Shown here: in pieces, positions 1-34,143 of the stretch
Layout: every line of letters starts with the position of its first letter
How positions within the stretch are numbered: the stretch's first letter is position 1
Source: a virus
Length of the DNA: 34,143 bases
Direction: 5' to 3' (one strand)
IMG/VR virus record: IMGVR_UViG_3300035670_000777
Span: 1 to 34,143 of that record
Position numbers and translations under genes: made by a program
Notes under the pieces: generated by a model
What the model saw: the letters and a program-made list of their open reading frames with translations, nothing else
Database searches by the model: none
What the model was told of the DNA's origin: nothing

Positions 1-1107
1 CATATAAACAGACGGGACATTGTCGCCGATCGCCTCAAACGACGCCGCAAGCGCGGCGAAATAGGTCGAATTAAAACCTATCGGCGCCGTAAGGGGCGAC
101 GCCGCGCCGATGCACGGGATTGACGACGTAACGTCGTCACCCGTTTTGGCCCGGAGTGTAGCGCCCTCCCACGCGACAGGCGCGTTCTTGCCGCCGATCT
201 GTTTCGCCAGCATTGCAGCGGCCGACAGGCTCTTGACGTCACACGACGCCGAATAGACCGGTAGACGGCTTTCGCCTGATCTTGTCGGCGGAATGACGCG
301 CCGATAGTCGGGGAACGTCCCATCAATGAGTTTTGACACGACTAGGCGCGACCCTATGCGAGCCTGCACGTGCTGGGACGTGATATACAGGAGCGACGCG
401 TCCGCGAGGGCGTCAAGGGCGGCGTTTGGGATGATCGCAGACACGCTAAGGGGCGCCGCCTGATTTTCGCCCGGCCCGACCATGTCCGCGTGCGAGAGCG
501 TCGCGTCGGCCGCGTGATAGGCCGCCAGCCGATGCCCGTCCGTGGCCACCACATCGACGCCGCCGTCGCTGCGAGAGACGATCGCGACCCCGTTGAGGTA
601 GTAGCGCGTCTCCTCGGTCGACACGCAAGGCCGGACGGCCGCGAGCGCCATAGGCCAAGCGGCCATACCTACGTAGACGCCGCCCTCGGCGACCGCGGGC
701 GCCGGCGGATAATCGGCCGCGTCCAGTGTCGGCAGTAGTGTCGGACCGACCCGAAGGCGGACGATGTGCGCGTCGTCTCGCTCGATAGTGATCCGGCCAT
801 CATTAAGCTTGACAGCCGCCTTGCACGCTTGCGCGAGTGCGCGCGCGTCGACGCACACCTGAGAGGGGGCGCCGGGTTGGGGCGCGACGTAGCCGAGACC
901 CGTCACAGTCTCGCGCGTGTAAAGGTCGCAGTCTGTCGCCTCGACAGTGACGTCTGTTGACGACACGCGAGGCGCGACCGTCACGCGCGCGTGCGTGAGG
1001 ATGGGCAACGCCGCGCGGCGTGGCGCAACGGCGGCCGCGCGTGTGGCGGCGGCCGCCAGCGTGGCGATGGGCGAGAGCGTTTTGGTGGTTTTGGTTTTCT
1101 TAGACAT
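1..1107 (-). CDS. dnaN: DNA polymerase III beta sliding clamp (partial, 3' end beyond window)
   Basis: I translated this strand by hand: 369 codons are open from the ATG at 1107 to the window edge with no stop. Clamp landmarks appear in order: LPILTHARV and VEATDCDLYTRE in domain 1, ETRYYLNGVAI and VDVVATDGHRLAAYH in domain 2, SKLIDGTFPDYRRVIP opening domain 3, and FNSTYFAALAASF near the C terminus. Bacterial clamps are about 366-380 residues, so only around 20 residues are missing. The clamp encircles DNA and tethers the polymerase; here it would serve the phage family A polymerase or recruit host enzymes. The N terminus is Ala/Lys-rich and diverged. An AAGGGAA ribosome-binding sequence precedes the start. 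It is the third gene of a leftward unit from the promoter near 1605-1632. Family call is confident; partner is inference. Confidence 0.9.
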   Translation of the reverse strand, partial: MSKKTKTTKTLSPIATLAAAATRAAAVAPRRAALPILTHARVTVAPRVSSTDVTVEATDCDLYTRETVTGLGYVAPQPGAPSQVCVDARALAQACKAAVKLNDGRITIERDDAHIVRLRVGPTLLPTLDAADYPPAPAVAEGGVYVGMAAWPMALAAVRPCVSTEETRYYLNGVAIVSRSDGGVDVVATDGHRLAAYHAADATLSHADMVGPGENQAAPLSVSAIIPNAALDALADASLLYITSQHVQARIGSRLVVSKLIDGTFPDYRRVIPPTRSGESRLPVYSASCDVKSLSAAAMLAKQIGGKNAPVAWEGATLRAKTGDDVTSSIPCIGAASPLTAPIGFNSTYFAALAASFEAIGDNVPSVYM

Positions 1108-1156
1108 GATCTTGTTCCCTTTGTTTGGTCATCATCAGGCGGCGCATCACGCCACT

Positions 1157-1181
1157 ACGGCCGCGCACTAAGCGCGGCCGT
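1157..1181. other. intergenic GC-rich hairpin
   Basis: A perfect 10-bp inverted repeat (ACGGCCGCGC and its complement) surrounds a 5-nt loop between the 55-codon gene and dnaN. Read on the plus strand it is followed by only three T residues and on the minus strand by none, so it is a weak intrinsic terminator at best. It may attenuate or protect the leftward transcript between the two genes. Confidence 0.4.
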
Positions 1182-1187
1182 TTCGAC

Positions 1188-1355
1188 CTACTCCATAATG
1201 TCTTCAAGGCCTGTTACTAAGCCGTCAAAGTCCTCAGATTCGCCCAGAATTGACGCCAGCGTGTAAACCGTGCGGCGGTCGATCCCATAATCCTCTGCTA
1301 TTGCGTCCAGATACTCGCGGCGGCTGGCGTATCCGTGTTCCTGGTAGATGCTCAT
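1188..1355 (-). CDS. conserved small phage protein, 55 aa, unknown function
   Basis: The ORF encodes an acidic 55-residue protein beginning MSIYQEHGYASRREYLDAIA and ending FDGLVTGLEDIME. The pattern of a short N terminus, an EDYGIDRRTVYTLASILG segment that looks like a compact helix-turn-helix-like pair, and an acidic tail recurs in small phage and prophage proteins as I recall them; no function is known to me. A good ribosome-binding sequence (AAAGGGA) sits before the ATG. It lies between the other 55-codon gene and dnaN in the same leftward unit, so it is probably expressed early with the clamp. A regulatory role is possible but unproven. Confidence 0.75.
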   Translation of the reverse strand: MSIYQEHGYASRREYLDAIAEDYGIDRRTVYTLASILGESEDFDGLVTGLEDIME

Positions 1356-1405
1356 TGTGTGTCCCTTTCGTGATGAGGCGGCGCCCGTAGGCGCCGCCGG
1401 TTAGG

Positions 1406-1573
1406 TTAGATGCGCGGCGCCGTGATGTAATCACGGACCGCAATATAGACAGCCCGGATGAATGAGCGTGTCAGCACGTAATAGTAAGGCCGGCCCGCCG
1501 GTATATTAGCGCGACCAACGCAGTAGAATTTAGCGCCCGGCGCACGAGTAATTCTGGAATAGCCAATACGCAT
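1406..1573 (-). CDS. small basic protein, 55 aa, unknown function
   Basis: The ATG at 1573 is chosen over the upstream in-frame ATG at 1609 because a strong AAGGAGG ribosome-binding sequence lies just before it, while the upstream ATG falls between promoter and RBS. The product starts MRIGYSRITRAPGAKFYCVG, is rich in Arg and Tyr and has strand-like alternation (YYYVLTRSFIRAVYIAV), suggesting a small beta-rich fold. It is the first gene after the leftward promoter at 1605-1632. I do not recognise the family; a nucleic-acid-binding or host-takeover role would fit its charge and its position but is only inference. Confidence 0.65.
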   Translation of the reverse strand: MRIGYSRITRAPGAKFYCVGRANIPAGRPYYYVLTRSFIRAVYIAVRDYITAPRI

Positions 1574-1604
1574 GTGTAGCCCTCCTTTTCTGTAGTCCAC
1601 AAGC

Positions 1605-1632
1605 ACCATAGCACATCACAAGTTAAGGTCAA
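1605..1632 (-). promoter_or_regulatory. leftward sigma70-type promoter
   Basis: On the minus strand TTGACC (-35, 1632-1627) and TATGGT (-10, 1610-1605) are separated by 16 bases. The predicted start lies about 7 bases downstream, leaving a short leader that contains AAGGAGG before the ATG at 1573. This would drive the two 55-codon genes and dnaN. Confidence 0.55.
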
Positions 1633-1637
1633 GTTAA
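1619..1637. promoter_or_regulatory. candidate operator: two phased direct repeats over the -35 box
   Basis: The 8-mer CAAGTTAA occurs at 1619-1626 and again at 1630-1637, exactly 11 bases apart, one helical turn. The -35 box (1627-1632) lies between and partly inside the copies. This is a classic arrangement for a regulator that covers the promoter, but no binding protein is identified. Confidence 0.4.
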
Positions 1638-1714
1638 CATTGTCATTGTTTGGCGCGAGTTGGGTAGCGGCGAAGCCTAACAATTTACCCGGGAAATCAA
1701 GGCGTTAGGTCGTG

Positions 1715-1847
1715 TTTGGCTATATTGTCATTGATTTATTTATAGATGATGATGAATATTATATATATATTATGGGAAATTGCTGATAGCTCCGCCGCTC
1801 CCGCCGTTTCCAGCCAGCGATTGTTGCAGGGTGACAATATAGCCAAA
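1715..1847. repeat. 16-bp perfect inverted repeat flanking an A+T-rich core
   Basis: TTTGGCTATATTGTCA at 1715-1730 is matched by its exact reverse complement at 1832-1847, with 101 bases between. The enclosed segment begins with an A+T-rich run containing alternating AT near 1755-1770. A partial relative (ATTGTCATTG) is repeated at 1639-1648 and 1724-1733. The arms could be protein-binding sites or form a long-range stem; use as part of an origin is inference. Confidence 0.6.
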
Positions 1848-2090
1848 ATGACCCAGAACCGCCCAGCATTAACCAAATCCCACCGCGCAATCGCCCGTCG
1901 CGCCTACGATTTCGCGCAAAACACCACAGAAAAGGTTAATGGGCGATTTGGGCTAATTCAAAACGCATGCCAAGATTGCCCATGTTTATGGGCAGTCTAG
2001 GCTATGCCTCAAACACTGCCCAAATAGCCCAACAGGTCGACAGGTCACGGGCAATGGTCACGCCGCGCGCGCCAATGCTGGCGATCCTGG

Positions 2091-2203
2091 ACGGAACGCA
2101 CCGTCTCGACTAGATGCAAAGACGGAACGTACCGTGTCGCCAGGTTGCAAAGACGAAACGTACCGTCTCGACTAGATGCAAAGACGGAACGTACCGTGTC
2201 GCC
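2091..2203. repeat. four-copy 31-bp iteron array
   Basis: Units begin at 2091, 2122, 2153 and 2184, each 31 bases on; the fourth is cut after 20 bases. Each starts with a near-palindromic core close to ACGGAACGTACCGT. The first three end in TGCAAAG. Copies alternate in type: 1 and 3 carry TCTCGACTAGA, 2 and 4 carry TGTCGCC, so the array looks like a duplicated 62-bp pair. Spacing of three helical turns puts the cores on one face of the DNA. Initiator or repressor binding sites are the likeliest role. Confidence 0.7.
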
Positions 2204-2244
2204 TGGGGGGGAGGGGGGCCGACGGCCGGTGTGGTAATTGTAGA

Positions 2245-2294
2245 GGCACCGCAGACAAATTTTTTTATTTTTAAAAACGGCACCGCAGACAAAA
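2245..2294. repeat. direct repeat GGCACCGCAGACAAA with T-tracts
   Basis: The 15-mer occurs at 2245-2259 and 2279-2293, 34 bases apart. Each copy runs straight into a tract of seven or eight T residues. It lies just upstream of the first packaging gene. It may be a regulator site, a bent-DNA element or part of a packaging start site; no clear hairpin precedes the T-tracts, so a terminator is less likely. Confidence 0.5.
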
Positions 2295-2350
2295 TTTTTT
2301 TTACAAAAGTTTTTGCCCCGCCGCCTAAATTTTGACGTGCGGTTTTTCGT

Positions 2351-3304
2351 ATGTTAAAAAAATCCATGTTCCATAACCTGCCCTTCACCCCGCGCACGCT
2401 ACAGGCGACCGAGGCGCGTCTCGAACAGATCTACAACGCCGCCCGGCTGGGCCTGCGCGGGGACGCGCTGGCGCTAGCGGCAGGCATGCTGCCGTCCGAG
2501 TACACGCGCCTGCGGCAGGTGGACCCGATAGCGGAGATGGCGGAATTGAAGGGCCGCGCCGACGGCGAGCGCGAGATGTCCCTGATCCTCCACGACGCGG
2601 CGCGGCAGGGCGACGCCAAGGCGGCGCTGGAGATTCTGAAGCATCAGCACGGGTGGGTCGCTAAACAACAGGTCCAGGTGGACGTCGAACAGCGCATTAG
2701 TATTACGGGCGCGCTGGAGCGCGCAGAGATGAGGGTTATCAATGCAGACTACTCTGTACTCGGCCGACGAGGAGATGGAGCTGATGGCCCGTCTCTGGGC
2801 CTTGAAGAACGACCCGCTCAAGTTCGTGATGTACGCCTTCCCGTGGGGCCAGACGGGGACGCCGTTGGAACACTTCAACGGCCCGCGCAGGTGGCAGCGC
2901 GAGGTGCTGGAGGAGCTGACGGAGCACCTGGCGTCGAACAACGGCAAGATCGACTTCGACACGTTCAGGATGGCGGTGAGTTCCGGTCGAGGGATTGGCA
3001 AGTCGGCGCTGGTGAGCTGGCTGGTGATCTGGATGCTGACGACGAGAATAGGGTCGACGACCATCATCTCGGCCAACTCCGAGTCCCAGCTGCGCTCTAT
3101 CACATGGGCGGAGATTACGAAGTGGATCAGCATGGCGCTGCACAGCCACTGGTTCGAGGTCTCGGCGACGCGGGTGATGCCGGCGAAGTGGATGACGGAG
3201 CTGGTGGAGCGGGACCTGAAGAAGGGGACGCGCTACTGGGGCGTCGAGGGGCGCCTCTGGAGCGCGGAAAATCCAGACGCCTACGCCGGGGTTCACAACT
3301 TTGA
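2351..3304 (+). CDS. terminase small subunit-like protein with a long overprinted C-terminal extension
   Basis: Residues 1 to about 130 look like a phage small terminase: a predicted helix-turn-helix (DALALAAGMLPSEYTRLRQ), a helical middle (ILHDAARQGDAKAALEILKH) and the GWVAKQQVQVDVEQRISITG strand region, directly upstream of the large subunit. The small subunit binds the packaging site and regulates the motor. Oddly, no stop occurs where it should. The frame stays open 563 bases into the large-terminase gene, adding about 187 residues of Gly/Arg/Asp-rich sequence with no family character. Either the protein really carries this tail, or a frameshift or base error hides a stop: in the -1 frame a TGA lies at 2782-2784, which would give about 144 residues. 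No clear ribosome-binding sequence; ATG at 2366 is an alternative start. Confidence 0.6.
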   Translation: MLKKSMFHNLPFTPRTLQATEARLEQIYNAARLGLRGDALALAAGMLPSEYTRLRQVDPIAEMAELKGRADGEREMSLILHDAARQGDAKAALEILKHQHGWVAKQQVQVDVEQRISITGALERAEMRVINADYSVLGRRGDGADGPSLGLEERPAQVRDVRLPVGPDGDAVGTLQRPAQVAARGAGGADGAPGVEQRQDRLRHVQDGGEFRSRDWQVGAGELAGDLDADDENRVDDHHLGQLRVPAALYHMGGDYEVDQHGAAQPLVRGLGDAGDAGEVDDGAGGAGPEEGDALLGRRGAPLERGKSRRLRRGSQL

Positions 3305-4262
3305 CGGGGTGATGCTGGTCTTTGACGAGGCCAGCGGTATAGACGACTCGATCTGGGCGGTGTCGGCGGGCTTCTTTACGGAGAACACCCCGAACCGGTT
3401 TTGGTTTGCGTTCTCGAACCCGCGCCGCAACAGCGGGTACTTTTACGAGACGCACCACTCGAAACGGGACTTCTGGCGGACCAAGATCGTCGACGCGCGC
3501 AGCGTCGAGGGCACCGACAAGGCGGTCTATCAGCAGATCATCGACGAGTACGGCCCGGACAGCACGCAGGCGCACGTGGAGGTGTATGGGGAGTTCCCGA
3601 ACGCGGGAGACGACCAGTTCATACCGAACCATCTGGTCGACGAGGCCATGAAACGCCCGCGCTATAAAGACCAGAGCGCGCCTGTGGTCATCGGGGTGGA
3701 CCCGGCGCGGTTTGGGTCGGACGCAACCGTAATCGCGGTGCGGCAGGGGCGGGACATTGTGGCCGTCATGCGCTACCGGGGCGACGACACGATGGAGACT
3801 GTCGGGCGCGTCATCGACGCCATGGATCAGTACAAGCCGGCGCTGGTGGTCATCGACGAGGGCGGGCTGGGGGCGGGCGTCGTCGACCGGCTGAAGGAGC
3901 AGCGGTACAAGGTCAAGGGCGTCAACTTCGGTAACAAGTCGTCTAAACCGGTCATGTACGGTAACAAACGGGCGGAGATGTGGGGGTCGATGAAGGAGTG
4001 GCTGAAAACCGCGTCGATACCGGCGGACAGGTTCCTGAAGAACGACCTGGTCGGGCCTATGATGAAGCCGGACAGCAGGGGTACGATCTTCCTGGAGAGT
4101 AAAAAGGACATGAAGGCGAGGGGGCTGGCCAGCCCTGACGCCGCCGACGCCATCGCCGTGACGTTTGCGTTCCCTGTGGCGCACCGGGAGGCGCGCGTTG
4201 ACACGACGCCCCGGCGCGCCTATGGTCCGTCGAGTGTGACTAACAGCTGGATGGGTAGCTGA
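2742..4262 (+). CDS. terL: terminase large subunit (packaging ATPase and nuclease)
   Basis: The 506-residue protein has the two halves of a phage packaging motor. The ATPase half carries Walker A SGRGIGKS at residues 81-88 and Walker B VMLVFDEAS at 190-198. The RNase H-like nuclease half carries VIGVDPARFG (D320), VVIDEGG (D372) and SPDAADA (D466/D469). It pumps DNA into the prohead through the portal and cuts the concatemer. Length is normal for the family. It begins inside the small-subunit frame and its stop overlaps the next start (TGATG), indicating translational coupling. Family assignment is firm; the packaging mode cannot be read from the sequence. Confidence 0.95.
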   Translation: MQTTLYSADEEMELMARLWALKNDPLKFVMYAFPWGQTGTPLEHFNGPRRWQREVLEELTEHLASNNGKIDFDTFRMAVSSGRGIGKSALVSWLVIWMLTTRIGSTTIISANSESQLRSITWAEITKWISMALHSHWFEVSATRVMPAKWMTELVERDLKKGTRYWGVEGRLWSAENPDAYAGVHNFDGVMLVFDEASGIDDSIWAVSAGFFTENTPNRFWFAFSNPRRNSGYFYETHHSKRDFWRTKIVDARSVEGTDKAVYQQIIDEYGPDSTQAHVEVYGEFPNAGDDQFIPNHLVDEAMKRPRYKDQSAPVVIGVDPARFGSDATVIAVRQGRDIVAVMRYRGDDTMETVGRVIDAMDQYKPALVVIDEGGLGAGVVDRLKEQRYKVKGVNFGNKSSKPVMYGNKRAEMWGSMKEWLKTASIPADRFLKNDLVGPMMKPDSRGTIFLESKKDMKARGLASPDAADAIAVTFAFPVAHREARVDTTPRRAYGPSSVTNSWMGS

Positions 4263-4642
4263 TGCCCGAGCGCAAGGGTAGTAAGAGGCTAGGGCCCACT
4301 AACGAGATGCTGGTCCCGTACAAAAGGGCCAAGCAAAAGGAAGCTTACGGCCGGTCGATGGACGAGGACTCGGCGTCGTACCGCCGCGCAGGCAACAACC
4401 GCATGGCTGACTACCTCGAAGAGACGTCCAAACTGTACTACCGGCAGGCCGAAGAGGCTAACATGGAGTCGAAACGGGCGTCTGGGGCCAACCCGAGGCG
4501 CATCAAGCCGGACATTCAGCGCTATCCGCTCACCTATGTTAGCCGCGGGGCGAGCGGAACGCGGCAGGAGTACACGTCGTCCGAGCGTCCGTACATCACG
4601 AGGGCCAAAAAGGGCCAGAAACCCGAGCCAAAACGGAAATAA
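4262..4642 (+). CDS. hypothetical Lys/Arg-rich phage protein, 126 aa
   Basis: The start overlaps the terminase stop by one base (TGATG). The product is highly charged and hydrophilic, with a helical middle (SYRRAGNNRMADYLEETSKL) and a basic tail ending KGQKPEPKRK; no membrane segment or known motif is visible. Basic proteins between terminase and portal are often minor virion or DNA-associated proteins, but I do not recognise this one. It is co-transcribed with the packaging genes. Confidence 0.7.
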   Translation: MPERKGSKRLGPTNEMLVPYKRAKQKEAYGRSMDEDSASYRRAGNNRMADYLEETSKLYYRQAEEANMESKRASGANPRRIKPDIQRYPLTYVSRGASGTRQEYTSSERPYITRAKKGQKPEPKRK

Positions 4643-4645
4643 ACG

Positions 4646-4777
4646 ATGCCTTTGATCAAGTCGGGGTCGAAAAAGGCCCGTGAAGCCAACATAAAAACGG
4701 AAATCAAGGCCGGAAAGCCCCCAAAACAGGCCGTGGCCATCGGTTACGCCGTACAGCGGAAGAATAAGGGTAAATGA
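4646..4777 (+). CDS. small conserved Lys-rich phage protein, 43 aa
   Basis: This short gene begins ATGCCTTTGATC and encodes 43 residues: [20 protein letters not shown] followed by [20 protein letters not shown] and KGK. The pattern of IKSGSKKA, then N-x-KTE, then GKPxKQAVAIxxxVQRK is one I recall in many phage and prophage small proteins of unknown role, usually beside portal or terminase. Its stop overlaps the portal start as ATGA, so the two are translationally coupled. Strong positive charge suggests nucleic-acid contact. Confidence 0.8.
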
Positions 4778-6825
4778 CCGTTCTGGACACCATGCGGGCG
4801 CGGTTCACGCAGGCGTTGTCGGCCTATTCCGACACGCGTGAGGATGAACTTGACGATCTGAGGTTCATGGCGGGGTCGCCGGACAACCAGTGGCAATGGC
4901 CGGCTGACGTGCTGGCGACGCGGGGGTCGGTGCAGGGCCAGACGATCAACGCGCGGCCGTGTCTGACCATCAACAAGCTGCCGCAGCACGTCCGGCAGGT
5001 CACGAACGAGCAGCGGCAGAACCGTCCGGCGGGGAAAGTGATCCCGGCGGACGACCGTGCGGACGTCAAGGTCGCCGAGATCTTTGACGGCATGATCAAG
5101 CACATCGAGTACATCTCGGACGCTGACGTTGCCTACGACACCGCCTGCGACAACCAGGTGACGTTCGGAGAGGGCTACATTCGCCTTCTGACGGAGTACT
5201 GCCGCGACGACAGCTTCGATCAGGACATCAAGATCGGGCGCATACGCAACAGCTTCAGCGTCTACATGGACCCGTCCATACAGGACCCGTGCGGGGCGGA
5301 CGCCGAGTGGTGCTTCATCACTGAGGACATGGTCAAGGACGAGTACGAGCGTCAGTTTCCCAACGCACAGCCCATCAGCTCTATCATGAGCCGCGGCGTT
5401 GGCGACGCCAACCTTGGGCAGTGGCTACAGGAAGACACGATCCGCATCGCGGAGTACTTCTATTACGAGCACAAGACGTCAACGCTGCACCTCTACCCCG
5501 GCAACGTGACGGCGTTCAAAGGGACGCAGCAGGACCGGGCGCTGTCGCTACAGTTTGGCAAGCCGGTGCGGACGCGAGAGGTTGACCGCAAGCAGGTCAA
5601 GTGGATCAAAACCAACGGGTATGAGATCCTTGAGGAGCGCGACTGGGCGGGCAAGCACATTCCGGTTGTCCGCGTCGTTGGGAACGAGTTTGAGGTCGAC
5701 GGGCAGGTCTACATCTCCGGTCTGGTGCGTAACTCCAAGGACGCGCAGCGGATGTACAACTACTGGACCAGCCAGGAAGCGGAGATGCTGGCGCTGGCCC
5801 CGAAAGCGCCGTTTATCGGCTATGGCGGCCAGTTTGAGGGCTACGAGCTTCAGTGGAAGACGGCGAACACCAATAACTGGCCCTATCTGGAGGTCAATCC
5901 AGACGTCACAGACGGGGCTGGAGCGGTCCTGCCACTACCCCAGCGGGCGGCCCCTCCGCTCGCACAGACGGGGCTTATACAGGCTAAACTGGGCGCTGCG
6001 GACGACATAAAGGGCACGACAGGACAGTACGACGCCTCGCTGGGGATGCAGGGCAACGAACGGTCGGGCAAAGCGATTCTGGCGCGGGAAAAACAGGGCG
6101 ACACGGGCACCTACCACTACGTCGACAACCTTGGCCGGGCCATACGGCACGTCACGCGGCAGCTGATCGACCTGATACCGAAGATCTACGACACGGAGCG
6201 CGTTGCACGCATCATCGGCGTCGACAACGAGGTCGGCATGGTCAAGATCAACCCCATGCAGCCGGAGCCGGTGCGCGAGATCCGTGACCAGATGGGCAAC
6301 GTGATCGAGAAGATCTACAACCCGACGGTCGGGCAGTATGACGTCATGGTCACGACCGGGCCGAGCTACATGACCAAGCGCCAGGAGGCGCTGGAGGGCA
6401 TGGCGACAATACTTCAGACCAACCCGGACCTCTGGGCCGTGGCGGGCGACCTGTTCATCAAGAACATGGACTGGCCGGGCGCGCAGGAGATGGCGGCGCG
6501 GTTCAGGAAGATCATCGACCCGAAAGTGCTGGCTGACGAGGACAAGACGCCTGAGCTTCAGATGGCCGAGCAGCAGATCGACGCGCTGACGCAGGAGCTG
6601 AACGGCGTGGTCGACATGCTCCAGAACGTCCAGAAGTCGATGGAGGCGCAGGAGCTTCAGATCAAGGCGTACGACGCCGAGACCAAGCGCATCAGCGCGG
6701 TGCAGCAGTCCATGACGCCGGAGCAGATTCAGGACATAGTCATGGGGACTATCGCGGCGGCGCTGGACACCGGCGACATATCGCCCGGCGCTCCGTTGCG
6801 TGAGCCGATGGAGCCGATGGAATGA
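4774..6825 (+). CDS. portal protein, P22 type
   Basis: The 683-residue protein resembles the P22 portal family in length, position after the terminase and sequence style: an N-terminal helical region ([14 protein letters not shown]), a [20 protein letters not shown] segment, the clip/stem region, [15 protein letters not shown] (about residues 426-440), and a C-terminal alpha-helical barrel rich in Gln and Glu ([20 protein letters not shown]). Twelve copies form the DNA channel at one capsid vertex, binding terminase during packaging and gp4/gp10-like factors afterwards. The start overlaps the previous stop (ATGA) and the end overlaps the next start. The C-terminal barrel is a feature of P22-like portals. 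Confidence 0.9.
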
Positions 6826-7184
6826 GCTGCAACGAGTTTATAGGTCGTCTGTTTCTGGCGCGGGACATTACGCACAGCGTGCACCTGAACACGCGGTCCT
6901 ACGCCAAGCACGTTGCTTTAAACGAGTTTTACGACGAGGTTGTAGAGCTGGCGGACAAGTTTGCCGAGGCGTACCAGGGGCGCCATGGGCTGATAGGGCC
7001 GGTAAAATTGCAGTCTTCGGTCAAGACGACAAACGTCGTCGAGTTCCTTGAAGGGTCACTAGCCGAGATCGAGAAGACGCGGTATGATGTCTGCGACAAA
7101 GCGGACACCCCGCTGCAAAACATTATCGACGAGATCGTGGGCCTCTATCTGTCCACCCTGTACAAACTGAAGTTCTTGGCGTGA
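6822..7184 (+). CDS. conserved helical phage protein (possibly DUF5856), 120 aa
   Basis: The product starts [20 protein letters not shown] and continues with HLNTRSYAKHVALNEFYDEV, then an ADKFAEAYQGRHG motif and a C-terminal helix (IIDEIVGLYLSTLYKLKFLA). I recall this His/Glu-bearing helical pattern from a family in T4-like and other large phages called DUF5856, which resembles a short four-helix bundle; function is unknown. Conserved His and Glu in the first helices could bind metal as in ferritin-like proteins, but that is speculation. Its start overlaps the portal stop (ATGA), so it is made with the portal. Confidence 0.7.
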   Translation: MSCNEFIGRLFLARDITHSVHLNTRSYAKHVALNEFYDEVVELADKFAEAYQGRHGLIGPVKLQSSVKTTNVVEFLEGSLAEIEKTRYDVCDKADTPLQNIIDEIVGLYLSTLYKLKFLA

Positions 7185-7191
7185 GGACAAC

Positions 7192-7467
7192 ATGGGCCTA
7201 AAAAATACAACGGTATGTCTGGGATATCAGCAGCTTACCAGCCTGTCTGCCTCTACGGGCCTCACAGTGCCTTCAGGGGCTACGCTGGCCCTGATCGTGC
7301 CTGAGACGCAGAACGTGCGCTGGCGCGACGATGGTACGGCCCCAACTGCTTCGGTGGGCATGCCTATCTTTGTTGGGGCAAGCCTTAGCTATGACGGCGA
7401 CCTGAACCGCATACGGTTTATTGAGGAAACGGCTTCGGCCAAACTGAATATTAGTTATTACGCATGA
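7192..7467 (+). CDS. small beta-rich structural protein, 91 aa
   Basis: The sequence has a recurrent phage pattern: a short strand ending in LTVPSGATLALIVPE, then NVRWRDDGTAPTASVGMPI and a final SAKLNISYYA strand. Proteins of this shape occur near head and tail genes in many phages and are thought to be small virion components. The RWRDDGTAPT loop is the most recognisable element. A ribosome-binding sequence (GTGAGGA) overlaps the end of the preceding gene. No precise role is known to me. Confidence 0.75.
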   Translation: MGLKNTTVCLGYQQLTSLSASTGLTVPSGATLALIVPETQNVRWRDDGTAPTASVGMPIFVGASLSYDGDLNRIRFIEETASAKLNISYYA

Positions 7468-7661
7468 TCCGAATACGGTCCATTTTTGGCGATGATGTTC
7501 GCATCAAACGACGGCTTGAGTATTACGACGCCGGGACAGGGCCCACTTTGTTCGCTGACGGCGTTGGCGGCTCTGGTCCTATACCTTCACGCACCATTTT
7601 TGACCGGTTTGACGTAGCTATACTGGACCGATTTGGCGCCGAGATTGAGACGAGGTTCTGA
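7464..7661 (+). CDS. hypothetical small protein, 65 aa
   Basis: The 65-residue product (MIRIRSIFGDDVRIKRRLEY start, GAEIETRF end) overlaps its neighbours on both sides by ATGA and TGATG junctions, which supports its being translated. I recognise no family. It contains two FDRF/LDRF-like segments (TIFDRFDVAILDRFGAEI) that look like a short internal repeat. It belongs to the run of small structural genes after the portal and may be a minor virion or fibre-attachment protein. Confidence 0.65.
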   Translation: MIRIRSIFGDDVRIKRRLEYYDAGTGPTLFADGVGGSGPIPSRTIFDRFDVAILDRFGAEIETRF

Positions 7662-8476
7662 TGTCATACATTTACAATCTTGCCGATACTTGGGGAGACG
7701 GCGCGACCACGTTCACGGCGATCAAGATGAACGTCACCGACACGGCCTCGGCGGCCGGGTCTTTGCTCATTGACCTGCAAGCCGGCTCCGCAAGCAAATT
7801 CAAGGTTGATAAGACCGGAACAACCACAATTAACCGCAACTCGGCAGCCGTTCCAACCCTTGGAACGACGCCAACGGTTTACGTTGTTTCAGCAGACTCA
7901 GTCATAAATGACAGTAACTATGTGGCGGCGGCCCAAGCAAATCGGATGATTATGGTGCGCGTCAATGGGACGGTCGCGTCGCCAACGGCTTTGGCCATTA
8001 ATGATACAGTCGGCCAGATCAATGGCGGTGGATATACCGGCAGCGGCTACGTGCTCAACTCAGCGCGAATCCAACTGCGCGCAAACGAGGCGTGGACAGC
8101 AAGCGCCAGCGGCAGTCGCATCGAGATCATCACGACGCCGATAACGACAAACAGCCCTGCTAACGTCGCGACATTCTACGGCGGCGGCGTGCATATAGGA
8201 AACACGCCAAGCGATCCAGGAGCTGGATCGATCTCCGCGCAAGGTACAATCCGAGCGGCTTCACTGGCCGCAATTTCTGCGGGCGGAAGTACCGCAACGG
8301 GTTTGACGTCTACGTCGACGGCGAATTTCGGCGTCTTCTTTGGCTCTGGCGCTCCCACACTTAGCGCGGCCAAAGGCTCTTTGTACCTTCGGTCAGACGG
8401 CACAACCACCAACGACAGGGCCTATATTAACACGGACGGCGGCACGACTTGGACCGCACTAATTACTGCTGCTTAA
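7661..8476 (+). CDS. fibre-like virion structural protein, 271 aa
   Basis: The protein begins MSYIYNLADTWGDGATTFTA and has a repetitive strand-rich N-terminal part (NVTDTASAAGSLLIDLQAGS), a Gly/Ser/Thr-rich middle and a C-terminal RSDGTTTNDRAYINTDGGTT segment, which is typical of the ends of many phage fibre or baseplate-associated proteins. Low Cys and high Ser/Thr/Gly content fit an extended beta structure. It starts by TGATG overlap with the preceding gene. Probably a receptor-binding or appendage component; the exact location on the virion is unknown. Confidence 0.7.
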   Translation: MSYIYNLADTWGDGATTFTAIKMNVTDTASAAGSLLIDLQAGSASKFKVDKTGTTTINRNSAAVPTLGTTPTVYVVSADSVINDSNYVAAAQANRMIMVRVNGTVASPTALAINDTVGQINGGGYTGSGYVLNSARIQLRANEAWTASASGSRIEIITTPITTNSPANVATFYGGGVHIGNTPSDPGAGSISAQGTIRAASLAAISAGGSTATGLTSTSTANFGVFFGSGAPTLSAAKGSLYLRSDGTTTNDRAYINTDGGTTWTALITAA

Positions 8477-8490
8477 AAAGGGTAAATAAT

Positions 8491-8649
8491 ATGGCTAAAA
8501 AACCGGGTCTGTACGCTAACATCCACGCCAAAAGAGAGCGCATTGCCGCCGGGTCTGGCGAAAAAATGCGTAAACCAGGGGCCAAGGGCGCTCCTACCGC
8601 TCAGGCGTTTGTCGAATCGGCCAAGACGGCCAAGAAAAAAGGCAAGTAA
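8491..8649 (+). CDS. small conserved Lys-rich phage protein, 52 aa
   Basis: I chose the ATG at 8491, not the in-frame ATG at 8449, because an AAAAGGGT ribosome-binding sequence precedes it and the upstream part overlaps the previous gene. The product, MAKKPGLYANIHAKRERIAA followed by GSGEKMRKPGAKGAPTAQAF, is a pattern I recall in many environmental phages. It is strongly basic with a Lys-rich tail and has no known function. DNA or RNA binding inside the virion is plausible. Confidence 0.8.
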   Translation: MAKKPGLYANIHAKRERIAAGSGEKMRKPGAKGAPTAQAFVESAKTAKKKGK

Positions 8650-8650
8650 C

Positions 8651-8905
8651 ATGGCAACCCCGGCAAAAGGCAAGGCCAAGGTCAAGGTTACGTCTGAAGG
8701 CCATAAGGTGTCCTACGGACAGGCTGGCGAAGCCAAGGGCGGCGGGCCGAGGGTCAAGCCAGGCACAAGCAAGGGCGACGCCTACTGCGCCCGTAGCGCC
8801 GGCCAGATGAAGGACCATCCGAAGGCGGCGGCCAACCCTAACTCGCCTCTGCGGTTGTCCAGAGAGCGCTGGAAGTGTAGTGGTACGAAGTCCAAACGCA
8901 GCTAG
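8651..8905 (+). CDS. small conserved basic phage protein (DUF6321-like), 84 aa
   Basis: The start at 8651 is preferred: residues from MATPAKGKAKVKVTSEGHKV onward fit a known pattern (KVSYGQxGE, KPGTSKGDAYCARSAGQMK, LSRERWKCSGTKS), while the in-frame extension upstream overlaps the preceding gene and looks like shadow. I recall similar proteins in marine and freshwater phages under the name DUF6321. Two conserved Cys (in DAYCARS and RWKCSG) and high Lys/Arg content suggest a small nucleic-acid-associated or virion protein. Function unknown. Confidence 0.75.
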   Translation: MATPAKGKAKVKVTSEGHKVSYGQAGEAKGGGPRVKPGTSKGDAYCARSAGQMKDHPKAAANPNSPLRLSRERWKCSGTKSKRS

Positions 8906-8918
8906 TCAGGGCTAACTT

Positions 8919-9242
8919 ATGGCGAACGTCAAAATTTCCCAGTTGCCCGTAGCCACTACGCCGTTGACCGGCGCAGAGCTTATCCCCGTCGTACAGAACG
9001 GGATTACGCGCCAGACGACCGTTACGTATGTGCGAGCGGCTAAAGCCGACGTCTACACCGCCACCGCGGGGCAAACGTTGTTCAATTTGAGCGGCACGTA
9101 TGTGCCGGGGTCTGACGTTCTCCAAGTGTTTGTAAACGGTCTGTTGCTGATCAAGACGCAGGACTACACCGAAACGTCGTCGTCTTCGGTGACGTTTACC
9201 AGCGGCTTGTCGAGCGGCGACCAAGTCGTGTTTCGGTATTGA
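8919..9242 (+). CDS. tail fibre/appendage protein with shared N-terminal anchor, 107 aa
   Basis: The N terminus (MANVKISQLPVATTPLTGAE then LIPVVQNGITRQTTV) is the common phage appendage anchor also carried by the next gene. The remainder (ATAGQTLFNLSGTYVPGSDV, then QVFVNGLLL and SVTFTSGLSSGDQVVFRY) is a small beta-sandwich module seen in many fibre proteins. It probably attaches to the same site on the virion as the tailspike that follows, or serves as an adaptor. The DNA of the two anchors is well diverged, so the duplication is not recent. Confidence 0.75.
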   Translation: MANVKISQLPVATTPLTGAELIPVVQNGITRQTTVTYVRAAKADVYTATAGQTLFNLSGTYVPGSDVLQVFVNGLLLIKTQDYTETSSSSVTFTSGLSSGDQVVFRY

Positions 9243-9253
9243 CGGAGACCTAA

Positions 9254-11281
9254 ATGACCGGCGTCAAAATAACCGAGTTTCCTAATGCAACGCTGCCTTT
9301 AACAGGGACGGAAATCTTCCCTATAGTACAGTCTGGCGTTACTAAGCAGACGACGGTCAACCAGGCTACGTCCGGCGCTGCGCGGATCTTGACCAATATT
9401 GCGGCCCTGCAAGCGCTCAACCTTGCGACCACGTCGCTCCCGACCCAGGTCCAGCTGACATCCAACTATGTTGCCGGCGACGGCGGCGGCGTGTTCCGGT
9501 ACGACAGCACCGACACTACCAGCGCCGACAACGGCGGTACTATTATCGTCGACGCTCTGAACCGACGGTGGAAACGGCAGTTTGAAGATGGTTTTCATCG
9601 CGCAGATTGGTTTGGAGTGCTGGATAATTCGGCCGACCGTACAAGCGTCCTGAACACCGCTATCGCAGCCAGCGCAAGCACAACGCTTATCCTGCCAGCG
9701 GCGACCATCCGCCTCGACGGCCAGGTCGTTATCAACGTCTCGAATATCGTCATTCAGGGCGCTGGGCGTTTGGCAACCGCTCTTGATCTCAACTATACGG
9801 CTGGCCCCGCAATAGAAATTGGCGATCAGACATCCCTAAAGCGCGAAATTATTTTCCGCGATGTCTATCTTCAGGGGATGGCGGGGCAGGATTTGATCCG
9901 CACACGCTGGGTTCGCGGCATCCGCTTCTGGTCTGTCAATTATGTTGCTGACTGCTTCCTTCGTCTTGGCGAAACGACAGATGACCTCGCCAAAGCAACT
10001 TACATTTGCGAGTTGTACGACGTTGAAGGCGCGCATGTTGCTAGCCCAACAAAACACCATGTTATTGCCGCCAATTTCTCCGGTCAGTGGGTTACAGAAG
10101 GTGCTTTCATTGAAGGCGCATACGAGCCAACGCTTGACGGCTTCCACGCATCTCCAAACATCCAACCAAGAATAGACCACTTTATTGTGCAAGGCGGCTA
10201 TTGGAGCCGGTTCCGCGACAATTATTCGTTCGTTGATGCGCGCGTAGTCAATCTTCAGATCGACGACTCGCACCATTGCGAGGGCGCTATCCGTAACGCC
10301 ATCCGGCTATATACAACCAGCGCGACTTCCAAGGTTGTTGGAAATGTTGGATGGGAAAACGTCAATATCAGCGGCAAATATAATGGCACGGATAACGCAA
10401 TTTATATTCGCGGCGAAAGAACTGGAGTCTCGTGCGCTGAACTTTCACTGACAGATGTGCAAATTATCGAAGCCACAAAAACACCTGTTTTCATTTTGTC
10501 AGATGATGGGGTTATTGACACAATATTGATTGACAATCTGACAGTGTCGATAACGCCAACTGATGCAAATCAGGACGTTGTGCTGATTAGTGGCGGCAAC
10601 GTGTCTTCCACAACCATCAGCAACGTAACTATTGGGCAGATTGCCGGCGTTGCGACAAGTACGGCGCTGCGCTCCGTGGTGCGTATTGCTGGCCGCGTGG
10701 CAAGGATCACGCCGCCTGTATCTATTGCGGTGACAAACGCAATCATTGGGTTCGATGACCAGACGTCCACAACGCCGGTTGCGCTTACAAATCTTACAGC
10801 TGCAACTACTGACATCATAAATGTTACGGACCAATCAGAAAGCTGGACGCGGCCGATGACGCTCCAGAACGCGGCCGATTATTTCAGCACAACTGCCGCA
10901 ACTGGCGCATTTCTTGAAAGCGAAATTCTTTTGGCGGGGGCTGTTAGCCTTACAACGTCAACGGCAGCCAATGTGACGTCCATTACACTTACGCCCGGCA
11001 CATGGGACGTTAATGCAACTTATGGTTTGGACCCCGGCGGCGGCACAACGTCTAGCGCGTTAGCAGTTTGGATTAACGATGTTTCCGCTACAGTCCCAAC
11101 GCGGCCAAACAAAGGCGCGTATGTTCAGCACGCAGGATTGCCTTACAATGTTGGGCCGGTTGGAACGCGAAGATTTACTGTCGCGGTCAACACGCCTGTT
11201 TATCTTAGCATTTTTGCAACCTTTGCCGTAAGCACACTAAAGGCTTACGGCTACATTGGCGCGCGGCGCGTCTATAAGTAA
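9254..11281 (+). CDS. tailspike-like protein with pectate-lyase-type beta-helix, 675 aa
   Basis: Residues 1-35 repeat the appendage anchor (ITEFPNATLPLTGTEIFPIV). Residues about 70-110 (VAGDGGGVFRYDSTDT, then GTIIVDALNRRWKRQ) match the linker typical of phage pectate-lyase-3-type spikes, leading into WFGVLDNSADRTSVLNTAIA and a long right-handed beta-helix region with repeated short strands (about 130-500). The C-terminal ~110 residues (SLTTSTAANVTSITLTPGTW, SALAVWINDV) look like a jelly-roll. It likely binds and perhaps cleaves a host surface polysaccharide; catalytic residues cannot be assigned. The gene is more A+T-rich than its neighbours, consistent with exchange of receptor-binding genes. 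Confidence 0.8.
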   Translation: MTGVKITEFPNATLPLTGTEIFPIVQSGVTKQTTVNQATSGAARILTNIAALQALNLATTSLPTQVQLTSNYVAGDGGGVFRYDSTDTTSADNGGTIIVDALNRRWKRQFEDGFHRADWFGVLDNSADRTSVLNTAIAASASTTLILPAATIRLDGQVVINVSNIVIQGAGRLATALDLNYTAGPAIEIGDQTSLKREIIFRDVYLQGMAGQDLIRTRWVRGIRFWSVNYVADCFLRLGETTDDLAKATYICELYDVEGAHVASPTKHHVIAANFSGQWVTEGAFIEGAYEPTLDGFHASPNIQPRIDHFIVQGGYWSRFRDNYSFVDARVVNLQIDDSHHCEGAIRNAIRLYTTSATSKVVGNVGWENVNISGKYNGTDNAIYIRGERTGVSCAELSLTDVQIIEATKTPVFILSDDGVIDTILIDNLTVSITPTDANQDVVLISGGNVSSTTISNVTIGQIAGVATSTALRSVVRIAGRVARITPPVSIAVTNAIIGFDDQTSTTPVALTNLTAATTDIINVTDQSESWTRPMTLQNAADYFSTTAATGAFLESEILLAGAVSLTTSTAANVTSITLTPGTWDVNATYGLDPGGGTTSSALAVWINDVSATVPTRPNKGAYVQHAGLPYNVGPVGTRRFTVAVNTPVYLSIFATFAVSTLKAYGYIGARRVYK

Positions 11282-11317
11282 ATTAATTGCTGTAGTTTTA
11301 AGTCTGAATAGCCCCTA

Positions 11318-11345
11318 TTGACGGAACTTGGCGTTCTGTCATACT
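11318..11345 (+). promoter_or_regulatory. candidate sigma70-type promoter upstream of scaffold/capsid genes
   Basis: TTGACG at 11318-11323 and CATACT at 11340-11345 are spaced 16 bases apart in the 115-base gap after the tailspike gene. A promoter here would give the abundant scaffold and capsid proteins their own transcript. The -10 is only a moderate match. Confidence 0.35.
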
Positions 11346-11396
11346 GAAAGATAACCGTACTGGTGCGTTTCACCAGGTGACTGATGAGGTCGTTCT

Positions 11397-12128
11397 ATGG
11401 AAGATGAAGCGGTTGCGCCCGCGCCGGAACAGGACATTACGGCAGACCCTGTTTCTGTTGAAACCCCGCCGGAGACCCCCAAGACCTTCACCCAGGAGGA
11501 ATTGGATTCGATCATTGCTAAACGTCTCGCAAGAGAACAACGGAAGTGGGAGCGAGAGCAGAAAGCATCTGCCGTCGTCACTCGCCCGGTAGAACCGCCG
11601 CCTGTCGTCGAAACAGCCGACGACGCCAAAGCCTACGCGGAAGCGTTGGCCGAGCAAAAGGCGCACGAGATACTGGAGCGGCAGCGTCAGAGCGAAGCGC
11701 TTGAGACCTACTACGAACGAGAAGAAGATGCCCGGGCCAAATACGATGACTTTGAACAGGTCGCGTACAACCCGAATCTGACCGTCACAGAAGTGATGGC
11801 CCAAACGATCCAACTGTCCGAAGTCGGACCGGACCTGATTTACCATCTGGGGTCCAACCCGAAAGAGGCCGAACGGATTGCTCGTTTGCCCCCGTTCTTG
11901 CAGGCAAAAGAGATCGGCAAACTGGAAGCCAAGCTGGCCGCCAGCCCGCCGGTTAAAAAGACTTCAACCGCCCCGGCGCCGATTGCCCCGGTGACTGCCC
12001 GCTCCACATCCAGCGCGGCTTACGACACGACGGACCCGCGGTCCATCAAGTCGATGAGCACAAGCGAATGGATTGAGGCCGAACGGCAGCGCCAGATCAG
12101 ACGGTACGAGGCACAGCGCAACCGTTAA
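11397..12128 (+). CDS. scaffolding protein
   Basis: The 243-residue acidic protein lies directly before the coat gene. It has a disordered Pro/Glu-rich N terminus, then the hallmark FTQEELDSIIAKRLAREQRK helix (about residues 31-50), a long Glu/Gln/Arg-rich coiled-coil stretch (about 78-120) and a basic C-terminal helix (STSEWIEAERQRQIRRYEAQ) that may contact coat protein, as in P22. Scaffolds guide procapsid assembly and leave before or during packaging. Position, composition and the FTQEELD motif make the call good, although scaffold sequences are poorly conserved. Confidence 0.8.
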   Translation: MEDEAVAPAPEQDITADPVSVETPPETPKTFTQEELDSIIAKRLAREQRKWEREQKASAVVTRPVEPPPVVETADDAKAYAEALAEQKAHEILERQRQSEALETYYEREEDARAKYDDFEQVAYNPNLTVTEVMAQTIQLSEVGPDLIYHLGSNPKEAERIARLPPFLQAKEIGKLEAKLAASPPVKKTSTAPAPIAPVTARSTSSAAYDTTDPRSIKSMSTSEWIEAERQRQIRRYEAQRNR

Positions 12129-12140
12129 GGACATAAGGAT

Positions 12141-13346
12141 ATGGCCAACTCACTGCTTACTATCGACATGATCACCAGAAAGGCTCTGGAGATCCTCGAA
12201 AACAACCTCGTCATCACCCGTAACGTCAACCGCCAGTACGACGACAGCTTCGCCGTCGAAGGCGCCAAGATCGGATCGACCCTCCGCATCCGTCTGCCCG
12301 ACCGCGCTCTCGTCACCGACGGCGCTGCGCTCCAGGTGCAGGACGACAACGAGCAGTTCACCACGCTCACCGTCGCCTCGCAGAAGCACATCGGCGTCAA
12401 CTTCACCTCCGCCGAACTGACCATGCAGCTCGATGACTTCGCCGAGCGCGTGCTCAAGCCGCGTATTTCGCAGCTCGCGTCGTCCATCGACGCCGACGTC
12501 GCCACCGCGTACAAGTCCATCTACAACACGGTCGGCACGCCGGGCACCACGCCGGCAACTTCGCTCGTCCTGCTTCAGGGCCAGCAGAAGCTGAACGAGT
12601 TTGCTGCGATGATGCCGAACCGCTACGCGACGGTGAACCCCGCCGCTAACGCTGGTCTCGTCGAAGGCATGAAGGGTCTTTTCAACCCGGTCGACACCAT
12701 CTCTCGCCAGTTCAAGAACGGACTGATGGGCGCGGGCGTCCTTGGGTACGACGAGATCAACATGTCTCAGTCGATCCAGCAGTTCACGACCGGCAGCCGC
12801 TCCGGCGCGCATACGGTCACTAACACCGTGTCTACGCAAGGTCAGGCGACACTCGACATCACCGGCACCGGCACTCAAACGCTGGCCGTCGGCGACGTGT
12901 TCACCATCGCCAACGTCTACGCGGTCAACCCGCAGACCCGTCAGTCGACCGGCTCGCTTCAGCAGTTTGTCGTTACCGAAGCAGCCACGGCTGTTGCCGG
13001 CGCCTACACGGGCGTAAAAATTAGCCCGGCTATCTACACGGCAAGCAACGCGCTTGCTACGGTTGACAGCTTCCCGCAAGCTGCCGCTGCGATCACTTTT
13101 GTCGGGTCCGCTTCCACGCAGTACCCGCAGAACCTCGTCTACCACAAGGACGCGATTTCCTTCGCGACCGCCGACCTCCTGCTCCCGCAGGGCGTCGACA
13201 TGGCCAGCCGCCAGGTTCACAACGGCATTAGCATGCGTATCGTTCGTCAGTACGACATCAACAACGACCGTATGCCTTGCCGTATCGACGTGCTCTACGG
13301 CTACTCGGTTATCCGGGCGCCGATGGCCGTGCGTCTCTGGGGTTAA
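12141..13346 (+). CDS. major capsid protein, P22 coat type
   Basis: The 401-residue protein matches the P22 coat family by its start (MANSLLTIDMITRKALEILE, NNLVITRNVNRQYDDSF), the KIGSTLRIRLPDRALVTDGA segment, SSIDADVATAYKSIYN, the NRYATVNPAANAGLVEGMKG stretch and the C-terminal IVRQYDINNDRMPCRIDVLY. P22 coat is 430 residues, so the length fits. A Thr/Gln-rich insertion (about 220-285) probably corresponds to the surface-exposed inserted domain. It forms the icosahedral shell. A clear AAGGAT ribosome-binding sequence precedes the start. Codon use is strongly GC-biased and regular, as expected for a highly expressed gene. Confidence 0.95.
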   Translation: MANSLLTIDMITRKALEILENNLVITRNVNRQYDDSFAVEGAKIGSTLRIRLPDRALVTDGAALQVQDDNEQFTTLTVASQKHIGVNFTSAELTMQLDDFAERVLKPRISQLASSIDADVATAYKSIYNTVGTPGTTPATSLVLLQGQQKLNEFAAMMPNRYATVNPAANAGLVEGMKGLFNPVDTISRQFKNGLMGAGVLGYDEINMSQSIQQFTTGSRSGAHTVTNTVSTQGQATLDITGTGTQTLAVGDVFTIANVYAVNPQTRQSTGSLQQFVVTEAATAVAGAYTGVKISPAIYTASNALATVDSFPQAAAAITFVGSASTQYPQNLVYHKDAISFATADLLLPQGVDMASRQVHNGISMRIVRQYDINNDRMPCRIDVLYGYSVIRAPMAVRLWG

Positions 13347-13371
13347 CAGGTTAGGATAGGAGATCACGAAC

Positions 13372-13800
13372 ATGGCACTTCCGAATGGAGCCGGCGGCTA
13401 TCAAGTCGGCGATGGCAATCTTGGCGAGATCAGCTTTTACAACTCCAACGCCCCCACCGCGCTGACCGGCGCTTCGGTGACGATCACTGCGGCAAACCTT
13501 GCTAACGGCGTCTGCACGATGGACCCCGGCAGCACGTCGGCGGGGACTTACGTCTTCCCGACGGGTGCGCTTCTTGACGCTGCGTTTCCCAGCCTCAAGG
13601 TTGGCTCGACGTTTGACTGCGCGTTCATCAACCTTGGTGACGACGCCGGAAACGACGTGACCTTCACCGCAGGCACGGGCAACACGCTTGTCGGCAACGA
13701 CGTCATCCAGGACGCTCTGACGAAGACGAACAACACGTCAGGGATTTTCCGTTGGCGCAAGACCGGCGACGCCGCGTACTCCATCTACCGCATCGCGTAA
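13372..13800 (+). CDS. putative capsid decoration or minor head protein, 142 aa
   Basis: It directly follows the coat gene with a strong AGGAGA ribosome-binding sequence. The protein is Gly/Asn/Thr-rich and beta-like (NGAGGYQVGDGNLGEISFYN), with DAGNDVTFTAGTGNTLVGND and SGIFRWRKTGDAAYSIYRIA near the end. The FRWRK...Y.IYRI ending is common in small phage head-associated proteins of this kind in my memory. A decoration or stabilising role is inferred from position and fold style only. Confidence 0.7.
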   Translation: MALPNGAGGYQVGDGNLGEISFYNSNAPTALTGASVTITAANLANGVCTMDPGSTSAGTYVFPTGALLDAAFPSLKVGSTFDCAFINLGDDAGNDVTFTAGTGNTLVGNDVIQDALTKTNNTSGIFRWRKTGDAAYSIYRIA

Positions 13801-13806
13801 GCAACC

Positions 13807-13830
13807 AGCCCCGGCAGAAATGCCGGGGCT
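13807..13830 (+). terminator. strong hairpin after the coat/decoration genes
   Basis: AGCCCCGGCA and its exact complement form a 10-bp stem capped by a GAAA tetraloop, a very stable arrangement. No T-run follows, so it may act as an RNA-processing or mRNA-stabilising element, or a leaky terminator that lowers expression of downstream genes relative to coat protein. Confidence 0.5.
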
Positions 13831-13848
13831 AACCACAAGGAGGGGCTC

Positions 13849-14292
13849 ATGCCCAATACCAAACCTGTTGGCGTTGCTTACTCGGACCCCGAACTTGTTT
13901 CAGGTACGACAGTTACCGGGGCTACTGTAAGCGGCGGGACTATTAGCGGCGCTACAATCACGGACGCTATTGTTAGCGGTCCGGTTACGACTGTTGCAGC
14001 GGCTGGCTCAACTAACGCAGACGCCGCGGCTATCGCTGCGGCCACCTACATCTGCGTTGTTACGGCGGCTGACGGCACCAAAGGCGTCATTCTTCCGACA
14101 ATGGTGGATGGTCAGACCATCAAAGTTAAGAACAACGCCGGGTCGATCCTGAAGATCTATCCCTTCTCAGGTGCGGCCATCAACGGACTGACGGCAACGA
14201 CTGGCGCTCTCAGCATGGCGGCTAACACGATTGCCGACTTCACCCGCACGTCGTCTACTCAGGTCTACTCAACCCCGCTTCTGCCGTCTTAA
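13849..14292 (+). CDS. putative second head decoration protein with Gly/Thr/Val repeats, 147 aa
   Basis: After a strong AAGGAGG ribosome-binding sequence, the protein opens with MPNTKPVGVAYSDPELVSGT and then a run of near five-residue repeats (GTTVTGATVSGGTISGATIT) that should form a narrow beta-helix. The remainder (YICVVTAADGTKGVILPTMV, then IKVKNNAGSILKIYPFSGAA) is a compact beta domain common in phage decoration or fibre-head proteins. It resembles the previous protein in style and position, so it is likely a surface head protein. Exact role unknown. Confidence 0.7.
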   Translation: MPNTKPVGVAYSDPELVSGTTVTGATVSGGTISGATITDAIVSGPVTTVAAAGSTNADAAAIAAATYICVVTAADGTKGVILPTMVDGQTIKVKNNAGSILKIYPFSGAAINGLTATTGALSMAANTIADFTRTSSTQVYSTPLLPS

Positions 14293-14296
14293 CCTG

Positions 14297-14320
14297 ACGG
14301 GCGGCGTAACTGCCGCCCGT
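14297..14320 (+). terminator. hairpin with short T-run after second decoration gene
   Basis: ACGGGCGGC (14297-14305) pairs with GCCGCCCGT (14312-14320) around a 6-base loop; the stem ends in TTTC. It is a plausible weak intrinsic terminator between the head and connector genes. Confidence 0.45.
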
Positions 14321-14337
14321 TTCAACTTTGGTGGTCT

Positions 14338-14544
14338 ATGCCGTCTATCTACCTTCGACACCCCGTGCATGGCGAGAAAGTCGCCACGATGGAAGCAGAA
14401 GCCCGGTATGACGAGGCTAATGGCTGGCGGCGTTTTGATCCGGCTGACAACGTAAGCGCGGTTGACGAACTTGCACCTGACGCCATACTGAACGAAATGG
14501 CACCCAAGCGGCGCAGCCGGAGGGTAGCGCAGACGGAGAGCTAA
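14338..14544 (+). CDS. conserved small phage protein, 68 aa
   Basis: The pattern (LRHPVHGEKVATMEAEARYD, then EANGWRRFDPADN) with a basic tail (PKRRSRRVAQTES) is one I recall as a common short protein next to the head-completion genes of P22-like and other phages. The HGxKVA...EANGWxR(F/Y) core looks like a small beta-alpha unit. No function is established. It stands just before the gp4-like gene and may help in head completion. Confidence 0.7.
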   Translation: MPSIYLRHPVHGEKVATMEAEARYDEANGWRRFDPADNVSAVDELAPDAILNEMAPKRRSRRVAQTES

Positions 14545-14547
14545 CGC

Positions 14548-15258
14548 ATGGCCACCGCTGGCGATATTATCAACGGTTCGCTTCGGCTGATCGGTGTGCT
14601 GGCGGAAGGTGAAGTGCCGTCCGCAGAAACGTCCGCCGACGCACTGTCGGCAATGAACCAGATGCTTGAAAGCTGGAACACGGAACGGCTTGCTGTTTTT
14701 GCAACGCAAGACCAGGTGTTCAGCTGGCCGCCGTCAACCATCAGCCGCACGCTAGGGCCGTCGGGCGACTTTGTCGGCAATCGTCCTGTCTTGCTCGATG
14801 ACGCGACCTACTTCCGCGACCCGGCTAGCGGCATCAGCTACGGCATAAAACTTATCAACCAGCAGCAGTACGACGGCATAGCCGTCAAAACCGTAACGTC
14901 GACGTATCCGCAGGTCATGTGGGTCAACATGACTTACCCGGACATTGAGATGTACGTCTATCCGGTCCCGACAAAGCTGCTTGAGTTTCACTTCATCTCG
15001 GTTGAAGAGCTGACGCGCCCCGCCGACCTTGCTACCGACCTGACATTCCCGCCGGGCTACCTCCGCGCGTTTCGCTACAACCTGGCTATGGAGATGGCGC
15101 CGGAGTTTGGCGTCAAGCCTAGCGGGCAGGTGCAGCGCATAGCAATGTCATCCAAGCGCAACATCAAGCGCATCAACAACCCTGACGACATCATGGCGCT
15201 GCCCTACAGCATCGTCGGCACCAGACAGCGCTACAACATCTTTACTTCAAATTATTGA
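14548..15258 (+). CDS. head-completion/tail accessory protein, P22 gp4-like
   Basis: The 236-residue protein begins MATAGDIINGSLRLIGVLAE with SADALSAMNQMLESWNTERL, the characteristic N-terminal helical start of P22 gp4-type adaptors. Later segments (FPPGYLRAFRYNLAMEMAPE, FGVKPSGQVQRIAMSSKRNI) also fit. In P22, gp4 binds the portal ring after packaging and supports gp10, sealing the head. P22 gp4 is shorter (166 residues); this longer form, with the SWPPSTISRTLGPSGDF insertion, is common in related phages. The 3' end overlaps the last bases of the opposing HNH gene. Confidence 0.85.
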   Translation: MATAGDIINGSLRLIGVLAEGEVPSAETSADALSAMNQMLESWNTERLAVFATQDQVFSWPPSTISRTLGPSGDFVGNRPVLLDDATYFRDPASGISYGIKLINQQQYDGIAVKTVTSTYPQVMWVNMTYPDIEMYVYPVPTKLLEFHFISVEELTRPADLATDLTFPPGYLRAFRYNLAMEMAPEFGVKPSGQVQRIAMSSKRNIKRINNPDDIMALPYSIVGTRQRYNIFTSNY

Positions 15259-15794
15259 GCGTATTTGTTATGTTTTCCGGCCACAAAACCTTTAGTACCT
15301 TTAACGGCTCGAAAGCGCCCTTGCGCTTTGTACGCATCAATCGCGTGCTTGATGTTTTCGCGATGGGTAAGAAGCTCCAAATTATCCAACCGGTTGTCCG
15401 CTCTATCCAAATTTTTGTGGTTGATTTCCATTCCTTTTGGGATAAGCCCAACAAACGCTTCCCACATTGCGCGGTGAACCGCTACTTTGATGTATTTTCC
15501 GTTTTTGCACGGGCTAAAGCGAACATAATGATCGCGCCCAACGTGTGTTTTGACGGGTCTAGCGCGGCTGTTACCAGACCACGTTTTGCCGTGTTTAATA
15601 TTAAACGCAGTGGTAATGCTAGTGTTAAGAAAAACAGCTACTTCGCTAAGTGCAGCGCCGTTAATAAACATGGTTTTGGCCGCGTCAATTTGTTCGGCGG
15701 TAAACCGCTTTCCACGTGCCACACGCCGCACAGATGCAAAATTGCTGATCTCGTACAGACCTTCATAGCCACAAACGGGTTTCCAAATCTCCAT
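15252..15794 (-). CDS. NUMOD4/HNH homing endonuclease inserted between two tail-hub genes
   Basis: The 180-residue product starts MEIWKPVCGYEGLYEISNFA, a NUMOD4 DNA-binding module (about 1-28). Next comes a helix-turn-helix-like segment (FTAEQIDAAKTMFINGAALS through IKHGKTW, about 31-72), then the HNH nuclease (VHRAMWEAFVG, MEINHKNLDRADNRLDNLEL, THRENIKH, about 106-150) with expected His and Asn residues. Such enzymes cut a specific target and copy their own gene in. It runs against the late genes and fills the gp4/gp10 gap almost exactly. The frame also opens at GTG 15833, but the family normally begins at MEIW. Its DNA is visibly A+T-richer than the neighbours. A phage-gene intron is not seen; this looks free-standing. 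Confidence 0.88.
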   Translation of the reverse strand: MEIWKPVCGYEGLYEISNFASVRRVARGKRFTAEQIDAAKTMFINGAALSEVAVFLNTSITTAFNIKHGKTWSGNSRARPVKTHVGRDHYVRFSPCKNGKYIKVAVHRAMWEAFVGLIPKGMEINHKNLDRADNRLDNLELLTHRENIKHAIDAYKAQGRFRAVKGTKGFVAGKHNKYAQ

Positions 15795-15801
15795 ACCGTA
15801 G

Positions 15802-15830
15802 ACATTAAACCTGTATACGTTAGGAGTCAA
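15802..15830 (-). promoter_or_regulatory. promoter for the HNH endonuclease gene
   Basis: On the minus strand TTGACT (-35, 15830-15825), a 17-base spacer and TAATGT (-10, 15807-15802) form a good sigma70 match. Transcription would start around 15795, at or next to the ATG at 15794, implying a leaderless mRNA. The same bases hold the ribosome-binding sequence (TTAGGAGT) of the gp10-like gene on the plus strand. Confidence 0.5.
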
Positions 15831-15835
15831 CACTA

Positions 15836-17443
15836 ATGAAGACGCCGATCCTCGGCAGCTCCTATGTGGCGCGCAGCGTCAACGCTGCGGACAGCCGCAT
15901 GGTTAATATTTACCCCGAGGTCGTGCCCGAGGGCGGCAAAGAGCCGGCGTTTCTAAACCGCGCCCCCGGCTTGCGTCTGCTTGCTACGGCCGGCACAGGC
16001 CCGATCCGGGGCTTGTGGCAGTTTGGCGGCTTTGGATATGTGGTTTCTGGATCACAGCTCTACAAAATTAACTCCAGCTGGACGCCGACGCTCATAGGGT
16101 CCGTGTCGGGCTCTGGCCCTGTCAGCATGGCGGACAACGGCACGCAGCTGTTCATCGCCTGTAACCCGGACGGGTTTATCTACAACTCCAGCACAAACGT
16201 CCTTCAACAGATCACGGACGAGGACTTTCCCGGCGCCGTCACCGTCGGCTACCTTGACGGCTACTTCGTGTTCAACGAGCCCAACAGCCAGCGCATCTGG
16301 GTGACGAGCCTGCTTGACGGCCTGTCCGTCGACCCGCTGGACTTCGCCAGCGCCGAGGGCGCCCCTGACCAGCTTGTGTCGCTGATCGTTGACCACCGCG
16401 AGGCGTGGCTATTCGGCACCAACTCGGTTGAGGTCTGGTACGACGCCGGTCTGGCCGACTTCCCCCTGACGCGCATACAGGGCGCGTTTAACGAGATCGG
16501 GTGCGCTGCGCCCTACTCCGTCGCCAAACTGGACAACGGGCTGTTCTGGCTGGGCAGTGACGCCAGAGGTCAAGGGATCGTCTACCGGTCTAACGGCTAC
16601 ACCGGCGTCAGAATGTCGACGCACGCGGTCGAATGGCAGATCCAGCAGTACGGCGACCTGTCCGACGCCATAGGATACACCTACCAGCAGGACGGCCATG
16701 CGTTCTACGTGCTGGTCTTCCCGACCGCCAACACGACATGGGTCTTCGACGTGGCGACCGGGGCGTGGCACGAGCGAGCGGGGTTAACTAACGGCCAGTT
16801 TGTTCGCCACCGCAGCAACTGCCAGATGTCCTACAACAGCGAGATCGTTGTCGGCGACTACCAGAACGGCCGCCTGTACGCCTTCGATCTGAACGTCTAC
16901 GCCGACAACGGTCAGCCTCAGAAGTGGCTTCGGTCTTGGCGCGCGCTACCGACCGGCGCTAACAACCTGAAGCGCACCGCGCAGCACTCCTTGCAGCTTG
17001 ACTGCGAAGCCGGGGTGGGGCTGGCCGGGCTGGACTACTATGACCTTGTCGACCTTCTGGCTACCGAAGGCTACGTCTTCCTTCTGGACGTCGAAGGTGA
17101 TCCGGTGCTCGACGAGAGCGGCAACCCTATCCTTGTCCCCGTCGACACGGCCGGAGACCTTCTGGTCACGGAGAGCGACGACCCCATATTGATAACAGCC
17201 GTTACGGTTCAGGGCGCCAACCCGCAGGTCATGCTGCGCTGGTCTGACGACGGCGGGCACACCTGGTCAAACGAGCACTGGAAGTCTCTGGGACGTATCG
17301 GTCAATACGGCACCCGCGTCTTCTGGCGTCGCCTTGGGATGACCCTGAAGCTGCGCGACCGCGTCTACGAGCTGTCTGGCACCGACCCCGTCAAGATCGT
17401 CATCATGGGGGCCGAGCTGTCGGTAGACGCCACCAATGCCTAA
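15836..17443 (+). CDS. packaged DNA stabilisation protein, P22 gp10-like
   Basis: The 535-residue protein has the gp10/Phage_stabilise signature: MKTPILGSSYVARSVNAADS, RMVNIYPEVVPEGGKEP and FLNRAPGLRLLATAGTGPIR, followed by propeller-like repeats (GLWQFGGFGYVVSGSQLYKI; RIWVTSLLDG; TTWVFDVATGAWHERA). In P22 gp10 forms the hub below gp4 that closes the tail and holds tailspikes. P22 gp10 is 472 residues; the excess is largely an acidic segment near 405-455 (FLLDVEGDPVLDESGNPILV, LLVTESDDPILITA) with internal echoing. Its AGGAG ribosome-binding sequence survives next to the HNH insertion. The end overlaps the next gene by 8 bases. Confidence 0.9.
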   Translation: MKTPILGSSYVARSVNAADSRMVNIYPEVVPEGGKEPAFLNRAPGLRLLATAGTGPIRGLWQFGGFGYVVSGSQLYKINSSWTPTLIGSVSGSGPVSMADNGTQLFIACNPDGFIYNSSTNVLQQITDEDFPGAVTVGYLDGYFVFNEPNSQRIWVTSLLDGLSVDPLDFASAEGAPDQLVSLIVDHREAWLFGTNSVEVWYDAGLADFPLTRIQGAFNEIGCAAPYSVAKLDNGLFWLGSDARGQGIVYRSNGYTGVRMSTHAVEWQIQQYGDLSDAIGYTYQQDGHAFYVLVFPTANTTWVFDVATGAWHERAGLTNGQFVRHRSNCQMSYNSEIVVGDYQNGRLYAFDLNVYADNGQPQKWLRSWRALPTGANNLKRTAQHSLQLDCEAGVGLAGLDYYDLVDLLATEGYVFLLDVEGDPVLDESGNPILVPVDTAGDLLVTESDDPILITAVTVQGANPQVMLRWSDDGGHTWSNEHWKSLGRIGQYGTRVFWRRLGMTLKLRDRVYELSGTDPVKIVIMGAELSVDATNA

Positions 17444-18137
17444 CATCACCAACATCCCCGCGCCGCGCGTACCGTTCATCGACGAACGAACGGGCCTGGT
17501 TGCGCGCGAGTGGTACCGGTTCCTGTACAACCAATTCAATCTGACTGGAGGGGGCGAGACCGACGTAACTTTGTCGGATCTGGAGCTGGCGCCGTTCTCC
17601 GACGCCGCCACCGAGGCTCAACTGACAGACGTGCTGTCAGACGTGCAAGGGCTAGAGCTTGCGCCGCCCGTGCGCGAACAATACGTTTCTGGTTACGGGT
17701 CTTTCTACGACACAACAACACAGACCGCCGCCGCACCTAATACTGCATACGCGGTTACGTTTAATACGACTCAAGCTAACCGAGGCGTTTACATCGGCTC
17801 GCCGACATCGCGTATTGTTTGCACTAGCGCGGGTGTCTACGACTTTCAGTTTAGCGTGCAAGTCGACAACACGTCGGGCGGCACGCACTTTATCTACCTT
17901 TGGGCGCGCGTAAATGGTGTCGACGTAACCCAATCGGCGGGGTACATCAGAATTAAAGGAAACGACAACGAGATAGTGCCTGCGTGGGATTTTATGCTAT
18001 CTATGGCGCCTAACGACTATTTTGAGCTTATGTGGGCGGCTAGCGATACGGCGATACAGTTAGTTGCCGTTGCAGCAGCGGCCCCCGTACCGGCAATACC
18101 GTCTGCTTTTCTAACTGTAGCGCAGGTGAGCCTATGA
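17436..18137 (+). CDS. tail/appendage protein with beta-sandwich C-terminal domain, 233 aa
   Basis: The N terminus (NIPAPRVPFIDERTGLVARE then WYRFLYNQF) is a common attachment segment of phage tail-tip and fibre proteins. A helical linker follows (SDAATEAQLTDVLSDVQGLE), then a ~130-residue beta-rich domain (TYAVTFNTTQANRGVYIGSP-like strands, SRIVCTSAGVYDFQFSVQVD, THFIYLWARVNGVDV) resembling trimeric C1q/TNF-like phage tips. Its position after gp10 suits a tail-needle or fibre role. It overlaps both neighbours. Fold is inferred from pattern only. Confidence 0.7.
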   Translation: MPNITNIPAPRVPFIDERTGLVAREWYRFLYNQFNLTGGGETDVTLSDLELAPFSDAATEAQLTDVLSDVQGLELAPPVREQYVSGYGSFYDTTTQTAAAPNTAYAVTFNTTQANRGVYIGSPTSRIVCTSAGVYDFQFSVQVDNTSGGTHFIYLWARVNGVDVTQSAGYIRIKGNDNEIVPAWDFMLSMAPNDYFELMWAASDTAIQLVAVAAAAPVPAIPSAFLTVAQVSL

Positions 18138-18922
18138 CCGTTTACATCTCTGCTCTGGCCGGCGCAGGCGCGCAATTCTTCGATAGCAACGGCGACCCTC
18201 TGTCGGGCGGCTTGCTCTACACCTACGCCGCGGGCACGACGACGCCCGAGACGACGTACACGGACGACAGCGGCCTTACGACCAACGCCAACCCCATCGT
18301 TCTCGACTCGGCCGGGCGCACGCCCGCGGGCGTCTGGCTGACGCAGGCGGTCGCCTACAAGTTTGCCCTGAAGACCTCTCTGGGGATCGACATCTGGACG
18401 TTCGACGACATCGTCGGCATCAACGACGTCAGCGCCGTCGCCTGGGCCGACCTGACCGGCACCCCGACCACGCTCGCCGGCTACGGCATCACCGACGCCT
18501 TGTCGACCGCCGCCGCCGCTGCAACCTACGCACCCATCAACAGCCCGGCGCTGACGGGCGCGCCTACGGCCGCCGACAACGGCGGTACGCAGCAGTCTAT
18601 CGGCTGGCGCGACGCCCCGCAGAACAGCCAGACGACTAACTACATCCTGACGCTCGCCGACAGGGGTAAGTCCGTCCTGATGAACGGCACCAGCCTGACG
18701 TTGACTATCCCGGCCAACGGCACAACGGCGTTCCCCGTCGGAACGGTGGTCGTCGTCGTCAACATCGACACTACGTCGCTGTCCATCGCAATCAACACCG
18801 ACACGCTGACGCTGGCCAACTCGACCACGACAGGCACGCGCACGCTCGCCCGTAACGGCGTCGCGACGCTCATCAAGATAGGCGCGACCTCGTGGCTCGC
18901 CAGCGGGACGGGGCTGACCTGA
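18134..18922 (+). CDS. tail fibre protein, 262 aa
   Basis: The start carries the widespread fibre module FFDSNGDPLSGGLLYTYAAG, TTYTDDSGLTTNANPIVLDS and AGRTPAGVWL, followed by LKTSLGIDIWTFDDIVGIND. The middle contains the TLAGYGITDALSTAAAAATY segment and SPALTGAPTA, typical fibre repeats. The C-terminal ~100 residues (LTLADRGKSVLMNGTSLTLT, VGTVVVVVNIDTTSLSIAIN) are a beta-prism-like tip found on many fibres. It likely binds host receptors. It overlaps the previous and next genes, so the appendage genes are translated together. Confidence 0.8.
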   Translation: MTVYISALAGAGAQFFDSNGDPLSGGLLYTYAAGTTTPETTYTDDSGLTTNANPIVLDSAGRTPAGVWLTQAVAYKFALKTSLGIDIWTFDDIVGINDVSAVAWADLTGTPTTLAGYGITDALSTAAAAATYAPINSPALTGAPTAADNGGTQQSIGWRDAPQNSQTTNYILTLADRGKSVLMNGTSLTLTIPANGTTAFPVGTVVVVVNIDTTSLSIAINTDTLTLANSTTTGTRTLARNGVATLIKIGATSWLASGTGLT

Positions 18923-19572
18923 TGGGAGCAGCGACCGCATGTTTTCTGAACCTGAACACGGCGGCCGCTGGCGCGAACGTCTTCGACATTACCGCGCCCG
19001 GCTCAGGTTCAGTGACCATCCCCACGGGTGTCACCAGCGTCAATATCGAAGTATGGGGCGGGGGCGGCGGTGGCGGCTATAGCGTACTCACGTCGCAGTA
19101 CAACGGCTACGTCCTTGAGATCGTCGAGCTACCCGGCGGTGGCGGGGGCGGGGGCGGCTACTCCAAGACCGTTCTTGCGATTGGCGGCGGCGACATTGGC
19201 AAGACCATTCAGTACGTCGTCGGCGCAGGCGGCGCAGGCGGCACGTCGGGCGAGACGACGGGCTCGACCGGCGGCCAGTCGCTGATCTACAGCGGGACCT
19301 ACACGATCACGTCCATGACCACGAACGGCGGTACGGGCGGCTACAACGGCGCGTATGGCGGCAACCAAGGCGCAGGCGGGACCGCAAGCGGCGGCAACAC
19401 GACCAACACCAACGGCAACGGCGGGGGCTTCATCAATCCCAACGGTGGGTCTCCTATCGTCGGCGACAATGGCTTGATTGCCGGCGGCGGCGGCAACGCA
19501 GGTGAGGTTGTCCTGTTTGGCGAAAACGGCTTTCCGGGCTATGATGGCCGCGTTCGCATCGCGTTCAGTTAG
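18922..19572 (+). CDS. glycine-rich fibre-tip or adhesin-like protein, 216 aa
   Basis: The ATG at 18922 overlaps the preceding stop (TGATG); an in-frame ATG at 18892 lies inside the fibre gene and is less likely. After a short N terminus, the core has VTIPTGVTSVNIEVWGGGGG and then many Gly-rich loops (GGGGGGGGYSKTVL, GAGGAGGTSGET, GGTGGYNGAYGGNQGAGGTA), ending EVVLFGENGFPGYDGRVRIA. The GxxxVxVWGGGGGGG start is typical of phage glycine-rich domain proteins; stacked poly-Gly loops are used in adhesins of other phages to recognise the receptor. Likely a variable host-recognition tip; this is inference. Confidence 0.75.
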   Translation: MGAATACFLNLNTAAAGANVFDITAPGSGSVTIPTGVTSVNIEVWGGGGGGGYSVLTSQYNGYVLEIVELPGGGGGGGGYSKTVLAIGGGDIGKTIQYVVGAGGAGGTSGETTGSTGGQSLIYSGTYTITSMTTNGGTGGYNGAYGGNQGAGGTASGGNTTNTNGNGGGFINPNGGSPIVGDNGLIAGGGGNAGEVVLFGENGFPGYDGRVRIAFS

Positions 19573-19580
19573 GGTACGAC

Positions 19581-19916
19581 ATGGCTGTCAACGTTAAAGT
19601 CCTTATTCCGGCCAAGATCGCCGAGAACACGCAGACGACGCAGTACACTGCGACGAACGTCAGCGCGATCATCGACAAGTTTACCGCGACCAATTACAGC
19701 GCGTCGGCCGCCAACCTGTCCGTCAACTTGGTCACGCAGTACGACTCCGCCGGCAACCAGAACCTGATAGTCAAGACCAAGACCCTGCTGCCCGGCGAGA
19801 CCTACAACTTCCCGGAGCTGGTCGGGCACGTTCTGGCGTCTAACGGGTTCATCTCGACGCTGGCCAGCGCCGCGTCGGCGATCAACATCCGATCCAGCGG
19901 GCGGGAGGTGTCATGA
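19581..19916 (+). CDS. conserved small virion-associated protein, 111 aa
   Basis: The beta-rich protein (MAVNVKVLIPAKIAENTQTT, TNVSAIIDKFTATNYSASAA, NLIVKTKTLLPGETYNFPEL) ends with GFISTLASAASAINIRSSGR. I recall this IDKFTxTN...LxPGETYxFPELVGH pattern in many phages next to fibre and ejection genes, where it is annotated only as hypothetical. A role in an appendage or internal complex is likely from position. It overlaps the next gene by four bases (ATGA). Confidence 0.75.
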   Translation: MAVNVKVLIPAKIAENTQTTQYTATNVSAIIDKFTATNYSASAANLSVNLVTQYDSAGNQNLIVKTKTLLPGETYNFPELVGHVLASNGFISTLASAASAINIRSSGREVS

Positions 19917-20362
19917 CCGCTGAAGACTGGCTGGTCCACAACTTCCGCAACGGTCTGCGCCTCCCTGAGGAGGCGATTGAGTGGCTCATGGATCTGTGGG
20001 CCGCGATCCAGTTTTTTGACGACGTTGCGGACAAGGATAGCGTCGACCGCGACCGGCTCGACCGCGTCCTTGCGTCGACGCTCGTCTCCATGCCTACAAA
20101 CGCCTTCTTCGTCGCTAACGCCGACATGCTGCGCCCGGCGCTGGCGACGGCGCTGCTCAAGTGGAAGGCCGCCGACGAGGCCGAGCTGCGCGGCGAGGCG
20201 GACGAAAAATCGTTTGTATGGCGGGCGTCGTATTATGATATTGTGCTTCTCGTCGTCGCGCTGACGCAAGGGTTTGAGACGGCCATGACCCGCGCTGTTG
20301 ACGTCATGTCGCTCTACGGCGAGAAGTTTGCGGATTACCGAAGGGAGTTCCCCAGTGCCTAA
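19913..20362 (+). CDS. conserved helical phage protein of unknown function, 149 aa
   Basis: The product is mostly alpha-helical and acidic: MTAEDWLVHNFRNGLRLPEE, AIEWLMDLWAAIQFFDDVAD and FVWRASYYDIVLLVVALTQG, ending LYGEKFADYRREFPSA. The pattern is familiar to me from phages in which it stands just before the ejection-protein genes, but no function is known. The hydrophobic YYDIVLLVVALTQGF helix could be membrane-interacting or packed inside a bundle. It overlaps both neighbours. Confidence 0.75.
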   Translation: MTAEDWLVHNFRNGLRLPEEAIEWLMDLWAAIQFFDDVADKDSVDRDRLDRVLASTLVSMPTNAFFVANADMLRPALATALLKWKAADEAELRGEADEKSFVWRASYYDIVLLVVALTQGFETAMTRAVDVMSLYGEKFADYRREFPSA

Positions 20363-21074
20363 TCCTGTTGCAGCTATCGTGGCGTCGAGCGCGGGGAGCG
20401 CCATAATCGGAGGCAGCGCGGCCAGCAAGGCCGCCAAGGCGCAGACGCAGGCCGCGCAGCAGGCGTCTGACGTCCAGCGTCAGATGTTTGAGCGTCAGGT
20501 CGAGCTTCAGGCGCCGTTTCGCCAGGCGGGCCTTACGGCGCAGAACCGCTTCATGGAGCTGATGGGTCTGGGAGAACCGACGGGCGGGGCCGACTACGGC
20601 CGCTACGCACGCGACTTCAGCATGCAAGATTACCAGCAAGACCCCGGCTACGCCTTTCGCCTGTCGGAAGGCATGAAGGCGCTGGAGCGGTCGGCGGCGG
20701 CGCGGGGCGGGCTTCTGTCTGGCAGCATGATGAAGGGCGCGCAGCGCTTCGGGCAGAATCTTGCCAGCGAAGAATATCAGAACGCCTTCAACCGCTATCA
20801 GGTCAACCGCGCCAACCAGCTTGACCCGCTGTCCTCGCTGATGGGCGCAGGCCAGACCGGCGCTAACATATTGACCAGCGCGGCCGGCGACTTGGGCGGT
20901 CGGCTTGGGGAAAACTACATGCAGATGGGCAACGCCCGCGCCTCTGGCTACATAGGCCGCGCCAACGCCCTTAGCGGAGCGCTGGGAACGGTCGGTAACT
21001 ACTATTCAAACAAGCCGCTCAATGACGCGCTGACAAAATACTACAACACCGCTATGCCAGGGTCTGTCACTTAA
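20355..21074 (+). CDS. putative DNA-ejection (internal virion) protein, 239 aa
   Basis: GTG at 20355 is chosen because AAGGGAG lies 8 bases upstream; the in-frame ATG at 20298 is inside the previous gene and its codons look like shadow. The protein starts (M)PNPVAAIVASSAGSAIIGG, a hydrophobic glycine-rich segment, then a helix of Ala/Gln (SKAAKAQTQAAQQASDVQRQ) and the recurrent DPGYAFRLSEGMKALERSAA, ARGGLLSGSMMKGAQRFGQN and SEEYQNAFNRYQ. This resembles proteins in P22-like phages expected to leave the capsid with DNA and help it cross the envelope. Location before two more large helical proteins supports this. Confidence 0.75.
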   Translation: MPNPVAAIVASSAGSAIIGGSAASKAAKAQTQAAQQASDVQRQMFERQVELQAPFRQAGLTAQNRFMELMGLGEPTGGADYGRYARDFSMQDYQQDPGYAFRLSEGMKALERSAAARGGLLSGSMMKGAQRFGQNLASEEYQNAFNRYQVNRANQLDPLSSLMGAGQTGANILTSAAGDLGGRLGENYMQMGNARASGYIGRANALSGALGTVGNYYSNKPLNDALTKYYNTAMPGSVT

Positions 21075-21084
21075 GGAGCGCACC

Positions 21085-22332
21085 GTGCCGCTTGACACTC
21101 GTATCCCGCTGATGGCGCAGACCTATCAGCCTGACTTCGGCGAGATCGCCCAGACCCGAGCGCAGGGCATGAATGTCCTGTCGCAGATGCGCCAGCGCGA
21201 CCAAGAGCTGGCGCAGCAGAACGCGCTGGCGGAGTATGTTAAGCGCGGCGGGCTTGAGCAGGACCCGACGGGTGTGCTTCAGTTTGGTGCGGCGGGCGCG
21301 GACATGCTGAACGCATATGGTTCGGCGAAACGCGCGCAGACAGAAGAAGCCAAGGCGGCGCGGGAAGCGGAAAAAGAAATTAACGAAAGAAAAAGCATCG
21401 GCCGCGCCGAATCTGCTTGGCTTTTGTTAAACGGCGACGACACGCCGGAAACACTGAACATGGCTAACGACATAGCTCGTCAATACGGATTGGACGAAGA
21501 CGAGATAAGCCAAACAAACGAATGGTTGTCTCAGCAATCTGATCGAAAAGCCGCCATTCGAGCGATGGCGTCCCAAAACAAAGACGTTGCGGATCGTATC
21601 GCGGCAGTTTCGCCTAAAATTGAAAAACTTAATTTAGGCAACGAATACGCTTTTTTTGACATGAGCCCCAACTCTCCTACTTACGGCAAAGAAGTGGCCC
21701 CCCGCGTTGGTATTAACGCTACACCTAGCGCGCTTCTTGCCGCGCAAACGGCGGCCGAAAACCGCGTTAACGCGATCAAGCTAGAGGGAATGAGGCAAGA
21801 AGGTGCAGCTGCCCGCGCGGTCGTTGCTAAACAAGGCGCGGTCGATGAAAAGAGAACGCTAGCGCAACAAAACGCCGTAAAATATACGGAAGCGGCTATG
21901 GACGCAGTTAACCAAGCGTTGCCTTTAGTTGGCGCGGCTGAGTCGGGGATACTTGGCGCCGCGTCTTCTATGATTCCTGGAACTCCAGCGTACACGCTAA
22001 AGAATAATTACTATTCAACGATCAAAAGCGCGCTGTCGTTGGAGCGTTTGGCCGAAATTCGTCAGGCGTCCCCGACGGGGGGCGCGCTTGGAAACGTGTC
22101 CAACCAAGAAAATAAACTTCTGGGGGATAGCATTGCTGCGCTGGACGTGGGTCTCGGCGAAAAAGAGCAAGAGCGAAACCTGAGAAAAATATATTCTGCG
22201 CTGGAGAACATAAATCTAATTAACTCGGGAAAGACTCCTATTCCTCGGGTACAAACAGACGCAGACGCCGAAAAAGTCCCGAGCGGCGCCGCGTTCTACG
22301 ACCCTGACTTTGTAAAAAGGGTGATGCCGTGA
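21085..22332 (+). CDS. putative ejection/internal virion protein, 415 aa
   Basis: It begins at a GTG with a good TAAGGAG ribosome-binding sequence. The protein is helical and rich in Ala, Glu and Gln, with long coiled-coil stretches (RAQTEEAKAAREAEKEINER, LLAAQTAAENRVNAIKLEGM) and a C-terminal PSGAAFYDPDFVKRVMP motif I recall as shared by phage ejection proteins. It probably travels into the cell with the DNA and forms part of a channel. From about 21350 on, codons use more A and T than the flanking genes, hinting at separate origin. The end overlaps the next start. Confidence 0.7.
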   Translation: MPLDTRIPLMAQTYQPDFGEIAQTRAQGMNVLSQMRQRDQELAQQNALAEYVKRGGLEQDPTGVLQFGAAGADMLNAYGSAKRAQTEEAKAAREAEKEINERKSIGRAESAWLLLNGDDTPETLNMANDIARQYGLDEDEISQTNEWLSQQSDRKAAIRAMASQNKDVADRIAAVSPKIEKLNLGNEYAFFDMSPNSPTYGKEVAPRVGINATPSALLAAQTAAENRVNAIKLEGMRQEGAAARAVVAKQGAVDEKRTLAQQNAVKYTEAAMDAVNQALPLVGAAESGILGAASSMIPGTPAYTLKNNYYSTIKSALSLERLAEIRQASPTGGALGNVSNQENKLLGDSIAALDVGLGEKEQERNLRKIYSALENINLINSGKTPIPRVQTDADAEKVPSGAAFYDPDFVKRVMP

Positions 22333-24713
22333 AATCTTGGAGAGACGCGCCGCTAGCTGACGAACAAAAAACCAAGACTAAAAAGTCTTGGCGCGACGCG
22401 CCGCTTGCAGACGAAGTAGCGGCAGGGCGCGCGCCCGCACCCGCTGTCGAGACGCCCGCGTCAATTTCCAAGATGGTTGGCAAGCTGCCAAGTTTTGACA
22501 TCGGCAAGCCGGGGACATACTTGCCTGGCGCAGCACGCGCAGTACTGGAGGTGCCCGTAGGACTGGAACGCGGCGCAGCGGACGTCGCCGAAACGGTTCT
22601 TAGCCCTTTGTTTCCTACGGGCCGAGGAACCGTTGCGGAAGCAGAACGAAATCAGTTTCGTCGAGACTACGGCCAGTCGCCCATAGCAAAAGGGGGCAGG
22701 TTTGTCGGGCAAGCGGTCATGACCGCCCCTGTCGGGGGATTTTTAGGGGCCGGCGCAGAACGGTTAGGGCTGAACGCTCTAGCCAACTCTTTAAGGTCTG
22801 GCGGGTTTGTGACTGGCGCGGCGCCTACGGGGGTGTTTGGCGGAATTAGTAACGTCGCCACCCGCGCGCTTGGCGGCGGCGTAGCCGGCGGCACGCAAGC
22901 GGCGCTGGTGGGTGACGACGCCACCACAGGCGCTGTCACCGGCGCGGCTTTACCCGCCCTTAGCGTGCCGTTAGCTAAAGGCGTAGGCAGTGCTTTGGGT
23001 AACTTTTTTGATGCGGCGACCGGCCAGCTGGGTAAGGTGCGCGCGTCTAAAATTGTGCAAGACGTTCTGGGGCCGGACTTCGACAAGGCTGTTCAAATCC
23101 TGAAGAACGCTCCGAGCAATGTCACGCCGGAGCAAGCGCTGGTCGCTGGCGGCATCCCGCCCGAGCGCATAAAGGGCTTCATTGCGCTTGGCGAGTGGTC
23201 CGCCAAACGAGACCCAGAGGCAATTACCGATATGCTGCGTACCAGCCAGACCGCAGGCCGGCAGGCATTGCTGGATATTATCGGCGGCGGCGAAACCGCT
23301 ACAATCCGCCGGGGCACGCAAGAAGCGATGAAGAAAGGCTTGCAAGCCCGCACTGAGAAAATACGAGAAAAAGCGCTTGATAAAGCTAACGTCGTTACTC
23401 GCGCGGTAACGAAGACAGAAGAAATTGCCACCGAAGCAGATCAGGAGGCGGCTTCCGCCGTCGAAGATGTGAGGCGCTACGCAGAGTTGGAGGACATAGC
23501 CGGCGAAGCTAGTCGTCATTCGTATGACCCGGCGTCGGGCCAAAAGATACCGGCAAACTATTCTTACGCAGCTAGGCTAAAAGAGCTTGCCGCGCGGCAA
23601 CAAGATATAGCCGCGAAAGCGTCTCTTGAGGCGGGCTTAAAACGTCAAGGAGCTGAGTCGCTACTAAAGAACCTTACGGAAAGAGGCTTAAAGCCGCTTA
23701 CGCCTCGTTCAATTATTAGTACGCTTCAAAATCGACTTAAAAACCCAACGATTGGAGTTCCCGACCTTAACAAAAAAGTTTTGAAAAGCGTCATTGGTGA
23801 GCTTAATGAGTGGACGGACGAAAAAGGACTAATCGACGCGCGCGCGCTGTATGAAATTCGCAAAACAAAAGTCAACGATGTCATACAAGAAATGATGCCT
23901 AATGCGTCTACTAAAGCGAAAAACGCCCGCGCGGCCGGTCTTTTGGCCGAAGTCAAGCCGCTGATAGACGACGCCATAGAGGCGGCAGGCGGCGCGGACT
24001 GGCGCAAATATATGAACGAGTACGAGGCCGGCGCAAGAGAAATTGACCGCGTTGTGCTCGCCGGCAACGCTGCGGATCTGTACCGGGAAAACCCCCAGAA
24101 GTTTATCGACATGATGCGCGGGCGGCGCCCGGAAGATGTTGAGGAGATATTCGGACCTGGGCAATACGATATTGAAAAAGAAATGATACCCGAACCCAAA
24201 ACTCCTACAGGAAAACCCGCTACCAGCAAACAAGCAAAGGCCGAAGTTACCGCGTCGCAGGCGCGTCTGGACGCCATGAAAAGCGTCGCGCAGCAGCTAG
24301 AGGTTGATCAGAAGGTAGCCGCTCAAGCCGCGCGGGGCTACGACCGGCTTCAGGAGGCGTTCCGTTCTGTTGAGCCTCGCCCCTTGGGGCTTCCGTCTAC
24401 GCTTAGTCGCGCCGGCACCATCGCCAACGTGGCGCTGGACAAGTTGGAGAAGCGCTTCGGCAAGGACACTATTGACACGCTGATCACGTCCATGCGCGAA
24501 GGCAAGGGCGTGGTTGAGGCCGTGTCTGTTCTGCCGGCGAACGAGCGCAACGCCGTGATACGCTTCCTCAGCGGGACAATGGAGCTGAAGACGCCTACCG
24601 CAAAGGCCGCGGCCGCTGCGGCCGGCGCCGCCGCGACAAAGGGCGCGGCTACAGCCGCCGCGCCGCCGAACGCCATGAACCGAGGCAACCAAAACGCTAT
24701 GAGGCCGCGATGA
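22329..24713 (+). CDS. large internal virion/ejection protein, 794 aa, with N-terminal tandem motif
   Basis: The first 29 residues hold two copies of KSWRDAPLADE (2-12 and 19-29), encoded with different codons. Then come a Gly/Ala-rich hydrophobic region (about 55-230, including GFLGAGAERLGLNALANSLR and AALPALSVPLAKGVGSALGN) that could insert into membranes, and long helices to the end (KEKALDKANVV-like coiled coils, SQARLDAMKSVAQQLEVDQK). The C terminus is Ala-rich and disordered. Size, position and composition fit the largest ejection protein of a P22-like particle; no lytic transglycosylase motif was seen. Part of the gene (about 23560-24250) is A+T-richer. Confidence 0.75.
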   Translation: MKSWRDAPLADEQKTKTKKSWRDAPLADEVAAGRAPAPAVETPASISKMVGKLPSFDIGKPGTYLPGAARAVLEVPVGLERGAADVAETVLSPLFPTGRGTVAEAERNQFRRDYGQSPIAKGGRFVGQAVMTAPVGGFLGAGAERLGLNALANSLRSGGFVTGAAPTGVFGGISNVATRALGGGVAGGTQAALVGDDATTGAVTGAALPALSVPLAKGVGSALGNFFDAATGQLGKVRASKIVQDVLGPDFDKAVQILKNAPSNVTPEQALVAGGIPPERIKGFIALGEWSAKRDPEAITDMLRTSQTAGRQALLDIIGGGETATIRRGTQEAMKKGLQARTEKIREKALDKANVVTRAVTKTEEIATEADQEAASAVEDVRRYAELEDIAGEASRHSYDPASGQKIPANYSYAARLKELAARQQDIAAKASLEAGLKRQGAESLLKNLTERGLKPLTPRSIISTLQNRLKNPTIGVPDLNKKVLKSVIGELNEWTDEKGLIDARALYEIRKTKVNDVIQEMMPNASTKAKNARAAGLLAEVKPLIDDAIEAAGGADWRKYMNEYEAGAREIDRVVLAGNAADLYRENPQKFIDMMRGRRPEDVEEIFGPGQYDIEKEMIPEPKTPTGKPATSKQAKAEVTASQARLDAMKSVAQQLEVDQKVAAQAARGYDRLQEAFRSVEPRPLGLPSTLSRAGTIANVALDKLEKRFGKDTIDTLITSMREGKGVVEAVSVLPANERNAVIRFLSGTMELKTPTAKAAAAAAGAAATKGAATAAAPPNAMNRGNQNAMRPR

Positions 24714-24880
24714 AGGACGATGTAGAGGCGCGGCTGGACACGCATGAGGCGGTGTGCGCGGAGCGTTACCTAGGCATCAACGCGCGCCTGAAGCGCCTGG
24801 AGGGCCTGTTCATTGCCGGCGTCGGCGCGATCCTGACCGGTCTGGTGGCCATAGTCATACAGTTGAACGCATGGCGATAA
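24710..24880 (+). CDS. XhlA-like small membrane protein of the lysis cassette, 56 aa
   Basis: The 56-residue product has an N-terminal amphipathic helix (VEARLDTHEAVCAERYLGIN, ARLKRLE) and one hydrophobic span (LFIAGVGAILTGLVAIVIQL, about 33-52). This helix-then-TM plan matches hemolysin XhlA-like proteins found with endolysins. It overlaps the ejection gene (ATGA) and the peptidase start by ten bases. It may help the holin or anchor lysis proteins to the membrane. Confidence 0.75.
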   Translation: MKDDVEARLDTHEAVCAERYLGINARLKRLEGLFIAGVGAILTGLVAIVIQLNAWR

Positions 24881-25224
24881 CGCACGCATCCCGCCTCAAG
24901 GGCGTCCACCCGGATCTTGTCCGCGTCATCGAGCGCGCAGGCAAGGACGCGGACTTCATGGTGATCGAGGGCGTCCGCTCGCTGGCGCGGCAGAAGGAGC
25001 TGGTGAAGGCCGGCGCGTCGAAGACGCTGCACAGCCGTCACCTGACCGGCCATGCTGTTGACATCGCCCCCCTGATCCGGGGTAAACTATGCTGGAGCTG
25101 GGACGTGTTCCACGTCCTGGCCCCGGTCATCAAGGCGGCCGCCAAGGCCGAAGGCGTGACCGTAACCTGGGGCGGTGACTGGAAAAATTTCCCGGACGGC
25201 CCTCATTGGGAGCTACCTAAATGA
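24871..25224 (+). CDS. endolysin: M15-family L,D-/D-Ala-type peptidase, 117 aa
   Basis: The ATG at 24871 inside the previous gene's end is chosen; the in-frame ATG at 24754 lies wholly in another frame of that gene. Residues 53-67 (LHSRHLTGHAVDIAP) and 109-115 (DGPHWEL) carry the M15 zinc site: H57, D64 and H112 are the likely ligands, with an E/W catalytic pair in HWE. VIEGVRSLARQKELV (31-45) is the usual N-terminal strand-helix. M15 phage enzymes cleave peptide cross-links of peptidoglycan. The single-domain size is normal. No signal peptide, so export depends on the holin. Confidence 0.9.
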   Translation: MAITHASRLKGVHPDLVRVIERAGKDADFMVIEGVRSLARQKELVKAGASKTLHSRHLTGHAVDIAPLIRGKLCWSWDVFHVLAPVIKAAAKAEGVTVTWGGDWKNFPDGPHWELPK

Positions 25225-25394
25225 AGATGCTTTCTGCTGAACAGGTCGCAGGCGTCGTTCGCGCACTGGTCTCCGCCGTTGGCGGCTACCTTGTGGGCAA
25301 GGGCGTCATCGACTCCGAGACGGCTGTCGCCATCGCCGGCGCCGCCGCTACCATCGCAACGGCCGTCTGGTCCGTCTGGGCCAAACGCGCATGA
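25221..25394 (+). CDS. holin-like small protein, 57 aa
   Basis: The start overlaps the peptidase stop (ATGA). The 57 residues contain two hydrophobic helices, VAGVVRALVSAVGGYLVGKG (about 8-27) and AVAIAGAAATIATAVWSVWA (about 35-54), joined by a short loop with VIDSET, and end KRA. This is the layout of small class II phage holins, a Pam3-gp28-like pattern in my memory. It would open the inner membrane at the time of lysis and free the peptidase. Confidence 0.8.
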   Translation: MKMLSAEQVAGVVRALVSAVGGYLVGKGVIDSETAVAIAGAAATIATAVWSVWAKRA

Positions 25395-25594
25395 AACTCC
25401 TGTCGGCCCTCTTTCTGATCCTCGCAGAGTTTCTTCGCATCATGCGGGAGAACAAGGTGAAGGAGGAGGGCCGCCAACAGGTGAAGGACATACTGGATGA
25501 GAACGTCAAGCGCGCTGACGATGCTACTCCCGATCCTGTTCGCGACCAGCGCCTGCGAGAACGTTTCGGACGTCGTCCGCCCGGTAGTGGTTGA
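25391..25594 (+). CDS. putative inner-membrane spanin (Rz-like), 67 aa
   Basis: A single N-terminal hydrophobic segment (MKLLSALFLILAEFLRIM) is followed by a charged helical stretch (KVKEEGRQQVKDILDENVKR). This is the topology of an i-spanin, although shorter than lambda Rz. It overlaps the holin stop (ATGA), and the next gene starts inside it in another frame, just as Rz1 starts inside Rz. The call rests on that arrangement rather than on sequence similarity. Confidence 0.65.
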   Translation: MKLLSALFLILAEFLRIMRENKVKEEGRQQVKDILDENVKRADDATPDPVRDQRLRERFGRRPPGSG

Positions 25595-25748
25595 AGGCGA
25601 CTACTGCCGGATAGCGAAGCCGATCTACTACGACTACGAGAAGGACACGCCCGAGACGGTGGCGCAGATTGAGCGCCACAACTCTAGGTTTGTGTGCGTC
25701 TGTGAACAGGATTGTCCAAAGCCCGCGCCAGATACCACGCAGCCTTAG
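25497..25748 (+). CDS. putative outer-membrane spanin (Rz1-like lipoprotein), 83 aa
   Basis: The N terminus MRTSSALTMLLPILFATSAC is a lipoprotein-type signal with Cys at residue 20, although the lipobox (TSAC) is imperfect. The mature part (EGDYCRIAKPIYYDYEKDTP, ETVAQIERHN, FVCVCEQDCP) is a pattern I recall in phage proteins at the Rz1 position, with several Cys. It begins inside the i-spanin frame (98 bases overlap) and would bridge to it across the periplasm to disrupt the outer membrane. Its 3' end overlaps the opposing DUF3310 gene by 65 bases. Confidence 0.75.
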   Translation: MRTSSALTMLLPILFATSACENVSDVVRPVVVEGDYCRIAKPIYYDYEKDTPETVAQIERHNSRFVCVCEQDCPKPAPDTTQP

Positions 25749-25917
25749 CCAGATCCTGCTGGCCGTTGTCTTTCTTTCCCGCCCGCGAGACGTACTTCAT
25801 CACGTTGCCGAGGCAATAGCCGCGGAACTCCTCCGGCGTCAGCTTCGCTTGGATGAAGTCTATCGTCTCCATGCCGCCGTCGACGTAATGCGCCGGCCGA
25901 TTGACTAGGTCGCTCAT
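25684..25917 (-). CDS. DUF3310 protein (nucleotide-kinase-annotated family), 77 aa
   Basis: The product starts MSDLVNRPAHYVDGGMETID and has the family core FIQAKLTPEEFRGYCLGNVM and KYVSRAGKKDNGQQDLAKAA, ending WYLARALDNPV. DUF3310 proteins are common in phages and often annotated as nucleotide kinases without proof; they are small helical proteins expressed early with replication genes. It is the last gene of the leftward small-gene cassette and begins at a repeated GGGGGACCTATGAG junction. Its 3' end overlaps the spanin gene, giving convergent transcripts. Confidence 0.9.
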   Translation of the reverse strand: MSDLVNRPAHYVDGGMETIDFIQAKLTPEEFRGYCLGNVMKYVSRAGKKDNGQQDLAKAAWYLARALDNPVHRRTQT

Positions 25918-25932
25918 AGGTCCCCCAGCTCC
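25909..25932. repeat. gene-junction linker repeat, copy 1
   Basis: These 24 bases are identical to those at 26342-26365. On the minus strand they encode the C-terminal ELGDL of one gene, its TGA stop, an overlapping ATG and the first codons (MSD) of the next gene, with GGGGGA serving as ribosome-binding sequence. Confidence 0.75.
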
Positions 25933-26150
25933 GCCCGCAAGCGTTCCGCCTCCAATGCTCGATACTCTGTGAACCTATAAAGGAACCAAACACGGCGTTT
26001 TTCTGTTGTTCTCCGCCAGACCCAAACACGGCGTTTTTCTATTGTTTGCAGACAGACCCAACGGTCTGTCTCAAGTTTAACTGGACGCCACGCAAACCAA
26101 CGCGTCCACGGATATTCGATTACCGGAATAAGTACTTCACGCTCGCTCAT
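25914..26150 (-). CDS. hypothetical protein with 12-aa tandem repeats, 78 aa
   Basis: The Trp/Arg-rich protein (MSEREVLIPVIEYPWTRWFA start) contains TIEKRRVWVWRR followed directly by TTEKRRVWFLYR and a degenerate third unit (FTEYRALEAERL). It ends in a short coiled-coil-like ALEAERLRAELGDL tail resembling its upstream neighbour's tail. The WRPVKLETDRWVCLQTIEKR part looks like small strand repeats. It overlaps both neighbours with ATGA. I do not recognise a family. Confidence 0.7.
   Translation of the reverse strand: MSEREVLIPVIEYPWTRWFAWRPVKLETDRWVCLQTIEKRRVWVWRRTTEKRRVWFLYRFTEYRALEAERLRAELGDL
25986..26040. repeat. 36-bp in-frame tandem duplication inside a small gene
   Basis: CCAAACACGGCGTTTTTCT occurs at 25986-26004 and 26022-26040, exactly 36 bases (12 codons) apart. 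The near-identical DNA shows a recent duplication that kept the reading frame of the 78-residue protein. Confidence 0.8.
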
Positions 26151-26350
26151 TCCTTCCCCCCCAGCTCCGCCCGCAGCCTCTCCACCTCAGCCCGCAAACT
26201 TTTAATTTCTACCAACGCTTCAGCAGCGTCTAACGGAATACCCATCAGCCGTAACACTTCTGAATCGGTAAGAGTGACTGGACTTCGTGATTGCACATGT
26301 TTAACCGCCTGCCATAGGTATAGAGGCGCGACTGTTTGTGTGTCGCTCAT
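26147..26350 (-). CDS. hypothetical protein with C-terminal coiled coil, 67 aa
   Basis: The start at 26350 is chosen because GGGGGA lies before it and the ATG overlaps the upstream stop (ATGA); an in-frame ATG at 26395 lies inside that gene. The product (MSDTQTVAPLYLWQAVKHVQ, SRSPVTLTDSEVLRLMGIPL) ends in a heptad-like helix (ALVEIKSLRAEVERLRAELG). A SDTQTVAPL start followed by a short helical domain is all that can be seen; no family is recognised. It is part of the leftward early cassette. Confidence 0.7.
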   Translation of the reverse strand: MSDTQTVAPLYLWQAVKHVQSRSPVTLTDSEVLRLMGIPLDAAEALVEIKSLRAEVERLRAELGGKE

Positions 26351-26365
26351 AGGTCCCCCAGCTCC
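26342..26365. repeat. gene-junction linker repeat, copy 2
   Basis: Exact 24-base copy of 25909-25932, here joining the HTH gene (C-terminal ELGDL) to the coiled-coil gene (MSD start). A related but diverged form with GAGCTGGGGG lies at the 26150 junction. Confidence 0.75.
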
Positions 26366-26559
26366 AGCCGTATGCCTACCTTCAGCACCTTGCACAGCCG
26401 GTCCAGCCGCGACAGGGGCACGTTCTCGGGGTCGTCCAGCGTGCGCTTCAGCGTGTTGTGGCTGATGTTGCTGCGCTCCGCCAGCTCCTCCAAAGACCAG
26501 CCTTGCTGCTTACGCGCCGCCTTCAGTATCCCGCTTAGTGTCATGGGTTTCGGTGTCAT
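26347..26559 (-). CDS. XRE/Cro-type helix-turn-helix DNA-binding protein, 70 aa
   Basis: The ATG at 26559 follows GGGGGAG with good spacing and overlaps the preceding stop (ATGA); ATG 26604 upstream is rejected. The protein is one compact HTH_XRE domain: TLSGILKAARKQQGWSLEEL, AERSNISHNTLKRTLDDPEN, VPLSRLDRLCKVLKVGIRLE. Helices 2 and 3 (SLEELAERSNISHNTLKRTL) form the reading head. It ends in ELGDL. It probably represses or times early genes and is a candidate binder of one of the repeat arrays, which is inference. Confidence 0.88.
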   Translation of the reverse strand: MTPKPMTLSGILKAARKQQGWSLEELAERSNISHNTLKRTLDDPENVPLSRLDRLCKVLKVGIRLELGDL

Positions 26560-26735
26560 ACAGTCTCCCCCAATTCTCTCAGCCCATATGCCGCCAGCTG
26601 CCACACCCGCTCAGTGCCGGGGTCGGCGACAACTTGCAGCAGCACCTGCCGCAGCACGTAGACCTGCTTACGGAGCCTAACGATTTCGTCGATTAGGCGG
26701 CTTTCTTCCTCTCGCAAGTAATCCAATTCGGTCAC
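26556..26735 (-). CDS. small coiled-coil protein, 59 aa, GTG start
   Basis: This gene lacks an ATG. A GTG at 26735 follows AAAGGGAG with suitable spacing. The product reads (M)TELDYLREEESRLIDEIVR, LRKQVYVLRQVLLQVVADPG, TERVWQLAAYGLRELGETV: a strong heptad coiled coil. The stop overlaps the HTH start as ATGA and ends the same way as its neighbours (ELG plus a G-rich ribosome-binding sequence). It overlaps the upstream gene by 59 bases, which lowers confidence. Confidence 0.55.
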   Translation of the reverse strand: MTELDYLREEESRLIDEIVRLRKQVYVLRQVLLQVVADPGTERVWQLAAYGLRELGETV

Positions 26736-26889
26736 GGATCTTCTCCCTTTCTACGTCTCTTGCTTCAGTCCACCCCAGCGCAACCTGCGCCAGTAGAGCA
26801 TACGCCCGCGCTGTCTTCGCCACGTCCTTCGGGTCGTGCCCGATCTGTAGGTCATACTCGACCATACGCAGACCGAACTCGGCCAGCAT
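26677..26889 (-). CDS. hypothetical helical protein, 70 aa
   Basis: The ATG at 26889 overlaps the preceding stop (TGATG) and is preferred to the upstream in-frame ATG at 27060, whose first 57 codons have the look of a shadow of the neighbouring frame. The product, MLAEFGLRMVEYDLQIGHDP, KDVAKTARAYALLAQVALGW, TEARDVEREKIRDRIGLLAR, is helical with a basic tail (GRKPPNRRNR). No family is recognised; basic tail suggests nucleic-acid contact. Confidence 0.6.
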   Translation of the reverse strand: MLAEFGLRMVEYDLQIGHDPKDVAKTARAYALLAQVALGWTEARDVEREKIRDRIGLLARGRKPPNRRNR

Positions 26890-27038
26890 CAGGGCTCGGG
26901 ACAGATCTCTTTCCTTTCCCGCGCCACCCGCATCACGTTGACGCGCTGGTGCAGGCGCTTCAGGATCGCGATCCTCCGCGCTCCCTTCAGCTCTGCATCC
27001 AGCAGTTCCTGCACCTGGGTCTCGCTCAAACTCGCCAT
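26889..27038 (-). CDS. hypothetical small helical protein, 49 aa
   Basis: The ATG at 27038 gives MASLSETQVQELLDAELKGA, RRIAILKRLHQRVNVMRVAR, ERKEICPEP. It is a single basic amphipathic helix pair with no clear family. It follows the helicase gene by 22 bases and its stop overlaps the next start (TGATG), supporting translation. A weak GAG-type ribosome-binding sequence only. Could be a small helicase or replication accessory protein; unproven. Confidence 0.55.
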   Translation of the reverse strand: MASLSETQVQELLDAELKGARRIAILKRLHQRVNVMRVARERKEICPEP

Positions 27039-27060
27039 GTTCTCGTTCAGCCATCGCCAA

Positions 27061-28401
27061 TTAACCCGCACGTAACTCCTCCAGCGCCACATCGGACACG
27101 GCGCGCTTGTCGGTCAGCGCCGCCCAGATACGTTGATCTACAGTGTCGACGGCGGTCAGGAGGTACACCCACACGTCGCGCGTCTGCCCGCCCCGGTGCA
27201 GACGCCCTATCGTCTGTTCGTACAGCTCCAGCGACCACGGGAGCGACACGAACACCATCTTGCAGCCGCCGTGCTGGAGGTTCAATCCATGGCCGGCGGA
27301 TTTAGGGTGCACCAGCAGTAGCTCAATCCGACCTTCGTTCCAGCGGTCGATTGCGCCGGCGTCGTCGAGCGTCTGCGCGTGCGGATACCGCCGCAGCAGC
27401 TCCGCCAGCTCCTCTTTGTAGTTGTAGACGATAATGGTGCTATCGCGCTGATTTTCATTTAACAGCTCCTCCAGCCTGTCCCATTTTGACGTGTCGTACC
27501 AGTGCGCGGTCTGTTGCGTATCGAACCGCCCTGGCCGCGCGCTGGCGGTCTTGACGGTATGGTAGGCGAAACCCGACGCCATCTGTTGAAGCTTGTTGAT
27601 CACGGCCGCCGCCGACATGGCGACGATGTGCTCCGTCCCCAGCTCCGCAACGAATTGCTTCTTCATCTGCTCGTACGGCCCGCGGTCGACGATCTCGCAC
27701 GGCAGGTGGACGACGTGCAGCGCCGGCAGCTTGTCCGCGTAGACGCCGGGCTCAAGGACGAACGTCGCCGGGCGTATGCGCGCCATGACCTGTTCAAGAG
27801 CGCCCCTGCGGGCGTGCCACTCCCCGAACTCCGGGTTCACGGGTATGAAGTACTCCTGCATGAACGCGCCCTTCGAGCGCCCCAGCAGCTTCTGGTCGAC
27901 GACGCGGCACTGGCCGAACACGTCTTCCAAGCCGTTTGAGGTGAACGAGCCGGTCAGGCCCCAGCGGACATTGACGTTGTCCAGCTGCGCCATCAGCGCC
28001 TTGAAGCGCTTGCCGGAAGGGTTCTTGAGGCGCGTCAGCTCATCGAACACAATCCCGTCAAACCCCGCTAGGTTGATCGTCTGAAGGTTGTCGTAATTAG
28101 TGACGACGACATGCGCGGTCTTGTCCGCGAACGCCTTGGCGCGCTGCGAGGGGGAGCCGACGGCCGCGACCAGACGCAGACCCGGCGCCCACTTCGGGGC
28201 CTCCGACGGCCAGACGCTGCGCGCCACGCGCAAGGGCGCGAGGACCAGCCACCGCCCGACGTAACCGTCCCGCACCATCTCCCACATCGCGGTCAGCGCG
28301 ATTGCGGTCTTTCCGGCGCCCACAGGCGCAAGCACCATCGCCCGGTCATGGCCGTACAGGAAGTCGACGGCCTGTTCCTGATAGGGTCTAAGTTTTAACA
28401 T
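27061..28401 (-). CDS. SNF2-like superfamily 2 DNA helicase, 446 aa
   Basis: The motifs of a compact SF2/SNF2-type phage helicase are present: APVGAGKT (Walker A, 25-32), VVVTNYDNL (about 98-106), FDELTRLKNPSGKRF (motif II DELT, 119-133), GLTGS (motif III, about 148-152), VYNYKEELAELL (about 325-336), HPKSAGHGLNLQHG (365-378) and EQTIGRLHRGGQ (motif VI, 395-406). It would translocate on or remodel DNA during replication or recombination. Small phage forms lack the flanking domains of chromatin remodellers. It overlaps the VRR-NUC gene by 14 bases, so the two are probably translated as a unit. Confidence 0.92.
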   Translation of the reverse strand: MLKLRPYQEQAVDFLYGHDRAMVLAPVGAGKTAIALTAMWEMVRDGYVGRWLVLAPLRVARSVWPSEAPKWAPGLRLVAAVGSPSQRAKAFADKTAHVVVTNYDNLQTINLAGFDGIVFDELTRLKNPSGKRFKALMAQLDNVNVRWGLTGSFTSNGLEDVFGQCRVVDQKLLGRSKGAFMQEYFIPVNPEFGEWHARRGALEQVMARIRPATFVLEPGVYADKLPALHVVHLPCEIVDRGPYEQMKKQFVAELGTEHIVAMSAAAVINKLQQMASGFAYHTVKTASARPGRFDTQQTAHWYDTSKWDRLEELLNENQRDSTIIVYNYKEELAELLRRYPHAQTLDDAGAIDRWNEGRIELLLVHPKSAGHGLNLQHGGCKMVFVSLPWSLELYEQTIGRLHRGGQTRDVWVYLLTAVDTVDQRIWAALTDKRAVSDVALEELRAG

Positions 28402-28666
28402 GCGCCGCCCATCTATCCACTTCCTCTTTCGACCATAGTACAGTGTACTTTTGATTCAGCCGCGCCATGTCGGCCGCGAACAGATCTTGCAGCTTCGACA
28501 TCGTCCCGTCCGGCGCCTTCAGCTCAACGAACCACGTCGTCCCGTCGGGAAAGCAGGCGATCCGGTCGGCGACGCCGCGCACGTTGCGCGACGAAAACTT
28601 CCACGTCTTCCCGCCCGCGCGGTTGACGGCCCAAATAAAATGTTGCTCGATCTCGCTTTCCCGCAT
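28388..28666 (-). CDS. VRR-NUC family nuclease, 92 aa
   Basis: The ATG at 28666 gives MRESEIEQHFIWAVNRAGGK, the usual VRR-NUC start; in-frame ATGs at 28735 and 28696 would extend over the divergent intergenic region. The PD-(D/E)xK nuclease residues are E5, D34 (in VADRIACF), E48 and K50 (in WFVELKAPDG). Stand-alone phage VRR-NUC proteins are thought to cut branched DNA such as Holliday junctions. It stands immediately upstream of the helicase, matching the usual VRR-NUC/SNF2 phage pair. The ribosome-binding G-run is very close to the ATG. Confidence 0.9.
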   Translation of the reverse strand: MRESEIEQHFIWAVNRAGGKTWKFSSRNVRGVADRIACFPDGTTWFVELKAPDGTMSKLQDLFAADMARLNQKYTVLWSKEEVDRWAAHVKT

Positions 28667-28729
28667 ATCCCCCCTATACAGGCGTACAGAAATCATGTAC
28701 AGCCTCAAATCAACGAAAGGGAAAATAAA
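28667..28729. promoter_or_regulatory. divergent early control region with TACAG motifs
   Basis: Sixty-three bases separate the leftward VRR-NUC start from the rightward DUF2800 start. GTACAG occurs at 28684-28689 and 28697-28702, 13 bases apart, and ATACAG at 28676-28681. A related palindrome (AGTACA-G-TGTACT) lies inside the VRR-NUC gene at 28437-28449. Promoters for both directions must lie here or in the flanking genes, but I cannot name firm -35/-10 pairs. Confidence 0.4.
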
Positions 28730-29833
28730 ATGCACTCCAAGATTGTCGGCGGGTCAACAGCCAAGCGCGTCATGCACTGCCCTGGCAGTGTGGCGCTGGT
28801 CCAGCAGATGCCGCCCCAGCCGTCGTCACCTTACGCGGACGAGGGCACGCTCCTGCACGACGTCATGGCGTCGGTGCTGAACAACGACATGCCGCCCGAC
28901 GTGTTCCTTGGCAAGCGCTATGGCACGGCCGAGCTGACCGAGGAGCTGATCGACACCAAGATCCTGCCGGCGCTGGCGGCGCTGGATGAGATCAGCACCA
29001 AGATGGAGTACGAGGTCGAGACCGTCGTCAACTTCGGCGACCTGTTGCCGGGCGTGTTCGGGTCTGCGGACCTGATTGGCCGCGATGGCGACCGGGCGCT
29101 GATCGTCGACTGGAAATTCGGGTCGGGCGTCATCGTGACCGCCGAGGAGAACGAGCAGCTGATGTTCTACGCGGCGGCGGCTCGCCGCACCGCCGCATGG
29201 GCGTTCGAGGGCGTGACCGAGGTCGAGCTGGTGATCGTCCAGCCGCCCGAGGTGCGCCGATGGGTGACGACGCTCGCCCGGCTCGACCGGTTCGAGGCCG
29301 AGCTGGTCGCCGCCGTCGCCGTTGCGTCGCGCCCTGACGCGCCTCTTGCCTCTGGCGAGCACTGCCGCTGGTGCGCCGCCAAGCCGCTCTGCCCGCTCCA
29401 GACCGGCGCCGTCGACCGCGCTCTGCGTGAGGTCGTCTCGACCATGCCGGTCGAGCGGATCGCGAAGTACCTGGCGCAGGCGGACATGATCGAGGAGTGG
29501 ATCAAGGACTTGCGTTCGCTCGCCTTCCAGCTACTGATGGAGGGCCAGCAGGTGCCGGGCTACAAGCTGGTGCCGAAGCGCGCAACGCGCCAGTGGTGCA
29601 AGGACGAGGGCGAGGTCGCGGCGGCGTTGAAGGCGCTGGGCGTCGAGCCGTTTGAACAGAAGATCGTGTCGCCCGCAGCCGCTGAAAAGCTGTTGAAGAA
29701 GGCGAAGAAAGAATTGCCGGCGGACATGGTCGTGGCCGTGTCTTCCGGCGATACGCTGGCCCCGGACTCCGATCCGCGTCCAGCGTCCCAGCAGATGAGC
29801 CGCCTCAAGGCCGCTCTTGATAAGGTACAGTAA
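28730..29833 (+). CDS. DUF2800 Cas4-like PD-(D/E)xK nuclease with Cys cluster, 367 aa
   Basis: The ATG at 28730 follows AAAGGGA; an in-frame ATG at 28451 lies within the opposing gene and is rejected. The protein shows ADEGTLLHDVMASVL (about 36-50), FGSADLIGRDGDRALIVDWK (110-129; D114, D127, K129) and EENEQLMFYAAAA (about 139-151), the core of a RecB/Cas4-type nuclease. C17 with C212, C215 and C221 (HCRWCAAKPLCP) would hold an iron-sulphur cluster. Phage DUF2800 proteins likely process DNA ends for recombination-dependent replication. It is the first gene of the rightward replication unit. Confidence 0.88.
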   Translation: MHSKIVGGSTAKRVMHCPGSVALVQQMPPQPSSPYADEGTLLHDVMASVLNNDMPPDVFLGKRYGTAELTEELIDTKILPALAALDEISTKMEYEVETVVNFGDLLPGVFGSADLIGRDGDRALIVDWKFGSGVIVTAEENEQLMFYAAAARRTAAWAFEGVTEVELVIVQPPEVRRWVTTLARLDRFEAELVAAVAVASRPDAPLASGEHCRWCAAKPLCPLQTGAVDRALREVVSTMPVERIAKYLAQADMIEEWIKDLRSLAFQLLMEGQQVPGYKLVPKRATRQWCKDEGEVAAALKALGVEPFEQKIVSPAAAEKLLKKAKKELPADMVVAVSSGDTLAPDSDPRPASQQMSRLKAALDKVQ

Positions 29834-29834
29834 A

Positions 29835-30467
29835 ATGTCGAACGTAACTGTGTTCTCTGGTGCTAACCTTCCTTCCGTCGCATCGCTCACACAAGCGCTG
29901 CGTAGCGTCACCGCCTCCGAAGGGACGGGCGTGGCCATCCTCAAGATGGACAAGACCGGCCATTGGGTGTTCGGCGCGGACCAGACGGAAGCCGAGGATG
30001 ACGCGACCTGGGCCGTCAATCCTTTCTCCTTCGTCCACGGCTTCATCGCTTGGGGCGACGGGGAGGTGCTTGGCGAGAAGATGGTCCCGATCACGGACCC
30101 TCTGCCCGACCTTGGCATGGCGCCTCCGAGCGCCAAGCGGGGCTGGGAGAAGCAGGTCGGTCTGTCTCTCAAGTGCATGTCGGGCGAAGACGAAGGTCTT
30201 GAAGTCCGGTACGCCGCGACGTCCGTGGGCGGCCGCAAGGCCGTGCAGGCGCTGGCCATCGCCATCGCCGAGGCCGTCGAGAAGGACGCGACCAAACCGG
30301 TGCCGGTGGTGCTCCTGAAGAAGGAACACTACCAGCACAAGAGTTATGGGAAAATTTATACGCCGGTCTTTTCAATCCAGAAATGGATTGGTATGGATAA
30401 CGGATCAGCTGCCCCCATAGCTGACGAGCCTCCGCCGGAACAGCGTCGTCGCCGACGCGGTTCGTAA
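29835..30467 (+). CDS. conserved phage replication-module protein, possible ssDNA-binding protein, 210 aa
   Basis: The ATG at 29835 is used; an ATG at 29817 lies inside the preceding gene. The sequence (MSNVTVFSGANLPSVASLTQ, ILKMDKTGHWVFGADQTEAE, WAVNPFSFVHGFIAWGDGEV, KRGWEKQVGLSLKCMSGEDE, KEHYQHKSYGKIYTPVFSIQ) is one I recall as conserved in many phages right after a DUF2800 or RecB-like gene. That slot usually holds a single-strand DNA-binding protein, so I suggest this role; no experiment is known to me. The C-terminal tail is Arg-rich (EQRRRRRGS), unlike the acidic tips of bacterial SSB. Confidence 0.7.
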   Translation: MSNVTVFSGANLPSVASLTQALRSVTASEGTGVAILKMDKTGHWVFGADQTEAEDDATWAVNPFSFVHGFIAWGDGEVLGEKMVPITDPLPDLGMAPPSAKRGWEKQVGLSLKCMSGEDEGLEVRYAATSVGGRKAVQALAIAIAEAVEKDATKPVPVVLLKKEHYQHKSYGKIYTPVFSIQKWIGMDNGSAAPIADEPPPEQRRRRRGS

Positions 30468-30474
30468 CGTGAGC

Positions 30475-30511
30475 GCAGGCGCCGGGTTTTCCCCCTTTTC
30501 CCGGCGCCTGC
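30475..30511. terminator. 12-bp hairpin between replication genes
   Basis: GCAGGCGCCGGG (30475-30486) is exactly complementary to 30500-30511 around a 13-base T/C loop. It has no T-run after it, so it may be an attenuator or mRNA-stability element rather than a full terminator. The next gene's ribosome-binding sequence (ACGGAGG) follows directly. Confidence 0.5.
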
Positions 30512-30526
30512 AACGGAGGCTAAAAC

Positions 30527-31294
30527 ATGTCTTATAGTGGCGTAATAGCAGTTTGGTTTTCGTGCGGCGTTGCCAGCGCGGTAGCGGCGAAGCTGACGCT
30601 AGACCGATTCGGAAGCACCAACGCAATACGAATTTTGAATAACCCGGTTGTCGAGGAAGATTATGACAACGTGCGCTTTCGCAACGATGTGCAGGCGTGG
30701 CTTGGTGCGCCCATAGAGATCGTATCCAACAAAAACTGGCCCGACGCGAGCGCCGCCGTTGTTTGGGAAAAGAGAAAATTCATGTCCGGCCCGTTAGGCG
30801 CGCCGTGTACTGCAGAGCTGAAGAAGGAAGCTCGGCAGCAGTGGGAGCGTGAGAACAAGGCGGACTGGCACGTTCTTGGCTTTACTGCGGACGAGCAGAC
30901 ACGACATAAACGGTTTGTTTTAACGGAGCGATCCAACGTCATACCCGTGCTGATAGACGCGGGTCTGACAAAAAAAGACTGCCACGCTTTGTTGCGTGCG
31001 GAAGGTATCGCGCCGCCTAGAGTTTACGCGCTTGGCTACCCTAACGCCAACTGCATAGGGTGCGTAAAAGCAACAAGCCCGACCTATTGGAATTTAGTTC
31101 GACAAAAACACCCGGAAGTCTTCGCCGCACGCGCGGCGCAATCTAGGCAGATTGGCGCGCGGCTGGTGAGGGTCAACAACACGCGCATGTTCCTGGACGA
31201 GCTAAACCCCGCCACTAAAGGGCGGAGGATTAAAAATCTCGACGTGGACTGCGGCGTTTTTTGCGAAGAAAAACCAAAAAATGCTCTGGATTGA
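30527..31294 (+). CDS. PAPS-reductase/PP-loop superfamily enzyme, 255 aa
   Basis: The N-terminal FSCGVASAVAAKL (11-23) is the PP-loop-like nucleotide-binding motif of the PAPS reductase superfamily, followed by LGFTADEQTRHKRF (117-130) and a set of cysteines: GAPCTAELKK (C94), NCIGCVKA (C176, C179) and DCGVFC (C242, C246). The cysteine set could bind an iron-sulphur cluster, as in DndC-like and tRNA-thiolation relatives. Phage members are widespread; substrate is unknown, and reduction of sulphate esters or sulphur insertion into nucleic acid are both possible. The gene is A+T-richer than its neighbours. It overlaps the polymerase start by 14 bases. Confidence 0.85.
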   Translation: MSYSGVIAVWFSCGVASAVAAKLTLDRFGSTNAIRILNNPVVEEDYDNVRFRNDVQAWLGAPIEIVSNKNWPDASAAVVWEKRKFMSGPLGAPCTAELKKEARQQWERENKADWHVLGFTADEQTRHKRFVLTERSNVIPVLIDAGLTKKDCHALLRAEGIAPPRVYALGYPNANCIGCVKATSPTYWNLVRQKHPEVFAARAAQSRQIGARLVRVNNTRMFLDELNPATKGRRIKNLDVDCGVFCEEKPKNALD

Positions 31295-33185
31295 TTTCGA
31301 GACGCGGTCGCCGTGCGACCTGAAGGCCGAAGGCGTTTACAACTACGCCCGTCATGCCGACACTGAGGTGATCTGCATGTCCTACGCCTTCGATGACGGC
31401 GAGGTGCAGACCTGGCGACCCCCGGCGCGGTTCCCGGTCAACGTCTGGGCCTACTCCGGCCAGATCCGCGCCCACAACGCCGCCTTCGAGCGGCTCATAA
31501 TGAAGTACGTGCTGAGGACGCCCCACAAGCTGGAACAGTTCTACTGCACCGCCACGCAGGCACGCGCCAACTGCGCGCCGGGCTCGCTGGACGACGTCGG
31601 TCGGTTCGCGGGCGTGTCGATGCGGAAGGACCACCGGGGCGCGCACCTGGTCCGCCAGTGCTGCATCCCGCCCTATTCCGAAGACCCGCGGGAGCTGGCC
31701 GAGCTGATAGCCTACTGCGAGCAGGACGTGCGCGCCATGCGCGCCGCCTCGCAGGCCATGCGGGAGCTGTCAGCCGAGGAGCTGGCCGACTACCACGTCA
31801 ACGAGCGGATCAATGACAGGGGCGTGCGGCTTGACCGTCCCCTCGCCCTCGCCGCAGTGCAGTACGCGGCCATAGAGACGCGGGACATACAGGACCACGT
31901 CGTGCGGGTCACGAACGGCGAGATCACGAGCGTGCGCTCCCGCAAGATGACACAGTGGGTTTACGACCGCGTCGGCCCGCAGGCGCGCAAGCTGATGATG
32001 AACCAAGAAAAGCTATCAATCGACAAGGCCGTGCGCGGTAACTTGCTAGCGATGGAGGACAGCGATGAAATTCCTTGGCACGTCATGGAGGTCATCCAAG
32101 CCGCCGACGACATCTGGGCCAGCTCCGTCGCGAAGTTCCGACGCGCCGCCGACCTCGCCGACTACGACGACGAGCGGGTGCGCGGCGCCTTCGTCTTCGC
32201 TGGTGGAAGCGCTACAGGCCGTGCTAGTTCTTTCGGGCTCCAAGTCCATAATTTCCCACGCAAGGCGCTGAAGGACCCCGCAGCGGCGCGTGCTGCGCTC
32301 GTCGCAGGGCAGGACGTGACGCCGACCTACGGCGCGCGTGTCGCTGACGTCCTGAAGGGCCTGCTGCGCCCCTCCCTGATCCCCGCAGAGGGCCACGTGT
32401 TCGTCGTCGCCGACTGGTCCGCCATCGAGGCGCGCGTCAACCCTTGGCTCTCCAGCCGCGGCGACGACAAGTTGAAGTTGTTTGCCGAGGACATCTACAA
32501 GCACAACGCCGCCGCCACGTTCCGTTGTACGGTCGACGAGGTGACGGACGACCAGCGTCAGATCGGGAAGGTGCAAGAATTAGCGTGTGGTTTCGCCGGC
32601 GGCGTCGGCGCGTTCGCCGCGATGGGCCGGATTTACGGCTTGCACTTGCCCGAGTACGAGGCGCGGCGCATGGTCGACGCCTGGCGCCGGGCCAACCCGT
32701 GGGCCGTCCTGTTCTGGGCCGAGCTGGAGCGTGCCTACACCCGCGCCATGCGTAACCCCGGCCGGGAGTTCACCGCCGGCCGGATAACCTACATGTTTGA
32801 CAACACGCATCTCTGGTACGCCCTGCCCTCCGGGCGCGTGCTCTGCTACCCCTACGCGCGTCTGGAGACCGACGGCGTGTCCTACGCCCGCGCTTCGTGG
32901 AAGCCCTCCGCCGACGCCAAGGAGTGGCCGCGTGCGCGTCTGTGGCGCGGGCTGGCGTGCGAGAACGTCACGCAGGCCACGGCGCACGACCTGTTGCGGG
33001 CCGCCCTCCGTCGCCTTGACGACGTCGTCCTCCACGTCCACGATGAGGTTGTTCTGGAGCGCCCGGCGGGCACGGCGCGAGAAGACGCAGCGCACCTACA
33101 GCTGGTGATGGAGCGAGCGCCGGAGTGGGCGGCCGGACTGCCTCTCAAGGCCGAGGCGAAGATCTTGGAAAGGTACGGGAAATGA
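31281..33185 (+). CDS. DNA polymerase, family A with 3'-5' exonuclease domain, 634 aa
   Basis: The exonuclease domain shows LWIDFETRS (D5, E7), AHNAAFERL (64-72) and AYCEQDVRAM (144-153). The polymerase domain shows motif A FVVADWSAIEARV (374-386; D378), the O-helix QIGKVQELACGFAGG (427-441; K430) and motif C VLHVHDEVVLE (583-593; D588). In the O-helix the position equivalent to E. coli Phe762 is Leu434. It lacks the 5'-3' exonuclease domain of bacterial Pol I, as is normal for phage enzymes of about 600-700 residues. It replicates phage DNA, possibly with the phage clamp. It overlaps its neighbours on both sides. Confidence 0.95.
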   Translation: MLWIDFETRSPCDLKAEGVYNYARHADTEVICMSYAFDDGEVQTWRPPARFPVNVWAYSGQIRAHNAAFERLIMKYVLRTPHKLEQFYCTATQARANCAPGSLDDVGRFAGVSMRKDHRGAHLVRQCCIPPYSEDPRELAELIAYCEQDVRAMRAASQAMRELSAEELADYHVNERINDRGVRLDRPLALAAVQYAAIETRDIQDHVVRVTNGEITSVRSRKMTQWVYDRVGPQARKLMMNQEKLSIDKAVRGNLLAMEDSDEIPWHVMEVIQAADDIWASSVAKFRRAADLADYDDERVRGAFVFAGGSATGRASSFGLQVHNFPRKALKDPAAARAALVAGQDVTPTYGARVADVLKGLLRPSLIPAEGHVFVVADWSAIEARVNPWLSSRGDDKLKLFAEDIYKHNAAATFRCTVDEVTDDQRQIGKVQELACGFAGGVGAFAAMGRIYGLHLPEYEARRMVDAWRRANPWAVLFWAELERAYTRAMRNPGREFTAGRITYMFDNTHLWYALPSGRVLCYPYARLETDGVSYARASWKPSADAKEWPRARLWRGLACENVTQATAHDLLRAALRRLDDVVLHVHDEVVLERPAGTAREDAAHLQLVMERAPEWAAGLPLKAEAKILERYGK

Positions 33186-34143
33186 TTTCAACGCAGGCGT
33201 TTATAGATCACCTGGCCAGCCTCGCGCAGGACGGCGAGACGGCCCTACTCGTGCGCCAGCGCCCTCGCCAGCCTCTACAGTACCACGCCGACGGCGCGTG
33301 CGTGTCGACCCGGTCGGCCGTCCTGCCCGAGCAGGCCGAGCCTCAGCCGCGTGAGGCTTGGTACGCTGTCAACGGCGCGTTCATCATGTCCCGTTGGCCG
33401 CAGGGTCAGCCGTCATGGAAGGCGGAATTTGTTGATTATGTGATGTTCATGGTTCTGGACGACGTCGGAGTGAAGGCGAGCGAGCCTCCCCTCGCCCCTA
33501 CGTGGATCATCGAGACCTCGCCCGGATCGTACCAGTGGGGTTACGTGTTCAGCGAGCAGCCGTCGGCGGCCGAATATACCGCCGCCTACCGCGCCATTGC
33601 GGACGCAGGCTTTACCGACCCCGGCGCGAACGGCCCCGCCCGCCTCTGCCGCATCCCCGGCTCGGTCAACCTGAAGCAGGGCCGCGACATGTTCGCCGCG
33701 CGTCTGGTGACGTGGGAGCCCTCGCGCGAGTACACTCTGGACGAGATCTGCGCTGCGCTAGGCGTCACGCCCGAGCCCGCCAGCACGGCCGTCCATCGCA
33801 GCGTGCGGGTTCGCGACACGGGCGGCGACACGGTGCTGGCGTGGCTGTCCGAGCATGATTTGGTCCTAAGCAAGCCCAATCTGGATGGGTGGCTGGGCGT
33901 CGTCTGTCCGAACCATGCCGAGCACTCGGACGGTAGCGTCGAGGGGCGATACCTTCCCGCGACGCGCGCCTACTGTTGTTACCATAGCCATTGCGCCGAG
34001 TTGAACAGCGCGGCGTTCCTGGCGTGGGTCGCCGACAACGGCGGTCCCAAGGCGAGCGCCGGACTGCGCGAAGAACTTGTCGCCGAACGCATGCGCCTCG
34101 TCGAGTCGACTTTGACGCCTGGCGACATGTTCTCCGACGACGC
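33182..34143 (+). CDS. RepB-type DNA primase (partial, runs past window end)
   Basis: The start overlaps the polymerase stop (AAATGA). I read about 320 codons to the window edge without a stop. Recognisable parts are TWIIETSPGSYQWGYVFSEQ, LCRIPGSVNLKQGRDMFAAR and LVTWEPSREYTLDEICAALG, which fit the RepB primase (archaeo-eukaryotic primase-like) pattern, then SKPNLDGWLGVVCPNHAEHS with TRAYCCYHSHC, a Cys/His cluster probably binding zinc. Such proteins often continue into a helicase or ATPase domain. It would prime DNA synthesis for the adjacent polymerase. Moderate certainty on family, high on replication role. Confidence 0.8.
   Translation, partial: MISTQAFIDHLASLAQDGETALLVRQRPRQPLQYHADGACVSTRSAVLPEQAEPQPREAWYAVNGAFIMSRWPQGQPSWKAEFVDYVMFMVLDDVGVKASEPPLAPTWIIETSPGSYQWGYVFSEQPSAAEYTAAYRAIADAGFTDPGANGPARLCRIPGSVNLKQGRDMFAARLVTWEPSREYTLDEICAALGVTPEPASTAVHRSVRVRDTGGDTVLAWLSEHDLVLSKPNLDGWLGVVCPNHAEHSDGSVEGRYLPATRAYCCYHSHCAELNSAAFLAWVADNGGPKASAGLREELVAERMRLVESTLTPGDMFSDD

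Follow-up and report, generated by a model that had tools for sequence, protein, structure and literature searches.

Background

In iteron plasmids of the RepA type, regularly spaced direct repeats lie near AT-rich DNA, and repeats upstream of the terminase small subunit gene (terS) are a feature of lambda cosB and of headful pac sites. The DNA analysed here (34,143 bases, hereafter the window) belongs to a freshwater phage with a podovirus-like gene set and resembles both kinds of system, with four direct repeats of 31 bp (the 31-mers) that are regularly spaced near AT-rich DNA and lie upstream of terS. It differs from the iteron plasmids in that no Rep of their type was found among the window proteins searched, as the preliminary description had already stated for initiator genes of this class, and in that no initiator shows a link to the 31-mers. 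It differs from cosB and the headful pac sites in that the 31-mers are not conserved with TerS and no fixed genome end was seen.

Regarding initiators with a helicase, P4 alpha binds origin repeats via a winged helix (excerpts of PMC4234260), and SaPI Rep and Cch2 bind iterons via their C-terminal domain (excerpts of PMC7581432). The phage family studied here is like these systems, as far as they are described in the excerpts, in possessing a helicase with a C-terminal domain (here a predicted winged helix) and short, repeated intergenic boxes; the likeness concerns the 9-bp boxes of the family and not the 31-mers. Unlike in the three described systems, several kb separate the boxes, which are found upstream of terS, from the primase-helicase gene. 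The primase of P4 alpha is of the Toprim type according to the same excerpts (PMC4234260), whereas the primase part in this family is RepB_primase-like. A domain combination similar to that found here is present in ORF904 of pRN1 and in the proteins of Bordetella phage BIP-1 (primase, SF3 helicase and winged helix), for which a large stem-loop has been proposed instead of iterons (excerpts of PMC4234260), in contrast to the 9-bp boxes of this family. By analogy, the 9-bp system of the relatives would fit the known initiator-helicase kind in its working.

Genome context

The beta clamp gene and small genes run leftward from ~1.6 kb, and terS and terL run rightward. The conserved part of terS occupies positions 2351 to 2741 (plus strand), with a frame that continues to 3304 inside terL; the terminase large subunit gene terL follows at 2742 to 4262 (plus strand). 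In the window the open terS frame reaches 562 nt into terL, compared with 199 nt in L005, and 15 of 75 loci share an overlap of exactly 133 nt; the long frame may represent an overprinted extension or a frameshift. TerS of the relative L003 was assigned to PF20901 (Sf6_terminase). At the right end of the window, DNA polymerase A is followed by the start of the primase-helicase gene (33125 to 34141, plus strand; first 339 aa, N-terminal PF16793 RepB_primase), which is cut by the contig end; the primase-helicases of the relatives carry PF19263 (DUF5906). Since the gene is cut and the C-terminal DNA-binding domain lies outside the window, the window's own wing cannot be read. Two relatives are annotated: MW202483, of 38.8 kb, has a TerL 81% identical to that of the window, and OR003940 (phage DSL-LC05; PMC10611076), of 37.6 kb, one that is 67% identical. 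Because these genomes measure 37-39 kb, the window is probably ~4 kb short, cut inside the primase-helicase and the clamp.

Regarding the beta-clamp gene (window positions 1-1107), the IMG/VR relatives listed are 28-34% identical, versus 94% and 82% for the terminase relatives of the window; the gene was also tried as bait for closer relatives and rejected, the best segments being only 28-34% identical. A 36-bp tandem repeat (2.1 copies, 25986-26061) lies near the lysis genes, and a phosphoadenosine phosphosulfate reductase-like gene (phrog_424, 30527-31294) is present as an auxiliary metabolic gene. A Cro/CI-type helix-turn-helix (HTH) protein (HTH_3/HTH_26) is encoded at 26347 to 26604 on the minus strand. 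Small proteins consisting mainly of the DnaA C-terminal helix-turn-helix (PF08299) are encoded in 26 of 76 loci (e.g., L002:7083-7379), and the DnaA ATPase part was absent in the one such protein examined.

Structure of the 31-bp array

Four 31-bp units in A-B-A-B order were confirmed by sequence repeat analysis on the plus strand, at 2090-2120 (unit 1, subtype A), 2121-2151 (unit 2, subtype B), 2152-2182 (unit 3, subtype A) and 2183-2213 (unit 4, subtype B, which degenerates into a G-run after ~2206). Autocorrelation over positions 1501-2350 gave 66/80 matches at lag 31 and 60/80 at lag 62, compared with a top score of 42 among 200 shuffled sequences (lags 5-119), and the array had the top TRF score within the window (168). 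Pairwise identity was 29/31 for units 1 and 3, 25/31 each for units 1 and 2, 2 and 3, and 2 and 4, and 22/31 each for units 1 and 4 and units 3 and 4, so that A and B units share 22-25 identical positions. The origin of the array in a duplicated 62-bp pair with two alternating subtypes, as first described, is borne out by the matches at both lags together with the unit identities. Fixed differences between the subtypes occur only at unit positions 16, 20, 23 and 25, in the spacer, which leaves positions 1-15 and 26-31 without any; the two A copies (units 1 and 3) differ from each other at positions 5 and 10, within the core and not the spacer.

The core, ACGGAACGTACCGT, shows dyad symmetry at 6/7 positions per arm. 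Its earlier characterization as near-palindromic is accurate as a description, but not as a significant feature, because equally good palindromes arise in shuffled 130-bp slots and no symmetry above chance was detected against them (p 0.59). No second copy of the core with fewer than three mismatches was found elsewhere in the window, and Rfam gave no match. The 31-bp period is compatible with sites on one helical face. As regular direct repeats beyond chance, the 31-mers share a property expected of origin iterons.

Candidate origin to the left of the array

A pattern scan located two tandem pairs of 9-bp boxes, candidate origin iterons, at 2018-2031 (GCCCAAATAGCCCA, plus strand) and 1940-1953 (GCCCAAATCGCCCA, minus strand). 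These are the only exact tandem box pairs in the window and both are intergenic, compared with an expectation of 0.02 for a pattern that was chosen after reading the region. Further to the left, a perfect 16-bp inverted pair, assigned to the box type by eye, consists of a left arm at 1715-1730 (minus strand) and a right arm at 1832-1847 (plus strand), both reading TGACAATATAGCCAAA, and flanks an A+T-rich stretch (~1724-1775) that is a candidate unwinding element. The A+T-rich segment noted earlier to the left of the array is real, but it is 315 bp away and not adjacent. A weak candidate for a sigma-70-like promoter, from which the early genes would be transcribed leftward, was placed at 1605-1632 on the minus strand (three candidates in the region versus 1.1 expected).

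The box type of the window is comparable to the boxes of the relatives, and the window-type 9-bp boxes, GCCCAAAT, rather than the 31-mers, are candidate targets of the C-terminal domain of the primase-helicase. The likely replication-start signals of the family are 9-bp boxes that differ from phage to phage and surround an AT-rich stretch, to the left of the array; we infer that the window's own boxes would act as its origin. The suggestion of an origin or control region thus finds partial support, in the location between divergent operons and in the 9-bp boxes; it finds none for the 31-mers as origin iterons, and the suggestion of the partial primase as a binder fits the 9-bp boxes but not the 31-mers. 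GC skew, one of the checks proposed for an origin at this place, lent it no support: neither the window nor any of three complete relatives showed a switch there.

Comparison of relatives: boxes and wings

A TerL search of IMG/VR provided 80 loci, and TerS was placed in 81 of 83 loci when the window and the two annotated phages were included. Each relative has its own type of 9-bp box around the AT-rich stretch, with copies that frequently stand in tandem and point in either direction; the types include TGACCCAAA, TTGTCCACA, ATAGCCTAA and ACTGCCGAA, and comparison of their proteins showed that a short C-terminal segment of the primase-helicase changes with the box. Examples of such pairs of box and wing are seen at L061:2131-2520 and L056:2126-2515. 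The sample for covariation started from 76 loci with the C-terminus and TerS; restriction to nearly full-length loci left 59, the demand for a reliable box 37, and deduplication 31. The whole protein was scanned in 25-column windows, with box distance corrected for the rest of the protein (partial correlation), and the top predictor was the segment around GWxDxGRxxSxxx, whose value was reached by 3 of 1000 max-statistic permutations (n=31). In a predicted winged helix, this segment extends over helix three, the strand after it and the wing; in the AlphaFold model the C-terminal domain has the winged-helix order of elements at a mean pLDDT of 81. Comparison of the wing domain with the PDB was weak (highest Z score 6.9, for a match with an extended winged-helix domain; no Foldseek match at E 0.001) and yielded no close relative, with P4 alpha absent among the matches listed.

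A wing rule fixed in advance was then scored on newly fetched loci. From 157 new loci with both genes, 36 without a tandem box, 19 whose C-terminus occurred in the first set and 22 duplicates were dropped; 80 loci were scored, 17 of them without a prediction. The rule was right for 42 of the remaining 63, compared with a mean of 22.5 and a maximum of 31 in shuffles that ignored locus kinship (0/5000 as good). Regarding the classes, it was right for SG/TS wings in 9/9, for arginine wings in 31/43 and for lysine wings in 2/2 cases, and it failed for 12/43 arginine wings and for all nine wings of the GST/GSV type (0/9 right; boxes CCTAG, not CCTAA); among distinct wings, 14/24 were mostly right. 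The arginine rule had earlier been put to a Fisher test (7, 0, 1, 23), which is not counted, as it was partly made after viewing the same data. Because the loci are related and the shuffles ignored kinship, the wing-box code is a strong lead and not a law: in the relatives the box covaries with the wing of the DNA-binding domain, which suggests a partly readable recognition code. A narrow search, limited to open-licence papers and to excerpts of these, found no description of such covariation for this phage group.

Comparison of relatives: 31-mers

The 31-mer core was found in no family member; three of 182 loci matched, all three in unrelated coding sequence. Two pattern scans of IMG/VR turned up isolated matches alone, all in phages unrelated to the family, and the pattern was not found in plasmids. 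In L005, whose TerL is 94% and whose TerS is 86% identical to that of the window, the corresponding sequence is unrelated and the 31-mers are absent. The array is private to this freshwater phage among the loci examined. Comparison of the same intergenic region in related phages, as recommended in the preliminary description, therefore went against its proposal of the 31-mers as initiator sites: as far as the contigs show, the relatives lack the 31-mers, an outcome that the description had itself named as refuting, and keep 9-bp boxes. Neither conservation of the 31-mers nor covariation with the initiator was found in the relatives, the covariation belonging to the 9-bp boxes, and since no relative examined has the 31-mers, there is no conservation pointing to selection on them.

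The G-run element and the slot upstream of terS

The 31-bp array ends directly at a G-run (G-box; 2205-2218, plus strand), which together with the A/T tract that follows is conserved upstream of terS. Among loci with at least 450 bases upstream of terS, a G-run followed by an A/T tract 20-100 bp further on was present in 62 of 67 (window included), compared with 0 of 377 random windows. In a later locus set, 61 of 157 loci yielded no usable element in a similar test, so that either variants escape the search expression or some loci lack the element. The A/T-tract element of the window belongs to repeat family D3, with copy 1 (GGCACCGCAGACAAATTTTTTT) at 2245-2266 and copy 2 at 2279-2300 (both plus strand), and the A/T tract is present in relatives; the duplication before terS has a spacing of 34 bp.

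Of 58 loci, the window among them, 31 had tandem repeats with a TRF score of at least 50 in the 600 bp that precede the G-run, compared with 0 of 58 terL segments. Strong arrays (at least 28/40 lag matches, periods of 12-45 bp) were present in the last 150 bp before the G-run, here called the slot, in 22 of 91 distinct slots including that of the window; 19 of 88 terL control segments passed the shuffle test, all with a score of at most 25. The second locus set added four strong arrays in 70 new distinct slots, which indicates that they are no family requirement, and brought the count to 26 of 161 (window included), with 135 of 161 below the threshold. Periods in the relatives include 15, 18, 24, 28 and 37 bp, which are not multiples of the helical turn; unit lengths are 10 bp in L006, 15 bp in L038 and L262, 18 bp in L014, 20 bp in L073, L243 and L255, 24 bp in L021, 37 bp in L209 and 40 bp in L046. 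Arrays of four 20-bp units, which share a register and stop ~3 bp short of the G-run, are present in L073, L243 and L255, and the subtypes alternate in the first two of these, so a four-unit array at this place is not unique to the window. As the unit varies from phage to phage and few slots are strong, the array of the window is one case of a variable slot and not a conserved part.

In four relatives, long simple repeats (CCTGC, GGCCC, CACACCAGCAC) are found where the window has the 31-mers, with units of 7 and 5 bp in L028, 5 bp in L043 and L238, and 11 bp in L030. The idea that palindromes characterise the slot throughout the family was rejected: 20 of 62 slots reached p <=0.05, and the signal was strong in certain lineages but absent from the window. 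A DnaA-C-domain gene as the source of a slot binder was likewise dropped, since its association with slot arrays in the first set (8/17 versus 4/40) did not recur in the second (0/5 versus 4/65).

Interpretation of the 31-bp array

The 31-mers are best explained, with a probability of about 0.4, as a phage-private array that an accessory DNA-binding protein would occupy, situated between the origin and the G-run and A/T-tract element; this explanation is ranked first because the likely initiator sites are the 9-bp boxes. In its favour are the non-random array, the fixed A/B differences restricted to the spacer, the conserved element adjoining it, the four-unit 20-bp arrays of L073, L243 and L255, the strong arrays in other slots that the terL controls do not match, and the separate origin boxes; against it are the chance-level palindrome, the occurrence of the 31-mers in no relative, the low count of strong arrays in the second locus set, the failed association with the DnaA-C-domain gene and the differences between the A copies inside the core. 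In the proposed mechanism, the C-terminal winged helix of the primase-helicase would recognise the 9-bp boxes (window positions 1715-2031) and so mark the origin, box recognition would precede unwinding of the AT-rich stretch, and a multimer on the 31-mers beside the G-run would set the balance between replication to the left and late transcription or packaging to the right. Both the binding of a protein to the 31-mers and the effect of such binding are something that we infer; the binder could be a product of the missing ~4 kb or the HTH protein at 26347-26604.

Neutral tandem duplication comes second, as a serious though less probable rival. The slot would then be a hot spot of repeat expansion by the G-run and the 31-mers a recent, functionless double duplication, with which their restriction to the window, the simple repeats in the slots of L028, L043, L238 and L030 and the lack of a strong array in most slots agree; the near identity of the two copies of the 62-bp pair also marks the duplication as recent. 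The confinement of the fixed A/B differences to the spacer speaks against this explanation, as do the four-unit 20-bp arrays in the same register in L073, L243 and L255.

Two further explanations, both very unlikely, come next and on a par. As origin iterons proper, the 31-mers would be bound by the primase-helicase or another initiator; they are indeed intergenic direct repeats near an AT-rich stretch in a genome with a primase-helicase, though a cut one, but the initiator-linked boxes of the relatives are 9 bp long and occupy other parts of the region, 9-bp boxes are present in the window too, no relative carries the 31-mers, and even L005, with its nearly identical TerL, differs in sequence there. 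As operators of a CI/Cro-like repressor at an early or late promoter, they would suit the repeated near-palindromes and the HTH_3/HTH_26 protein; the dyad symmetry, however, is not beyond chance, no sigma-70-like candidate overlaps 2090-2213 in a scan that covers promoters of this type, and no copy of the site was found near the HTH gene. Least probable is a packaging site of the pac or cosB type bound by the terminase small subunit, for although the array lies just upstream of terS and is adjoined by the conserved G-run element, L005, whose TerS is 86% identical, lacks the 31-mers, so that this TerS type does without them, and full-length contigs begin at scattered points with no common end in the G-run element. 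A cos end at the G-run was rejected on the scattered contig starts near terS, which reveal no fixed end and are still compatible with pac; the G-run element itself is a packaging-site candidate.

Implications for the phage family

A wider proposal for the family is, as a whole, unlikely: each phage of this freshwater family would have private 9-bp boxes read by the wing of its own primase-helicase, some phages would add a second array at the G-run slot, of which the 31-mers would be one, and both would bar co-infecting relatives from each other's start of replication or packaging. If the present reading is true, control arrays are exchanged among relatives at the site of the 31-mers, origin boxes and initiator wings are available from the family as numerous natural pairs, and the recognition code of a phage primase-helicase would be directly testable with short duplexes and purified domains.
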